A DNA stretch of 64,000 bases from an uncultured bacterium (GTDB lineage: Bacteria > Bacillota > Clostridia > Lachnospirales > Lachnospiraceae): positions 1 through 64,000 of the forward strand of contig CAMWUN010000005.1 of NCBI GenBank assembly GCA_947177425.1, written 5' to 3'. Below, in pieces: positions 1 to 64,000 of the stretch. A model generated the notes under the pieces. That model was not told the origin of the DNA. It worked only from the letters and a program-made list of their open reading frames with translations, and did not search any database. Each line of letters opens with the position of its first letter. Positions within the stretch are counted from its first letter, which is position 1. Both the position numbers and the translations under genes were made by a program.

Positions 1-112
1 TAACCGCTTCCCATAAGGCTCTGGCATGGATTCTGTGTCCGGCCTGCTGCCTGGGACTGCACCGGTCTGCTGCGTCTTATCATAATTCCATTTTACGCCG
101 CGGTGTATATCA

Positions 113-1012
113 TTACAGCGACAGGGAATCGAAAAAATCTGTTTCTTCCATCTGCTGTGATTTGTAGCGCATCAGATATCCTTTCATCTCCGGGAAGCTT
201 TCGCCCATCTGGGTGAGTATGGCGTCATAGTTATCCCCGGTCAGGCATCCGGCGCGGGTAAATGCCGCATAATAGTCCTGTTCGTCTCCATGTTCCCCAA
301 ACACCACTTCCCAGGCAGCTTCGGAATCACAGCCTTTGGTATGGTCCGCCAGATAACTGCATAGTTCCCTGCGGAATTCTTCTCCAAGCCCAATATCGTT
401 TATCAGACGCAGAAAGCAGAGTCTTGATTTGGCCCTTCTTCTTTCCGCCAGATAATTGTCCATATTTGCCACAATATCTTCTTCCCCACAGTAAACCATT
501 TTGGTATAACCATCCTCGTCCGGCTGTACAAGGAACTCCCACAGCTTATCGTCATATCTTCTAAGCCACTCCTCATCTCCCGCTTTATCCGGCGTGAAAA
601 GGTAATCCGCTTCCAGTTTAATGGGGACAGCCCCTAAAAGCTTCCCAATCTGCTCCCCCTTATCATCTTTCTCCTCTAAAAGCCTGATGCTTGCAAGATT
701 CCCACATTCTTTAAAAATCCCTCTTCCAAAGAAAATCTTCCCTTTAGGGAGCCAGATACTTTCAAGACTGCTGCAATAGGCAAAAGCCCAGTCGCCAATC
801 TCCCTAAGTCCTGCGGGAAGCCATATTTCTTTCAGTATTTTACAGCTTAAAAAGGCTTTTTTATCCAGTTTGGTCACAGGAAAGCCCTCTGCCCTATCGG
901 GAATTCTGACTCTGCTGCCCTGCACATGACAGGACAGGGCCGTTACTTCTCCCCCGCATACCCGGTAAACCAGCTTTCCCCCTTCGATTTTCAGTTCCTT
1001 ATCCAGTGCCAT
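113..1012 (-). CDS. Leucine-rich repeat (BspA-like) protein
   Basis: 299-aa ORF; LRR-like motifs (ITKLDKKAFLSCKILKEIWLPAGLREIGDWAFAYCSSLESIWLP). Confidence 0.75.
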   Translation of the reverse strand: MALDKELKIEGGKLVYRVCGGEVTALSCHVQGSRVRIPDRAEGFPVTKLDKKAFLSCKILKEIWLPAGLREIGDWAFAYCSSLESIWLPKGKIFFGRGIFKECGNLASIRLLEEKDDKGEQIGKLLGAVPIKLEADYLFTPDKAGDEEWLRRYDDKLWEFLVQPDEDGYTKMVYCGEEDIVANMDNYLAERRRAKSRLCFLRLINDIGLGEEFRRELCSYLADHTKGCDSEAAWEVVFGEHGDEQDYYAAFTRAGCLTGDNYDAILTQMGESFPEMKGYLMRYKSQQMEETDFFDSLSL

Positions 1013-1087
1013 ATTTATCCATTCCTTCCAGTTCCACTTTCAAGCCTTCCGGCATCCCGCAAAAAATATCCTCCGGCCTGCCCTGCA

Positions 1088-2641
1088 TCAACTGATTCCT
1101 TCCAAATCCAGCGCCGCAATTTCCTCCTGTAAACGGTTCTGTCTCTCTGAAAGCATCAGCTCCTGATTGTGCCGCTGGTAGGCCGGACAGCCAAACTGCC
1201 CTATAAACCGGGCACTGTCATTATTTACCGTAAGTTCTGTCACCAGAATCAGCATCTCGTTTCCTTCCGCAAAGGCATTTTCCACAAATCCAAAAAGATG
1301 GGAAAGTCTCTCTCCTGTTCTCTTTGTCCGCTCTTTCAGTTCCGCCGCCTGCTTATCAAAGGCTTCCTTCAAAAACCCGAACGCTTCTTTTTCCCCGATC
1401 GCCCCTTCCAGAAGGACTTTCTTTTTTCCTTCCTCCAAAAAGCGGACGAGGCGTCTGCCCCTGCGCCGCTCCCTCTCCGAAAGGCTTCCCGCCATTCTTG
1501 CGGATTCCATCTGCTTCATGCGCCCCTGCATCTGGTAATCCAGCATCTTAGCCACCGGAACCTGCCTGCCAGAATCTGTGCCGCCCTTTTCCCCAGCCGT
1601 CTCCAAGGCCTTTTTCACAGCTTTCAGATTCTTTAAAAGTTCCACCAGATAATCGCTATATTCCATATCATCGCGGATTTCACTGATTACCTTATCCGTC
1701 AGCATTCCCAGCAGGGAAAGCCTCTCGTCAAACGCAGCGATTCTTGCCCGCTCCAAAGTCTGTGCCCCCACGGTACCGTCCAGAATTTCCTCTGTCTGGT
1801 ACTCCTTCTTGTATTTATTATAAAGGTCATAGTATGCCGTAAACTCCCTGACTACCCGTTCATTTCTGATATACTGCCCCACCAGATTTTCGTCCGCCTT
1901 CATGCCCTCTTCCTCATAAAGGCACAAAATCTCCGACAAATCCTCCCAGCCTCTGGCGGTTACGTAACTCCTCCCATTTACAGTAGTCTCTATTTTATAA
2001 AAATATTCCTTTTTCAATTCAAGAAAATTCAAAATTGCCGCGTGAAGTCCTTTCTGCCGGGCATATTCCTTCCATGCCTTATAATCCGCTTCCACCTCCA
2101 GCACCTTGAGCCTGTCCATCGTCACCACATCGAACTCTCTCACGGATTTATTATACTCCGGCGGATTACCTGCGGTCACAATGACCCAGCCCTCCGGCAC
2201 GCTGTTGCGCCCGAACACCTTATACTGCAGGAACTGGAGCATGGAGGGCGCCAGTGTTTCCGATACGCAGTTAATCTCGTCCAGAAACAGTATCCCCTCC
2301 CGGATACCGCTATTTTCCATCACTTCATACATGGACGCAATAATCTCGCTCATGGTATATTCTGACACGTCTATTTTCATGCCCTGGTATTCCCTGTGGG
2401 AAATAAAGGGAAGCCCCAGCGCCGACTGTCTGGTATGATGGGTCATAGAATAGGAAACCAGGGCAATGTTAAGTTCCTGGGCAATCTGCTCCATAATAGC
2501 GGTCTTTCCAATACCCGGCGCCCCTAATAGAAACACAGGCCTCTGGCGCACCACCGGAATCCTGTATTCCCCAAATTCATCTTTTTTCAAATATAAACGA
2601 ACCGTATTTTCTATATAATCTTTCGCCTGCTTAATATTCAT
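1088..2641 (-). CDS. MoxR-type AAA+ ATPase
   Basis: 517-aa ORF; Walker A GAPGIGKTA, Walker B GILFLDEINCV. Confidence 0.8.
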   Translation of the reverse strand: MNIKQAKDYIENTVRLYLKKDEFGEYRIPVVRQRPVFLLGAPGIGKTAIMEQIAQELNIALVSYSMTHHTRQSALGLPFISHREYQGMKIDVSEYTMSEIIASMYEVMENSGIREGILFLDEINCVSETLAPSMLQFLQYKVFGRNSVPEGWVIVTAGNPPEYNKSVREFDVVTMDRLKVLEVEADYKAWKEYARQKGLHAAILNFLELKKEYFYKIETTVNGRSYVTARGWEDLSEILCLYEEEGMKADENLVGQYIRNERVVREFTAYYDLYNKYKKEYQTEEILDGTVGAQTLERARIAAFDERLSLLGMLTDKVISEIRDDMEYSDYLVELLKNLKAVKKALETAGEKGGTDSGRQVPVAKMLDYQMQGRMKQMESARMAGSLSERERRRGRRLVRFLEEGKKKVLLEGAIGEKEAFGFLKEAFDKQAAELKERTKRTGERLSHLFGFVENAFAEGNEMLILVTELTVNNDSARFIGQFGCPAYQRHNQELMLSERQNRLQEEIAALDLEGIS

Positions 2642-2707
2642 TATTTACCTCTCCTCTGGCTGCCTTTCGCAGTCTGGCCGGAGAACAGTCTCCGCCCTGC
2701 GTACCAC

Positions 2708-3997
2708 CTACTCGGTCTCGTCTTCCAGCATTACTTTCACTGCCCATGGGGGCACATCCGGCCCCTCATCCCCATTGTCGGGGAATACGAACATTACATC
2801 GTAAGGCGGCATGGCCTTAGGGTATACCCCGTATCCGTCCGTAAAATACAAAAGCCCTTTCAGATTTTCAAACTCTCCCTTTTGAAGCAGTTCCTCCACA
2901 TAAGCAAACACGGGCCTGAAATCCGTAGAGCCAAATCCCGTCAGCTTCTCATGGGAAAGGAAGTAATCCAGATCATCCCTGCATGTAATTTTCGTATCCT
3001 GCTGTACCTCATGGTCACACTGGATAATATGCACATTCATTTTGCGGAAAAAATTGTCCTCTCCGCATAGCAGTCCATAGGTTTTCTCCAAAAAAGACCT
3101 GACCACTTCCCCCCGGCAGGAAGCCGAAGTATCTATGGCTATGACAAACTCCTTTATCTTTTTGGTATCCTTATATTCAAGAGGCTCCACCAAAGGCATA
3201 TTACCATAGGTGGAAAGCCCGTAAGTATAATAAATATAGTCAAATTCATCATCGTTTACCTGCATATCCTCATTCATCACCGTGAATTTCCGAAGCAGGT
3301 CACTGTAATTATGTCTGTCTCTTACCGCCTCCAAAAGACTCCTGTCCAGGCTCTCCGATTTGCTTTTTCCTGCTGAAAAGGACTTTAAGTCCGCCCGTAC
3401 CCTTTCGCTAAGTTTCTTCCACTGTTCGCTGGTTACTGCCAGTTCCTCCCGGGGCTGCCAGTAACTATGGTCATCCATGAAAAAGAGCCTGGAAAGTTCT
3501 CCCCTCTCTTTCCCGCTGACAGAAAAATTCTTTAAATACCGGTACACCTTTTCCGCACTTAAGGATCCTATATCCTCTCTGATAGCCCACAGTTTCCTTC
3601 CTGCCTCCTCATCCTTTCCAAGGGCTGTGCCTGGTATTTCCAGTTCCATCACTGCCGCTTCCGCCGCAATGTCCGCCGACAGGCTCCAGGCTTCCCTGTC
3701 CACCTTGTCAAACCGGAAGCTGTGGTAAAAAATAAGATGAAACAGCATATGCAGATATATGCGCACCGCAAAAGCCGGTTCTTCCTTATATCTTTTTAAA
3801 AGAAAGACTGGATCATAGTAGAGATTTGTCCCGTCAGATGCAAAACCTGACAGCCCCTGCCTGGGTATGGGAATAAGGGCTGACAGCGCCACATCCAGGA
3901 AACGCATGTTGACTAAAATACTGTCCCTCGCATAATTCATAATTTTCTCTGCCAGAGGCGCCGCCTTTTCATATATACTGTCCATGATAATAACCAT
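2708..3997 (-). CDS. VWA-like / DUF2201-type metallopeptidase-like protein
   Basis: 429-aa ORF; C-terminal VWA-like FVIAIDTSASCRGE; directly downstream of the MoxR ATPase on the same strand. Confidence 0.7.
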   Translation of the reverse strand: MVIIMDSIYEKAAPLAEKIMNYARDSILVNMRFLDVALSALIPIPRQGLSGFASDGTNLYYDPVFLLKRYKEEPAFAVRIYLHMLFHLIFYHSFRFDKVDREAWSLSADIAAEAAVMELEIPGTALGKDEEAGRKLWAIREDIGSLSAEKVYRYLKNFSVSGKERGELSRLFFMDDHSYWQPREELAVTSEQWKKLSERVRADLKSFSAGKSKSESLDRSLLEAVRDRHNYSDLLRKFTVMNEDMQVNDDEFDYIYYTYGLSTYGNMPLVEPLEYKDTKKIKEFVIAIDTSASCRGEVVRSFLEKTYGLLCGEDNFFRKMNVHIIQCDHEVQQDTKITCRDDLDYFLSHEKLTGFGSTDFRPVFAYVEELLQKGEFENLKGLLYFTDGYGVYPKAMPPYDVMFVFPDNGDEGPDVPPWAVKVMLEDETE

Positions 3998-4053
3998 GCC
4001 TCCTCTATATAATGTCAGTAACCCGGAAAGAAGGCTTCATGACATTGTTCCCT

Positions 4054-4545
4054 TTAATATCCTCTTGTTCCGTCCAGAGACTCGTCATTATCAATCCATT
4101 CCTGTACCTCAATCACCCGGTACTCATCCTTGGTGTCCCTGATATAGACCTTCTCAATCCCCGCATTGATTATTACACGCTTGCACATGGAACAGCTATT
4201 GGATCCTAAAATATATTCCCCCGTCTGGGCATCCACCCCTGCCAGAAACATGGCGCTTCCAATCATCTTGTCCCTTGGGGCGCTGATAATGGCATTCATT
4301 TCCGCATGGACACTGCGGCACAGTTCATACCTCTCGCCTCTTGGTATATTCATCTCCTGCCGGATACATACCAGTGTGTCCGTGCAGTTCTTCCTTCCTC
4401 TGGGCGCCCCTACGTATCCGGTAGAAATCACCTCATCGTTTTTTACAATCACAGCACCATATTTTCTCCTAAGACAGGTGCTCCGCATGGAAACTGTTTC
4501 CGCCAGATCCAGATAATAATTCATTTTATCACGCCGTTCAACCAT
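4054..4545 (-). CDS. dCMP deaminase family protein
   Basis: HAEMNAI and CSMCKRVIINAGI zinc-deaminase motifs. Confidence 0.85.
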   Translation of the reverse strand: MVERRDKMNYYLDLAETVSMRSTCLRRKYGAVIVKNDEVISTGYVGAPRGRKNCTDTLVCIRQEMNIPRGERYELCRSVHAEMNAIISAPRDKMIGSAMFLAGVDAQTGEYILGSNSCSMCKRVIINAGIEKVYIRDTKDEYRVIEVQEWIDNDESLDGTRGY

Positions 4546-4614
4546 CTTCTTCTCCTTTTACTTTTGTTTAAATATATAAGCCAAAATATCCCAATATCAT
4601 CCCTGCGCTCCCTA

Positions 4615-5577
4615 TTATAATAACAACATACATATCACAGACACGGATACCACAATCTGAATAATTGCAAAACGGCATACGGTCTGGGTATTGGACCAGC
4701 CCATGGTCTTTCTCACATGGTCATGGAGAGGAGTTCTGACATTTTTAAGAATATGGATGTGGCAGAACCGGATCAGTGCAAGCTTTAAAAGCCCCAGTCC
4801 CCCATCAAGAATAAACACCACTGCCGCCGGAATATACAGCACCGGACTACCGCTTTTAAGGGCGGCGATACTGATGAAAATCCCCATGGCCCGGCTTCCC
4901 GCATCTCCCATCAGAAGCCTGCTTGGTGTTGCATTGTACCACAGATATCCCAGGATGCAGATAGAAAACATCAGAATTAAAAAGGTAAACTCATCCTGGT
5001 TCCCTTTGATATTATCAATCACATAAAAAGTTGACAGGGTGACAATTGCAAGGGTGCCAGAGAGCCCGTCCACCCCGTCGGAGCAGTTGGTCACATTGAT
5101 GGAGCCCCAAACCAATATCACTGTCAACAGGCCGTACACCAGCGGCGGCAAATCTATTTGTATCCCCAGCGTGGCTATATCTATGGTGCTGGAATTAAAA
5201 TTCAGATATGTGACCGCCAGGACTACCGCAATAACCAAATCCAGCAGGCCCTTTTTCAGTTCGCCCCAGGGATGCTTTGCCGCATCATCCAGATATCCGG
5301 TAAGCATCTCCGCCGCAATCAGTATCAGATAAATCACGATTTCCAGATTGACCGGTGCAAAAAAGAAAGTTGCAATCGCAAAAACCAGTATAAATATAAT
5401 CCCTGCGCCCCTGGGCTTTCCCGCAGAAAGCTTTCCATCATGGGCAAATTCCCTTCCTGCGTCCCTGGGCAGCAGGCCGCTGCATGCCGACATAAAGTAG
5501 CAGGTACATGCAAATGCAATCAACAGCCCCATAGCCGCTATCACAGGCTGGTTTTCATTCATAAAAAAATGTATCAC
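4615..5577 (-). CDS. Phospho-N-acetylmuramoyl-pentapeptide-transferase (MraY/WecA-like)
   Basis: Polytopic 320-aa ORF; NVTNCSDGVDGLSG, MGDAGSRAMG, HDHVRK motifs. Confidence 0.8.
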   Translation of the reverse strand: MIHFFMNENQPVIAAMGLLIAFACTCYFMSACSGLLPRDAGREFAHDGKLSAGKPRGAGIIFILVFAIATFFFAPVNLEIVIYLILIAAEMLTGYLDDAAKHPWGELKKGLLDLVIAVVLAVTYLNFNSSTIDIATLGIQIDLPPLVYGLLTVILVWGSINVTNCSDGVDGLSGTLAIVTLSTFYVIDNIKGNQDEFTFLILMFSICILGYLWYNATPSRLLMGDAGSRAMGIFISIAALKSGSPVLYIPAAVVFILDGGLGLLKLALIRFCHIHILKNVRTPLHDHVRKTMGWSNTQTVCRFAIIQIVVSVSVICMLLL

Positions 5578-5659
5578 AATTTCTCCTCCCGATGTCTGTT
5601 CCTATATCTTCCTGGTACAGCATTGCGTAATTAACGGTGAATTCTGTACTAGCAGTTTC

Positions 5660-6271
5660 TTACTTGATTCCAAGGGCTTCTTTGGCAAGTTCATCCGCCA
5701 TATCATTGTATTTGTCATTGGAATGCCCTGTAACTTTCACAAAGGAAATCCGTATCTGCCTGCTGGCCGCCTCGTAAAAAGCCTTATATGCTTTCGTTCC
5801 CTCTTTGTTGGTCTTCCACTCTCCCAGACACCACTTGGCAATCCCTTCATAATCATGGTAAATCTCAATAGCAGGCAGGTTCCTGTCAAGGGCATACTGC
5901 ATGGCCGCCTGTGCCCCCTTAATTTCCCCTGCCACATTGCGCATGGACGCAAGTTCCATATCGTTAAACTTTCCATTATACTTTTCTTCCCCGTCCCTGC
6001 AAAGAACTACCATGCCGTAGGAAAATTCCTTTGTAGCGTTGTTGTAACTGCCGTCTACATATATTTTAACACAGTCCCTGCCATTCAAAACATTCTGGGG
6101 CTGAAAATTACTGTCTTGTCCCATTCCCAAATATTCCCTGGCCTCCGCTTCTGTCGGAAAGCTTTTGTAGGATGCCCCGGAATAACCGCTCACATTTGCC
6201 TTACACTCTTCCCATGTCCTGAAAATTCCTGTTTTCAGGCCCTTTTTAACTGCATAATATTTCTCCGCCAT
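5660..6271 (-). CDS. Ribonuclease H family protein with N-terminal viroplasmin-like domain
   Basis: MAEKYYAVKKGLKTGIFRTWEECKANVSGYSGASYKSF followed by an RNase H fold (YVDGSYN, KVTGHSNDKYNDMADELAKEA). Confidence 0.85.
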   Translation of the reverse strand: MAEKYYAVKKGLKTGIFRTWEECKANVSGYSGASYKSFPTEAEAREYLGMGQDSNFQPQNVLNGRDCVKIYVDGSYNNATKEFSYGMVVLCRDGEEKYNGKFNDMELASMRNVAGEIKGAQAAMQYALDRNLPAIEIYHDYEGIAKWCLGEWKTNKEGTKAYKAFYEAASRQIRISFVKVTGHSNDKYNDMADELAKEALGIK

Positions 6272-6482
6272 CGTCTAACCTCCCTGCCAGATACGGCATA
6301 TCTTTCAATAGTATTTGTGAGCCGCTTCCCACAGTCTGTATTGTGAATGTAAAGATCTGCCTGAATGTGTTACCAGTATACCACAAAATATATCTGTATG
6401 CCCAGCTATTTTGCGGCATGTATTTCGTATATATGTCATCATATATATTTTTTAGGGAAAGGGGATAAAAACGCGCAATCCA

Positions 6483-7343
6483 TCACTCCTGTCCGCAGGT
6501 ATTATGATTCTGGCGTTTATATCTCCGGCGGTATTGTATGGGAAGAATATCATAGTATTTCTGAAATGCATAATTGTAAGCACGAAGATTAGGAAATCCG
6601 TTTCTAATTGCAATATCAATCAGCGGAAGATCGGTACCAAGCAGATCCTTCTGCGCTTTAATCAGACGAATATTTGTCAGATGTTCCCGAAACCCTTCCC
6701 CAACATAAGAGCGGAACTCCCTTGATAAATGTTCTTTTGACAAATGCATTTTCCCTGCAATTTCATTGAGAGTAAGCGGCTCATTATAATGTTCCTCAAT
6801 ATATGCCATGAGTTCACAATACCGTTCATAATATTTTTCTGAATGTGACTGCAAACGTTTTGTACGCGAAATGCAAAGATACGTAATCATAAGATAAACA
6901 ATATGAAATACAAGTGAGTTTGCCTCCAGAAGCAATCCCGGTTTTTCCTCTTCCTGGGCATATAACTCATAAAGTTTCCGGCAGCAACATGCTATATCCT
7001 GGCTTACCTCTTTATTCCTGTTCAAATCAAACCAGTTATATGTTTCCTTAGAATAGTTTCTAAACAGCCCCGGATCCAACCGGAGGGACAGGCTTACAAC
7101 CGCATGTCCTTTCACAGGAACTACCCCGTGAATCATGGCGCTGTTAATCAGGGCAATCTCATTTTCCTTAAGTTCAATTCCATTCTGCCCGCAGGTAATG
7201 TGCAGGCGTGAATCCAAAGATGCTATCAGTTCTATGGATTCATGCCAGTGCGGGGCACTTACGGTGGTATTTTCCGGCGTATGGATAATGACAACCGCAG
7301 GGAAATTATCAGATGGAACTACTATTTCATGGAATGCATTCAT
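6483..7343 (-). CDS. AraC family transcriptional regulator
   Basis: N-terminal cupin-like region plus C-terminal AraC HTH. Confidence 0.85.
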   Translation of the reverse strand: MNAFHEIVVPSDNFPAVVIIHTPENTTVSAPHWHESIELIASLDSRLHITCGQNGIELKENEIALINSAMIHGVVPVKGHAVVSLSLRLDPGLFRNYSKETYNWFDLNRNKEVSQDIACCCRKLYELYAQEEEKPGLLLEANSLVFHIVYLMITYLCISRTKRLQSHSEKYYERYCELMAYIEEHYNEPLTLNEIAGKMHLSKEHLSREFRSYVGEGFREHLTNIRLIKAQKDLLGTDLPLIDIAIRNGFPNLRAYNYAFQKYYDILPIQYRRRYKRQNHNTCGQE

Positions 7344-7585
7344 TTTTACCTCCTGATTTCTGCAAAGTAAAATTTTCTGCTAAGTTTAAAGACGATATAT
7401 AGAACATACTTATGAGTGAAAATAACATAGCGCTTTTGAAAAGTCAATGCAAAACATCAATATTTTACACTTTTTTCCGCATGTTATTGCAGTCCTGTAT
7501 CAATTGCTTTCTATATAATAAGAAATAACAAAAAACAGCATTGGTTTTTCACGCGGCCGCATACAAAAATGAAAGGAGATAAGGT

Positions 7586-8389
7586 ATGGCTATTATTCAT
7601 GTAAAATTTTTTTCCAACTCTCTTATGCGTACTGTACCGTTTACTGCAGTGCTTCCAAACGATGGTACATTTAGTAAATATGGAGAACCGGACTTTATCA
7701 CAGGCAAAATGAAAACCCTATATTTATTGCACGGCTATACTGGTGATGAGACAGATTACCTTGCCAACACCCGGGTCCGCGAGCTGGGAAGAAAATATGG
7801 AATTGCCGTCATTATGCCAAATGGCGACAATAGTTTTTATGTGGACAATCCAGCAGAAAAAAGATATTTCGGAAAATATATAGGAGAAGAACTGGTGGCA
7901 TATACCCGCAGGCTGTTCTGTCTGTCAGAAAACCGGAAGGATACCTATATAGGTGGTCTGTCCATGGGTGGATATGGCGCAATGCGCAACGGCTTGAAAT
8001 ATGCGCATACTTTTTCAAAAATTTTTGCGTTCTCAGGCGCCTATCTTCCTGTCCGCATCGCAGATAACGGAGGAAATGCGGCCGATGACGGGATTTCTGA
8101 TGCAGCATTCCAGCACCGTATATTCGGGGACCCCAAAAAAATTGCTTCCAGTGATATGGATCCAAGGTTCATTTACAGCCAATTGAAAAATAATGGGAAA
8201 GATATTCCTAAAATATTTATGGCTGAAGGAAGTGAAGATATCCTTTTGAAGGAAAACCATTCCATGCGTGACTTTTTCCAGAAACATGACGCAGATTTTG
8301 TCTATATTGAAGACAGTGGCTCACATGACTGGGATTTTTGGAATAAACATCTGGAAAATGCATTTGCATTTCTATGCGACAAACTATAA
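7586..8389 (+). CDS. Esterase D-family / acetylesterase-like serine hydrolase
   Basis: YLLHGYTGDETDY and GGLSMGGYGAMR nucleophile elbow. Confidence 0.8.
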   Translation: MAIIHVKFFSNSLMRTVPFTAVLPNDGTFSKYGEPDFITGKMKTLYLLHGYTGDETDYLANTRVRELGRKYGIAVIMPNGDNSFYVDNPAEKRYFGKYIGEELVAYTRRLFCLSENRKDTYIGGLSMGGYGAMRNGLKYAHTFSKIFAFSGAYLPVRIADNGGNAADDGISDAAFQHRIFGDPKKIASSDMDPRFIYSQLKNNGKDIPKIFMAEGSEDILLKENHSMRDFFQKHDADFVYIEDSGSHDWDFWNKHLENAFAFLCDKL

Positions 8390-8404
8390 AATGGAGGGAA
8401 AAAA

Positions 8405-9766
8405 ATGTCAAAAGATACAAATAAAATTACTTTATTTGAGAAATTAATCTATGGTTCCGGCGCTTTCGGCATGAATGCCTTATACACCCTATTCAGTACA
8501 TATGTTCTATTTTTCTATACCGATGTAATTCTGCTAAATGCGGCGCTGGTTGGTTCTGTTATCGCGTTTTCCAAAATTTTTGATGGAATTTCCGACCTGA
8601 TTGCCGGACAGATTATTGACAGCCACAAGGGAAAAAGAGGACACTGTATTCCGGTTCTTCTAAAATGGTCTATACCTATGGTGCTTTCTGTCATCCTGGT
8701 ATTTCTGGTTCCTGATGGAAGCATTGCCCTGCGTGTTGCCTATATCTTTATTACTTACAACATGTTTAATACCATTTTATATACCTATGTGGGCATGGCT
8801 TTCGGCTCCCTTCCGTCCTATGTTACAAACGATTCCGTAGACCGTTCCCAGATGTTGATTTTCAACATGATGTTTTCCGCTCTCACCCAGACTATCATGG
8901 CTTCTGCCATGATGCCCATGGTTGAATTTTTTGGAGGACAGGGGCTGCAGTCTGCCTGGGTAAAGTCCATTCTGGTATTTGGTGTCGTTGGACTGATTCC
9001 ACTGGCTCTAAATGTTCTGTTTGTCAAAGAGCGCGTTGAAAATGATGTTCCTCCTGAAAATCTTATTGTCGGCGTGAAATGTGCTGTGGTAAACAAATAC
9101 TGGTGGATGGCTTTTGTTGTAAACCTAATGGCCAATTTCATTTTGACCTTCAATCTGTCCGTCTCTGTTTATTACCTGAACTCTGTCCTTGGAAATATGG
9201 CTTTGATGGGCACTTTTGTCGCCTGTTCAAATCTGCCGGGCGTATTCCTGTCTGCAGTTGCCCCGTTTTTCTTAAGGAAGTTTACCAAACGCCAAATGGT
9301 ACTGTTTGGCTCCATCTGTATGCTGGCGGCACAAATTGCCTTTATTGTCCTGCCCACAAGCAACACTGTCCTGTTTACTACTGCCCTCCTGCGCGGCATC
9401 GGCATGGGCTTTGCCATGGGCATGGCAGGCGCGCTGATTGGCGATACAATTGATTATGGCGAATGGAAAACGGGCGTCCGTGTTCAGTCTGTCCTGTTTT
9501 CTGCAAGTTCTGTCGGCGCCAAAGTGGGACAGGGCGCCCTGACTGCTGCTTTCGGTTTTGTTCTGAGTGCAATTGGATATAACGGTGCTCTGGAAACGCA
9601 GGCAGCTTCAACGATTGCAGGCATCGACGCCTTCTTTAAATTCGGCCCTCTGATTGTAGCCATTATCCTGGTGATAGACATCTGGTTTTTAGACGTAGAA
9701 ACGAAAAACCCGCAATATATCAAAGAAATTGCAGAACGTAAAGCATCCAATAACACTGCCCAATAA
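8405..9766 (+). CDS. MFS transporter, GPH (glycoside-pentoside-hexuronide) family
   Basis: 453-aa polytopic ORF; FSKIFDGISDLIAGQIID motif. Confidence 0.85.
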   Translation: MSKDTNKITLFEKLIYGSGAFGMNALYTLFSTYVLFFYTDVILLNAALVGSVIAFSKIFDGISDLIAGQIIDSHKGKRGHCIPVLLKWSIPMVLSVILVFLVPDGSIALRVAYIFITYNMFNTILYTYVGMAFGSLPSYVTNDSVDRSQMLIFNMMFSALTQTIMASAMMPMVEFFGGQGLQSAWVKSILVFGVVGLIPLALNVLFVKERVENDVPPENLIVGVKCAVVNKYWWMAFVVNLMANFILTFNLSVSVYYLNSVLGNMALMGTFVACSNLPGVFLSAVAPFFLRKFTKRQMVLFGSICMLAAQIAFIVLPTSNTVLFTTALLRGIGMGFAMGMAGALIGDTIDYGEWKTGVRVQSVLFSASSVGAKVGQGALTAAFGFVLSAIGYNGALETQAASTIAGIDAFFKFGPLIVAIILVIDIWFLDVETKNPQYIKEIAERKASNNTAQ

Positions 9767-9816
9767 TAAGAATACACTTTCTGCAGGCATTGCCTGTATA
9801 TATGGAGGAATATATA

Positions 9817-10662
9817 ATGTGTGAAAACAGCACAAGGATAAAAAACAATATGAAGGTACAGGACATAATTGACAAAATTCTGCTGGATATATGTAACGGC
9901 CCCAAGTTTGAAAAGACCTGTGATGTGATTACCGTGGGAAGCCCGGATAATATAGTAACCGGCATTGTAACCACATTTATGCCTACGTTTCACGTAATAC
10001 AGGAAACCGTACGTCTTGGGGCAAACTTCATCATCTCACATGAGCCCACCTGGTTTACTGGCAGGGATACAACAGACTGGTGCCAGCAGGACAGTGTATA
10101 TCTTGCAAAACGCAGATATCTTGATGAACATAATATCACCATATGGCGCTTCCACGACCACATGCACATTGGTTCGGACACAGATTACATTTATGACGGG
10201 CTTCTGAAAGAACTGGGCTGGCATAAATATTTACAGCCAGACGAAAAAGAGCCCTGGATTTATGAACTGCCGGAAACTACTGTCGGAGAACTGGCAAAGT
10301 TCTTTAAAAATAAACTGGAAATGGAAACCATACAGATCATCGGTTCTCCTGAAATGCATGTAAAACGTGCCGGTATCCTGGTAGGCGGCGGAAGTCTTGG
10401 ACTTGGAACAGAGGAAATGCCCATGAAAGTCATGGAGCGTAACAGACTGGATCTTCTAATTGTGGGAGACATCACCGAGTGGACCGTCTGCGCTTATATC
10501 AACGATGCTTATCAGATGGGCTTTAACCGTGCCATGCTTACTCTTGGACATGAGCGGAGTGAAGAGGCCGGAATGAAACATCTGGCTCCATGGCTGGCAG
10601 AACATATTCCAGCAATTCCAGTTACTTTTGTGGATGCAAAAGAACCTTTCAGGTATTTATAA
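9817..10662 (+). CDS. Nif3-like dinuclear metal center protein
   Basis: GANFIISHEPTWF, FHDHMHIGSDTDYIYDGLLKELGW; ATG at 9817 has a GGAGGA RBS, preferable to the TTG at 9790. Confidence 0.75.
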   Translation: MCENSTRIKNNMKVQDIIDKILLDICNGPKFEKTCDVITVGSPDNIVTGIVTTFMPTFHVIQETVRLGANFIISHEPTWFTGRDTTDWCQQDSVYLAKRRYLDEHNITIWRFHDHMHIGSDTDYIYDGLLKELGWHKYLQPDEKEPWIYELPETTVGELAKFFKNKLEMETIQIIGSPEMHVKRAGILVGGGSLGLGTEEMPMKVMERNRLDLLIVGDITEWTVCAYINDAYQMGFNRAMLTLGHERSEEAGMKHLAPWLAEHIPAIPVTFVDAKEPFRYL

Positions 10663-10901
10663 ATCATTTTTTACATTTTGGCAAAAGGAACGGCAAAACC
10701 TGGATTACTGTGAAGTGCATCCTTTGCAATTTATCGCTGTAAAATACAATTTATGCGGAATAACCAGTCTTTTTTCACATCTGCGCGATAACTGAACCTT
10801 TACAGGCACAATGCCGCTCTTATATACTAAAATTGTAAAAGGGGTTGGCGGTGACAGTCTTTATGGCTGTCGCCGCTTCGTGGTTTTACCTGTTATACCG
10901 C

Positions 10902-11513
10902 TTATAAAGCAGCATCTTCCTTATACCTGCGCCTGCGGACCACCGGGCCCTTTTTCATCACTTCCTGATACCTGAAACACTCTTGCGTATGGTCATTGAT
11001 AATCCCACATGCCTGCAAATGGGAATACACGGTAACAGAACCAAGGTATTTAAATCCTCTCTTTTTCAGATCCCTGCTGACTTCATCCGAAAGGCCGTTC
11101 CTTGCCGGAATCTGCCCCTTTTGATGTCCCATGTACAGGATAGACTTTCCCTTTGAAAATCCCCATAAATAGCTGCTGAATGTACCAAATTCTTCCTGCA
11201 CTTTTAAAAAACACCCTGCATTGTGGATAACTGCAGCAATCTTTCTCCGGGACTTTATCATCCCTTCTGCCTCCATAATACGCTGGATGTCCGCTTCCGT
11301 GTATGCCGCCACTTTCCGGTAATCAAATCCGTCAAAACAGGCCCGGAATATTTCTCTTTTCTGTATCATCATATTCCAGTTCAGCCCGCACTGCATGGCT
11401 TCCATCATCAGAAATTCAAACTGTTTCTGGTCATCATGAAGGGGGACGCCCCACTCCTCATCGTGGTATTTTATCATTTTTTCATTGCAGAGACACCATT
11501 GGCACCGTTCCAT
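10902..11513 (-). CDS. tag: DNA-3-methyladenine glycosylase I
   Basis: RCQWCLCNEKMIKYHDEEWGVPLHDD N-terminus typical of Tag. Confidence 0.85.
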   Translation of the reverse strand: MERCQWCLCNEKMIKYHDEEWGVPLHDDQKQFEFLMMEAMQCGLNWNMMIQKREIFRACFDGFDYRKVAAYTEADIQRIMEAEGMIKSRRKIAAVIHNAGCFLKVQEEFGTFSSYLWGFSKGKSILYMGHQKGQIPARNGLSDEVSRDLKKRGFKYLGSVTVYSHLQACGIINDHTQECFRYQEVMKKGPVVRRRRYKEDAAL

Positions 11514-11745
11514 ATCTCATCTCCTTGTATATCTGTAAAATTACTCATTACGTTTCGCATATTTACTTTTAGCATCCTGTGTATAGAGGGAAATTATCAT
11601 GGAAACTGAAAACATGAAAGAAAAAGACAGATAAGCAGCGGGATTGGACTTTTACATATTGCTGGTCACGAAGTGGATACAGTAACAGCTTTCAGCCTTT
11701 TCATTTATATATCCCGGAAATGCCGTAAAAATGGGCATTAAAAAA

Positions 11746-11816
11746 AGCAGATGACGGGAATCGAACCCGCCTCCTCAGCTTGGGAAGCTGATATTCTACC
11801 AATGAACTACATCTGC
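11746..11816 (-). tRNA. tRNA-Gly(CCC)
   Basis: Minus strand GCAGATGTAGTTCATTGGTAGAATATCAGCTTCCCAAGCTGAGGAGGCGGGTTCGATTCCCGTCATCTGC; cloverleaf arms pair, anticodon loop TTCCCAA, no encoded CCA. Confidence 0.93.
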
Positions 11817-11896
11817 GTATGCCTTAGTATAGCACAAAAGTCCATACTAATGCAAGTAAAAAATAAATTTCCTTTCCGTTTCCGTTTTCATACCGC

Positions 11897-13615
11897 TCAC
11901 ACGCCAAACCGCAGTTTCCGGTAGCGGTTAATGCATGCTAATATCTCCTGCTTCCTGGGGCGTGCCAGGGAGGAGGACACGTCTCCCCTTTCAAAGAGAC
12001 TTTCCAGCCCGTCCTTATCAATCTGTGCCTCTATCATTTCACTGATTTTCTTTAAATCCTTCTTACCGTCCATCAGTTTCAGTTCTGCAAACTTCAGAAT
12101 CCATGCCAGCGCCGCTGTCTGCTCCTGGTCTTTAAGCTGTTCCAAATACCGCAGTTCCACACTTTCCTTTGACAGCAGAAGTTCGCTGGTTCCCATGGTC
12201 TTGATTTTAATCCGGTCATCTTTTCTAAGCGTCATGTCCGGCTGGGGACATCTTCTGTCAATAAAGGCAGGAAATCCCTCTTCCTCCCCGCTCATGGCAG
12301 GATACGCTTTCGCCGCTTCTTTTGCCTTACCAGTAATATCATAAGGCACATATTCCTTCATCTGTATCACTGTGTCCGCCACATGGAAATAAGAACCCGA
12401 ACTTCCTGCCACAATAATAGAAGAAATGCCCAAATCTTTGTACAGGCTGTTTACCCTGCAGATAAAGGGGGTAATCGGCTCTTCCCCTGCTGAAATCACC
12501 TCCTGCATAAGCTGGTCGCGAATCATAAAGTTGGTAGCGGAGGTATCCTCGTCTATGAGAAACAGGGTGCTTCCGGCCTCCACTCCTTCCATCAGATTAG
12601 CGGCCTGTGAGGTGCTTCCGCTGGCATCCTCTGTGGAGAAATGAGCTGTGTCCTTTTTGTTTGGAAGATTCTTTATAAAAGGAGAAATGTCTACGCTGGC
12701 AATGCTGCGCCCATCCTCCGCCCGTAGCTTAACCGCTGTCCCGTCGGTGATGACCAGTTCCCGGCCATCCCCTTTAATATGGTTATACACGCCGTTCTGC
12801 AGTGCCTGCAAAATAGTGGATTTCCCGTGATAACCGCCTCCCACGAAAAGGGTAATGCCCCTGGGGATACCCATGCCAGTCACCTTTCCCATGTTAGGCA
12901 GTTCCATTGTCACCTTAAGGGAATCCGGGGAACGGAAAGGTACCGCACCCTTCATGGGCTTTTCTGATATGCCGCTTTCCCTTGGAAGGATAGCGCCGTC
13001 CGCAACAAAGGCGCTAAGGCCGAGCAGGGGAATCTGCTCCCTGATATACTGCTGGTCCTCACAAAGACAGACTGCCTGTTTTAACCTGCCTTGGTCAATC
13101 CTTGCATAGTATAAACTCTTTCTGACGCATCCGGGCAGGATATCGAAAAGCATCTTTTCCAGTTCCCTTGCATTGATGGTTCTGCCGTTAGCCGGAAATC
13201 CCGCTTCAAACCGCAGGATAATATTTCCTTTCTGCATCTTAAGGGCAGTTCTCTCAAGCACCTGCTGGCCGCAGCGGGATACCCCCAGAAGTCCGCTTTT
13301 GCCCGAACCTTTTGCCTGAAAGCTGCCGCCGCTGACCTCCCGCCCAAACAGTCTGGTCAGGTGATCCTGCACTGTGATCCGCTTTTCTCTGGTATCATAT
13401 AATTCCGGGGGAAAGCCTGCATTTTCCGCTTTCACATGCACGGAAAGTCTGGAAGGGGCCGCAAAAGGATCCCCCTGCACATGGTCGATAGAAAGCACAT
13501 AATCCTTAAAGTCGTACCGCCCCCGCAGTTCCTTATAGGCCGGATAGCCCCTGTGGTCTATCTGGTTTAATTTATTTCTTAAGTCTGTTGCTGTACGTGT
13601 ATTTTCTGTATACAT
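11897..13615 (-). CDS. ABC-class predicted ATPase (ABC-ATPase domain protein)
   Basis: 572-aa ORF; GGGYHGKSTILQALQNGVYNHIKGDGRE, FLIDEDTSATNFMIRD. Confidence 0.8.
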   Translation of the reverse strand: MYTENTRTATDLRNKLNQIDHRGYPAYKELRGRYDFKDYVLSIDHVQGDPFAAPSRLSVHVKAENAGFPPELYDTREKRITVQDHLTRLFGREVSGGSFQAKGSGKSGLLGVSRCGQQVLERTALKMQKGNIILRFEAGFPANGRTINARELEKMLFDILPGCVRKSLYYARIDQGRLKQAVCLCEDQQYIREQIPLLGLSAFVADGAILPRESGISEKPMKGAVPFRSPDSLKVTMELPNMGKVTGMGIPRGITLFVGGGYHGKSTILQALQNGVYNHIKGDGRELVITDGTAVKLRAEDGRSIASVDISPFIKNLPNKKDTAHFSTEDASGSTSQAANLMEGVEAGSTLFLIDEDTSATNFMIRDQLMQEVISAGEEPITPFICRVNSLYKDLGISSIIVAGSSGSYFHVADTVIQMKEYVPYDITGKAKEAAKAYPAMSGEEEGFPAFIDRRCPQPDMTLRKDDRIKIKTMGTSELLLSKESVELRYLEQLKDQEQTAALAWILKFAELKLMDGKKDLKKISEMIEAQIDKDGLESLFERGDVSSSLARPRKQEILACINRYRKLRFGV

Positions 13616-13620
13616 ATTTC

Positions 13621-15387
13621 CTACATTCTTTCCGGCGCAGTAAATCCAAGGAGGTCAATGCATGTTTCAAGAATATCCCTTGTCAGTAAAAGAAGGGCTA
13701 CCCAGCCGGACTTTATCTCCTCATCTTCCTGCGCAACAATTTTGGTTTCATGGTAAAAACGGTTAAAAGCATTGGCAAGGTCATAAATATAAGCGCAGAC
13801 CTTGTGGGGCGCCGTCTCCTTATAAGCAGTTTCCATCATCCCGTTAAATCCTGCCAGATTCAGCATCAGCGCTTTCTCAGACCCGCTTCTGGCTTCTTTA
13901 AGCAGCGTGCACTCCCCACTGCCTCCCTGCTCTTTTATCTTATTTAATATAGATTTGATTCTCACAATGGTGTACAAAATGTAAGGCCCGGTATCTCCCT
14001 CAAAGGAAGTGAACTTATCCACATCAAAAATGTAATCCTTCGATGCCTGGTTGGACAAATCGCCGTATTTGATGGCTGACAATGCCACCACCCGGGCTGT
14101 CCGGCGCGCTTCCTCCTCGTCCACCTGCCTGTTGTCGGTAATCTTCCGGTACATCTCCTCATTGATTTCCTTTACCAGCATTTCAAGGCGCATGACGCCT
14201 CCTTCCCTGGTCTTAAATGGCTTTCCGTCCTTTCCGTTCATGGTGCCGAAACCAATGTGCAGAAGATCCGTTTCCGGTTCCACCAGTCTGGTTTTCCTTG
14301 CGCAGCGGAATATCTGCTCAAAGTACAAATCCTGACGTTTGTCCGTCACATAAATCATTCTGTGGGGATGGTAATTCTGCATCCTGTCCATAATCGTAGC
14401 CAAATCCGTCGTATTGTAAAGGGACGCGCCGTCTGACTTTAAAACCATGCATGGGGGTATTTCCTTCGTATCCGTCTCTTCCTTTACATCCACCACCAGA
14501 GCCCCGTCGCTGATATAGGCATACCCCTCCTTTTTCAGATAATCCACCATGCCCGGTATCAAGTCCTGGACATCGGATTCCCCCTTCCAAAGGTCAAAAT
14601 CCACCAGCAGATTTTCATAATTTTTCTTTAAATCTGCTACCGACACCTGCATAATGTGATTCCACAGTGCACGGTATCCCCTGACTCCGCTTTGGAGTTT
14701 AAAAGTGGCTTCCATGGCCCGCTCTTTATAAGCGGCGTCTTCCTTGGATTTGGCGCTGGCCGTAGGGTAAATCTCCTCCAGCTCCGAAATGGTAAAAGGG
14801 GCCTCCTCAGGATAATCCCCTTCAAAATCTTCCTGAAAATATACAAGGTTCGGCTGACGCTCCTTTAATTCCGTGATAATCAGCCCCATCTGCAGTCCCC
14901 AGTCTCCCAGATGGATATCCCCCAGCACATCATGCCCGGCATACCGTGCAATCCGCTTAATACTCTCGCCGATAATGGCCGGACGCAGGTGTCCCACATG
15001 AAGGGGCTTTGCCACATTAGGGCCGCCATAATCTACAATGATTTTGCAGGGGGACTTTGGCATATCCATGCCGAACTTCTCCCCGGCACGCATCCCGTTC
15101 AGATATTCAGCCACAAAGGCTTCCCTCACCTTTAAGTTAAGAAAACCGGGATTTACCGCCTCCACACTGGCAAATACTTTACTGCTGCCTAATTTCTCCG
15201 CCACATCCCCGGCAATCATAATGGGCGCTTTCTTGTAGAGTTTCGCCCCTGCCATTGCGCCGTTGCACTGATATTCACAAAGATCCGGCCTGTTAGAGGG
15301 GGTCACTTTTCCAAGTTCCCTGCTGAAACCAGCCGCCTCAAAAGCATCTTTCATTTCCTCTGAAATTAAATCCAGAAACTTCTTCAT
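13621..15387 (-). CDS. argS: Arginyl-tRNA synthetase
   Basis: GGPNVAKPLHVGHLRPAIIGES signature; start moved to MKKFLDL with a GGAGGA RBS. Confidence 0.92.
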   Translation of the reverse strand: MKKFLDLISEEMKDAFEAAGFSRELGKVTPSNRPDLCEYQCNGAMAGAKLYKKAPIMIAGDVAEKLGSSKVFASVEAVNPGFLNLKVREAFVAEYLNGMRAGEKFGMDMPKSPCKIIVDYGGPNVAKPLHVGHLRPAIIGESIKRIARYAGHDVLGDIHLGDWGLQMGLIITELKERQPNLVYFQEDFEGDYPEEAPFTISELEEIYPTASAKSKEDAAYKERAMEATFKLQSGVRGYRALWNHIMQVSVADLKKNYENLLVDFDLWKGESDVQDLIPGMVDYLKKEGYAYISDGALVVDVKEETDTKEIPPCMVLKSDGASLYNTTDLATIMDRMQNYHPHRMIYVTDKRQDLYFEQIFRCARKTRLVEPETDLLHIGFGTMNGKDGKPFKTREGGVMRLEMLVKEINEEMYRKITDNRQVDEEEARRTARVVALSAIKYGDLSNQASKDYIFDVDKFTSFEGDTGPYILYTIVRIKSILNKIKEQGGSGECTLLKEARSGSEKALMLNLAGFNGMMETAYKETAPHKVCAYIYDLANAFNRFYHETKIVAQEDEEIKSGWVALLLLTRDILETCIDLLGFTAPERM

Positions 15388-15505
15388 TTCCTGTCTCCTC
15401 CGTATGAAATTCTCAACATCCATTGTACATTATAATATAACGCCAAGGCAAGCAAATTTCAAATCCAAATACAGTATTAACTATCCCCACACAATATCAG
15501 TAAAT

Positions 15506-16219
15506 TCAGCGGTCGTCCCCAGACAGGGCGGCGTCCCCCTGCCGGGGATGCCTTTCCAGCCTGGAAAAAACGCATCCGCAGTAGTCCTGTCTGTACAGGC
15601 CATACTCTGCGGAAAGCTCCACCGACCGTTTATAGCCGTCCTTTTTCTTAAAGTCGGAAGGAAGAAAGGCTGTTCCGTATTCCAAAGCAAGCCGCTCCCC
15701 TATCTCATTTATCTTTGCCGCATTTTTTAAAGGGCTGATGGTCAGGGTTGTGGTAAAGTAATCGGCATTTGCTTCCCCTGCCCGTATCGCCGTTTCCAAA
15801 AGCCGCAGCTCATAGCACACAAAACACCGCTCTGTCCCTTCTTTGCACTTTTCCAGCCCCTTAACACTTTCAAAAAATATGTCCTTATCGTAGCTGCCCT
15901 CTATCACTTCTATTTTATAGGCGTCCTCCCTTCCTCCACCGGACAGACGCCTGTTGAATTCTCCTATCAGTCTTTTCTGCTCTGCTGCCCGCTTCAGATA
16001 CTCCCCATCTTCAGTAATATTGGGATTATAATAAAACACAGTGATCCTGAAAAAAGACCGCAGATATTCAAGCACATAGCTGCTGCAGGGTGCGCAGCAG
16101 CTATGAAGAAAGAGATGTTTTCCTTTGTTTTTTTCATTACTTAATATTTTGTCCAGTTCCTTTGCGTAATTCCTGTTCATCATTCCCACCAGTTTACAGC
16201 CTTTCGTCTTTTTATCCAT
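15506..16219 (-). CDS. queH: Epoxyqueuosine reductase QueH
   Basis: HSCCAPCSSYVLEYL, FYYNPNI, CFVCYELRL motifs; start could be at internal Met 16180. Confidence 0.8.
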   Translation of the reverse strand: MDKKTKGCKLVGMMNRNYAKELDKILSNEKNKGKHLFLHSCCAPCSSYVLEYLRSFFRITVFYYNPNITEDGEYLKRAAEQKRLIGEFNRRLSGGGREDAYKIEVIEGSYDKDIFFESVKGLEKCKEGTERCFVCYELRLLETAIRAGEANADYFTTTLTISPLKNAAKINEIGERLALEYGTAFLPSDFKKKDGYKRSVELSAEYGLYRQDYCGCVFSRLERHPRQGDAALSGDDR

Positions 16220-16248
16220 AGGAAAACCCTACATGGATAATCATATAC

Positions 16249-16605
16249 CTATCTGCCCTGACAGTAAACAGAAATTGCCTCTTTTACAAATTCAGCAGTG
16301 CCTTCTCCCCCTGCCTTGTCAATATTGCCCTTCATACGCTCATCGCCTACATACATTTTTCCCAGCCTGTCTAAAATTTCATCGGTACAGTTGTAGTAGT
16401 TTTCCGTAATAAATGCCTGTAATTCTCCTATTTTCTTCTGTACCTTTTCATCTGACGGGGATAACTGCCGCAAAGCTCCGGTCTCTGCAAGCAGAGCCAA
16501 AAGTTTCGGGCCGGTTTCAATAAGCCGATAGCATCATAATGGTGAAGCGTCCGGACACTTACCCCTGTGATTTTGCTTACCTCATTGACTGTCCGCATAT
16601 CCATC
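16249..16605 (-). pseudogene. Internally deleted MerR-family regulator: MerR HTH N-terminus joined in frame to TipAS C-terminus
   Basis: In-frame reading from ATG 16605: [56 protein letters not shown]...GGEGTAEFVKEAISVYCQGR; full-length homologues are about 250 aa. Confidence 0.75.
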
Positions 16606-16633
16606 CCTCCTGTATTCCTTTACCCGTTTTTAC

Positions 16634-16664
16634 ATTGTATACTATGACGCAACGTAAGAGTCAA
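16634..16664 (-). promoter_or_regulatory. MerR-type promoter/operator with 19-bp spacer
   Basis: Minus strand TTGACT-CTTACGTTGCGTCATAGTA(19)-TACAAT directly upstream of the MerR N-terminus. Confidence 0.8.
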
Positions 16665-16750
16665 GCATTATTTTTGTCTGCCAGTCAACACTTTTTTGCC
16701 GCTAACACGCTCCCACGGAAACTTCATCTCAAAGCGTTGCACAAATACCC

Positions 16751-16790
16751 TTGACAGAATCAACTCAACATTGTATATTCAATGTTGAGT
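16751..16790 (+). promoter_or_regulatory. Promoter with palindromic operator of the padR gene
   Basis: TTGACA-17 bp-TATATT; inverted repeat ACTCAACATTG-TATATT-CAATGTTGAGT centred on the -10. Confidence 0.82.
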
Positions 16791-16813
16791 ATATAAATTA
16801 GGGGGGTAAAATT

Positions 16814-17350
16814 GTGACGAAATTACTTGTACTCGGTTTGTTAGATGATGGCCCTAAATCTGGATATGATATTCAGCAAAAGTTGAGTGAAGCTGATGCT
16901 GAAAGATGGGGCGGCGTATTAGTTGGATCTATATATCATGCTCTGAAAAAATTGGAACAGGAAAAGTATATAAAATTAGCTGGTGTTGAACAAACTGGTC
17001 ATAGGCAAAAAGCCGTGTACCAAATCACAGAACAAGGCAGGATATATTTACAGTCTTTAATTCAGGAATCCTTGAGCAGTGTGTCCGCTTTATATCCAAC
17101 GACATTATACAGCGGCCTGTCTCTACTTGAAAAAATTCCTCGTGAAGCTGCTTTCCACGCATTGGAAATGCAAAAGCAATTATTAGAGAAAGAATACCAG
17201 GCACTGAAACAAGGAGAACTGCAAAATGAACAGGAACAGCAGGAAATTCCTCCGCTATCAAAAATAACGATTGAAAATATGTTTTTGATTCTCCAACAGC
17301 AACAACTATTTGTTGAAAAGATATTGGAGATATTGGAGGATAAAACATAA
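16814..17350 (+). CDS. PadR family transcriptional regulator
   Basis: LLVLGLLDDGPKSGYDIQQKL...GSIYHALKKLEQEKYI; GTG start. Confidence 0.88.
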   Translation: MTKLLVLGLLDDGPKSGYDIQQKLSEADAERWGGVLVGSIYHALKKLEQEKYIKLAGVEQTGHRQKAVYQITEQGRIYLQSLIQESLSSVSALYPTTLYSGLSLLEKIPREAAFHALEMQKQLLEKEYQALKQGELQNEQEQQEIPPLSKITIENMFLILQQQQLFVEKILEILEDKT

Positions 17351-18411
17351 TGAAATTGACAATATTTGTGCTTTGGGGTCTAATAGCTTTCTTTGCATTT
17401 TGGCTCAAAGCTATAAAAGTTTATAATGCAAAAAAGTATAGTATTAAAGCTGAAAAAGGGATACAAGAAGCGAAATATATAACCATTGGAGAGATAAAGC
17501 AGTATATCCAGATTCGCGGGCAAAGCATTTCTAATCCGTTTATTATCATGCTTCATGGAGGCCCCGGCAACAATATGGCCTATTATTCCTATAGATGGCA
17601 AACACTGTTGGAACATAAATATACTATTGTTCATTGGGATCAACGTGGATGTGGAAATACTTATTACAGCAATAAAAATGCTCAAAAGCCAACATTGGAA
17701 TTGCTGTTGACAGATTTAGAAGCATTAGTTACATATATTTGTGCAGAGTATAAAAAGGAAAAAGTCATCATCATGGGGCACTCATGGGGGACATTTTTAG
17801 GAGCTGTTTATTCAATAAAATATCCTGATAAAGTAGAGGCATATATCTCCATTGGACAGATGTTAGATTTCAAAAAGTCTGAGCAAATTTCTGCACAAGA
17901 AGCAATTCGGTTAGCAAATATAGCTGGTAATCATCAGCAGACACAAGAACTTCAGCAAAAACTCACATTAGTTATGGGTTTCCATAAGTTTGACAGGCAA
18001 GAGGCTATGTACCTGCTCAACTTTCGTCAACTAAAGGAAAAGTATTTGCCTGCTCAGTATCCTAAAAAGATGCTTTCCCTCAGAATTTTTTCGCCCTATA
18101 TGACTTTTCGTGACTTCAAATGGATGATTGCATTTGATAAACTTGTTGAAACCAACAAAGAAATATATCAAGAACTATTGTTAAAAGAACTGTCCCTATA
18201 TAATTATGCTTTGGATTATTTTGTTCCAGTGATTATAATTGCAGGAGAAAATGACTGGACAACACCACATACTATGGCCTTAAAGTATTTTGAAGATATT
18301 TCTGCTCCATATAAAAAGTTCATAACAATTAAGGATGCCGGACACATTCCATTTCTTGATAAGCCAGAAGAGTTTGCCGAAACACTGTTAGATGCACTTC
18401 ACAGTTTATAG
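17350..18411 (+). CDS. Alpha/beta hydrolase (prolyl iminopeptidase-like)
   Basis: MLHGGPGNNMAYYSYRW, HWDQRGCGNTYY, MGHSWGTFLGA; start overlaps the padR stop (taATG). Confidence 0.85.
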   Translation: MKLTIFVLWGLIAFFAFWLKAIKVYNAKKYSIKAEKGIQEAKYITIGEIKQYIQIRGQSISNPFIIMLHGGPGNNMAYYSYRWQTLLEHKYTIVHWDQRGCGNTYYSNKNAQKPTLELLLTDLEALVTYICAEYKKEKVIIMGHSWGTFLGAVYSIKYPDKVEAYISIGQMLDFKKSEQISAQEAIRLANIAGNHQQTQELQQKLTLVMGFHKFDRQEAMYLLNFRQLKEKYLPAQYPKKMLSLRIFSPYMTFRDFKWMIAFDKLVETNKEIYQELLLKELSLYNYALDYFVPVIIIAGENDWTTPHTMALKYFEDISAPYKKFITIKDAGHIPFLDKPEEFAETLLDALHSL

Positions 18412-18565
18412 AACTGAGAAATTTTCCACTTTTTTGCCCCACAGTAAGCTGCGAAAATAGTCTTTTCCTGTCGGCTCTGCGTCTGTGCGTCTGGCTCTTT
18501 GATGATGTATCTGCTTTCCCCTGCAAATGAAAATTTAACTAATGAAAGATTTTCTATAACATAAA

Positions 18566-18592
18566 AACAGGGGAAGCTTCGCTTCCCCTACT
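18566..18592 (-). terminator. Intrinsic terminator downstream of purA
   Basis: AGGGGAAGC-TTC-GCTTCCCCT hairpin followed by a T run on the minus strand. Confidence 0.75.
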
Positions 18593-18609
18593 GCCCGGCT
18601 ACCGCTTTC

Positions 18610-19902
18610 TTATTTCTTAAGCGGACTTTTCCTGTATATTATGTCATCCCGGCCCGGTCCGTTGGATACCATGGTAATGGGATGCCCAATCTGTTCTTCA
18701 ATAAATTCCACATAATTCCTACAGTTTTCCGGCAGGTCTTCGTAATTCCTGATTCCCCGTATCTCGCATTTCCATCCGGGAAGTGTCTTAAGAACCGGTT
18801 TTGCCTTTTCCAGTTTTGCCGTTACCGGAAAATCCGTTGTAACTTCCCCGTCAATGTCATAGCCCACACAGACAGGAATCTCGTCCAGATAGCCCAGCAC
18901 GTCCAGCACGGTAAAGGCCACGTCCGTAGCCCCCTGCAGTCTGCACCCGTATCTGGAAGCCACACAGTCAAACCACCCCATACGTCTGGGACGCCCTGTG
19001 GTTGCGCCGTATTCTCCGCCGTCGCCGCCCCGTCTCCTTAATTCCTCCGCTTCCTCCCCGAATATTTCGGACACAAAAGCCCCTGCTCCTACCGCTGAGG
19101 AATATGCTTTACATACGGTAATAATCTCTTTAATTTCATAAGGCGGAATGCCTGCCCCGATTGCGCCATAGGCCGCTAAGGTGGAAGAAGACGTTACCAT
19201 GGGGTAGATGCCGTGATCCGGATCTTTCAGAGTGCCAAGCTGCCCCTCTAAGAGAATGGTCTTTCCCTCCTTCATTGCCCTGTCCAGATATGCAGACACA
19301 TCGCACACATACGGGGCAATCATTTCCCTGTACCCGCGCAGGGTTTCCATAAGCTGTTCCGGGTCTATGAGGGGCTTATGGTACATATGTTCCAGCATAA
19401 TATTTTTCTGCTCACAGACTCTTTCTATCTTTTCCCTAAGCCGCTCCTCATCAAAAAGTTCGCTGACCTGGAAACCAATCTTTGCATATTTATCCGAATA
19501 AAAAGGTGCAATGCCTGATTTTGTGGAACCAAAAGATTTTCCTCCAAGCCGCTCCTCCTCATACTGGTCAAGGAGAATATGATAGGGCATTACCATCTGC
19601 GCCCTGTCAGATACCAGAATTTTAGGCATAGGCACATTTCTGTCCGTAATGGATTTTATTTCATTAAAAAGCACCGGAATATTCAGTGCCACGCCGTTGC
19701 CCACAATGCTGGTAGTATGACTGTAAAATACACCGGAGGGCAGCGTATGCAATGCAAATTTCCCATAATTGTTCACAATGGTATGCCCTGCATTGGCTCC
19801 CCCCTGAAAACGGACAATAATATCCGCTTTCTGTGCCAGCATATCAGTTATCTTGCCCTTTCCTTCATCGCCCCAGTTGGCTCCTACTACCGCTTTAACC
19901 AT
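18610..19902 (-). CDS. purA: Adenylosuccinate synthetase
   Basis: MVKAVVGANWGDEGKGKITDMLA; start trimmed from 19953 to the conserved Met. Confidence 0.93.
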   Translation of the reverse strand: MVKAVVGANWGDEGKGKITDMLAQKADIIVRFQGGANAGHTIVNNYGKFALHTLPSGVFYSHTTSIVGNGVALNIPVLFNEIKSITDRNVPMPKILVSDRAQMVMPYHILLDQYEEERLGGKSFGSTKSGIAPFYSDKYAKIGFQVSELFDEERLREKIERVCEQKNIMLEHMYHKPLIDPEQLMETLRGYREMIAPYVCDVSAYLDRAMKEGKTILLEGQLGTLKDPDHGIYPMVTSSSTLAAYGAIGAGIPPYEIKEIITVCKAYSSAVGAGAFVSEIFGEEAEELRRRGGDGGEYGATTGRPRRMGWFDCVASRYGCRLQGATDVAFTVLDVLGYLDEIPVCVGYDIDGEVTTDFPVTAKLEKAKPVLKTLPGWKCEIRGIRNYEDLPENCRNYVEFIEEQIGHPITMVSNGPGRDDIIYRKSPLKK

Positions 19903-19986
19903 ATTCTTTTCCTCCTGCCGGATACCTGTGACGGCGCTGCGCCAATTCCGCAAACCGCATCAGGCATTTACTATCAAACGCTGTTA

Positions 19987-20013
19987 TCCTTGCAAACCAG
20001 CTTACTATAACAA
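19987..20013 (-). repeat. Diverged member of dispersed intergenic repeat (TARGCTGGYTTGC type)
   Basis: Minus strand ...TTATAGTAAGCTGGTTTGCAAGG; compare 34197-34225, 42403-42431, 56599-56622. Confidence 0.5.
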
Positions 20014-20037
20014 CAATCAGCACGCTCTGCGAACTGA

Positions 20038-20088
20038 CCTTATGTTAAACGACGGATGTCAGGCTTAGCCAGCCATCCTTATGTTAAC
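20038..20088 (-). repeat. Hairpin-forming intergenic repeat
   Basis: Minus strand TTAACATAAGGATGGCTGGCTAAGCCTGACATCCGTCGTTTAACATAA; near-identical to 34019-34058. Confidence 0.7.
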
Positions 20089-20093
20089 ATGAA

Positions 20094-20124
20094 CAAAAGC
20101 AGGCTTGTAAAAACCTGCTTTTAT
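20094..20124 (-). terminator. Intrinsic terminator
   Basis: AAAAGCAGG-cttgtaaaaa-CCTGCTTTT. Confidence 0.65.
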
Positions 20125-20261
20125 TATCAGCTTCTTACCTGATGATTATACCTGATATATAACCATAAGTAAAATCAATATTTATTATATGTATTATAAA
20201 TAAAAATTATATCATTCTAATAATGACTTTCCAGCCAGACTGCTTCTTTTGAGCTGCCCGG

Positions 20262-21419
20262 TCAATGCCCAAACACCTCAGCCGCTTTCTTCATCTTCTG
20301 AATAATCTCTACCCCAAAAGGGCAGTTCTTCTCACATCTGCCGCAGGCAATGCATTCTCCTGCATGGTGTGCAAGCAGCCTGTAATGGTCCGCCACGGTT
20401 TCCGGCACTTCCTTCTGGGCAAGACAGAGGTTTAAGTATTTATTGACTTCCGCCACATTGATTCCCACACTGCAGGGTGCGCAATGTCCGCAGTACATAC
20501 AATTTCCACGGAACTGGAACTTATCCATCCGGGACAGGATCATAGAATAATCTTTCTCCTCCCTGGATGCCTCATAATAAGACACTGCTTTTTCAATTTC
20601 ATTTTCGCTGTGGCAGCCTGCCATAACAGACACCACTCCCGGTCTGGTCAGGCAGTATTCAATACACTGGTATTCATTAAAGGCCACGCCAAAAGGAGAC
20701 AGTTCTGCATTTAACATATCCCCGCCGCCAAACACCTTCATAACGTCAATGGCAACATTTTCCCGGTCGCATAATTCATACAGGGCTTTTCTGTCGGGGT
20801 TCATTCCCACAAACCCGTTCTGATAGGCGGCCGGGTCGAACAAATCGTTGCAGTCCTCACTTGCCGGCTGCATATCATAGGCTGCATTCACGGAAAACAT
20901 CAATACATCAATCAGCCCGCTTTCCACGGCTTTCCGGGCAATCACCGGATTATGGGAACTTAATCCTATTGCCCGGATTTTCCCTTCCGCTTTCAGTTCT
21001 TTACAGTACCGGATGATCTCTCCCTGAAAAACTTCCTGAAAATCCCTTTCCCCGTCCACATAGTGAATCATGCCGATGTCCAGATAATCCGTTCCCAGCC
21101 TTTTTAGCTGGTCTTCAAAGGCTTCTTTTGCCTTTTTGATGTCTCTGGTGCGCAGATACTGTCCATCCTCCCACACCGCACAAATATGTCCCTGCAAAAC
21201 AAGCTTATCCCGTCTTCCCGCCATTGCCGCGCCTAAATTATCCCGGAATTCGGGATTAGGCGTATACATGTCAATAAAATTGATTCCAAGTTCCATTGCC
21301 CGGTCCAGCATTTTCTTAAATTCTTCCCGGGTCCTGCCTATAAAACCCTCGCACCCTAAGGCAATTTCACTTACTGCCAGACCGCCGCATCTTTTGATTT
21401 CCCTATACTTCACAGGCAA
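20262..21419 (-). CDS. Aldo/keto reductase with C-terminal 4Fe-4S ferredoxin domain
   Basis: AKR barrel plus CMYCGHCAPC and CIACGRCEKNCPFGV. Confidence 0.88.
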   Translation of the reverse strand: MPVKYREIKRCGGLAVSEIALGCEGFIGRTREEFKKMLDRAMELGINFIDMYTPNPEFRDNLGAAMAGRRDKLVLQGHICAVWEDGQYLRTRDIKKAKEAFEDQLKRLGTDYLDIGMIHYVDGERDFQEVFQGEIIRYCKELKAEGKIRAIGLSSHNPVIARKAVESGLIDVLMFSVNAAYDMQPASEDCNDLFDPAAYQNGFVGMNPDRKALYELCDRENVAIDVMKVFGGGDMLNAELSPFGVAFNEYQCIEYCLTRPGVVSVMAGCHSENEIEKAVSYYEASREEKDYSMILSRMDKFQFRGNCMYCGHCAPCSVGINVAEVNKYLNLCLAQKEVPETVADHYRLLAHHAGECIACGRCEKNCPFGVEIIQKMKKAAEVFGH

Positions 21420-21520
21420 TACCTTCCTTCCGCTAATTTATTTTGATATTACCTATTCTATAATAAATTGAATGGAATGGAAATCCCTTTCCGGCAATCT
21501 GATGTTAAATTTGTTACTAT

Positions 21521-23686
21521 TTACAGACAAATCTCCCCGGTAAGGGCCGCCTGGCAATCGCCTCCCACATAAACTTTCAAGAAACCTTCGCAGGGGACTT
21601 CTTTCATATCCCAGTCATAATAACATAACTCTGAAAAAGGAATTCTAAAGCTCACTGTCTTTGTCTCCCCTGCTTTCAGGCTGACTTTCTCAAAGGCTTT
21701 TAGCTGCCGCACCGGACGCACTCTCTTTGCGGCCCTGTCCTGCACATAACACTGGGCCGTCTCCTGCCCGTCCCTGTCCCCTGTATTGGTTACAGACACA
21801 GATACCAGCAGAGCTTCATCCTCCTTCTTCACTTCTAAATCCCCATAAGAATAAGCTGTATAGGAAAGCCCATATCCAAAAGGGTATAAAGGCTCTACCG
21901 GTGCGTCCAGATATTTGGAAGTAAACTTGGACTTCCCTCCCGGACGTCCTGTATTGATATGGGCATAGTACATGGGACACTGGCCCGCAGCCGCTGGAAA
22001 AGTGACTGTCAGTTTCCCGGAAGGGTTTACATCCCCATAGAGCACATCCAGGACAGCGTTTCCTGCTTCCACTCCCAAATGCCATGCTTCCACAATTGCC
22101 GGAACCTTTTGTGCCAGTTTGGGTATTGCCAGGGGTCTGCCGTTAAATAATACCGCCACCACCGGCTTGCCTGTTGCCAGCAGTCCTTCTATCAGCGCCA
22201 TGTGTTCCGGGCTTAAAGTAATGTCAGCCCGGCTTGCCGCCTCGCCGCTCTCTTCCTTCATCTCTCCTATGGCTGCTACCAGCACATCCGAATCCGCTGC
22301 GATTTTCTCCGCATCTGTAAGATTTTCACTGTACTGAAAAGGAATTCCACGCATCCGGCATGCTTCCAGAATACTTACACAGTCCTCCGGCTTTGCACCG
22401 ATGGCCCAGGCTCCAGTCATCTGCTCTTTATCCGAAGCAAGGGAGCCAAAGAGTCCTATTTTTGCGTCTGCCTTTAAAGGCAGTACCTTATTTTCATTCT
22501 TTAGAAGGACGATGGATTTGACAGCCGCCTCTCTGGCAAGGGCACGGCTTTCTTCCTTCAGCATGGCATGGCTTTCCCTTTCTTCGTCAGTCTGGTAAGG
22601 ATCGTCAAACAGTCCCAGTTCAAATTTAATGCGGAGCACATCCGCTGCTGCCTCATCCAGTATCTGTTCCGGCACTTCCCCGCTTTCCACCAGTTCCTTT
22701 AAACAGGAAATATAGGAATTGGAAGACATATCCATATCCATTCCTGCCAGAATCGCCTGCTTTGCCGCATCCTTCTTATCTTCTGCAATACCGTGGTTCA
22801 CACATTCTGCAATGGCATTGGAGTCGCTGATTACAAGGCCGTCAAATCCCCATCTTTCCCGCAGAACGTCCCGCATCAGCCATGAATTGACCGTGCAGGG
22901 TACACCGTTTATATCGTTAAAAGCAGGCATCACAGCCCTTGCGCCTGCGTCCACACATGCTTTGTAGGCAGGCATATATTCTTCCCAGAGTCTCTGCATG
23001 GACATATCCACACGGTTATAATCCTGTCCGGCTTCCACCGCGCCGTATGCCGCAAAATGTTTCAGGCATGCCGCCATGGCATTTTCCCTGGACAAATCGT
23101 CTCCCTGGAAGCCCCTCACCTTTGCGGCTCCATAAAGGCCGTTTAAAAGCACATCTTCCCCTGCGCCCTCGCTGACACGTCCCCAGCGGGCATCCTTTGC
23201 CACATCCACCATAGGCGCAAAAGTCATATGGATGCCTGCAGCGGTAGCTTCTTCCGCCGCCACCCTTCCGGTTCTTTCCCAAAGTTCCGGCTCCCATGCG
23301 CAGCTTTCCGCCAGCGGAATCGGTGTCACCGTGCGGAAGCCATGAATAACATCATATCCGAACAGCAGCGGAATTCCCAGCCGCGTTTCCTCCACTGCAA
23401 TTTTCTGAAGCCTGTTGGCTGTGGCGGAATCGCCGATGCCATTGTAGGAACCGATTTTTCCTGCCCGCAGATCTTCCTCATGGAAATCCTGCTGGGCAGT
23501 TCCCATCAGACGGTTAAACTCCTCCTGGGTAATCCGCCCGTCAAACATCATATTTAAAAGTTCTTCAAAACTAACATCAAAAGCCCCCACCAGTGAAGGG
23601 CCGCACTGCTGGAGCTGCCCGATTTTCTCTTCAACCGTCATCCGGGCAAGCAGCTTTTGTATCTGTTCTTCATAATCTTTCTTCAT
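21521..23686 (-). CDS. Glycoside hydrolase family 3 (beta-glucosidase, BglX-like)
   Basis: VEEKIGQLQQ, GFDGLVISDSNAI nucleophile region, C-terminal Fn3-like domain. Confidence 0.9.
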   Translation of the reverse strand: MKKDYEEQIQKLLARMTVEEKIGQLQQCGPSLVGAFDVSFEELLNMMFDGRITQEEFNRLMGTAQQDFHEEDLRAGKIGSYNGIGDSATANRLQKIAVEETRLGIPLLFGYDVIHGFRTVTPIPLAESCAWEPELWERTGRVAAEEATAAGIHMTFAPMVDVAKDARWGRVSEGAGEDVLLNGLYGAAKVRGFQGDDLSRENAMAACLKHFAAYGAVEAGQDYNRVDMSMQRLWEEYMPAYKACVDAGARAVMPAFNDINGVPCTVNSWLMRDVLRERWGFDGLVISDSNAIAECVNHGIAEDKKDAAKQAILAGMDMDMSSNSYISCLKELVESGEVPEQILDEAAADVLRIKFELGLFDDPYQTDEERESHAMLKEESRALAREAAVKSIVLLKNENKVLPLKADAKIGLFGSLASDKEQMTGAWAIGAKPEDCVSILEACRMRGIPFQYSENLTDAEKIAADSDVLVAAIGEMKEESGEAASRADITLSPEHMALIEGLLATGKPVVAVLFNGRPLAIPKLAQKVPAIVEAWHLGVEAGNAVLDVLYGDVNPSGKLTVTFPAAAGQCPMYYAHINTGRPGGKSKFTSKYLDAPVEPLYPFGYGLSYTAYSYGDLEVKKEDEALLVSVSVTNTGDRDGQETAQCYVQDRAAKRVRPVRQLKAFEKVSLKAGETKTVSFRIPFSELCYYDWDMKEVPCEGFLKVYVGGDCQAALTGEICL

Positions 23687-23723
23687 ATTTTTGACTCTCT
23701 TTCTTTCCACTTACATATGCATT

Positions 23724-26261
23724 TCACAGGCGGAATGTATATTCCCCTGTTTTTATGGTTTCCTCCCGTCCGTCGGGAAGCCGTACCTGGGCCTGCGCCC
23801 CAAAAGGTACAGTAATCTTTATGGATATTGTGCCGTCCTGTTCATAGCGCCACTTAGAACGGTATGTTCCTGCCGCGGATTTACATTCGCACTCTGCAAA
23901 TCCGAGCCTTTCATCGGGATGGGGTTCAATCACCGCCTTACGGAATCCCGGAGCTGCCGGACGGATACCTCCAAGGTACCCATACATCCATGCCGCAATG
24001 CTGCCATAGCTGTAATGGTTCAGACTGTTCATCCCCTCCGGGTTCATCCGGCCGTCGGGCAGCACAGAGTTCCACCTCTCCCAGATTGTGGTCGCTCCCA
24101 GATTGACGCTGTAAAGCCAGCCCGGATAGCCTTCATTTAAAAGCAGGTCCACAGCCTGTGTATGGTGTCCGGTGCGGGTAAGCGCAGGGCATAGCATCCC
24201 CGTCCCCACAAATCCTGTGTTTAAATGATTATTATTTTCCGAAACTCTCCCCGAAAGCGCCTCTCCTTCTTTTTCCTCTTCCTGGGTAATGCCAAACATA
24301 ATGGCAATGGAAGCGCCTGTCTGTGTGCGGCATACGCACAGGCCCTCATCATCAAAATATTTTTCCAGTATGGCTTTCTTTATTTCTCCTGCCAGCGTGG
24401 CATATTCCCGGGCGTCCTCTCCAAATCCCAGTATTTCCGCCGCCTTTGCAATAATATCCGCATCCTTGTAATAATAACAGCTTGCTATATATAAGGGATC
24501 GGTAGCCCCGAAAGGGCCTGGCTGTTCATTGTCAAGGGCCAGCCAGTCAGCAAAATGGAATCCGCCCTTTACAAGATGGGGACCGCCTTCCTTCTCTTCC
24601 AGACTTCTCTGGTAATCCACCCATGCCCTCATGCCCGGATACATCTCTGCAAGCAGGGTTCTGCTTCCATAATGCAGATATACGTTCCAGGGAATAATCA
24701 CCCCTGCGTCCGCCCATGGACAGCTTCCGCACTCTGCAACCATCCCCTCCTTAATCCGGGGCACGATATTGGGCACTGCTCCGCCAGTGATGCTCTGTTC
24801 CGCACGCATATCCCACAAATATTTGCGGTAAAAAGCCGGCATATACATGTTGTAGCATGCAGTTTCCGCAAATACCTGGGCATCCCCCGTCCATCCAAGG
24901 CGCTCATCTCTCTGGGGACAGTCCGTAGGCACATCCAGGAAATTATCTTTCTGCCCCCACAGGGCATTGGAAAACAACTGGTTCACCTTTTCGTTTCCGG
25001 TGACAATACGTCCGGTCTGTTCAAAGTCACTGCGCAGATGCCATGCGGTAAAATGATATTCTTCCCATCCTGTCGCCAATGGCTCCCACTGCCCTTGTGT
25101 ATGACAGATTTCCGCCAGCATATACCGGAACCCGTAAAAGGTAAAGTGCGGCCTTGCATGGGCAGGCGCCCCTTTGGAAAGATAAACAAACTCCGTTTTT
25201 GCCAGCCGCAGGTTTTCATGGTAAAAACAGCCGTCCTGTAAAATCTCACAGGCAGTCAGCCGTATTCCCTCCCCCTCAGGAAGGTTACAGTCAAATTCCA
25301 CCCACCCTGTAAGGTTCTGCCCGAAATCCAGAATCGTCTCTCCCTTAGGAGATACAATAATCTCTATGGGCGCAAAAGATTCCTTTTTTACAATGGGAAG
25401 ACTGTAACGCTCTGTCAGTTCCCCGCAGCGTGCAGGTTCTTCCAGACTGACCGGAACTGTATGCCTGCTGCCTTCCAGCCGCGCATCATAAATCTCTCCG
25501 TCATAAATTCCGCTGAAAGCAATGGGCGAAGGACGGCTGCCCCAGCTTTCATCAGAGCATAGGAGCAGTTTTCCGTCAACATACAGTTCGCATACCGCAT
25601 ATAATTTATCTCCATACAGATTGGGAATGCCGCCTTCAAATCCCAGACGGCTTTTGAACCAGCCCTCTCCCAGCCATATTTCCAGTTTGTTCTCCCCGCT
25701 CTTTATATATTCCGTTACGTCTATAACAGCCGTCTGTAAATGAAAATCGTAAGAATGGTAGCCGGGGGCCAGATATTCCTCCCCGGCCTTCTTTCCGTTC
25801 AGATAACACTCATATACACCAAGTCCGCAGATGTACAGCCTGGCCGCTTCCGCCGCCTGGGCTTCAAAAGTTTTTTCAAGAATATATCCTTTGTGGAGTT
25901 TTTCATCTACAATCTCTTCTCCCGGCGTTATCCACTTTCCGCGCCATTCTTCCATCAATTTTCCTGTCTCAAAAAAGCTGCGCCCTGATGCTTTCTCTTT
26001 TGTGTCAGCCGTTACCTCCACACAGTAATCATAACGGCTTCTGGGCTGTAATGGAAAGACCAGCGGGAAATCCATGCTGTCCCCATCCGGCACATCACCG
26101 CTGTCATAAACGGTTTCCCCATCCTTTTCCACAAAAATCCGTACCTTTTCCTGTCGGACGGCATCCCCTGCATCCTCCACTTTCCATGAAAGGGAAACCG
26201 GTGTATAGCTGTAACCCAAAGGCTCCTCAATATGGTTTGCACGCAATTCCGTAATTTTCAT
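23724..26261 (-). CDS. Alpha-L-rhamnosidase, GH78
   Basis: DVPTDCPQRDERLGWTGDAQVFAETACYNM signature. Confidence 0.9.
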   Translation of the reverse strand: MKITELRANHIEEPLGYSYTPVSLSWKVEDAGDAVRQEKVRIFVEKDGETVYDSGDVPDGDSMDFPLVFPLQPRSRYDYCVEVTADTKEKASGRSFFETGKLMEEWRGKWITPGEEIVDEKLHKGYILEKTFEAQAAEAARLYICGLGVYECYLNGKKAGEEYLAPGYHSYDFHLQTAVIDVTEYIKSGENKLEIWLGEGWFKSRLGFEGGIPNLYGDKLYAVCELYVDGKLLLCSDESWGSRPSPIAFSGIYDGEIYDARLEGSRHTVPVSLEEPARCGELTERYSLPIVKKESFAPIEIIVSPKGETILDFGQNLTGWVEFDCNLPEGEGIRLTACEILQDGCFYHENLRLAKTEFVYLSKGAPAHARPHFTFYGFRYMLAEICHTQGQWEPLATGWEEYHFTAWHLRSDFEQTGRIVTGNEKVNQLFSNALWGQKDNFLDVPTDCPQRDERLGWTGDAQVFAETACYNMYMPAFYRKYLWDMRAEQSITGGAVPNIVPRIKEGMVAECGSCPWADAGVIIPWNVYLHYGSRTLLAEMYPGMRAWVDYQRSLEEKEGGPHLVKGGFHFADWLALDNEQPGPFGATDPLYIASCYYYKDADIIAKAAEILGFGEDAREYATLAGEIKKAILEKYFDDEGLCVCRTQTGASIAIMFGITQEEEKEGEALSGRVSENNNHLNTGFVGTGMLCPALTRTGHHTQAVDLLLNEGYPGWLYSVNLGATTIWERWNSVLPDGRMNPEGMNSLNHYSYGSIAAWMYGYLGGIRPAAPGFRKAVIEPHPDERLGFAECECKSAAGTYRSKWRYEQDGTISIKITVPFGAQAQVRLPDGREETIKTGEYTFRL

Positions 26262-26300
26262 GTCCTGCTCCTTTTCTGTTTCCTTCCGGTGTTCCGGCTT

Positions 26301-28691
26301 CTATATTTCCACACACTGCTCTTTCAGGTTTTCACCTGTCACCGTCACCAGAATTTTCCCTTGCTCCCCGGTTTTCTTAAGGACGGCAAGGGCATGGCCT
26401 TCTCCGGCGGTTGTATCCGGCAGTTCATAACCTTTATGATGCCGGGCCCCCACACTGCCAAAAGCCATCAGCTTTGCCGGGCCTTCTACCTGAATGGAAA
26501 GAGGGGTTTGGGCATCCGCTGCCAGAAGACCCTTTTCGTCCACCAGATCTATATTTACAAATATCAGTTTTTCATATTTCTCTACAGAAAGCGCTGTACT
26601 TTCCGGCTTCCCGGACGTCTGAAGGGATGTTCTTCCAATTTCCTTCCCGTCCTCGTAAGCTACTGCAGTCAGCTCTCCCGGCTCATATACCGTATGGAAC
26701 TGTGTTTCATAACTGGTCTTACTGCCGCACGGCTGTATCCCCAGCGATTTTCCGTTTTGGAACAGTTCCACACTGTCCCCTCCTGCATACACCTGAATCA
26801 TAATGGGCTTTCCTTCCTGCCCTTTATAGGAATAACAGAAAGTGCAGTCTGTAAACCGCCATGGACCGAAATTCCGGGGAATCCCATAACTTCCGGGATC
26901 CTGTACCGCAATGCAGGGCTGTTTTGTAAGCCCGTACACAATTTCCCGGTAATAGGAAACAGGACGGCGGTTCCCGGTAATGGAAATGTCCCCTCCCGTA
27001 TTCATCAGATCCGGATATACATTCGTCACTTCTCCCAGATAATCCCATCCTGTCCAGGTAAAATCGCCGATGACCGCAGGGCACCTTGTGATTACATCCC
27101 AGTTTTCCGCAATCTGCTTCGGATAGGTTTCCGTTCCCACCATCACCCGGTCTGCATACTTTTTGGCATCCGGTAGATAACGGGAAGTCATATAATTGTA
27201 TCCGGCAATATCCATGGTGGTTTCCAGTTTATCCAGTATGCCGCCGATAATCGGATGGGACACGATACCCGGCATATTGGTTTCCATGGCCATCATAAAT
27301 ACATTCACATCCCCTTTTCCGGTGTCGGCTTTTCCCTCCGTAATGTCCTCCACGATTTTTGCCAGCCCGTCTCCTGCGGCAAAGGCGCCGTTGATGCCGT
27401 TGGTGGTAAAGCGGGTGGCATCCATCTGGTGAAATTTATCGCCAAGCATCCGGCTTGTCTCAAGACCTTTTTCCGTACAGATTTCAAAAATCTCATTGCC
27501 CGTGGAATACATAATCACACAGGGATGATTGTAATCTGCTTCCACCATATGGGCAATATCACGCTCCCAGCTTCTCTCAAAATCAATGGCATAGTCGAAA
27601 CTTACTTTGCTTTTATTCCAGACATCCACCAGTTCATCCATCACATAAACGCCCAGCCGGTCACAGGCTCCAAGCAATGCCTGGGATGCAGGATTGTGGG
27701 CGGAACGCACTGCATTGAACCCGGCTTCCTTTAAACGTTTCACACGGCGGTATTCATAATCCTCATAAGTGGCCGCCCCTAAAAGTCCCTGGTCATGATG
27801 GATGCAGGCTCCCCGCAGTTTTACCGTCCTTCCGTTGACTCTGAGGCCATGGCGGGCATCCACGGAAAGCTTCCGTATACCTGAAGTTACAACGGCCCCA
27901 TCCAGCGCCTTTTCCCCATCGGAAAGTGTCACAGACACAGTGTAAAGTTCCGGCGAAAACTCATCCCACAGCTTTGCCTGGTCAATATAAATATTTTTGC
28001 GCAGTTCAAGAACGCTTTGGCTCTTTATTCTTACCGGATAGGTATTGTCCGCCGCCGTATTTCCTTCCATGTCTTTCACAGCCACCGATACCTGAATGGT
28101 CTGGGCCTTAAGGCTGTCGTTGTGGATTTTGGCAGATACATTTACCAAGGCGCCATCTTCATCCGCCTCCAGGGTTGTAAATCGCAAATCACCAGGCTTT
28201 ATGTAAATACTGCCCCCGTGAATCAGCCACACATCCCGGTAGATTCCTGCCCCGCTGTACCAGCGGCTGCTGCGGGTACCGCACTTAACGGCTACAAGCA
28301 CCTCGTTTTCTTCCCCGAATTTTAGATAATCACCGGCATCAACCATAAAATCTGTGTAGCCGTAGGCGCTCTCTCCTGCCTTGGACTGATTGACAAATAC
28401 GCTGGCATTTCTATATATTCCTTCAAACTGCAGCATCACATGGCCGCTCTGGTACTCCTCCGGAACAAAAAAGCGCTTATAATACTTGTATTCGGCCCCG
28501 TCAATGTTCCCTGTAAATCCCCCGTTTACCGCTCCGTCCTTCTGCTCCTCATGAAACATGGCATCGTAAGGCAGATTTACCTCCTTTGCATTGTCCGGCA
28601 CATGAAACACCAGTTCAAAAGGGTCCAGATCCTTCCACACTTTCCAGTTATCATTAAAATTTATTTTTTCCATATTATACCGCCTTCTCAC
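26301..28691 (-). CDS. Glycoside hydrolase family 2 (beta-galactosidase/glucuronidase-like)
   Basis: RGACIHHDQGLLGAATY, NAVRSAHNPASQALL, CVIMYSTGNEIFE, FTWTGWDYLGE. Confidence 0.9.
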   Translation of the reverse strand: MRRRYNMEKINFNDNWKVWKDLDPFELVFHVPDNAKEVNLPYDAMFHEEQKDGAVNGGFTGNIDGAEYKYYKRFFVPEEYQSGHVMLQFEGIYRNASVFVNQSKAGESAYGYTDFMVDAGDYLKFGEENEVLVAVKCGTRSSRWYSGAGIYRDVWLIHGGSIYIKPGDLRFTTLEADEDGALVNVSAKIHNDSLKAQTIQVSVAVKDMEGNTAADNTYPVRIKSQSVLELRKNIYIDQAKLWDEFSPELYTVSVTLSDGEKALDGAVVTSGIRKLSVDARHGLRVNGRTVKLRGACIHHDQGLLGAATYEDYEYRRVKRLKEAGFNAVRSAHNPASQALLGACDRLGVYVMDELVDVWNKSKVSFDYAIDFERSWERDIAHMVEADYNHPCVIMYSTGNEIFEICTEKGLETSRMLGDKFHQMDATRFTTNGINGAFAAGDGLAKIVEDITEGKADTGKGDVNVFMMAMETNMPGIVSHPIIGGILDKLETTMDIAGYNYMTSRYLPDAKKYADRVMVGTETYPKQIAENWDVITRCPAVIGDFTWTGWDYLGEVTNVYPDLMNTGGDISITGNRRPVSYYREIVYGLTKQPCIAVQDPGSYGIPRNFGPWRFTDCTFCYSYKGQEGKPIMIQVYAGGDSVELFQNGKSLGIQPCGSKTSYETQFHTVYEPGELTAVAYEDGKEIGRTSLQTSGKPESTALSVEKYEKLIFVNIDLVDEKGLLAADAQTPLSIQVEGPAKLMAFGSVGARHHKGYELPDTTAGEGHALAVLKKTGEQGKILVTVTGENLKEQCVEI

Positions 28692-28705
28692 ATATATTTT
28701 AAAAA

Positions 28706-29557
28706 CTATTTCCCATAGACTGTCATAAGCAGATCTTTCCGTATGAAAATGCTGACATTCTTCCAGCGTACCCGACAGAGAGCAGACGCCTTTTCATCTC
28801 TCTCAATAAACGGATGGTTCAGCTTATCTTCTATTACAGCAGTCCCTGCATAAACCCCATCCACCAGCTCTATGTACTGGTTCAGATATTCTTTGGCAAT
28901 GGGGCAGCCATTATGGTTGGGAAACAGAAAATCATATGACTTTTCCAGCCCCTTAAGGCGTTCCCCATTGGCCTTCAGATTGTCCAGACGTTCCTTTACA
29001 TTATAAGGCGCTTCCGGATTCCGGGAGTTATCGTACATCAGTGTCTGGGCGCTCTCATATTCATCCCCCGTAAAAAGCATCCTGTGCTCCCTGTCCAGAA
29101 AAAACAAGCTGCTGTTGCAGTGGGCAGGCGCAGCCACCAAAACTTCCACCTTTCTCCCTCCCAGTTCAAAAATATAGCCGTCCCCTACTGTTATTTTTTC
29201 ATAGTCCGCAAAAGGAAGTTTTGCCAGATCGAAAGGCACCGCTCCCTCTCCATATACGGAAGGGGCGTCTGTTTCCCACCCGGGGCTTACAAAGACTCTT
29301 TCAAATTCCCCGTTTCCTCCTGCATGATCCGGGTGGAAGTGGGTGTTTGCCACCAAAACCGGCTTATCGGTCAGCTTTTCTACAAAGGCCCTTAAGTTCC
29401 CTGCACCGTAACCGGTATCAATCAGCAGGGCTTTTTCATCCCCTTCCAGCAAGTACATATTTTCTGTTCCGTTCATAAAGCTTATAATCCATGTACCTTC
29501 ATCCATCTTCCAGGCCATGTAACTTCCAAAAATCTGTTCCAGTGTTGGTTCCTGCAT
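28706..29557 (-). CDS. MBL-fold metallo-hydrolase
   Basis: VANTHFHPDHAGGNGEF; LIDTGYGAGNL. Confidence 0.85.
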   Translation of the reverse strand: MQEPTLEQIFGSYMAWKMDEGTWIISFMNGTENMYLLEGDEKALLIDTGYGAGNLRAFVEKLTDKPVLVANTHFHPDHAGGNGEFERVFVSPGWETDAPSVYGEGAVPFDLAKLPFADYEKITVGDGYIFELGGRKVEVLVAAPAHCNSSLFFLDREHRMLFTGDEYESAQTLMYDNSRNPEAPYNVKERLDNLKANGERLKGLEKSYDFLFPNHNGCPIAKEYLNQYIELVDGVYAGTAVIEDKLNHPFIERDEKASALCRVRWKNVSIFIRKDLLMTVYGK

Positions 29558-29615
29558 ATAGCTGCCTCCTTATAAATTTTCTCATTCCTATCTTAATATA
29601 TTTTTATAAAAAATG

Positions 29616-29699
29616 GTACGACACCATTTATTCTTTATACGATATTATTTACGATTCAGACATGATGCAGTTGACACTTCCGCAGGCGTATTTTATGTT
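29616..29699 (+). promoter_or_regulatory. Promoter with conserved upstream activating block
   Basis: GTACGACAnCATTTATTCTTTATACGATAT block; TTGACA (29671)-17 bp-TATGTT (29694); block repeated at 43947. Confidence 0.75.
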
Positions 29700-29729
29700 A
29701 TAGAAAACTATATTTAGGAGGCTACCATC

Positions 29730-31997
29730 ATGGAAAGAAATCTGAAAGAATTAATCGGCCAGATGACATTAGAGGAAAAAGCCGGCATGTGCTCCGGGCT
29801 GGATTTCTGGCATTTAAAGGGCGTAGAACGGCTGGGCATACCCAGCGTCATGGTCAGCGACGGCCCTCACGGCCTGCGTAAGCAGGATGAAAAAGGCGAC
29901 CATCTGGGTATCAATGACAGCATCAAAGCCGTATGCTTTCCTCCCGCTGTCCTCAGCGCCTGCTCTTTTGACCGGGAATTGATGGGTCAGTTCGGCGATG
30001 CAATAGGCCGGGAAGCACAGGCAAATGATTTATCCGTAGTGCTGGGCCCCGGCGTCAACATCAAACGCTCGCCTTTGTGCGGACGTAACTTTGAATATTA
30101 CTCGGAAGATCCTTATCTGGCAGGGGAAACCGCCGCCTCATTTATAAATGGTGTGCAGTCACATCATGTCGGCACATCCGTAAAACATTTTGCCGGAAAC
30201 AATCAGGAATTCAACCGTATGAGCAGTTCTTCCAACATTGATGAACGGACCCTTAGGGAAATATACCTTCCTGCTTTTGAGACTGCTGTAAAAAAGGCAC
30301 AGCCCTATACCGTTATGTGCTCCTACAACCGCTTAAACGGCGTCTTTTCTTCCGAAAACCGCTGGCTTCTGACGGATGTGCTCCGGGAGGAATGGGGATT
30401 TCAGGGTTATGTCATGTCAGACTGGGGCGCAGTCAATGAACGGGTTCCCGGCTTAAAAGCAGGTCTTGAACTTGAGATGCCTTCTTCTAACGGCGCCAAC
30501 GACCAGGAAATCATTGCTGCAGTGAAAAACGGGGACCTGGAGGAATCTGTTTTGGATCAGGCAGTGGAAAGGATTCTGCATATTATTTTCAAATATACAG
30601 ACAACCGTGAAGACGCTGAATTTACCCTGGAAAAAGACCACGCACTGGCCGCCCGCATCGCAGAAGAATCCATGGTTCTGTTAAAAAATGAAAATGTACT
30701 CCCACTGAAAGAAGATGAAAAGATTGCGTTCATCGGAGAGTTTGCCGCAAAGCCGCGCTATCAGGGCGGCGGAAGTTCCCATATAAACAGTTTCCGCGTC
30801 AGCAGTATTTTAGAGGAAGTAAAAGACCGTCCAGGCATCACTTATGTAAAAGGATTTTCTGCGGACAGCGATCTCTATGATGAGGTTCTTGCCAGGGAAG
30901 CCATTGATGCAGCCGCCAAAGCAGATAAGGCTGTTATTTTTGCCGGGCTTCCAGACAGCTTCGAGTCGGAAGGCTACGACCGCACCCACATGAGACTGCC
31001 CCAATGTCAGAACCGCCTGATTGAAGAAGTCCTGAAAGTACAGCCTGAAACAATTGTTGTCCTTCACAACGGCTCGCCTGTTGAAATGCCCTGGCTTTCC
31101 AGGGTAAAAGGTATTCTGGAAGCTTATCTGGGAGGACAGGCGGTAGGGACTGCCCTTGCCGGCATCCTTTTCGGCAAAGTAAACCCTTCCGGCAAGCTGG
31201 CGGAAACCATGCCTTACAAACTTTCTGACAATCCTTCCCATCTGTGCTTTGGCGATGCTGAAAATGTCGACTACAACGAAGGCATTTTTGTTGGATACCG
31301 TTACTACGAAGCCAAAGAGATGCCTGTTGCCTTCCCCTTTGGATTCGGCCTTTCCTACACCACCTTTTCCTACAGCAATTTAAGTATAGATAAGGAAAAG
31401 ATCCAGGATACCGATACCCTCACCGTAACCGTGGACGTAACCAATACCGGAAACGTGGAAGGAAAGGAAATTGTCCAGCTTTACGTCAGCGACCTGACCC
31501 ATGCTGCGCGCCGGCCCGTCAAAGAACTGAAAGGTTATGACAAAGTTTCCTTAAAGCCCGGCGAAACAAAAACCATTACATTTACCCTTGATTACCGGAG
31601 TTTTGCCTGGTACAACACTGACATACACGACTGGTATGCGGCGGCGGGCGACTATGAAATCCTTATCGGCGCTTCCTCACAGGATATACGCCTGACTGGA
31701 AAAGTCTGCCTTTGCACAGACAAAATGCTGCCTCTGAAAATACATATGAACACGACTCTGGGAGAATTATCCGCAGACCCGCGCACAAAAGAATACGGAC
31801 AGAAATTCAAAAAATCCCTTGACGACTTTTTCGGCGTGATGGATTCTGATGGAAAAACCGATGACGCGGATACGGCAGACTCTGATGATATGGGCGCAGC
31901 CATTGCGGCCTCCATGCCCCTTAGAAATGTAACCACCTTTGGACTTTATACAAAGGAAGAACTTCAGGAAATGATTGAGAAATTAAACAATTTGTAA
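29730..31997 (+). CDS. Glycoside hydrolase family 3 (beta-glucosidase-like)
   Basis: TLEEKAGMCSGLDFWHLK, GFQGYVMSDWGAV nucleophile, Fn3-like domain; RBS aggagg. Confidence 0.92.
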   Translation: MERNLKELIGQMTLEEKAGMCSGLDFWHLKGVERLGIPSVMVSDGPHGLRKQDEKGDHLGINDSIKAVCFPPAVLSACSFDRELMGQFGDAIGREAQANDLSVVLGPGVNIKRSPLCGRNFEYYSEDPYLAGETAASFINGVQSHHVGTSVKHFAGNNQEFNRMSSSSNIDERTLREIYLPAFETAVKKAQPYTVMCSYNRLNGVFSSENRWLLTDVLREEWGFQGYVMSDWGAVNERVPGLKAGLELEMPSSNGANDQEIIAAVKNGDLEESVLDQAVERILHIIFKYTDNREDAEFTLEKDHALAARIAEESMVLLKNENVLPLKEDEKIAFIGEFAAKPRYQGGGSSHINSFRVSSILEEVKDRPGITYVKGFSADSDLYDEVLAREAIDAAAKADKAVIFAGLPDSFESEGYDRTHMRLPQCQNRLIEEVLKVQPETIVVLHNGSPVEMPWLSRVKGILEAYLGGQAVGTALAGILFGKVNPSGKLAETMPYKLSDNPSHLCFGDAENVDYNEGIFVGYRYYEAKEMPVAFPFGFGLSYTTFSYSNLSIDKEKIQDTDTLTVTVDVTNTGNVEGKEIVQLYVSDLTHAARRPVKELKGYDKVSLKPGETKTITFTLDYRSFAWYNTDIHDWYAAAGDYEILIGASSQDIRLTGKVCLCTDKMLPLKIHMNTTLGELSADPRTKEYGQKFKKSLDDFFGVMDSDGKTDDADTADSDDMGAAIAASMPLRNVTTFGLYTKEELQEMIEKLNNL

Positions 31998-32044
31998 ATT
32001 GATATAAAAAGAGCCTCAGCCGGGCAGAGGAGCAATGAATGATT

Positions 32045-33646
32045 TTATCTCCTCTGCCCATACGTTATGTTTCCAAGCTTCTCTATCACACAGCTATGCG
32101 GTTTGCTTTCCTTATCCTTATCCTTGTCATAGTTCACTCCCACAAGCATTATTTCACCGCTGAAACCTTCCAGCGCTTTGAAATAATGCCTATCTTTAAT
32201 CTGCTGTATCGCTGTGCAGGCTGATTTATCATATTTTAATTCTACTATAATTGCAGGCTTCCCGGTATGTGGCAACGGAAGAAAAACAACGTCGGCAAAA
32301 CCGCGCCCTGCTGGAAGTTCCCGGATTATTCTATAATCCTTCCTTGCGCTGTAGTATGCCAGACTGATAGCACACCCAAGCGAATTCTCGTCATTATAAG
32401 TAAGTATGGAAGCTACCTCCGTATGCGCCCTGTCAAGCCCTTCCGCAACACGTTTTTCATTGCCCGAAAGTGTGTCTTCAAGAAGTTTTTCAGATGCCTT
32501 CAGTACGCGCATAACTTCCTGCCATCCTCCGACGCTCATAGCATTTTCAAATTCCTCAATAATTTCCTTGTTGGGAATGAAAGATTCCTTTTTCTCTGAG
32601 TCATAGGCAAGATATCCCAAATGAATCAGCAGTGTCAACACATCATCTTTTGTTTTAAACGTACGCATATCATTCTGGAAGCTGCGTGTGTTCACCTTAA
32701 CCCGGCCGCCGCCAAGCATCTGAACAATATCTGAACGCAGTCCGTCAAAATCCATATCCATATAGATTTTCAATGCCTCATAAGTCTCTGTGGAAGTCCA
32801 GTAATTAGAAAAATCCTGACAGCGCATTGCCTCAACCACTGATCTTGGGTTATAAATATGCTGGAACTTTTTAAACATATATCCGTCATACCATCTGCCT
32901 GTCGCCTCAAAATCCATATGATACTGTTCACATAAGTTCTTTACTTCTGCCTCTGTAAATCCGGTATATTCCTCAAAAACATATTGGCTGGTCATCGAAT
33001 ATTCAGCAAACATATTCAGGGCAGAGTGCGTACCATATTTTTTTACCGGAAGAATTCCCGTCATATAAGCCAGTGCGACATAAGGCTGGTCTTTCAAAAG
33101 GTTACGCAGGAAATCAAGATAATGCTTCTGCAACTCCTCCTCCTCCTGCTTTTCACGCATCACACAATCCCACTCATCTATCAGAAAAACAAACTGCCTG
33201 TCTGTTTCCACATAAATATTCTCCAGAACAACGGCAAGATCCGTTTCATGTTCCGAAAACAGTCCCCCGTATACCCTGCGTATCTCTGCAATAACAACCT
33301 GCTCTAAATATTCCGTCACTTCCTGATTTCTGGCTTTGCCCAAAAGCTGCTGCATATTAAGAAAAATTACATCATACTTGTTCAAGTGTTCTTTAAAGGT
33401 TTCATTATTTTCTATTTTATAACCTGTAAACAACGCTTCTGAATCGCAGCCGCAGCTATAATAAGCTGCCAGCATCTCAAGTGCCATGGATTTTCCAAAG
33501 CGCCGGGGTCTGCTGACACAAATAAACTGCTCTCTTGTATTTAAACATTTATTGGTATATGCTATCAGTTCTGTCTTATCCACATATATTTCTGAACGGA
33601 CCGCTTTCCAAAAACTTTTATTTCCCGGATTCAGATAAATTCCCAT
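32045..33646 (-). CDS. AAA-ATPase-like / PD-(D/E)XK nuclease domain protein (DUF1703 type)
   Basis: VSRPRRFGKSMALEMLAAYY, FLIDEWDCVM, C-terminal PAIIVELKYD. Confidence 0.82.
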   Translation of the reverse strand: MGIYLNPGNKSFWKAVRSEIYVDKTELIAYTNKCLNTREQFICVSRPRRFGKSMALEMLAAYYSCGCDSEALFTGYKIENNETFKEHLNKYDVIFLNMQQLLGKARNQEVTEYLEQVVIAEIRRVYGGLFSEHETDLAVVLENIYVETDRQFVFLIDEWDCVMREKQEEEELQKHYLDFLRNLLKDQPYVALAYMTGILPVKKYGTHSALNMFAEYSMTSQYVFEEYTGFTEAEVKNLCEQYHMDFEATGRWYDGYMFKKFQHIYNPRSVVEAMRCQDFSNYWTSTETYEALKIYMDMDFDGLRSDIVQMLGGGRVKVNTRSFQNDMRTFKTKDDVLTLLIHLGYLAYDSEKKESFIPNKEIIEEFENAMSVGGWQEVMRVLKASEKLLEDTLSGNEKRVAEGLDRAHTEVASILTYNDENSLGCAISLAYYSARKDYRIIRELPAGRGFADVVFLPLPHTGKPAIIVELKYDKSACTAIQQIKDRHYFKALEGFSGEIMLVGVNYDKDKDKESKPHSCVIEKLGNITYGQRR

Positions 33647-33724
33647 TCCCCGTACCTCCCAAAGTTTAAACAATTATATCAAATTCTTTTTTCTTTATCT
33701 ACTGCCAATTTGCATGGACATCAA

Positions 33725-33775
33725 AAAGAGCCAGTAACCTGCATTTCCATGCACTTACCGGCTCTTTTACTCTCT
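33725..33775 (-). terminator. Intrinsic terminator of small-protein locus copy 1
   Basis: AAAAAGAGCCAGTAA...TTACCGGCTCTTTT; counterpart at 42432-42478. Confidence 0.75.
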
Positions 33776-33812
33776 AAAATTATTCTTTTGTTCCTCCATA
33801 CCGCTTATCAGC

Positions 33813-33998
33813 CTATTTCTTTAACATCTGATAAACAAGGGCTGTATTGGTATTTCCCGACATTGCAAGCATGCCGCATGCGATTTCCGCACCATGCTCT
33901 TCCATTGTTGTCCTGAAATATTTTGCAATTCTCTCCTTAAGGGATACTCTGTTTCTGCCTTCTGTATAGGCTTTTCCTTTTAATGCTATTGTACTCAT
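33813..33998 (-). CDS. 61-aa small protein of unknown function, copy 1
   Basis: MSTIALKGKAYTEGRNRVSLKERIAKYFRTTMEEHGAEIACGMLAMSGNTNTALVYQMLKK; 58/61 identical to 42522-42707; RBS-like agagagg upstream. Confidence 0.8.
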   Translation of the reverse strand: MSTIALKGKAYTEGRNRVSLKERIAKYFRTTMEEHGAEIACGMLAMSGNTNTALVYQMLKK

Positions 33999-34018
33999 AA
34001 CTTAACCTCTCTTTCTTT

Positions 34019-34058
34019 TTAACATAAGGATGGCTGGCACAGCCTGGCATCCGTTGTT
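34019..34058 (+). repeat. Hairpin-forming intergenic repeat
   Basis: TTAACATAAGGATGGCTGGCACAGCCTGGCATCCGTTGTT; compare 20038-20088 (minus) and the shortened copy at 42727. Confidence 0.7.
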
Positions 34059-34087
34059 ACAATAAGTTAAACCGCGAAGCATGGCAG
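34059..34087 (+). repeat. 29-bp dispersed repeat
   Basis: ACAATAAGTTAAACCGCGAAGCATGGCAG. Confidence 0.6.
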
Positions 34088-34159
34088 CGTTTGCTGCTGT
34101 TTTGCTTTCGCTTTACATGTTATATCTTACAGCTTAAAAAAGAGGAATTCTAGGTTGGA

Positions 34160-34190
34160 TTTTGACTCTTTTTAAGGCAATATTGACTTT
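34160..34190 (+). promoter_or_regulatory. 21-bp-period tandem TTTTGAC/TATTGAC motif
   Basis: TTTTGACTCTTTTTAAGGCAATATTGACTTT; matches 42836-42866 and 42361-42391 (minus). Confidence 0.65.
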
Positions 34191-34196
34191 TTATTT

Positions 34197-34225
34197 ACAA
34201 TAGACTGGCTTGCGAAACATGGCAG
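34197..34225 (+). repeat. 29-bp dispersed repeat
   Basis: ACAATAGACTGGCTTGCGAAACATGGCAG. Confidence 0.6.
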
Positions 34226-34338
34226 TTCCCTATGCAGCACGGCGTTGGCAGGCAGCAGAAAACCGCAAAACTTTTGCGTTTTGCGGCTTCCTCTATTATT
34301 CCATATTCATTTTATACTATACTATACTTTCCATACCT

Positions 34339-35178
34339 TTAGCCTTTTACAGCGCCAACCGTAAAGCTTTCCTGAACCTGCTTGCTCAGCATCAGATAAA
34401 TTACAACTGTCGGCAGTGTCGCGATTACCATGCCTGCGCCTATGATTCCCCAGTTCGTGGAATGCTCTCCCACAAAGGACATGATACCTACAGGCAGTGT
34501 CTTGTATTCCGCGCTGTCCACAAATGTGTTTGCAAACAGCAGTTCATTCCATGTATTTAAAAACGTAAAGATACATGCCGTGGCAATTCCGGGCTTTATC
34601 ATAGGGAAAATAATCCTGAAAAACATGGAAAATATATTACAGCCGTCTATACATGCGGCTTCTTCAATTTCTCTGGGCAGGGATTTGAAGAATCCTCCTA
34701 AAATCATAACGCTCATGGGCATTGCAAAAGTGATGTAGGGGAGAAGCAGACCTAAATATCCTCTTCTTACTCCCATCATGTCAAGTCCCTGGAACAGGGG
34801 AAGCAAAGTAGCCTGCACGGGAATCATAATGCCAAGACTGAAAATTACAGCAACAATCCCCTTTGCTTTCCAGTACATTCTGTTAATTGCATATGCCGCC
34901 ATTGCTGACAGCAGGGTTGCGATAACTACGGTCAGTACAGCATACAAAACCGAATTCAGCAGATAATGCAGAATATTTCCTCCCATTAAGGCTTTTGAAT
35001 AGTTTTCCAGGCGCCATACTTTTGGCAGGCCCATCAAATTGTTTGAATCGAATATCTCCGTATTACTTTTAAAGGAAAATGTTATGAGCCAGTAAAAAGG
35101 AAAGATCTGGATAAAGGTAAACGCCAGCAAAAACACGTATATCAAAACTCTCTTGATTTTATTAAAATTTATTTCCAT
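34339..35178 (-). CDS. Carbohydrate ABC transporter permease (MalG/YesQ-like)
   Basis: Polytopic ORF with EEAACIDGCNIFSMFFRIIFPMIKP (EAA motif). Confidence 0.9.
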   Translation of the reverse strand: MEINFNKIKRVLIYVFLLAFTFIQIFPFYWLITFSFKSNTEIFDSNNLMGLPKVWRLENYSKALMGGNILHYLLNSVLYAVLTVVIATLLSAMAAYAINRMYWKAKGIVAVIFSLGIMIPVQATLLPLFQGLDMMGVRRGYLGLLLPYITFAMPMSVMILGGFFKSLPREIEEAACIDGCNIFSMFFRIIFPMIKPGIATACIFTFLNTWNELLFANTFVDSAEYKTLPVGIMSFVGEHSTNWGIIGAGMVIATLPTVVIYLMLSKQVQESFTVGAVKG

Positions 35179-35190
35179 ACCCCTCTCCTT

Positions 35191-36078
35191 TTAAATTGCC
35201 GATGCATTTTCTTCAGATTTTTTAAAGATACAATTCAGCAGAAAACTGAACAGCAGACACTCAAACACGATGAAAAACGCCTGAGCGCTGCCATAACCGT
35301 ACCGACACTTGACGAAAAGGTTATCATACATCAAAGTTGCAGGAACTTCACTGGCATGATTGGGGCCGCCGCCAGTCATAACGTATACCAGATCAAATAC
35401 TCTGAGAGAACCGACCAGGGCAAACGTTGCACTGACTTTAATCGTGGGCATAAGCAGCGGGATGGTAATTTTCATTGCCGCCTTAAACCCGGTGGCACCG
35501 TCCAGTTTCGCCGCCTCATAATATTCAGGGGAAATATTCTTAACCCCTGCGTAGAGGATGACCATATGGTACCCGATGCTTTGCCAGACTGCCGGAATGA
35601 CAGTTGTCATATATGCGGTTTTTGAATTTACCAGCCATGCAATGTCATCTGTACAGCCAAAAAATCCCAATATTGCATTTAGAAGGCCGTCACTGTTAAA
35701 AATTTTACACCAGAGTTGCCCGATAACCATACTTGAAATAACCACAGGCAGGAAAAACACTGTCCTGTAAAATCCTTCTCCTTTTACCCCGTTTGCCAGC
35801 AAAATAGCAAGCAGCAGCGCAATTGGGAGCTGCACAAACAAAGAACCAGCCGCCAGTATGAACGAATTTAAAATAGATTTCAGAAAATAAGCGTCTGCCG
35901 CAAACAAATCAATATAATTCTGCAAGCCTATAAAAGTCTTCTTTCCAATGCCATCGTAATCAAACAATCCATAATATCCAGTAATAAACAGTGGAACAAC
36001 TCCCATGGCAATAAACAAAATCAATGCCGGCGCAACAAAAATCGCTATGTACAACTTATTACTCAATAATCTCTTCAT
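35191..36078 (-). CDS. Carbohydrate ABC transporter permease (MalF/UgpA-like)
   Basis: Polytopic ORF with EYYEAAKLDGATGFKAAMKITIPLL. Confidence 0.9.
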   Translation of the reverse strand: MKRLLSNKLYIAIFVAPALILFIAMGVVPLFITGYYGLFDYDGIGKKTFIGLQNYIDLFAADAYFLKSILNSFILAAGSLFVQLPIALLLAILLANGVKGEGFYRTVFFLPVVISSMVIGQLWCKIFNSDGLLNAILGFFGCTDDIAWLVNSKTAYMTTVIPAVWQSIGYHMVILYAGVKNISPEYYEAAKLDGATGFKAAMKITIPLLMPTIKVSATFALVGSLRVFDLVYVMTGGGPNHASEVPATLMYDNLFVKCRYGYGSAQAFFIVFECLLFSFLLNCIFKKSEENASAI

Positions 36079-36082
36079 AGCA

Positions 36083-37369
36083 TTACTCCTGTGTACTGAT
36101 TGCTTCCTGATGTGCCTTCATAAAACTTTCAGCGCTTGCGCCCTCAACCAGCAGAGACTGTGCCTGTTCCAGATGGACAGCCGTTGCGTTTGCATCCAGA
36201 ATGCCGTCCCAGTTTTGAATTCCTGTTTCCACGCTGTTATACAGATTGTATAAGGATACAAATGTCGGGGAAAGAGCAGACTCATCAACGTCTACATTCC
36301 AGCAGGGAAATCCCGAACCAATTTCAAGCGCCTTACTGCCCATCTGTTCTGCAATATAGATTGCAAAGTCTGCTGCCTCTGCCGGTGTATCCGTGTTTTT
36401 GTTTACAAAGAAGGATGCGCTTGCACCGCCTGCATAATCGGTTCTGCTCTGTCCTTCCGAAACGACGGGGAAAGTGATTACTTCCACATCCGTTACCACG
36501 CTTTCTTCTGTATTATCAATCGTACCTGCAAACCAGCTTCCATCCAACTGCATGGCAGCCTTTCCGTTTAAGAAATCTGCTGTCGCTTCCGGTTCTCCAT
36601 CCTCTAAGGGATTCTTTCCGAAAATGCCTTTCTGGTTCAATTCGATTACTTTTTCAGCAGCCCTTTTAAACCCTTCATTGGTAAATGCAGTCTCCCCAAG
36701 CAAAGCTGCCTGTACTTCCCCGGCGCCCACTTCCCTAAGGGCAACGGCTTCATACAAAGCGCCTGCAAGCCAGGAATCTTTTGCACCAATCACCAGCGGC
36801 GTAACCCCGTCCAGCGTCTGAAGCTTTTCTCCTGCTGCAATCAGTTCATCATAAGTGGAAGGGATTTCTGCCCCAGCCTCCTCAAACAGTGTCTTATTGC
36901 AAAACAGACACATCATATAGCTGTCGATTGGAAGTGCATATAAATCATCTCCAAACTCAAAAGCGCTTGTGGAGCCTTCTTTTACCCTGCTCATAACCTC
37001 ATCTGTCACATAATCATTCAGAGGTAATACTTTATCTGCATTAACCAGTTGTTTCAGTTTGCCGGGGGACCAGTAATAAAAGACGTCTATGCCCGATGCG
37101 CTGCTTGCAAATTCAGTGGAAATCTTGGTCTTGTAAGATTCCGTATCCAGTCCGTGCAGTTCAATCTTGATATTCTCATGCTCACTTTCATAATTGTCTA
37201 CTGCTGCCAGAAATGTCTTTGTCTGCTCACTTTCCGGATCTGTGAACTGGTGCCATACATCCAGTACCACTTCATCGCTTTCCTGCTTTGCCGCCGGGGA
37301 ACATGCCGATACGCCAGTCAGAACTGCAATACTCATGCACACTGCCGCAACCTTTTTCCAATTTTTCAT
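36083..37369 (-). CDS. ABC transporter extracellular sugar-binding lipoprotein
   Basis: Lipobox SIAVLTGVSACS; SBP-like DVWHQFTDPESEQTKTF. Confidence 0.9.
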   Translation of the reverse strand: MKNWKKVAAVCMSIAVLTGVSACSPAAKQESDEVVLDVWHQFTDPESEQTKTFLAAVDNYESEHENIKIELHGLDTESYKTKISTEFASSASGIDVFYYWSPGKLKQLVNADKVLPLNDYVTDEVMSRVKEGSTSAFEFGDDLYALPIDSYMMCLFCNKTLFEEAGAEIPSTYDELIAAGEKLQTLDGVTPLVIGAKDSWLAGALYEAVALREVGAGEVQAALLGETAFTNEGFKRAAEKVIELNQKGIFGKNPLEDGEPEATADFLNGKAAMQLDGSWFAGTIDNTEESVVTDVEVITFPVVSEGQSRTDYAGGASASFFVNKNTDTPAEAADFAIYIAEQMGSKALEIGSGFPCWNVDVDESALSPTFVSLYNLYNSVETGIQNWDGILDANATAVHLEQAQSLLVEGASAESFMKAHQEAISTQE

Positions 37370-37458
37370 TATTTTTTCCTCCTTCTAAGAACAGCCTTTT
37401 CCTGTGGCTTTTAACATATGTTTATCATAAGCCACATGCCAGTCTGCCTCAATTCAAA

Positions 37459-39015
37459 TTATTCACCTAAAAGGTTGCGATTTTTACTTTTGTACTGATT
37501 GACCGTTTTCCCTGTATATTTTTTAAAGCATGTTCCAAAGTAATGTGCATCCGGCATGCCCACCGCCGCCGCCACCTCATACACCTTTAAATGCGTATTA
37601 TCAAACAGATCCATGCTTTTTTCCATGCGCTTTCTCATAATATATTTCGTCAGGCTTTCCCCTGTGACCTGTTTGAATATACGGCTGAGATAGCTGGAAT
37701 TTACAAACAAATCAGAAGCAATCCTGTTCAGGGACAATCCCTCTTTTCCAAGATTTTCTGCAATATACTCCTGGGCTGTTAAAACAATACTGTTCCCCAC
37801 ATGATTTTCAGAAATGATTTCAATCACTTTTTCAATAAAAGAATAAAATATTCTGCAGAATTCATGCAGGGTGTTTATATTGGAAATTGCCGTAAACAGT
37901 TCCATCTGCTCCGAATCATCCAGATATTTATTGTATTCTTTTAAGATAGACAAAGAATTATGCAGAATTAAGCCCCCCAGATTCCGCAGTTGGGAAATCA
38001 TCATCGGTCCGTCATAGACATATTTTTTCAAATACTGGTCAATGATTGCAACAGCCGCTTCCAGATCACCGCCCTTTACTGCAATTCTGTATTCGTCAAA
38101 ATTTACCGGGCAGGAGCGCTTGATATGCAGCATAAGGCCAATATAGTCCTCATAAAAAATCAGTATTTTGCTCTTATCCCTGATGATGTTCAGCGCCGCT
38201 TCCTCACATTCGGAAAGCATTCTGGTACAGTCTGTAATGCCCTTGCAGCAGTGGCTGACGGACATCACACGGATACTGTCATTGTTTACTTTTGTCATCT
38301 TTAAGAATGCAAGTTCAATCTCTTCCTTGATATTTTCTTTTTCTTCAATTATAAAGAAAATAATATCTTTATCCAGAAAAGTATACCAATATCTCCCGCC
38401 TGTCATGCTGTTCATGACTTCCAGGACCGATGATGTGAAAATCTTTTCAACCCCGTCAACCTTTATAAAAATTCCCCGGACTTTATTCTTGTGGAGGAAT
38501 AGCATGTTATATGCAGATAGCTTTTCCTCCGCGTCTTTCTCACTGATATCGCCCCTTACAATCCTGCGCACCAGTTCCTGGCAAAGAACAGGTAAATTTT
38601 CCTTCTGCTTTAATTCTTCTTTTTTGGATTTTAAAATTGCCTGTTTCGCTTTTTCGGCTGTCGCAATCAGTTCATCTGTCAAAATCGGCTTTAAAAGAAA
38701 ATCCTCCACCCCTATATGAATTGCTTCTCTGGCATATTCAAATTCACGATAACCTGTCACAATGACTATATGGACAGACGGATAAGCTTCTCTGATTCTT
38801 TTACTTAATTCCAGCCCGTCCATCATTGGCATATTGATATCCGTATAAACAAGATCCGGAAGTTCCCTTTCCATTATCTTCAAAGCCTCTGCCGCAGACT
38901 GGACAGTTGCCATGATACGGAATCCATGCCTGTCCCATTCAACACTTTTTGCCATCAATATACCTTCATATTTTTCATCATCTATGATCAATATGCTAAT
39001 GATATCCTTCTCCAT
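37459..39015 (-). CDS. Response regulator, AraC-type output (YesN-like)
   Basis: N-terminal receiver (LVYTDINMPMMDGLEL, LLKPI), C-terminal AraC HTH. Confidence 0.9.
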   Translation of the reverse strand: MEKDIISILIIDDEKYEGILMAKSVEWDRHGFRIMATVQSAAEALKIMERELPDLVYTDINMPMMDGLELSKRIREAYPSVHIVIVTGYREFEYAREAIHIGVEDFLLKPILTDELIATAEKAKQAILKSKKEELKQKENLPVLCQELVRRIVRGDISEKDAEEKLSAYNMLFLHKNKVRGIFIKVDGVEKIFTSSVLEVMNSMTGGRYWYTFLDKDIIFFIIEEKENIKEEIELAFLKMTKVNNDSIRVMSVSHCCKGITDCTRMLSECEEAALNIIRDKSKILIFYEDYIGLMLHIKRSCPVNFDEYRIAVKGGDLEAAVAIIDQYLKKYVYDGPMMISQLRNLGGLILHNSLSILKEYNKYLDDSEQMELFTAISNINTLHEFCRIFYSFIEKVIEIISENHVGNSIVLTAQEYIAENLGKEGLSLNRIASDLFVNSSYLSRIFKQVTGESLTKYIMRKRMEKSMDLFDNTHLKVYEVAAAVGMPDAHYFGTCFKKYTGKTVNQYKSKNRNLLGE

Positions 39016-40777
39016 CCTTTTCCTCTTTCTTACACGGAATTCTTACTTTAATCTCGGTTTCTTTTCCAAAATCACTGTAGATACTCAAAGCATCTTCAAT
39101 TCCGTAGAAAAGTTCTATCCGCTGTTTGACACTGTAAATACCAAATCCTGATTTCCTTGTCCTGTACTCTCCCCTTAATATTTTATCTATCTTATCCCGC
39201 TCAATACCTGCCCCATTATCCCATACAGAAAATTCAATCATTTCATCTCCCAATGCCTTTACAGATATTCTTAATTCTCCCGCGCACTCTTTCTGGCGCA
39301 TACCGTGGTGAATGGCGTTTTCCACCAGCGGCTGCAGGATAAGCTTTAAAATCAAAACCTCCTGTACTTTCTCATCAACATCGTATGTTACCCGGATATC
39401 CCCATCGTAGCGGATATTTATAATTGTTATATAGCTTTTTATGATATCCAGTTCCTCCCAGACAAAAAGCATTTGCCGTCCGCTGTTTAAACTGTTCCGG
39501 TAAAACCGGCCAAGCGCCTGTGTCATCTGAAAGCTTTTTTTCTGATCTCCAATCAGCGTCAGTCCGCTGATTGCATCCAGTGTGTTATATAAAAAATGAG
39601 GGCTTATCTGTTCCAGTATCAAATTTAGTTCGTTTTCCCGAAGCAGCTTTTCTTTCTGTTTTGTCTGCTCCAGTAACCCCCGTATGGAATGAAGCATACC
39701 ATTATAGGCACGCTTTAAGTTGCTGATTTCATCTTCACATCCTTCTTCTATAGCCATATCCTCCGGTATGGAATCTGCAGATGTCATCTGCTCCTCCATT
39801 TTCTGAATCGGCCAGCTCAGCACATAGGAAATATAGAACCAGCACAAAATAAGCAGAAGCACATTAAAGCTAAGTACAAACAAAGTCTGCCCATATCCGG
39901 CGGACACGGCAAAGCTGTCTAAAGGTATCTTGGCGACAATATTCCAGCCCTCTACCACGGAAGAAATCTTTTTATATACCGCGGAATTCTTTCCGGCTTT
40001 TACAATTTTTACCTCATCTTCGGCCAGACTTAAGATAATATCTTTATCTGTTTTATATTGCCCACTGTCTTCTGTTCCAAAAATCAGTTCATCACCCTGC
40101 AAAATATAAAAACCGGAATTCAAATTCTCACCAACTGTTGAAAAGCTGTTGCGAATCGTCTTTTCATCAATATTCACCATAAGAATCCCAAGCTTTGAAT
40201 AGTCAGTCTTCTTTTTTATCAGCTTTATCATAGACAAAACATTTCTGTTCTGGCTTTTATAGCTGACCATGCCTCCTCCATCCGTTTCAAATATCCAATT
40301 GCCGTCCAAATCAAGCACCCTGTCATACCAGTATGCCTCCTCAACCGGAATATTGTTTTTAAAGACCACCTCATCTCTGTTACAGCTATATACATTCCCT
40401 AAATTGTCATAGAATATAATAGACGATATATAGTCGCCGGCCAGCATAATATTAACCAGACAGTCCTGTAAGTCTGATCGTGTTTCCACAGTCAGGTTTC
40501 CCTTTGATATTTCATCCAGTGTATCCTGAAACATTTTGCTCCAGAAAACAGCATAAGTATCCTGATTAACATGCTCAATCATCAGATTCATATTGTTATC
40601 AATCGCAAGCAATGTCTGGGTTGTCATTTCCCCAATCTGGTTCAGCATGGCTTTTTTGTTATTGTAGACCACAGCCGCAATGGATACCAGGGACGTGGCT
40701 ATAATGCATGTGACGAACAATCCCCACAGCTTTGTTTTAATCTTCACTTTCTTCCAGGCAATTCTATTCAATCTCAT
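38996..40777 (-). CDS. Sensor histidine kinase (YesM/LytS-like)
   Basis: TM region, cache-like sensor, EQISPHFLYNTLDAI, NGAGIERDKIDKIL; start trimmed to MRLNRIAWKK to clear the upstream CDS. Confidence 0.9.
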   Translation of the reverse strand: MRLNRIAWKKVKIKTKLWGLFVTCIIATSLVSIAAVVYNNKKAMLNQIGEMTTQTLLAIDNNMNLMIEHVNQDTYAVFWSKMFQDTLDEISKGNLTVETRSDLQDCLVNIMLAGDYISSIIFYDNLGNVYSCNRDEVVFKNNIPVEEAYWYDRVLDLDGNWIFETDGGGMVSYKSQNRNVLSMIKLIKKKTDYSKLGILMVNIDEKTIRNSFSTVGENLNSGFYILQGDELIFGTEDSGQYKTDKDIILSLAEDEVKIVKAGKNSAVYKKISSVVEGWNIVAKIPLDSFAVSAGYGQTLFVLSFNVLLLILCWFYISYVLSWPIQKMEEQMTSADSIPEDMAIEEGCEDEISNLKRAYNGMLHSIRGLLEQTKQKEKLLRENELNLILEQISPHFLYNTLDAISGLTLIGDQKKSFQMTQALGRFYRNSLNSGRQMLFVWEELDIIKSYITIINIRYDGDIRVTYDVDEKVQEVLILKLILQPLVENAIHHGMRQKECAGELRISVKALGDEMIEFSVWDNGAGIERDKIDKILRGEYRTRKSGFGIYSVKQRIELFYGIEDALSIYSDFGKETEIKVRIPCKKEEKDGEGYH

Positions 40778-40785
40778 GGCTGTTT

Positions 40786-42252
40786 TTATTTTAGCTTGAT
40801 TAATGCGACTCCATGTTCCGGAAGGCAGAATTCCAAGCTTATCCCATTCTCTGTTTTTGTTACACATAGCGTTTCTTCCTGAACAAAAGATGCTCTTTTT
40901 AAACTCTTTATCTGCTCTGTATCCGGATAAACCGGTGAACCCATTTTCTCCCACTCGCTTCTTGCATTTGCATGGGCATCATCAATTCTCTGAATGGAGG
41001 CAGAAACTACTGAAATATTCTTTATGTCAATTTTTATGTTTTCTGCTTTTATCGGCTTTCCAGGCATCTCATGATTATATGCAATAATACACATTTTTTC
41101 GTCCCTGCCGCTGGCTGCAAAAACACCTGCTGTTCCCTGCTCGGCTTCCTTCTGGTACTGCCGGCTGCCCAACTGATGCATCAATTCCAGGGCACGATAG
41201 GCAGGTTTGGGAATTCCATGGATAGTCTGCAGTCCAAACCCGCCGCGAAATTCTCCCGGCGCCTGCCCATGCTCCTCAAAAATGTCCGAAAATGTCCAAA
41301 AAGAGTATATATCAGCATATCCATAGTTATCAAGCAAAGTCTTTACCATCAATGCTGAACTGTATGAGGTGTCATGGACTGCATCCCCTTCGTTGGCGGA
41401 TGTGTTCCATTCCGTATAGTATAGCGGCAGTTCTCCTGCCTCAGCCTTTGCTTTTTTCGCCATTCTTGTAAGAATTCCTCTTCTGTCTACTTCCCCACCG
41501 GTGTCCCTTTTTTCCTTTTGGATAAAATCATCCAGGTTCATATCCCCGTTCCAGTTAGGATCATCGGTCGGATAATGATGCGTTGAAATGAAATCTATAG
41601 GCACATGATTCTTTTTGCAATATTCAATTATATCCAAAATCCATGCATTATTTGCAGTAGAGGGACCTCCTGTTCTTAATCCGGCATCAACAGATTTTAT
41701 TGCCCTTACTGTATGTTCATATAAAGTAAAATAATCTTCCTGATTCCCAGCAAAAAAGAACTTAAGGTTTGGCTCATTCCAAACTTCAAAATACCATTTT
41801 TGCACCTCTTCCACGCCATAACGTTCCACTAGATGCTGGATAAATGTGACGATAAAGGAATCCCAGAGCTGAAAATCCTTTGGCATGGTAACATTTCCTT
41901 TATAATGAAAGCACGTTTGCTCTCCGGACGCAAAAGGCGATGGCATGAAGCTAATCTCAATAAACGGCCGCATATCTATACTTAACAGAAAATCAATAAT
42001 ATTATCTATATTTACAAAATTGTATTCCAGACCCCCATGCTCTTTTTCAAAAACCACACTCATATCATCATTCAAAATTCCGTGAAAACGCACATATTGA
42101 AATCCAACATCCTCTTTCACCTTTTTCAATTGATTTCGGTAATCCTCTCTTAACGCTGTATAGCCATGGCATGACCCGACACACTTTTCCCAATAATGTT
42201 CAAAATCTTTCGTTGATGCAGCAGCATCCAGATGAAACTGTAAATGACCCAT
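40786..42252 (-). CDS. Glycoside hydrolase family 39 (beta-xylosidase-like)
   Basis: YFEVWNEPNLKFFFAGNQEDYF, PLYYTEWNTSANEGD; RBS ggagg before ATG 42252. Confidence 0.88.
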   Translation of the reverse strand: MGHLQFHLDAAASTKDFEHYWEKCVGSCHGYTALREDYRNQLKKVKEDVGFQYVRFHGILNDDMSVVFEKEHGGLEYNFVNIDNIIDFLLSIDMRPFIEISFMPSPFASGEQTCFHYKGNVTMPKDFQLWDSFIVTFIQHLVERYGVEEVQKWYFEVWNEPNLKFFFAGNQEDYFTLYEHTVRAIKSVDAGLRTGGPSTANNAWILDIIEYCKKNHVPIDFISTHHYPTDDPNWNGDMNLDDFIQKEKRDTGGEVDRRGILTRMAKKAKAEAGELPLYYTEWNTSANEGDAVHDTSYSSALMVKTLLDNYGYADIYSFWTFSDIFEEHGQAPGEFRGGFGLQTIHGIPKPAYRALELMHQLGSRQYQKEAEQGTAGVFAASGRDEKMCIIAYNHEMPGKPIKAENIKIDIKNISVVSASIQRIDDAHANARSEWEKMGSPVYPDTEQIKSLKRASFVQEETLCVTKTENGISLEFCLPEHGVALIKLK

Positions 42253-42360
42253 TTCGATTTCCTCCAAATTAAAAATATGATTCCATCTTACATGATTTCG
42301 TAATGATGATTAAATTATTTCTATCATCTGCGTTTATCCAAATCAATACGACCATTTTAT

Positions 42361-42391
42361 AAAGTCAAAATTGCAACATAAAATGTCAAAA
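42361..42391 (-). promoter_or_regulatory. 21-bp-period tandem TTTTGAC motif upstream of GH39
   Basis: Minus strand TTTTGACATTTTATGTTGCAATTTTGACTTT. Confidence 0.6.
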
Positions 42392-42402
42392 CTACACACT
42401 CC

Positions 42403-42431
42403 CTGCCATATTTCGCGGTCCAGCTTATTGT
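42403..42431 (-). repeat. 29-bp dispersed repeat
   Basis: Minus strand ACAATAAGCTGGACCGCGAAATATGGCAG. Confidence 0.6.
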
Positions 42432-42478
42432 AAAAAGAGCCAGTAACCTGCATTTCCATGCGTTTACTGGCTCTTTTA
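42432..42478 (-). terminator. Intrinsic terminator of small-protein locus copy 2
   Basis: AAAAAGAGCCAGTAA-cctGCATTTCCATGCgt-TTACTGGCTCTTTT. Confidence 0.78.
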
Positions 42479-42521
42479 TTCCCGAAAGTCATTCTTTTGT
42501 TTTTCCATACCGCTTATCAGC

Positions 42522-42707
42522 CTATTTCTTTAGCATCTGATAAACAAGGGCTGCATTGGTATTCCCTGACATTGCAAGCATACCGCAAGCGATTTCCGCA
42601 CCATACTCTTCCATTGTTGTCCTGAAATATTCTGCGATTCTCTCCTTAAGGGATACTCTGTTTCTGCCTTCTGTGTAGGCTTTTCCTTTTAAAGCTATTG
42701 TACTCAT
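42522..42707 (-). CDS. 61-aa small protein of unknown function, copy 2
   Basis: MSTIALKGKAYTEGRNRVSLKERIAEYFRTTMEEYGAEIACGMLAMSGNTNAALVYQMLKK. Confidence 0.8.
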   Translation of the reverse strand: MSTIALKGKAYTEGRNRVSLKERIAEYFRTTMEEYGAEIACGMLAMSGNTNAALVYQMLKK

Positions 42708-42835
42708 AACTTAACCTCTCTTTCTTTTTAACATCAGGATGGCTGGCATCCTTTGTCACAATAAGCTGTTTTTGTTTTCGCTTTCGCTTTACATGTTATA
42801 TCTTACAGCTTAAAAGAGAGGAATTCTAGGTTAGA

Positions 42836-42866
42836 TTTTGACTCTTTTTAAGGCGATATTGACTTT
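42836..42866 (+). promoter_or_regulatory. 21-bp-period tandem TTTTGAC/TATTGAC motif
   Basis: TTTTGACTCTTTTTAAGGCGATATTGACTTT. Confidence 0.65.
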
Positions 42867-43000
42867 TCATTTCACTTTTGCTAAATTAAAATAACAGTCA
42901 GCGTACCACTCTGCCGCCAGTTGCTGCTTCTTACATCCGGCATACTGAATAACAACTAACAATAAAAAATATTTAACATCTTTTAAGCAGGAGACACTTT

Positions 43001-43849
43001 ATGGAAAACTCATACTATGCAGCAGCAAGCCCCTTGTCCACGGGAATATCCATTGCATACACCACCGCTCCCGGCGGTTATTTTCCCCTGCACTGGCATG
43101 AAGAACTGGAAATCCTGTATCCCCTAAACGGTGCGGCGGATATCACCATTGAAGGGAAAAATTTCCGTCTTTTGAACAAACATATGCTTGTTGTGGAATC
43201 CCGCAAGGTACACAGCACTTACACTTATGACGAACTCTCTATGTTCGTCTGTATTCATGTATCCAAAAAGCATATCCGTCAGTATTTCCCGGAAATAGAC
43301 TCTTATCAGATTCTCTGTACCCCGGAGGACGCATCCGACGAACTGTTTCCCTTATACCGGAGCGCCTGCGAACTGCTAGAAGCTCTGACAAGACTGTATA
43401 TGGAGGAGCCGCCCACTTACCGCATGGAAGCCGAAGGGATTGTGCTTCAGATCGTATCCCGCTTAATCCGCTTTTTTTCCGTAAAAAAGCCCCAGCCATA
43501 CCATGGCAGCGACACCCCTGCAATGGAACGCATCCGGGATGTCATCACCTATGTGGAGGAACATTTCAGGGAACCTGTTGCCCTGGACGATGCTGCCAGC
43601 CTGTTAGGTCTGGGCAGGGAGTATTTCTGCCGCTTTTTTAAGAAAAATATGGGCATGACCTTTTTAAACTATTTAAATGAGGTCAGACTGGCTCATGCTT
43701 ATGCTGATTTGTTAAATACAAATGCCCCCATTTCCGAAGTCATGGAGGCAAATGGTTTTACAAACCAGAAACTGTTTAATTCTTCTTTTAAAGCGCTCTA
43801 TGGATGCACGCCTTCATCCATCCGCCGGGAGCATTCCAATGCAGAATAA
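43001..43849 (+). CDS. AraC family transcriptional regulator
   Basis: N-terminal cupin (HWHEELEILYPLNG), C-terminal AraC HTH. Confidence 0.88.
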   Translation: MENSYYAAASPLSTGISIAYTTAPGGYFPLHWHEELEILYPLNGAADITIEGKNFRLLNKHMLVVESRKVHSTYTYDELSMFVCIHVSKKHIRQYFPEIDSYQILCTPEDASDELFPLYRSACELLEALTRLYMEEPPTYRMEAEGIVLQIVSRLIRFFSVKKPQPYHGSDTPAMERIRDVITYVEEHFREPVALDDAASLLGLGREYFCRFFKKNMGMTFLNYLNEVRLAHAYADLLNTNAPISEVMEANGFTNQKLFNSSFKALYGCTPSSIRREHSNAE

Positions 43850-43946
43850 CTGCTTTTTACCATACAAATCCAACACTCCGCGGCACCTGTCAAATGCGTC
43901 AATCCGCCAGTTCCCCTTGTATCTTAGCTTAATCATTCATTAAATA

Positions 43947-44030
43947 GTACGACAGCATTTATTCTTTATACGATATAATTTATGGTTTTTGCAGCATACA
44001 ATTGACACCGGAGAAGGATTCACTTATCTT
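43947..44030 (+). promoter_or_regulatory. Promoter with conserved upstream activating block
   Basis: GTACGACAGCATTTATTCTTTATACGATAT; TTGACA (44002)-17 bp-TATCTT (44025); parallels 29616-29699. Confidence 0.75.
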
Positions 44031-44149
44031 AAAATCATCCTTTGAAGGGATACGTAATAATAAAAACACTCTCTCAGCCTATGCAATACAATTTCAATGT
44101 AAAAGAGGGTATATCCTGTTTTACAGACATGGAAAGGAGACATGTTTCT

Positions 44150-45715
44150 ATGAAAACAGCATCTATTTTTACATCCCATATGATATTTCAGCGTGGAAAA
44201 GATATACATATCTGGGGTGTCGGAGAAGAAAACGAAAAAGTATCCGTAACGCTGCAATATTCAGAATCCGGCCAGCCTGTGGTCATCCCCTCATCCTGCT
44301 CTGTGCAGACTGCAGTACAGGACGGGTGCTGGCATATCATACTTCCGCCTTTGGATGTCTGCAGAAATGTAGTCTGCATAATCTGTGGGGAATCAGAAAC
44401 CATTACTCTGGAAGATATTTCGATTGGAGATGTATATCTTGCCGGAGGCCAGTCCAATATGGAATTCTGGATGCGCTATGACGCAGACCTGGCGGCAGAA
44501 CGAAATATCTGTGCCAATCAGGATATCCGCTTTTATGACTGTCCCGAAATATGCTATGAAGGTCAGGAACAGGACTTTGATTATTCCAAAATGGGATTCT
44601 GGAGAACCTGTGACCCAGAAAATATCGAATATTTCAGTGCCGTTGGCTACTATTTTGCCAAAGAAATCCAGCGAAGCCAGCAGATTCCTGTCGGCATCAT
44701 CGGTTGTAACTGGGGCGGCAGTACCGCTTCTGCATGGATGGATGAAGAACACCTGTCAAAACACGGACAAATCTGGCTGGACGAATACCAGGAAGGTCTG
44801 AAAAATATTCCGGAAGATTACGTTGAGAACTTCCGCAAAAATCCGATGAATGACCGGGGAAATCCATTTGAGAATGCATTCGGCGAAACCATGCTCTTCG
44901 GCCTCTCCCACGAAGAACAGCTTAAATTCATGAAAGAGAATCCTTCCGACGACTCTATAAACCTGATTGGTCCATGCCACCAGAACCGTCCCGGTGGTCT
45001 ATATGAATTTATGCTGAAAAAAACTGCACCTTTTCCCGTCAGCGGTGTGCTCTGGTATCAGGGAGAAAGTGACGAAACCCACGCTGCAATCTACAAGGAT
45101 GTGCTTTCTGATATGATTGACTGCTGGAGAGAATTGTGGCATGACACACTGCCCTTCTTCTGCGTACAGCTTGCGCCTTTTGACGTCTGGCTGGAATGCA
45201 CCGGCGATAACTTCCCTGTCATAAGGCAGCAGCAGTATGACCTATCCCGGGAAAAAGAAGGTGTATTCTTGATTTCCAGTTCCGATGGGGGCATGCGCTA
45301 TGACATCCATCCGAAAAAAAAGCAGCCTATCGGATACCGGCTGGCGTTATGTGCACGCAGCTATATATATGGAGAGGATATCTCCTGGGATGCGCCCGTG
45401 ATGGACAGCGTCGTGCTAAAAGACAGAACACTCCTTCTGCACTTTGCACATGCTTATGAAGGATTGTCCATGCAGGGCAGTCTGCAGGCATTACAGATTT
45501 TCGGCATAACCCCAGAAGGTAAACGGACGGAAATACCTGCGGACTCCTGCCAGTATATGGCAGGCGGCGAACAGATAACCGTTATTCTTCCTGATGCGGT
45601 TCTTTTTGCCGAACTGGAAATCGCATTCGCATATACCCCCTACTATGAAGTGAACCTGTACAACAGCGCAGGCATTCCCGCTATTCCGTCCCGGATTGTT
45701 ATGAAAACCATGTAA
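44150..45715 (+). CDS. Sialate O-acetylesterase-like (SGNH/GDSL) carbohydrate esterase
   Basis: VYLAGGQSNMEFWM, GIIGCNWGGSTASAWM, VLWYQGESD; start moved to MKTASIF (AAAGGAG RBS). Confidence 0.87.
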   Translation: MKTASIFTSHMIFQRGKDIHIWGVGEENEKVSVTLQYSESGQPVVIPSSCSVQTAVQDGCWHIILPPLDVCRNVVCIICGESETITLEDISIGDVYLAGGQSNMEFWMRYDADLAAERNICANQDIRFYDCPEICYEGQEQDFDYSKMGFWRTCDPENIEYFSAVGYYFAKEIQRSQQIPVGIIGCNWGGSTASAWMDEEHLSKHGQIWLDEYQEGLKNIPEDYVENFRKNPMNDRGNPFENAFGETMLFGLSHEEQLKFMKENPSDDSINLIGPCHQNRPGGLYEFMLKKTAPFPVSGVLWYQGESDETHAAIYKDVLSDMIDCWRELWHDTLPFFCVQLAPFDVWLECTGDNFPVIRQQQYDLSREKEGVFLISSSDGGMRYDIHPKKKQPIGYRLALCARSYIYGEDISWDAPVMDSVVLKDRTLLLHFAHAYEGLSMQGSLQALQIFGITPEGKRTEIPADSCQYMAGGEQITVILPDAVLFAELEIAFAYTPYYEVNLYNSAGIPAIPSRIVMKTM

Positions 45716-45765
45716 ACATTCTATTGCAGATTTACATATTTAATGCTATCGTAATTTCCTGTCTG

Positions 45766-45808
45766 CAAAAAATGCTCCCTGCGTCTGCACGCAGAGAGCA
45801 TTTTGTAT
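45766..45808. terminator. Bidirectional intrinsic terminator between convergent genes
   Basis: AAAATGCTCcCTGCG-tctg-cACGCAGaGAGCATTTT. Confidence 0.8.
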
Positions 45809-45821
45809 CATGTCCCATCCG

Positions 45822-46859
45822 CTATATAAGTGTCCTGTCCAGCCAGTTGACAAACAGATCCTTCCACTGCTCCACCGCAGAATAATCCGGCACGCTCATG
45901 CCGGGTATGGGAGGCGCAGGCTGGGGTTTACAGCCTCCGAATCCATGTCCCCCATAGGGAAATATATGCATTTCAAAAGGTACCTTTTTCTCCCTGCATG
46001 CCCCTGCAAAATCCACCATATGGAAAGGGTCAATTACGTTATCATCCAGGGTATTGCACAAAAACATGGGAGCATCACCCTCTTTCACGTGGGTTTTCAT
46101 CTCATACCGCTCACTGAACTGCTTTCTTTTCTCCGGGTTATTGTAAGTTTCCACATCAGCCATAACTACCTGAATCTTGTCGTCTGCCACTGTTACCGCC
46201 GGATAAATAAGTCCCACCCCGTTGGGAATCCCGCTGACCTTATCAATTTCATCCGGTTCGTATCCCGCTTCTTCTACCGGCGCATCCCCGAAGCAGACCG
46301 CCTGCACACCTGCAAGATTGCCCCCTGCTGAAAATCCCAGGGTCGCTATCCCGTCCGGTTCAAAGCCATACTCTTTCGCATGAAACCGCAGGAAACGGAC
46401 TGCCCGCTGGAGGTCAAGAAACATATAAGGTGCTCTGTAAGGATAAGACCTGTACCAGAGTACAAAGCAACTGATTCCGGCCGCATTCAGAAACTCTGCA
46501 ATATCCTTCCCTTCGTTTTCAATGCTTTTGGACAGATATGCGCCTCCCGGGCAGGAAATCACGCATTTTTTACTGCCTGGAACAAGATAAGGCACTAAAA
46601 AGGGAATATCGTCATAGGTTTCCTCTGCATAACCATCCTTAATTTCCTCCCGGTATGTAAGGGTGTCATTTCCCCGCATATCACCGATTAAATCCGTTGT
46701 TTTATCCCAGATACCGGGATATTTGGTAAAAATCTCCTGAAAAGTCAGGGTATCATCCCAGTTCATCCGGTCATGTTTGCTTTTTCCCGTATTGCCGGGC
46801 ACTTTATTTCCCCAAATAGGAATTCTTTCTTTGGATTTTTCAAACTTCATCCTTTTCAC
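45822..46859 (-). CDS. Alpha/beta hydrolase (acetyl-xylan esterase-like)
   Basis: CPGGAYLSKSIENEGKDIAEFLNAAGI, LGFSAGGNLAG. Confidence 0.82.
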   Translation of the reverse strand: MKRMKFEKSKERIPIWGNKVPGNTGKSKHDRMNWDDTLTFQEIFTKYPGIWDKTTDLIGDMRGNDTLTYREEIKDGYAEETYDDIPFLVPYLVPGSKKCVISCPGGAYLSKSIENEGKDIAEFLNAAGISCFVLWYRSYPYRAPYMFLDLQRAVRFLRFHAKEYGFEPDGIATLGFSAGGNLAGVQAVCFGDAPVEEAGYEPDEIDKVSGIPNGVGLIYPAVTVADDKIQVVMADVETYNNPEKRKQFSERYEMKTHVKEGDAPMFLCNTLDDNVIDPFHMVDFAGACREKKVPFEMHIFPYGGHGFGGCKPQPAPPIPGMSVPDYSAVEQWKDLFVNWLDRTLI

Positions 46860-47496
46860 CTCTGGTAACTGATAATAAGTCAGAAAACTTTTCTAATGGA
46901 TAGGTTACTTTTTCGTGGGTTGCCGCTTCACCGATACCTGCCCCATGGAATCCGCCCGCCACAGCCGCGTCAATTCCAGCCAGCGCATCTTCCACCACCA
47001 GACAGTCGGAAGGATCAAGGCCCAGAAAGGCCGCTGCCTTCAAAAAGACTTCCGGATCCGGTTTGGAATAGGTGATATTCGTGCCATCGCTGATTGCGTC
47101 AAAATATCCTTCCAGCCCCAATTGCTTTAAAATCATCTTCGTATTTTTGCTGGAAGATCCGATAGCAAGTTTATGCCCCCTGTTCCTTAACTCATCCAGG
47201 GTGTTCTTTACCTCTTCTGACAGATCCGCAGGAGACATCTGCTCCAGAAGCTTTTTATATATTTCATTTTTCTGCGCCGCCAGCTCTTCCTTCTCCTTTT
47301 CGCTGTATGACTTTTCACTGCGCTCCAGAATAATATCCAGGCTTGCCATCCGGCTGACACCCCTTAAACGGTTATTGATTACCTCATCAAAATACACACC
47401 GATACCGTCCGCCATCTCTTTCCATGCCTGATAATGATACTGGTCTGTAAAGCAGATTACCCCGTCCAAATCAAAAATAATTCCCTTGTAGCTCAT
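46840..47496 (-). CDS. pgmB: Beta-phosphoglucomutase (HAD family)
   Basis: GIIFDLDGVICFTDQYHYQAWK, KPDPEVFLKAA; start at 47496 with RBS gaggag. Confidence 0.87.
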   Translation of the reverse strand: MSYKGIIFDLDGVICFTDQYHYQAWKEMADGIGVYFDEVINNRLRGVSRMASLDIILERSEKSYSEKEKEELAAQKNEIYKKLLEQMSPADLSEEVKNTLDELRNRGHKLAIGSSSKNTKMILKQLGLEGYFDAISDGTNITYSKPDPEVFLKAAAFLGLDPSDCLVVEDALAGIDAAVAGGFHGAGIGEAATHEKVTYPLEKFSDLLSVTRGEKDEV

Positions 47497-47646
47497 ACTG
47501 AAATCTCCTCTCAATTTATACTTGTTATTTGTACTAAAACTATATCATTTTCTTTTTGTGCATTCAAGAAACTTAACTGACAATCTTCTTGCCCCGCCCA
47601 CTTGATTATTATATAATAACCTTAGAAAAACGGGGGTTTGAATACA

Positions 47647-48414
47647 ATGAATCATGTAGAATACATACTTGACTTTGCCGCAAATCTGGGCTGCCGGATG
47701 TTAACTGTCGGCGCAAATCTGGAGCGCGTCAACGATACCATGTTCCGCATCTGCCACAGTTATCAATTAAGTTCCATCAGCATATTCTCATTGAGCACTA
47801 TTATTATCATCAGCGCCAAATCCCAGGACGGGCAGTCCGGGACCAGACAGATTTCCGTGCCTCATGAAGACAAACATCTGGAAAAGCTGAACCGGTTCAA
47901 CCAGCTCTCCCGCAAGGTGTGCGCCAAAACGCCGCCTCCCGAAACACTTTCAAGACTGCTGGAGGAAGCGGAAAAAGTCAGTGATTACTCCCTGCCCGCC
48001 ATTATTTCCGGCTATCTCATTGCAATGACCAGTCTGGGCGTGCTCAACGGCGGAACCATAGGGGATATCATTTCTGCCGACCTCAATACGCTGATTCTGC
48101 TATGGCTGACAGATTTTCTGGATAAGAGGAATATCAACCGGATCGTGGCCAATACCCTCTGCACATGGATCGCCGGAACCCTCGCCATCCTATATGTAAA
48201 GCTGGGAATCGGTGAACATTTCTTTATCATTGTCATTGTCAACAGCATGCTGATGATCCCCGGCACCGCCCTGGTAAATGCGTTCCGCAACATTCTCTGT
48301 GGCAATGAAATGAACGGTATTCTGGAACTTTTGAAGGTCATTCTGGAAACCATGGCAATCGTGTTCGGCCTGATTGTCAGCATATATATGTTTGGAGGCT
48401 TAATTTCATGGTAG
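47647..48414 (+). CDS. Threonine/serine exporter family, ThrE N-terminal-type subunit
   Basis: Polytopic; CRMLTVGANLERVNDTM; ATG 47647 preferred over TTG 47638. Confidence 0.82.
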   Translation: MNHVEYILDFAANLGCRMLTVGANLERVNDTMFRICHSYQLSSISIFSLSTIIIISAKSQDGQSGTRQISVPHEDKHLEKLNRFNQLSRKVCAKTPPPETLSRLLEEAEKVSDYSLPAIISGYLIAMTSLGVLNGGTIGDIISADLNTLILLWLTDFLDKRNINRIVANTLCTWIAGTLAILYVKLGIGEHFFIIVIVNSMLMIPGTALVNAFRNILCGNEMNGILELLKVILETMAIVFGLIVSIYMFGGLISW

Positions 48415-48893
48415 AAAATATAAAACTGATTCTCTTTTCGTTTACTGCTTCTTTTGGATTCGGCATCGTATTCCACATTAAAAAAGAATATTTAATCTGG
48501 GCCGGCCTGGGCGGCGCCCTGACGCGTCTTAGCTATCTGCTCCTGCTGGAAATCATAGACAAACGGTTTGTGTATACCCTTCTGGCCGCCATCATCGCTT
48601 CCCTCTATGCCGAGATCATGGCCCTAGAGTTAAAGACACCATCTACGGTTTTCTTATACCCGGCCATAATCCCGCTGATTCCCGGAGGGCTTCTTTATAA
48701 TACAGCGGTAAACTTCTTTTTGCATGAAACCGCCCTTATGCTTGAAAACGCCAGGGACTGCGCGCTGACCTTAGTTGGAATGAGCATTGGTTTTGTTCTT
48801 ATCTCCACCTTTACCTATTACCGGAGAGTTTACTTTTTCAGCAAGGATATTGCTTCCCACTTTCTGCATTATTCCCACAGGAAAAATTCCTGA
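48408..48893 (+). CDS. Threonine/serine exporter family, ThrE2-type subunit
   Basis: 161-aa polytopic; IIPLIPGGLLYNTAVNF; overlaps the upstream subunit by 7 bp. Confidence 0.82.
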   Translation: MVENIKLILFSFTASFGFGIVFHIKKEYLIWAGLGGALTRLSYLLLLEIIDKRFVYTLLAAIIASLYAEIMALELKTPSTVFLYPAIIPLIPGGLLYNTAVNFFLHETALMLENARDCALTLVGMSIGFVLISTFTYYRRVYFFSKDIASHFLHYSHRKNS

Positions 48894-49021
48894 CGAAAAT
48901 TTCTTTCTGGTTCCGGCGTTTTGTCCGTTTATCCTGTTTTGCGGATGGACAAAACTGCCGGGAAGTCACAGACTGCCTGTTCTCCGCTTTTTGGACTTTT
49001 GCTGTCATTCATTTCCCCAAT

Positions 49022-51763
49022 TCATCCCCTGGCAGTTTTAAGCTGGGTGTTAAAGGCTTCTATCTGTTCCTCTGTCAGATTGACAAAAGGCGTATCGCTC
49101 AGCATCTCCACTGTCATATCATGCATGCCTCCCGGCACAGCCTTCCATCCCGGTATAAATGTCTCCACAACAGCCATGGCTTCGGGGTTCTCCAGCAGTT
49201 CCCTGAAAGGCGATTTGGATGAATACACCTTAATAATAGGCGTTTCGGGCAGATAGAAATAAGTATGGGTGCCCGCTTCCACCTCTTCCGGCTGTCTTGT
49301 TGTATTGGGGAGTATAATTTTTGCAGATGCCCCGAAAGGTACCGTCACTTTTAAGCGGAATTCCCCGCTCTGCTCCACCTGCCAGCTAATTTCATATGTT
49401 CCCGCTATGGACTGGTATTTCATGTCGCACTGTGTAATACGGTAGTCCGGCTGGGGTGCAATGGTCACATGGGTAAAACCTGGATTTTCCTCTTCCACAT
49501 GCAGTCCCGCCATATTCCGGTACATCCACTCCACAACGCTTCCGTAGGAATAGTGGTTCAAAGAATTCATCTCCGTGCCGCTTATTTTTCCGTCCGGCAG
49601 TATGGAGTTCCATCTCTCCCAGATTGTGGTTGCCCCCATATTTACCGCATACAGCCAGCTTGGGCATTCTTCATTTAAGAGAAGCTTATAAGCCAGTTCA
49701 TTGTTACCGTAATCAGACAAAACCCTGTTCAGGATATAGGTTCCCACAAATCCTGTTTTTAAGTATCCCTTGTTGACCTTCAGCTTTTCCTTAAGGAATT
49801 CTGCAATCCGCTCTTTGCTTCCTTCCGGTGCAAAATCCATATACAGTGCTACTGCATACGCGGTCTGTGTGGTCAGGCCAAGACGTCCGTTGGCTGTAAA
49901 ATACTCTGCCCCAAGGGCGGCCTTAATCTCTCCGGCCAGTTTCCCATAATAATCTGCTTCCTCTTTTTTTCCAAGAATTTCCGCCGCCTTTGCCACAATC
50001 CGGGCGGAATTATAATAATAGGCCGTGGCAATATAACCGTCCTCGGTAGAACCTTTAAAGCCGTCGTCCCCTTCCCCGTCCAACGCCAGCCAGTCTCCAA
50101 AATGGAATCCCACATCCCAGAAACGCCTGCCTCCGGTTTCTTCATCAATGCCTTTGATGTAGTCCACCCACTGTCTCATGCTCTCGAACTGCTCTTTTAA
50201 GATATGAATATCCCCATAGTACAGATAAAGATTCCATGGCAGGATTGTGGCTGCATCTCCCCATACAGAGCAGGTCGGCCCATTCTCATGGAAAGCCGGA
50301 ACCACCGATGTCACATGACCGTATTCCTTCTGTGTTTCATAAAGATCATGGCAGAATTTACGCAGGAAATTGTAGCTGTCCATGTTAAAACATGCTGTGC
50401 CCGAAAATACCTGTGTATCCGCCGTCCATCCCATCCGCTCGTCTCTCTGGGGACAGTCCGTGGGAACATCCACATAATTACACTTCTGCCCCCACATGGC
50501 ATTCTGAATCAGTTTATTTACTTTCTCATTATTGGTGGAAATCCATCCTGTCCGGTCAAGGTCACTATAAAGCACACAGCCGGTAAACTGCTCCGGCGTA
50601 AGTTCCTTCGTAAATCCCTCCACTTTCACATAGCGGAATCCATAATAGGTAAAATGGGGCTGCACGTATTTGGGAATACCGTCGGAAATATAAGTAAATT
50701 CCGCTTTTGCCGTGCGCAGGTTATCCCGGTAGAAGTTTCCCTCCTGCAGCACTTCCCCGAACTGCATATAAATTCTGACGCCTTTCGGCTCATCCACATA
50801 AAAACCCAGGAAACCCGCCATATTTTGTCCCATATCAATGACAGTCTCGCCTGCCGGCGTATGAATAATTCCAGCCGGCCTGATTTCCTCTTTGATAATG
50901 ACCGGCTGTCCGTATCTTGCAGTAAGGCGGCTTGTGGGGCCATCTAAAACCTCCGCAGCGTAACGGGGAGAGGGACCGGACGCAGGGGCATATGTTTCTC
51001 CGTCATAAATATTGCTGAACACCACATCCCCGGCAGACACTTCCCAGGATTCGTCAGAAATAATCCTGTCTTCGCTGCCTTCCTCATCCTGCATAACCAG
51101 TTCCAGAATCATTTTGTGCTGATCTCCATAGTTATTTACCGCATGGTCAAGGCCAAACCTTCCCATATACCACCCGTCAGCCAGAAATACTTCCAGTCTA
51201 TGGGAGCCGCTCTTTATTTCCACCTCATAGGTCTGATACTGTATCCACTGATTATAGTCCGTACAGCCCGGTGTCAGGTACTCGTTCCCTACCCGCTGTC
51301 CGTCAAGATACATTTCGTACAGGCCAAGTCCTGTAATATAGATCCTTGATTTTTGATAGGCTTTCTTCGTGGTGAATTCCTTCACCAGCATAGGATTGAT
51401 ATCCTTTAATTTCGTGGTTCCAATCCATCTGCCTTCCCAGGGTTCCTCCATTTTGGCTGTCTCAAACCATGCCGTATCGCTTATGGCGTGCTCCCCGTTA
51501 TCTCCCCATACCTCCACTTTCCAGTAATATCTGGTACGGGGCTTTAACTGAATTTTCAAATCAGTCCCTATGGTCTGTATTCCGGAAGATTTACCGGTAT
51601 CGTAAATAATTTCTTCAAAATCTTCATCCAGAGCCGCCAGAATCCGTACCGATTCCGCCTTCCTGGCTTCTGTATCCGTAACCTGAAAAGATACTCTGGG
51701 TGTCCGGATATCATATCCCAGAGGATTTGTGAGATGATTTGTCTGCAATCCTGTTATTTTCAT
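49022..51763 (-). CDS. Alpha-L-rhamnosidase, GH78
   Basis: DVPTDCPQRDERMGWTADTQVFSGTACFNM. Confidence 0.92.
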   Translation of the reverse strand: MKITGLQTNHLTNPLGYDIRTPRVSFQVTDTEARKAESVRILAALDEDFEEIIYDTGKSSGIQTIGTDLKIQLKPRTRYYWKVEVWGDNGEHAISDTAWFETAKMEEPWEGRWIGTTKLKDINPMLVKEFTTKKAYQKSRIYITGLGLYEMYLDGQRVGNEYLTPGCTDYNQWIQYQTYEVEIKSGSHRLEVFLADGWYMGRFGLDHAVNNYGDQHKMILELVMQDEEGSEDRIISDESWEVSAGDVVFSNIYDGETYAPASGPSPRYAAEVLDGPTSRLTARYGQPVIIKEEIRPAGIIHTPAGETVIDMGQNMAGFLGFYVDEPKGVRIYMQFGEVLQEGNFYRDNLRTAKAEFTYISDGIPKYVQPHFTYYGFRYVKVEGFTKELTPEQFTGCVLYSDLDRTGWISTNNEKVNKLIQNAMWGQKCNYVDVPTDCPQRDERMGWTADTQVFSGTACFNMDSYNFLRKFCHDLYETQKEYGHVTSVVPAFHENGPTCSVWGDAATILPWNLYLYYGDIHILKEQFESMRQWVDYIKGIDEETGGRRFWDVGFHFGDWLALDGEGDDGFKGSTEDGYIATAYYYNSARIVAKAAEILGKKEEADYYGKLAGEIKAALGAEYFTANGRLGLTTQTAYAVALYMDFAPEGSKERIAEFLKEKLKVNKGYLKTGFVGTYILNRVLSDYGNNELAYKLLLNEECPSWLYAVNMGATTIWERWNSILPDGKISGTEMNSLNHYSYGSVVEWMYRNMAGLHVEEENPGFTHVTIAPQPDYRITQCDMKYQSIAGTYEISWQVEQSGEFRLKVTVPFGASAKIILPNTTRQPEEVEAGTHTYFYLPETPIIKVYSSKSPFRELLENPEAMAVVETFIPGWKAVPGGMHDMTVEMLSDTPFVNLTEEQIEAFNTQLKTARG

Positions 51764-51794
51764 AGCTTACCTCTTCTTTTATGCTGGATTTTAC

Positions 51795-53504
51795 CTAAAA
51801 CTGTGCGCCCCATATGCCGCAGAAGGGATCCACCGGGCTGATGCCTTTAAATTCTGACCTTCCCATAATTTTCTCCACCACCTGGTCAACCACTTCTTCA
51901 CTTGGCGTATAGGCGTTGATAAAAGTCTTCACCATCGGCGCATCCACTAAATGGTAAGGGTTGGCAAGGGAAATAAACATGACCGGAACATCCATTAAAA
52001 ACCAGGGAGCATCCGACGCCATCAGATGTACCCAGTCAATCCTTCTGACGGACTGGTTACTTGCAGTGTCTATACATGCCACATATACTGCAAGATCAAA
52101 TTTACTCTTAATATCTTCCACGCCGCCTTCAAACATTTCATAAAAGTCGGGTTTTGTATAGTCAAAAAGGGAAACCTCAAAGCCTTCTTTTTCCAGCTTT
52201 TCTTTCACTTTGCCGATGGCCCCTTCGCCGTCCTTAAAGCCGCCGCCAATACGGTCCTCCAGCAGATAGAGACGGATCTTTTTATATTTATCAGGAGATA
52301 TGGGCAGCAGATTCTGGGTATCTTTTACCAGTGTTACAGCTTCATCCGCACATGCTTTCGTCCATGCTTTATGCTCCTGGCATCCCACAACATCCAAAGC
52401 CTCCCTGCCTGGAACAATGGTGCCTGCTTCTTTCTGTTCCGGAAGCCCCATCGCCGCTTTCATTGCAAGGATTCTGGTCACGGCCTCGTCCACTCTCTCC
52501 ATGGTCAGCCGCCCGTCCTTTAATGCGTCGCGTACAAACTGATAATCTTCACGGATGCTTTTGTTGAACAGAATCATGTCGCAGCCTGCCGCAAGCGCCG
52601 CCGGAACCGCTTCAGAGCGCTTCATCGGAGTGCAAAATCCCATCATAGGCGTTGCATCCGTAACGATCATTCCGTTAAATCCCAGTTTTCCCCGCAGAAG
52701 CCCCTGAAGGATTTCTTTGGATAAGGTAGCCGGAAGAATTTCTTCGTCCTTTATTTCCGGGTTAAAATGCCTGCTGTAGGCAGGCTGCAGAATATGCCCG
52801 ACCATAACAGAAAGCGTCCCTGCATCCACCACTTCCTGCCAGATGGCTCCGTAAGTCCTGTCATATTCTTCCACAGAAAGACTGTTGACAGAAGCCACCA
52901 GGTGCTGGTCCCTCTCGTCCACGCCGTCCCCCGGGAAATGCTTGACTGCCGCCGCAACACCATTGTCTTTAAGCCCTTTCAACTGTTCCTTTACGAAGCT
53001 GGTCACTCTCTCCTGTTTACTGCCAAAGGTACGGACATTGGTAATCGGGTTTCGGAAGTTCATATCCAAATCGCAGATTGGGGAAAATGCCCAGTTACAT
53101 CCAACTGCAATGGCTTCTTTTCCGGCAATCTCCCCCAGGCGGTATGCGTTAACCGGATTGTCCGTAGCCGCCACGCCCATAGGTCTGGAAAAATAAGTCC
53201 CGTCCGCACAAATACCGTTTCCGCCGGACTCCAGATTGGCGCCAAAAAGCATCGGCACTTTGGAATGTTCCTGTAAAAAACGGTGGGTCTTCTGTATGTC
53301 TGCCGCAGGCATCGGCCGGTACAGCATTGCCCCCGGTTTAAATTCATTCAGAAACTCCTGTAGAAACTCTTCCTCAATATTTCCGCCAATCGGACAGAAC
53401 ATCTGTCCAATTTTTTCCTCCACACTCAGTGAAGCAAGTGTCTCTGTTACCCATTTTTCCTTCTTTTCATCCAGAAAGAAGGGATTTGCTTTCAAATCTA
53501 CCAT
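51795..53504 (-). CDS. Glycoside hydrolase family 3 (beta-N-acetylhexosaminidase/NagZ-like)
   Basis: VAAAVKHFPGDGVDERDQHL, LGFNGMIVTDATPMMGF. Confidence 0.87.
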   Translation of the reverse strand: MVDLKANPFFLDEKKEKWVTETLASLSVEEKIGQMFCPIGGNIEEEFLQEFLNEFKPGAMLYRPMPAADIQKTHRFLQEHSKVPMLFGANLESGGNGICADGTYFSRPMGVAATDNPVNAYRLGEIAGKEAIAVGCNWAFSPICDLDMNFRNPITNVRTFGSKQERVTSFVKEQLKGLKDNGVAAAVKHFPGDGVDERDQHLVASVNSLSVEEYDRTYGAIWQEVVDAGTLSVMVGHILQPAYSRHFNPEIKDEEILPATLSKEILQGLLRGKLGFNGMIVTDATPMMGFCTPMKRSEAVPAALAAGCDMILFNKSIREDYQFVRDALKDGRLTMERVDEAVTRILAMKAAMGLPEQKEAGTIVPGREALDVVGCQEHKAWTKACADEAVTLVKDTQNLLPISPDKYKKIRLYLLEDRIGGGFKDGEGAIGKVKEKLEKEGFEVSLFDYTKPDFYEMFEGGVEDIKSKFDLAVYVACIDTASNQSVRRIDWVHLMASDAPWFLMDVPVMFISLANPYHLVDAPMVKTFINAYTPSEEVVDQVVEKIMGRSEFKGISPVDPFCGIWGAQF

Positions 53505-53751
53505 ACTTTTACCTCGTTTCTGCGCTGCTTCAAGTTATCCGTCAGTGCCTGTTTTATTTCGATTTAATACTGATATTAGTTTAACAATTCTGTTCCTGAT
53601 TACAATGTACATTTTTCCTGTCCACCCGACATATTTTCATGGGTTAAGAAAAACCCTTTCTGTGTTAAACCAAGATTCTGATAGACTCTGCATTCTGATT
53701 GTGCTATACTAAATTCATGTCAACAGTTGTTTTCCATTAGGAGATGATTTC

Positions 53752-53907
53752 ATGCCTTGTAACGGTGAGATTATAAAAGATGCAGCAGAACAATTCCCAA
53801 AAGTACAAGTCCATATCAAACGCGCAAATCTATTATGTACAGGCTGCGCTCTGATACATGTGGTTTGTAAAGGAGCCGTCAATGACATACTATATTACTT
53901 ATGGTAA
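53752..53907 (+). CDS. Putative 51-aa small ORF overlapping the AraC start
   Basis: AGGAGATGATTTC-ATG; MPCNGEIIKDAAEQFPKVQVHIKRANLLCTGCALIHVVCKGAVNDILYYLW; overlaps the downstream CDS by 26 nt. Confidence 0.5.
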   Translation: MPCNGEIIKDAAEQFPKVQVHIKRANLLCTGCALIHVVCKGAVNDILYYLW

Positions 53908-55000
53908 ATTTCAGCATTATCTGAAGGAATATTATATAAGAACCGGAAGCCGGATGCAGTTTCCGGAAATGATCAGCTATCTGAAACGCAAGGGGTTATT
54001 ATGTGAAGGCTGTCCTGAAAGCACGCCTGGCCATAAAATGTTTTCCCATATGTCAGACGATGAATTTGAAAAAATACTGGATAATATGGTTTTGACGATA
54101 ACGCCGGATCTGCAGCTTTCCCCTTATGTCAGAGAATCCTCCATCATCCCCACAGAACGGGATGTTTTTATTATCCGCCATCCCAGATATACCCGTCTGT
54201 TTCTGCATACGCATAATTATTTTGAGATCAATTTCGTGGCATCGGGAAGCTGTACCTTCTATTTTGAAAAAGAGTCCCGTGTGCTCAACGAAGGAGAATT
54301 TTGCATTATTGCGCCCGAATCCCGGCATGATTTATCCATCAGCGACGAGTCCATTGTATTTTGCATGATGCTTCGGAAAAGTACCTTTAACACCACCTTC
54401 TTTTCCCTGCTGTCACAGAAGGATTTGCTCTCGCTGTTTTTCCGGACTATCCTGCAGGGGAATTCCCGCCCTAATTATCTTCTGTTTTTTGTAAAAGATA
54501 CTGACTGGATTAAAACAATTATTCACAACGCACTGGGAGAATGCCACAAAAACGATTCCTACAGCAATATAAGCTGCATCAACTGGATGAATCTTCTGTT
54601 CTCCACTTTGCTTCGCAACTACAGCCAGACCCTGCAGTTCTATAATTATCAGATGGGTTCCGATTTTTCACTGGTACTGCAGTATATCCAGCACAACTAC
54701 CAGACGCTGACTCTTTCTTCCCTTGCGGAATTTTTCCATTACAGCGAACCCCATCTGTGTACCTTAATTAAACAGAACACCGGATACAGCTTTACAGAGT
54801 TAATCAGGCAGCTTCGTATGGCAGACGCCGTCAGCTACCTGATCAACACAAATTTAAAGGTAAGCGAAATCGCGGAGCGGATCGGCTATAATTCAGCGGA
54901 TCATTTCTCCCGTGTGTTCCGCAATGCCTATAAGATGTCTCCCCAGGAATACCGGAAAACCCAGTCTTCCCCACAGGAGACGTTTATTCCGTTTGCCTGA
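53882..55000 (+). CDS. AraC family transcriptional regulator
   Basis: Cupin-like N-terminus, C-terminal AraC HTH; RBS aaaggag before ATG 53882. Confidence 0.87.
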   Translation: MTYYITYGKFQHYLKEYYIRTGSRMQFPEMISYLKRKGLLCEGCPESTPGHKMFSHMSDDEFEKILDNMVLTITPDLQLSPYVRESSIIPTERDVFIIRHPRYTRLFLHTHNYFEINFVASGSCTFYFEKESRVLNEGEFCIIAPESRHDLSISDESIVFCMMLRKSTFNTTFFSLLSQKDLLSLFFRTILQGNSRPNYLLFFVKDTDWIKTIIHNALGECHKNDSYSNISCINWMNLLFSTLLRNYSQTLQFYNYQMGSDFSLVLQYIQHNYQTLTLSSLAEFFHYSEPHLCTLIKQNTGYSFTELIRQLRMADAVSYLINTNLKVSEIAERIGYNSADHFSRVFRNAYKMSPQEYRKTQSSPQETFIPFA

Positions 55001-55051
55001 TATCCGCGAAACTGCCGCTAGTCAGCATATACAAAGGTATTACATGCATTT

Positions 55052-56542
55052 TTATATGATTTCAAATTCTGCAAAGTCAAGGCTGCCATCCAGAATTCTG
55101 AAATACACTGCATGATTTCCGGCTGGTACAGGGTTTTCCCCAAAAGAAATTTCCATCTCTTTAAATTTCGCCGAGTCAAGGCTGACACTGCCCAGAACAT
55201 CCTTATCCGGCATGTCTGTGCTGAATCCAATACGACCTTTTCCCCGTGCCAGGACTTTTACCCCTGTCTCGTCTCCGTCAAAAGACAGATATTTAAATCC
55301 GCAGACAGCCCCGCTTCTCATATTGCATATATAGGGGCGAACCCCTTTTTCCCCATCCTTCCAGGGTTCCTGTGTAATATAGGGCATCTCCCGGGGCAGT
55401 TCCAGCATGCCTCCCTCCGGCCCTGTCATTACCACCTGCCCTACCTTTAATCTGTCCCTTTCGGTCAGATGGCAGGCAATGTAGGTCTGATATCTTCCCC
55501 TGGCCGGAAGCGGTCCCCCGTTCAGCCCACAGCTTGTCATTTCTGTCTGGGGTATGGTTCCATCCTCCAGCATAGTCACCTTTTCCGCCACCCCCTGCCG
55601 TGAAAAAGCAGTGCCGTGGGTATGCCGGTGTCCGAAAATAAAATAGTCCTCTCCCACCTGCACCAGTCCGCCGTGATTATTTCCCGTATAGTTTACCGCC
55701 AGTTCATTTCCCTGATATCCAATATCTCCGTTAGAATGAATCACCCCCCGGTATTCAAACGGACCTTCCGGTGTCCTGGACATTCCATAGCAGAGTTCAT
55801 GTCCCTGCAGGCTGGAATACACCAGATAATACCAGTCCTTGTAGTGGCGGATACTGGATGCTTCAAAAAAAGGATGCTCCTCATAGGATGTCCCTTTGGC
55901 CGTATCACAGCCATTAGCTACACAGACCGGTTCGCTGATAATCGTGTGCATGTCGTCCGCCAGACGCACCATCATTGCACCGGGAATCTCCAGTTTTTCC
56001 ATTCCCGGAAAACGTACCGGAGGGCAGAACCCGTAATACAGATAATTTCCGCCTTCCTCACTTAAAACAGCAGGGTCGAACCATCTTCCCACATCCGGTC
56101 TGCTTCCGTCCTGCCTTGCCACGAAATCCAGAAATTCGTACTTTCCTGCCGGCGTATCGCACACTGCCACAGAAATGATATTAGTGAAGTCCAGTGAATA
56201 ATATAGATAATATCTGCCATCCGGCCCCTTAGCCACATCCGGCGCATATAAAAGGTGTGCCTGCCCTGTAGAAAAAGCGCTGTCATACAGCGGAATTTCC
56301 TTATCATATGGCGCCCCGTTAATTGGATCCTGCTCTTTGCGGTAAATAACGCCTTCATATCTCCAGTCCCCCAAATCCTCCGCCGGAGCGCTCCAGCACA
56401 CATAATCCTCCACACAGAAAGCCTGTGCGCCAGCCTTGTCATGGCTGCCGTAAATATAAACTCTTCCGTTAAATAAATGAGGTTCCCCGTCCGGGACAAA
56501 CTCCCAGAAAGGCAGATACGGATTTAATCCCAATTTCTTCAT
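55052..56542 (-). CDS. Glycoside hydrolase family 43
   Basis: NPYLPFWEFVPDGEPHLFNGRVYIYGSHD, YAPDVAKGPDGRYYLYYS; start trimmed to MKKLGLN. Confidence 0.88.
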   Translation of the reverse strand: MKKLGLNPYLPFWEFVPDGEPHLFNGRVYIYGSHDKAGAQAFCVEDYVCWSAPAEDLGDWRYEGVIYRKEQDPINGAPYDKEIPLYDSAFSTGQAHLLYAPDVAKGPDGRYYLYYSLDFTNIISVAVCDTPAGKYEFLDFVARQDGSRPDVGRWFDPAVLSEEGGNYLYYGFCPPVRFPGMEKLEIPGAMMVRLADDMHTIISEPVCVANGCDTAKGTSYEEHPFFEASSIRHYKDWYYLVYSSLQGHELCYGMSRTPEGPFEYRGVIHSNGDIGYQGNELAVNYTGNNHGGLVQVGEDYFIFGHRHTHGTAFSRQGVAEKVTMLEDGTIPQTEMTSCGLNGGPLPARGRYQTYIACHLTERDRLKVGQVVMTGPEGGMLELPREMPYITQEPWKDGEKGVRPYICNMRSGAVCGFKYLSFDGDETGVKVLARGKGRIGFSTDMPDKDVLGSVSLDSAKFKEMEISFGENPVPAGNHAVYFRILDGSLDFAEFEII

Positions 56543-56598
56543 TTTCAATTCCCTTCCTTTATCCAGTTTAATATCGTGGTTCTCAAGCGCTTCCATTC

Positions 56599-56622
56599 TC
56601 TGCAAGCCAGCTTACTGATACA
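56599..56622 (-). repeat. Diverged member of dispersed intergenic repeat
   Basis: Minus strand TGTATCAGTAAGCTGGCTTGCAGA. Confidence 0.45.
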
Positions 56623-56672
56623 AAAAAGGGTATTCTTTCCGTTTTAGCCAACCTGAAGAATACCCTCCTTAA
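56622..56672 (-). terminator. Intrinsic terminator
   Basis: GGGTATTCTT...AAGAATACCC with flanking A/T runs. Confidence 0.72.
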
Positions 56673-56754
56673 CCTTTTATACTTTTCTATAAACTTCTTA
56701 CTTCCTGTTCGTAACAGTTCAGCCTTCGGCCAAACTGTTACTCCTGTTCATCTT

Positions 56755-58188
56755 TTAGACAGTTTCATTTGCCTGATGCTCTGCTGCCATCTTCGCTTTC
56801 ATTTCAGCAATCTCCGGGAAGAATTTCTTCAGCGGATAGAATATCATCAGTACAAGAATCACTGCAGATACAATTGCCGGAATCAGGAAACGAATCATAT
56901 TGGTACCCATAATTGCTGTCTCAGACTGCCCAAAAGGCCCTAACTGTGCGTCAAATCCGCAAATAGCCAGAATAGCCAGCATACCGGAATTTACCACTGT
57001 ATTACCACATTTTTGGGCAAAACCTTTTACAGAAGAAATAACGCCGTTTAACTGTTTGCCCTCTTTGAGCATAATAAAATCAATAGTATCATTTACAAGG
57101 ACATTTACCAAAGCATTTACCATAGCTCCTACCAGGGTTGCAACAAAGGACAGGATACAGCAATACATAAAGTTCATACGTCCTGTAAAGTACAGAAGAA
57201 TGTAGCAGATAACCGTCAACGCCTGGGAAACAATCAGCGCTTTATAACCTGTCTTAAACTTCTTTAAGAAAATCGGCATGAGCACCATCATTGAGAACAG
57301 TGCGCCCATGGAAATGAATCCCATATAAGTGGAAATAGTACCGCCGATGGTTGCCCCAATCATCCCCTCGTCCATAGTTGCAAAGTCTACTCTCTGTCCT
57401 GCAAGGATATACTGTGCATAATATACGGAAGAAGCAAACATAAAACCGTAAGAAATGGAAGCCAGGCACCATGTTATCATTACCGGCCAGATTTCTTTAT
57501 GACGGAATACAAAAACCAACTGTTTCAGACCGCCGTCTCCTTTTACCTTGGGGGCTACATAACGCTCCTCGGAGGTTTTGTACAGGCCCCAGAAGGAGAT
57601 AATTGCGAATACAGCATAAACGCACATAATGTTGCGGTAACTTCCAAAAATCTGCACTAACTGGGTGGAGAATGTGGACGCAATTGTAAACATCAGCGCA
57701 CAGACGCCTGCACCTTTTGCCACCACATCGTTACGCTCCTGATCGTCCAGTGTCATAGCAGGCAGGATTGCCATCTGAGGCATGGTATATGCAGTTACAA
57801 TCATGCCATAGAACATATATGTAATGCAGACATAAATACATTTTGCCATGGGACTTCCCTGAATGAATCCCGGATTGCTGAACAGCAGAAACATATCTAC
57901 CAGCAGGAATACTGGTGTAAAGGTAAACCATGTGCGGTAGCGTCCCCATCTGGGGTTCATGGTATCACAGACAACCCCCATCATAGGGTCATTAATTGCA
58001 TCCCACAAAGTACAAATTAACAGAATAACAGATAGCTGCGCTGCAGTGATTCCGATTTCCTCCTGCACATATAAGGAAAAATAGGAGGCAATTGTCGCTG
58101 CAATTGCCATAGCGCCGCCGTTCACAGATGTTGCGTGAAACCAGACAAATGCTTTACTGAGTCCTTTTTTCTTAGGTTGATTACTCAT
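56755..58188 (-). CDS. MFS transporter, GPH family
   Basis: Polytopic ORF; CTLWDAINDPMMGVVCDTMNPRWGRYR. Confidence 0.9.
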   Translation of the reverse strand: MSNQPKKKGLSKAFVWFHATSVNGGAMAIAATIASYFSLYVQEEIGITAAQLSVILLICTLWDAINDPMMGVVCDTMNPRWGRYRTWFTFTPVFLLVDMFLLFSNPGFIQGSPMAKCIYVCITYMFYGMIVTAYTMPQMAILPAMTLDDQERNDVVAKGAGVCALMFTIASTFSTQLVQIFGSYRNIMCVYAVFAIISFWGLYKTSEERYVAPKVKGDGGLKQLVFVFRHKEIWPVMITWCLASISYGFMFASSVYYAQYILAGQRVDFATMDEGMIGATIGGTISTYMGFISMGALFSMMVLMPIFLKKFKTGYKALIVSQALTVICYILLYFTGRMNFMYCCILSFVATLVGAMVNALVNVLVNDTIDFIMLKEGKQLNGVISSVKGFAQKCGNTVVNSGMLAILAICGFDAQLGPFGQSETAIMGTNMIRFLIPAIVSAVILVLMIFYPLKKFFPEIAEMKAKMAAEHQANETV

Positions 58189-58365
58189 TTCATTCCTTCC
58201 CTTCTCATTAATTTTCATGCAGACCCTGATCCTTTCCTCCAGCCATCCTGTTTATACAGCTTCAGGCGGCCCATAAACGTTCCTGCATTTTATGTTTTAA
58301 TAATACCGAATTACAAATTGTTATTAAATGTTGTTTTTTTAGTTATATCCGACATTTTTTCCTAT

Positions 58366-58408
58366 ATGACAAAAATGAGGGTATCTTTTTACAGATACTC
58401 TCATTTTC
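58366..58408 (-). terminator. Intrinsic terminator
   Basis: AAAATGAGgGTATC-tttttaca-GATACtCTCATTTT. Confidence 0.78.
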
Positions 58409-58438
58409 AGACATGTTTACCTATATTCTGTTCCCAAA

Positions 58439-60328
58439 TTATATAATCTTAAGTTCCTTCCCGTCCCATATGATATGGACAGTCTTATCTCCCACCGGAA
58501 GAATGCAGTCCAGAGTGTCAAAATACTCCAGATGGGGATGAACCACATATTCTCCCCTGACAGGGTCTGTAATTTCCAGCCCCACGAAATATCTTGCCAG
58601 CAGGTAAATGGGGCTTGCCGACCATGCATGGCACAGGCTTTTGCCGAACTTATCGCCATACATGTCATACTGTTCTTCCTCCGGCACATCAGGGTCATAT
58701 TCCTCCCAAAACGTTACTGCCCCCTGTTCCAGCATGCCGCCCCAGTATTCCCGGATACGCACCAGTACCTCTTCCAGATATCCCATTTTACACAGAGCAT
58801 CCATCTCATAAAATTTAAAGTAGGGGGTGGTAATCCGGGCAATACCGTCATTAAAGAGCACATTTTCTGCAATCCGCTCCTTCTGTCCCTTATCCGCTAT
58901 GTCAAACAATACCGCAAAAATATTTGCATGCCTGGTGACATGCTTTTTCCCGGAAGCAAAAGAATCTATATAAGCGCCTTTACTGCTGTCCCAATAGAAC
59001 TCGTTAATATTCTTTTTAAGCAATTCATATTTTTCCTGATATCCGTCAGATATGGCGCTGTCCTTCCCCAGCCGCCGGCACAGCACAGCCATAGTTCTGA
59101 AACATTCGGCATAAAGCATCTGTACTGCACACAGCGCTCCTTCTTTATCCAGATCCGCCCAGTCGATAAATATCCAGTCCCCCTGCCGGCCTGTCAGGAA
59201 TCCGTGCTCATCCCTCTGGCCTTCGCAAAAAGCCATCAGTGACTGCATCTTTGGATATATCTGCTCTATAAACGGCAAATCCCCATAGGCTTCATAATGT
59301 ATTTTGATACTCAAAATCCAATAGAGTGTGTAGTCCAGAATGGTATTTATATGTGTCGTCATGGGATCGTTTCCCCTAAGGGCAAGCAGCGTGCGGCGGT
59401 TAATATCCCTGTCTGACATCAGGTATTGGTTGACGAAAAAACTCTGGTATGCATCGCCGCCCCAAATCCATTTGTCCCTCTTAATCCCGTCAATAAAAAA
59501 GATACCGCTGCACAATTTAAATGTATGTTCCGCAACCGACCAGATTTGGTTTACCAGCCCGTCACTGCTGCAAAACTGTGCTTTTACAGGGATATCAACA
59601 TATTGGTGGATTGCTTTTACCTCAAGTTCTTTCTCTTGGCAGTCCGGTATAAATGCATAGCGCACCGCACATCTGGGGCATCTTCCGGTCCTGGCATCCG
59701 GTATCCAACTGTAATAGCAGTGCTCCCTGTCCAGTGCCTCCTCCCTGGATTCCCCACAGCAGACTCTTAAAGGACGGTATCCCTTTTTATCCTTTATCTC
59801 AAGAACCGCTGTCAGTTCTGTCTCAAATTCATACAACAGGCCGCCGCCACAGGCTTCCACTGATACAGGCAGGTATACGTCCTCGCTGTAATCCCAGCAG
59901 GAAGGATTCTGGTTCTCATCCGTAAAATATCTGCTATATCCGGCCTTCACCGGAGGATTCCCATAGTCCTCCACCTGCCAGGTTCCGTCCGAATAAATCA
60001 CCTCGCCTTTTACATAGATGCTGGGAAAGGTTTCAATGCAGCCTGCATGAACCGAAATTTTTATTTTTCCCGGGCCGCAGACGATTTTCTCCCCAAAGGG
60101 ATATTTTTTATCCCCGGCAAGCACATATCCCACTGCCCCGGAATATACGCAGAAAGCCGTTTCCCTCTCCAGATAATATTCCCTCCGGAACGCAACACGG
60201 TTCCGGAACCCTTCGCTTTTCCAGAAAGCCGGCCATCCGTATCCCCGTTCAATACGGCTGAAATTCTGCTTCATGGCATGATATAGTTCAAAGTCCCCAA
60301 AATACCAAATCCAGTAACAAGTATTCAT
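58439..60328 (-). CDS. Alpha-L-rhamnosidase-like six-hairpin glycosidase (GH78-type)
   Basis: 630-aa ORF; KRDKWIWGGDAYQSFFVNQYLM, FWEEYDPDVPEEEQYDMYGDKFGKSLCHAWSASPIYLL. Confidence 0.78.
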   Translation of the reverse strand: MNTCYWIWYFGDFELYHAMKQNFSRIERGYGWPAFWKSEGFRNRVAFRREYYLERETAFCVYSGAVGYVLAGDKKYPFGEKIVCGPGKIKISVHAGCIETFPSIYVKGEVIYSDGTWQVEDYGNPPVKAGYSRYFTDENQNPSCWDYSEDVYLPVSVEACGGGLLYEFETELTAVLEIKDKKGYRPLRVCCGESREEALDREHCYYSWIPDARTGRCPRCAVRYAFIPDCQEKELEVKAIHQYVDIPVKAQFCSSDGLVNQIWSVAEHTFKLCSGIFFIDGIKRDKWIWGGDAYQSFFVNQYLMSDRDINRRTLLALRGNDPMTTHINTILDYTLYWILSIKIHYEAYGDLPFIEQIYPKMQSLMAFCEGQRDEHGFLTGRQGDWIFIDWADLDKEGALCAVQMLYAECFRTMAVLCRRLGKDSAISDGYQEKYELLKKNINEFYWDSSKGAYIDSFASGKKHVTRHANIFAVLFDIADKGQKERIAENVLFNDGIARITTPYFKFYEMDALCKMGYLEEVLVRIREYWGGMLEQGAVTFWEEYDPDVPEEEQYDMYGDKFGKSLCHAWSASPIYLLARYFVGLEITDPVRGEYVVHPHLEYFDTLDCILPVGDKTVHIIWDGKELKII

Positions 60329-60405
60329 ACACCAGTTTCCTCCCACGAACTGTTGCTTCTTAACCTAATACTATTGCCTGTCCATATTACAGGTACTGCA
60401 AAACA

Positions 60406-61230
60406 CTATATGGTTTCCAGTCCCACATCCATGCTTCCCGAACGGAATCCCTCCAGATCCAGGGTTACATAAACATATCCTAATTCTTTCAGACAGGAGA
60501 CAATTTCATGCTTCCGCTTTACCACTTCTCCCAATGCATCCCCGTCCACTTCGATTCTTGCTATGGTTCCGTGGACTCTGATTCTCACATTTTTAAAGCC
60601 AAGGCCCTTAAGATACGTCTCGCCCCTTTCTACCCGCTCCATATCCTTGTAGGACAGGGCTGTTCCGTATGGAAATCTTGTGGCAAGACAGGGCATGGAA
60701 GGTTTGGACGCCGTCTCAATCCCGTACTCTGAGGCAAGTTTTCTGACTTCCTTCTTGGTAAGGGCCGCTTCCGCTAAGGGGCTGATGATTTGAAGTTCCC
60801 GCAAAGCCCTGATTCCCGGCCTGTATACATGAAGGTCATCCTCATTGGTTCCCTCTAAAATAATGCTGATTCCAAGTTCCGCCGCTTTCTCCTTTATTTG
60901 GGTAAAAAGATGTCTCTTACACAGGTAACAGCGTTCCGGCGGATTGCCCATAATACCCGCTTCATTCAGCTCGTCTATGGCAATCACTATATGCCCGGCT
61001 TTCATCCTCTGGCAGATTCTCTTTGCTTCCTCTATCTCTCCCATAGGGTGCAGCATGGTCTGCATGGTGACGGCGTATACCTGTGTCCCCCTCTCCCCTG
61101 CCATGTCGCAGGCAATTTTGAGGAGAAGACTGCTGTCAACGCCCCCCGAAAAAGCAACCATCATATCCTGCCCGGCATATTCCCACATTTTTTTTAAAAG
61201 TTTTTCCTTTTTTATCTGCAAATCACACAT
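60406..61230 (-). CDS. larE: ATP-dependent sacrificial sulfur transferase LarE
   Basis: PP-loop VAFSGGVDSSLLLKIA; PPERCYLCKRHLF; SMPCLATRFPYG; next to larC/larB. Confidence 0.9.
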   Translation of the reverse strand: MCDLQIKKEKLLKKMWEYAGQDMMVAFSGGVDSSLLLKIACDMAGERGTQVYAVTMQTMLHPMGEIEEAKRICQRMKAGHIVIAIDELNEAGIMGNPPERCYLCKRHLFTQIKEKAAELGISIILEGTNEDDLHVYRPGIRALRELQIISPLAEAALTKKEVRKLASEYGIETASKPSMPCLATRFPYGTALSYKDMERVERGETYLKGLGFKNVRIRVHGTIARIEVDGDALGEVVKRKHEIVSCLKELGYVYVTLDLEGFRSGSMDVGLETI

Positions 61231-61287
61231 ACGTTCTCCCTGTCATATCTCTATTGTTTGTGCTGTCAGACCGCTCTCTGCCTGACT

Positions 61288-62700
61288 TTATACTGTATGC
61301 CTGAAAGCATCCATTATCTGTCCCAAGGTGCAGCCCTTTTCTTTTGCCAGCTCCACAACACTATCATATTCCGGGTAACACCTCACCTGTCCGTCCGGCA
61401 GGGTACATTTCTTCACCTTAAGTTCCCGCCCGTCAATCATAATGCTTCCGCTTTTCCTTGGCAGGATCGTGCGTTCCATCTTCATGCGCCGGATTCCTAT
61501 CGTAGTGGTCTCCTCAAAAATAATCTGTTCCAGCTTTCCAATACTGCTTTCATCACAGATAACCGTCAGTTCATATGCAGGACGGTTCTTTTTCATATAG
61601 ACAGGAATAAAGTGTGCATCCCTGGCCCCTGCTTCCAGCAGCCGTTCCATTACATAGCCCAAAATTTCCCCAGTACAGTCATCAATATTGGTTTCAAGTT
61701 TATAGATAACATCTTCCCGGTTGTCTTCCCCGGCGCAATCTTCCGGCTCTATCAGTATTGCCCGAAGCAGGCTGGGTCTTTCATAACTGCGTTTTCCTGC
61801 GCCCATCCCCGTTTTCACTATTTTAAACTGTTCCGGGAGCCTTGACGATGTCATTACCGCCGCCGCAATTGCCGCCCCTGTGGGCGTTACCAGCTCCCCC
61901 TTCACTTCCGTAATTCTGACCGGAAGCTGGCAGGCTTCCATAATATTCACCACCGCCGGAACCGGAACCGGGAGAATCCCGTGCTGACACCTAACCGTTC
62001 CCGTTCCTTCACACACAAAAGGCACTATCACTTCTGTAATGTCCAGATTGTCCAGACATACTGCCACTGCAACAATATCCACAATGGAGTCCACTGCTCC
62101 TACTTCGTGAAAATGCACCTGCTCCATGGATACCCCATGGGCCTTTGCCTCTGCTCTGGCCAGTATGTGGAAAATTCTGGCTGCAGTGTCCTTTGCGCGA
62201 GCCGTTATCTTTGCTTTATCTATGATATCCAGAATTTCCGGCAGTCCCCTGTGCTCATGAGGATGCTCGTGGACATGCTGCTTTACCTCACCATGATAGT
62301 GATGTTCATGACCGTGTGCTTCCGCTTCTCCATGATGGCTGCGTTCATGGCCATGTCCTATCGCTTCTCCATGATGGCTGTGTTCATGGTCATGTCCTAT
62401 CTCTTCTCCATGATGATTCTCATGTCCTTCCCCGCCGTGTAGATGCCCATGGTCATGACCATGCAGATAGGTCATGTCGTGGTCATGGTTTTCGTGGGAC
62501 GTATCCAGCTTCACAAGAAAATCACACACATCAAGCCCTGCTTTTTTTACCCTGGTTATTTCAACCGAAAATCCCTTTACCGGAAGACTGTCCAATGCAT
62601 CCCCAAGAACCTGCTTATCCGCTCCAATATCCAGCAGGGCCGCTACTGCCATATCGCCGCTGATTCCCGAATTGCATTCCAGATATAATGTCTTTCCCAC
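61288..62700 (-). CDS. larC: Nickel-pincer cofactor biosynthesis protein LarC (single ORF, His-rich insert)
   Basis: LYLECNSGISGDMAVAALLDIGAD; VHFHEVGAVDSIVDIV; single uninterrupted frame. Confidence 0.92.
   Translation of the reverse strand: MGKTLYLECNSGISGDMAVAALLDIGADKQVLGDALDSLPVKGFSVEITRVKKAGLDVCDFLVKLDTSHENHDHDMTYLHGHDHGHLHGGEGHENHHGEEIGHDHEHSHHGEAIGHGHERSHHGEAEAHGHEHHYHGEVKQHVHEHPHEHRGLPEILDIIDKAKITARAKDTAARIFHILARAEAKAHGVSMEQVHFHEVGAVDSIVDIVAVAVCLDNLDITEVIVPFVCEGTGTVRCQHGILPVPVPAVVNIMEACQLPVRITEVKGELVTPTGAAIAAAVMTSSRLPEQFKIVKTGMGAGKRSYERPSLLRAILIEPEDCAGEDNREDVIYKLETNIDDCTGEILGYVMERLLEAGARDAHFIPVYMKKNRPAYELTVICDESSIGKLEQIIFEETTTIGIRRMKMERTILPRKSGSIMIDGRELKVKKCTLPDGQVRCYPEYDSVVELAKEKGCTLGQIMDAFRHTV
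62260..62415 (-). repeat. Four tandem 39-bp units encoding a His-rich 13-aa repeat in LarC
   Basis: HHGEEIGHDHEHS / HHGEAIGHGHERS / HHGEAEAHGHEHH / YHGEVKQHVHEHP. Confidence 0.85.
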
Positions 62701-62703
62701 CCT

Positions 62704-63474
62704 TTATTCTCCTTCCTGTCTGCATCCCAGCCTGTTAATCTGGGTTGCAATATATCCGGCTCCGTAGCCATTGTCAATATTTACCACTGCAATGCCGTTG
62801 GCACAGGAGTTAATCATGGTCAGCAACGCAGAAAGCCCATGCATACTTGCCCCGTACCCCACAGAGGTCGGCACGGCAATCACCGGCCTGCTCACCAGCC
62901 CACCGATTACACTGGCCAGAGCGCCTTCCATGCCTGCCACTGCCACCACACAGTTGGCCCCCTGTATGGTATCTATCCGGGAAAGAAGCCTGTGCAGGCC
63001 ACTGACTCCCACATCATAAATCCGCTCTACATAAGAGCCGAAATACTCCGCTGTCTGAGCCGCCTCCTCCGCTACCGGAATATCCGCCGTACCGGCTGTG
63101 CACACTGCAATCTTTCCATATCTGACTTTGCCCGGCTTTTCCAGTTTCAATATACGGGATGTCCTGTCATAAGACACTTCAGAAAGAACGGCTTTAACCA
63201 GCCGGAACTGACGTTCGTCCGCTCTGGTTCCGAATACTTCCCCATTTCTCTCAAACAGCTTCTGGTAAATGGACACCAGATATTCGTCCTGCTTTCCGCT
63301 GCAATAAACCACCTCCGGGAATCCTGAACGAATCTCCCTGTGAGTGTCCAGCTTCGCATAACCCAGCTCCTCAAAAGGCTGCTTTCTGAAATATTTTTCC
63401 GCTTCCTCCACAGTTATGCTTCCTGCTTTTACCTGTTCCAATACTTCTCTTGCTTCCAACCAGGCATCCTCCAT
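62704..63474 (-). CDS. larB: Nickel-pincer cofactor biosynthesis protein LarB
   Basis: FPEVVYCSGKQDEYLVSIY, TAGTADIPVAEEAAQTAEYFG, VVAVAGMEGALASVIGGL, VPTSVGYGAS. Confidence 0.92.
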   Translation of the reverse strand: MEDAWLEAREVLEQVKAGSITVEEAEKYFRKQPFEELGYAKLDTHREIRSGFPEVVYCSGKQDEYLVSIYQKLFERNGEVFGTRADERQFRLVKAVLSEVSYDRTSRILKLEKPGKVRYGKIAVCTAGTADIPVAEEAAQTAEYFGSYVERIYDVGVSGLHRLLSRIDTIQGANCVVAVAGMEGALASVIGGLVSRPVIAVPTSVGYGASMHGLSALLTMINSCANGIAVVNIDNGYGAGYIATQINRLGCRQEGE

Positions 63475-63566
63475 CCTATTCCTAAACCTTATTATTTTGC
63501 AATCTGCTATTTATACTTGTAGTGAGTTACAAAAATTTTTGTTTTTGGCGTTCGCTATATATGATT

Positions 63567-64000
63567 TTAAATGTATTGACGCTGCATGCTAAGAGGCAGT
63601 TCCAGCCCATTTGCCTCCAGAAGTTCCTTATCCATTAGTATTTCCCTGGTTTTTCCGTCTTTTATTACCCTGCCGTCTGAAAGAAGGATTGTCCTTTCGC
63701 AGATATCCCACACCATATCCAGGTCATGGGATGCAATCACTTTTGTCTCCTTTATTCCATTCAGAATATGAATCAATGTGCGCCTGTTCTTGGGATCCAG
63801 GGCGATGGACGGCTCGTCCAAAAGCATCACTTCCGGCTCTAAAGACAATATGGTGGCAATAGATGCCAGCTTCTTCTGCCCTCCCGACATCCTGTAAATC
63901 TGCCTGTCCTTTAAGCCCTCTATATGCATCTTCCGAAGGGCTTCCATAACCCTTCCTTCCACTTCTTCCTCTGTATACCCATAATTTCTGGGGCCGAAAG
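63567..64000 (-). CDS. ABC transporter ATP-binding protein (CbiO/ECF-like), N-terminus beyond window
   Basis: YRMSGGQKKLASIATILSLEPEVMLLDEPSIALDP; frame stays open to the window edge (FGPRNYGYTEEEVEGRV). Confidence 0.85.
   Translation of the reverse strand, partial: FGPRNYGYTEEEVEGRVMEALRKMHIEGLKDRQIYRMSGGQKKLASIATILSLEPEVMLLDEPSIALDPKNRRTLIHILNGIKETKVIASHDLDMVWDICERTILLSDGRVIKDGKTREILMDKELLEANGLELPLSMQRQYI

What the first reader, a model, noticed from the sequence alone, without database searches (positions are those of the whole stretch)
33725..34195. Duplicated orphan small-protein locus, copy 1
A ~470 bp module contains a 61-aa ORF (MSTIALKGKAYTEGRNRVSLKERIAKYFRTTMEEHGAEIACGMLAMSGNTNTALVYQMLKK), its terminator and ~190 bp of upstream DNA. 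It recurs at 42432-42867 with 58/61 identical residues and strongly conserved non-coding DNA. I recognise no domain. Conservation of protein, promoter and terminator together suggests a self-contained unit: a regulatory or signalling peptide, toxin-like protein or mobile cassette.
Basis: partly seen in the sequence, partly recalled or inferred. Interest (0 to 1): 0.72.

Follow-up and report, generated by a model that had tools for sequence, protein, structure and literature searches.

The report
AraC regulator with private small proteins
The duplicated 61-residue protein belongs to an undescribed family of very small proteins in gut Lachnospiraceae, which appear to be the only consistent targets of one dedicated AraC-type switch, so the finding defines an unexplored but directly testable signalling circuit rather than a stray duplication.

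Summary
Two 61-aa genes lie on the minus strand (33813-33998 and 42522-42707) inside blocks that are 86% identical (33723-34196 and 42432-42872). Each block ends exactly at an upstream DNA element and a downstream terminator. The coding sequence is under purifying selection (dN 0.02, dS 0.24).

A 27-bp operator (two half-sites 21 bp apart) precedes both copies and occurs nowhere else in the genome. An AraC-family gene (43001-43849) is divergent from copy 2.

The same operator precedes small ORFs (29-73 aa) across Lachnospiraceae, including Blautia, Mediterraneibacter, Dorea and Parablautia. Genomes with an AraC orthologue and genomes with operator plus small gene coincide: 10 of 10 against 0 of 28 in the genus, and 11 of 11 in a 397-genome family sample. 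No recognised operator drives an ordinary gene. The small proteins match nothing in Pfam, NCBIfam, PHROGs or the PDB.

Best explanation: a metal-cupin AraC activator switches on a private set of soluble, amphipathic-helix small proteins that act by binding a partner protein. The circuit is well supported; the molecular target is inferred. Closest analogues are ANR/Aar with AggR, and SgrT with SgrR; membership in either is not shown.

The parts
33813..33998 (-). small-protein gene copy 1 (61 aa, stop included)
   Evidence: dN/dS 0.09 against copy 2
34006..34012 (-). Shine-Dalgarno AGAGAGG of copy 1
   Evidence: sequence
34119..34129 (-). -10-like region (TAAGATATAAC) of copy 1, about 32-37 bp past the second half-site
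   Evidence: family alignment of 46 promoters
34162..34188 (-). operator AGTCAATATTGCCTTAAAAAGAGTCAA, two AGTCAA half-sites 21 bp apart; a fixed CT 8 bp further on lies at the -35 position
   Evidence: 0 expected in shuffles
33723..33769 (-). intrinsic terminator of copy 1
   Evidence: fold -25.9 kcal/mol, z -5.65
42522..42707 (-). small-protein gene copy 2 (61 aa, stop included), divergent from the AraC gene
42795..42805 (-). -10-like region (TAAGATATAAC) of copy 2
42838..42864 (-). operator AGTCAATATCGCCTTAAAAAGAGTCAA, in the intergenic region shared with the AraC gene
42432..42478 (-). intrinsic terminator of copy 2
   Evidence: fold -25.6 kcal/mol, z -5.5
43001..43849 (+). AraC-family regulator (282 aa): N-terminal cupin with intact HxH-E-H metal site, C-terminal double helix-turn-helix; predicted activator of both small genes
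   Evidence: Pfam HTH_18 3e-20, HTH_AraC, AraC_binding; alignment; AlphaFold2 pLDDT 85; co-occurrence

Best explanation
The 61-aa gene is the output of a dedicated regulatory circuit. An AraC-family activator with a metal-type cupin sensor (43001-43849) binds two GTCAA half-sites 21 bp apart, abutting the -35 position. On receiving its (unknown) ligand it turns on one to five small-protein genes per genome. One of these is usually divergent from the AraC gene; others, such as copy 1 here, sit elsewhere and are controlled in trans. The products are soluble, mildly basic 29-73-aa proteins built around one conserved amphipathic helix and a short second helix. They most likely act inside the cell by binding and modulating another protein, in the manner of SgrT, since no other target of the regulator was found. 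Shown computationally: family, operator, gene pairing, co-occurrence, purifying selection. Inferred: AraC as the factor that binds the operator, activation rather than repression, and protein binding as the mode of action.
For: Operator: only two matches (up to 3 mismatches) in the whole genome, both at the small genes; 0 expected in the window. Generality: across GTDB, 47 of 57 clostridial operator loci are followed by a small ORF against none convincing in 23 unrelated loci, and 19 loci have the AraC gene divergent. Ten further genomes hold one to five sites each, nearly all driving small ORFs. Co-occurrence: the AraC orthologue is in 10 of 38 genus genomes, the same 10 that hold operator plus small gene, even where the genes lie on different contigs (G007, G029, G020). 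In 397 family genomes, all 11 with convincing operators have the AraC homologue; three more distant homologues (36-38% identity) still have a diverged operator and a divergent small ORF. Promoter geometry: 46 non-redundant sites share GTCAA-N16-GTCAA-N8-CT with a -10 about 32 bp on. Protein level: median dN/dS 0.19; no stretch hydrophobic enough for a membrane helix (highest 17-residue mean 1.5); predicted helix 20-47, turn, helix 52-60. Sensor: H31, H33, E37 and H71 invariant in 22 regulators; the cupin aligns with metal cupins of quercetin dioxygenase.
Against: No binding, expression or phenotype data. The AlphaFold2 model of the small protein is of moderate confidence (pLDDT 71, pTM 0.37) and has no PDB match. 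Sequence classes differ so much (48-aa and 70-aa classes) that one shared function is not certain. Targets with weak operators may have been missed, so feedback on AraC is not excluded. Some AraC homologues (G389, G358) lack the arrangement, and some operators lack an intact ORF (L114, L259).
Confidence: 0.6

Rival explanations
1. ANR-like feedback: the small protein binds its own AraC activator and blocks it, making a negative feedback loop.
For: Same layout as ANR/Aar: 39-80 aa helical proteins, close to and divergent from an AraC activator (PMC4038620), binding the activator directly (PMC5570504). Regulator and small protein diverge together (r = 0.71 over 21 linked pairs), though linkage alone could give that.
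Against: Every recognised operator in the genome drives the small genes alone, so a pure feedback loop would control nothing else; one genome can carry several different small-protein classes for one AraC. No sequence link to ANR found.
Confidence: 0.2
2. Secreted signalling or antagonistic peptide: the small proteins are exported and sensed by neighbours or act on competitors.
For: Conserved N-terminal part and helix with variable C-terminal parts, multiple paralogues per genome, patchy distribution.
Against: No signal peptide-like hydrophobic N-terminus, no double-glycine leader, no conserved exporter, protease, modifying enzyme or immunity gene in neighbourhoods; whole sequences are under purifying selection.
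Confidence: 0.15
3. The transcript is the functional molecule (a regulatory RNA), alone or with the protein, as in SgrS/SgrT.
For: Short monocistronic unit with strong terminator; conserved initially transcribed sequence around GTAACAAGGAAAC in most members.
Against: Substitutions between copies fall mostly at third codon positions; dN/dS 0.19; no Rfam match; leader and terminator sequences differ between classes while the protein core is kept.
Confidence: 0.1
4. The operator is bound by another factor (for example a LytTR response regulator, which also uses half-sites about 21 bp apart) and the AraC neighbour is incidental.
For: Several small genes are not next to an AraC gene, including copy 1 here.
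Against: One-to-one co-occurrence with this AraC subfamily even for unlinked copies and across genera; 19 of 80 loci are divergent pairs with the operator between the genes.
Confidence: 0.07

Closest known systems
ANR (AraC negative regulator) family, e.g. Aar with AggR in enteroaggregative E. coli
   Same: Very small (39-80 aa), predicted helical protein encoded close to and divergently from an AraC-family activator that induces it (PMC4038620, PMC5570504).
   Different: ANR is reported from Gram-negative bacteria, has three helices and a conserved Cys; AggR controls a large virulence regulon, whereas here the small genes are the only recognised targets. Homology was not tested directly.
SgrR - SgrS/SgrT of enteric bacteria
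   Same: A transcription activator with an adjacent short gene encoding a roughly 40-aa protein, poorly conserved in sequence, in a conserved intergenic promoter context (PMC4021124).
   Different: SgrR is not an AraC-family protein (own knowledge) and also activates setA and alaC; SgrS is a dual-function RNA; SgrT inhibits PtsG. Here the protein is the conserved part and the target is unknown.
AraC-family sensors with an N-terminal cupin-like domain (AraC, BgaR, ToxT, Rns)
   Same: Domain order, double helix-turn-helix, 21-bp-spaced half-sites abutting -35; fold matches to ToxT, Rns, CsvR, BgaR.
   Different: Only 11-14% identity over the full length; invariant HxH-E-H metal-cupin residues in the sensor domain.

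Membership tests
AraC/XylS family (regulator at 43001-43849) | C-terminal double helix-turn-helix domain | tested here: met
   HTH_18 3.4e-20 and HTH_AraC 4.6e-13 above cut-offs; AlphaFold2 helices 173-279; matches to MarA, SoxS, AraC DNA-binding domains
AraC/XylS family (regulator at 43001-43849) | N-terminal cupin ligand-binding domain | tested here: met
   AraC_binding PF02311 25.9 bits against cut-off 21.1; strands 10-88 in model
AraC/XylS family (regulator at 43001-43849) | binds direct half-sites about 21 bp apart near -35 | tested here: inconclusive
   sites of that geometry are conserved and co-occur with the gene; binding itself was not measured
ANR (AraC negative regulators) | small (39-80 aa) helical protein near and divergent from an AraC activator | tested here: met
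   layout as in PMC4038620
ANR (AraC negative regulators) | sequence homology to Aar/ANR members | not tested
   no Pfam or NCBIfam match, but ANR sequences were not compared because the archetype lies on a virulence plasmid
ANR (AraC negative regulators) | three-helix architecture with oligomerisation | tested here: inconclusive
   model shows one long and one short helix plus weak N-terminal elements, pLDDT 71
ANR (AraC negative regulators) | binds and inhibits the AraC partner | not testable with these tools
   needs two-hybrid, pull-down or reporter assay
SgrR/SgrS/SgrT | SgrR-type activator | tested here: not met
   the regulator here is an AraC/cupin protein
SgrR/SgrS/SgrT | known SgrS RNA | tested here: not met
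   no Rfam match at E up to 1 other than a sub-threshold snoRNA hit
Phage or mobile-element cargo | present in viral contigs or with mobility genes | tested here: not met
   13 operator matches in IMG/VR lack the small gene; PHROG matches weak only

The most novel reading that the evidence does not exclude
A Lachnospiraceae-wide intercellular or host-directed signalling system in which an AraC metal-cupin regulator senses a gut compound and answers solely by releasing a lineage-specific set of small proteins, a peptide language not previously described in these dominant gut bacteria.
Probability: 0.15. Interest if true: 0.9.

Novelty: new variant of a known kind. Interest (0 to 1): 0.62.

Why it matters
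Most small proteins of gut bacteria have neither regulator nor family. Here one operator, one regulator and dozens of small proteins are tied together across a dominant gut family, so a single culturable member (for example Blautia hansenii or Mediterraneibacter glycyrrhizinilyticus) would let the inducing compound, the regulon and the target protein be found with standard tools. A transcription factor whose only recognised output is a set of proteins of about 40-70 residues would be unusual.

Tried and rejected
Known domains: Pfam, NCBIfam, PHROGs, PDB by sequence and by fold gave nothing credible; the Vts1 and 5-FTHF ligase hits of one member are below cut-off. Resemblance of the 48-aa class to the sporulation inhibitor Sda was noticed by eye and rejected: no Pfam match. 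AgrD-type autoinducer or bacteriocin: no leader, partner or transporter in neighbourhoods. LytTR regulator as binder: considered from half-site spacing, disfavoured by co-occurrence with AraC. Wider regulon with the bare GTCAA-N16-GTCAA pattern: 32 hits against 45 control hits, hence noise. Phage carriage: rejected. RNA families: none. Literature searches on AraC with small proteins in Lachnospiraceae or Firmicutes found no description; the library holds open-licence papers only. ANR sequences were not fetched, because the archetype sits on a virulence plasmid.

Full report
The observation. On the minus strand of the window lie two genes for nearly identical 61-residue proteins, 33813-33998 and 42522-42707. 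They share 58 of 61 residues and are the only copies in the genome. The duplicated block is 33723-34196 against 42432-42872 (410/475 positions identical including gaps), and similarity stops sharply at both ends. Each block holds, in transcription order, a 27-bp direct-repeat element, a -10-like region, a leader, a Shine-Dalgarno sequence, the ORF and a strong intrinsic terminator. The ORF is constrained: 11 nucleotide differences but only 3 residue changes, dN 0.021, dS 0.242.

Relatives. A search of 38 genomes of the genus found an 85% identical protein in G006 and shorter (43-57 aa) relatives in five other genomes. All share an upstream element whose consensus is AGTCAATATYGNCNTAAANARAGTCAA. 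Searching for the element rather than the protein found more small ORFs, too different to be found by sequence alone, including three copies of a 48-aa class around one AraC gene in G001. The genus includes Parablautia muri: G002 contig C137 and record NZ_QZDT01000033.1 have the same length and the same site.

The family. A scan of 397 Lachnospiraceae genomes and of GTDB representative genomes gave operator loci with small ORFs of 40-73 aa in Blautia hansenii, Mediterraneibacter, Dorea, Lachnoclostridium and many uncultured Lachnospiraceae. Twenty-three matches in unrelated phyla have none that resembles the family, which is the chance background. Classes include MSTIALKxxxY...SLKERxxKYFEENxxxIxCGLLxMNGNxNAYxxYxxLKK (52-66 aa), MRKFVEYFKKNQVEIALALY... 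(41 aa), MNRIAKYFKENQKEIMMALYSMN... (40 aa), MKNYLRTMVESYFENN... (48 aa) and a 70-aa class. The common core is one amphipathic helix. No member has a library match of note. Median dN/dS over 47 close pairs is 0.19 and never reaches 1.

The partner. In most genera one copy of the small gene is divergent from an AraC-family gene, with the operator between them. In the window this is 43001-43849, next to copy 2. Pfam confirms the double helix-turn-helix and the cupin domain. Across 22 such regulators H31, W32, H33, E37 and H71 are invariant, which fits the metal-binding cupin motif, and the profile aligns with quercetin dioxygenase cupins. AlphaFold2 gives a confident model (pLDDT 85) whose full-length neighbours are ToxT, Rns and CsvR.

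Co-occurrence. In the genus, 10 of 38 genomes have the AraC orthologue (E below 1e-90). Those same 10 have operator plus small gene, and the other 28 have neither, apart from chance 3-mismatch hits. In G007, G029 and G020 the two lie on different contigs, so close linkage alone cannot explain it. In the family sample, 16 genomes have the AraC protein at E below 1e-60. Eleven carry the operator by the strict pattern, three more (G185, G280, G383; 36-38% identity) carry a diverged operator with a divergent small ORF, and two (G389, G358) lack it. Of the eleven, ten have a small ORF read directly; in G360 the clean site lies at a contig edge, so its ORF could not be read, and the site beside its AraC gene is degenerate. 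Genomes are not phylogenetically independent, so no p-value is claimed.

The regulon. In the window's genome the operator (up to 3 mismatches) occurs twice, both at the small genes. In ten further genomes all convincing sites (one to five per genome) precede small ORFs, with at most one AraC neighbour; different classes can coexist in one genome, for example 41-, 40- and 72-aa genes in G442. Exceptions: L259, where the operator is next to AraC but no small ORF follows, and L114, where the promoter is followed by no intact ORF. No recognised site drives an ordinary enzyme or transporter gene. Weak sites cannot be excluded; the bare GTCAA-N16-GTCAA pattern is not enriched (32 against 45 control hits).

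Promoter anatomy. Aligning 46 non-redundant sites gives aaA.GTCAATATcGaCTTAAAA.aaGTCAAaaaa..acCTgttt, with the -10 most often 32 bp beyond the second TCAA. The fixed CT therefore falls at the -35 position, and the two half-sites, 21 bp apart, abut it. That is the geometry of an AraC-type activator contacting RNA polymerase from a site overlapping -35 (own knowledge of AraC at araBAD). Activation, and binding by this AraC, are inferences.

How the small protein may act. The proteins lack a membrane-spanning stretch, are mildly basic (median net charge +2) and have a strongly amphipathic helix. The model of copy 1 is a long helix (20-47), a turn and a short helix (52-60) at moderate confidence, without a PDB counterpart. 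There is no conserved exporter, immunity or modification gene nearby. A soluble protein that binds another protein is the simplest reading. Because the small genes are the only recognised targets, I favour an effector role (SgrT-like) over pure feedback on AraC (ANR-like), but both stay open.

Comparison. ANR proteins are 39-80 aa, helical, and close to and divergent from AraC activators (PMC4038620); Aar binds AggR directly (PMC5570504). SgrT is a 43-aa protein encoded next to its activator SgrR (PMC4021124). The present system works like these in outline but membership in either family is not shown. Literature searches found no description of this circuit, within an open-licence library.

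Verdict. Observation confirmed, interpretation partly right. The thing is a member of an undescribed small-protein family controlled by a dedicated AraC regulator. Circuit: about 0.9 likely. Effector acting by protein binding: about 0.5.

Noticed in passing
window 42364-42389 (+): GTCAAAATTGCAACATAAAATGTCAA, a third GTCAA-N16-GTCAA site, about 100 bp upstream of the GH39 gene (40786-42267, minus). It lacks the core of the small-gene operator; may be a site of another AraC or YesN regulator or chance.
   Followed up: partly
window 34054-34087, 34194-34225, 42403-42436: Three copies of a short imperfect repeat (CTGCCATGCTTCGCGGTTTAACTTATTGTAA-like) at the edges of or inside the duplicated blocks; similar sequence beside family members in L009 and L047. 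It may have mediated the duplication.
   Followed up: no
initially transcribed region of most family members, e.g. L004, L026, L129: A conserved GTAACAAGGAAAC-like sequence follows the -10 in nearly all classes; neither operator nor ribosome-binding site, unexplained.
   Followed up: no
G001 contig C28 (L047) and G144 contig C42 (L028, L049): Several copies of the 48-aa class of small gene, ending in conserved ...LLNVSPRFF or ...LLNVAPRAF, near one AraC gene.
   Followed up: partly
window 37459-40954: YesN/YesM-type two-component pair beside a sugar ABC transporter (34339-37369), between the two small-gene copies; no sign that it belongs to the circuit.
   Followed up: partly
L087 / L259 (genome G436) and G360: In this lineage the operator next to the AraC gene persists but no intact small ORF was found beside it; in G436 the small genes (67-aa class) are elsewhere.
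   Followed up: partly
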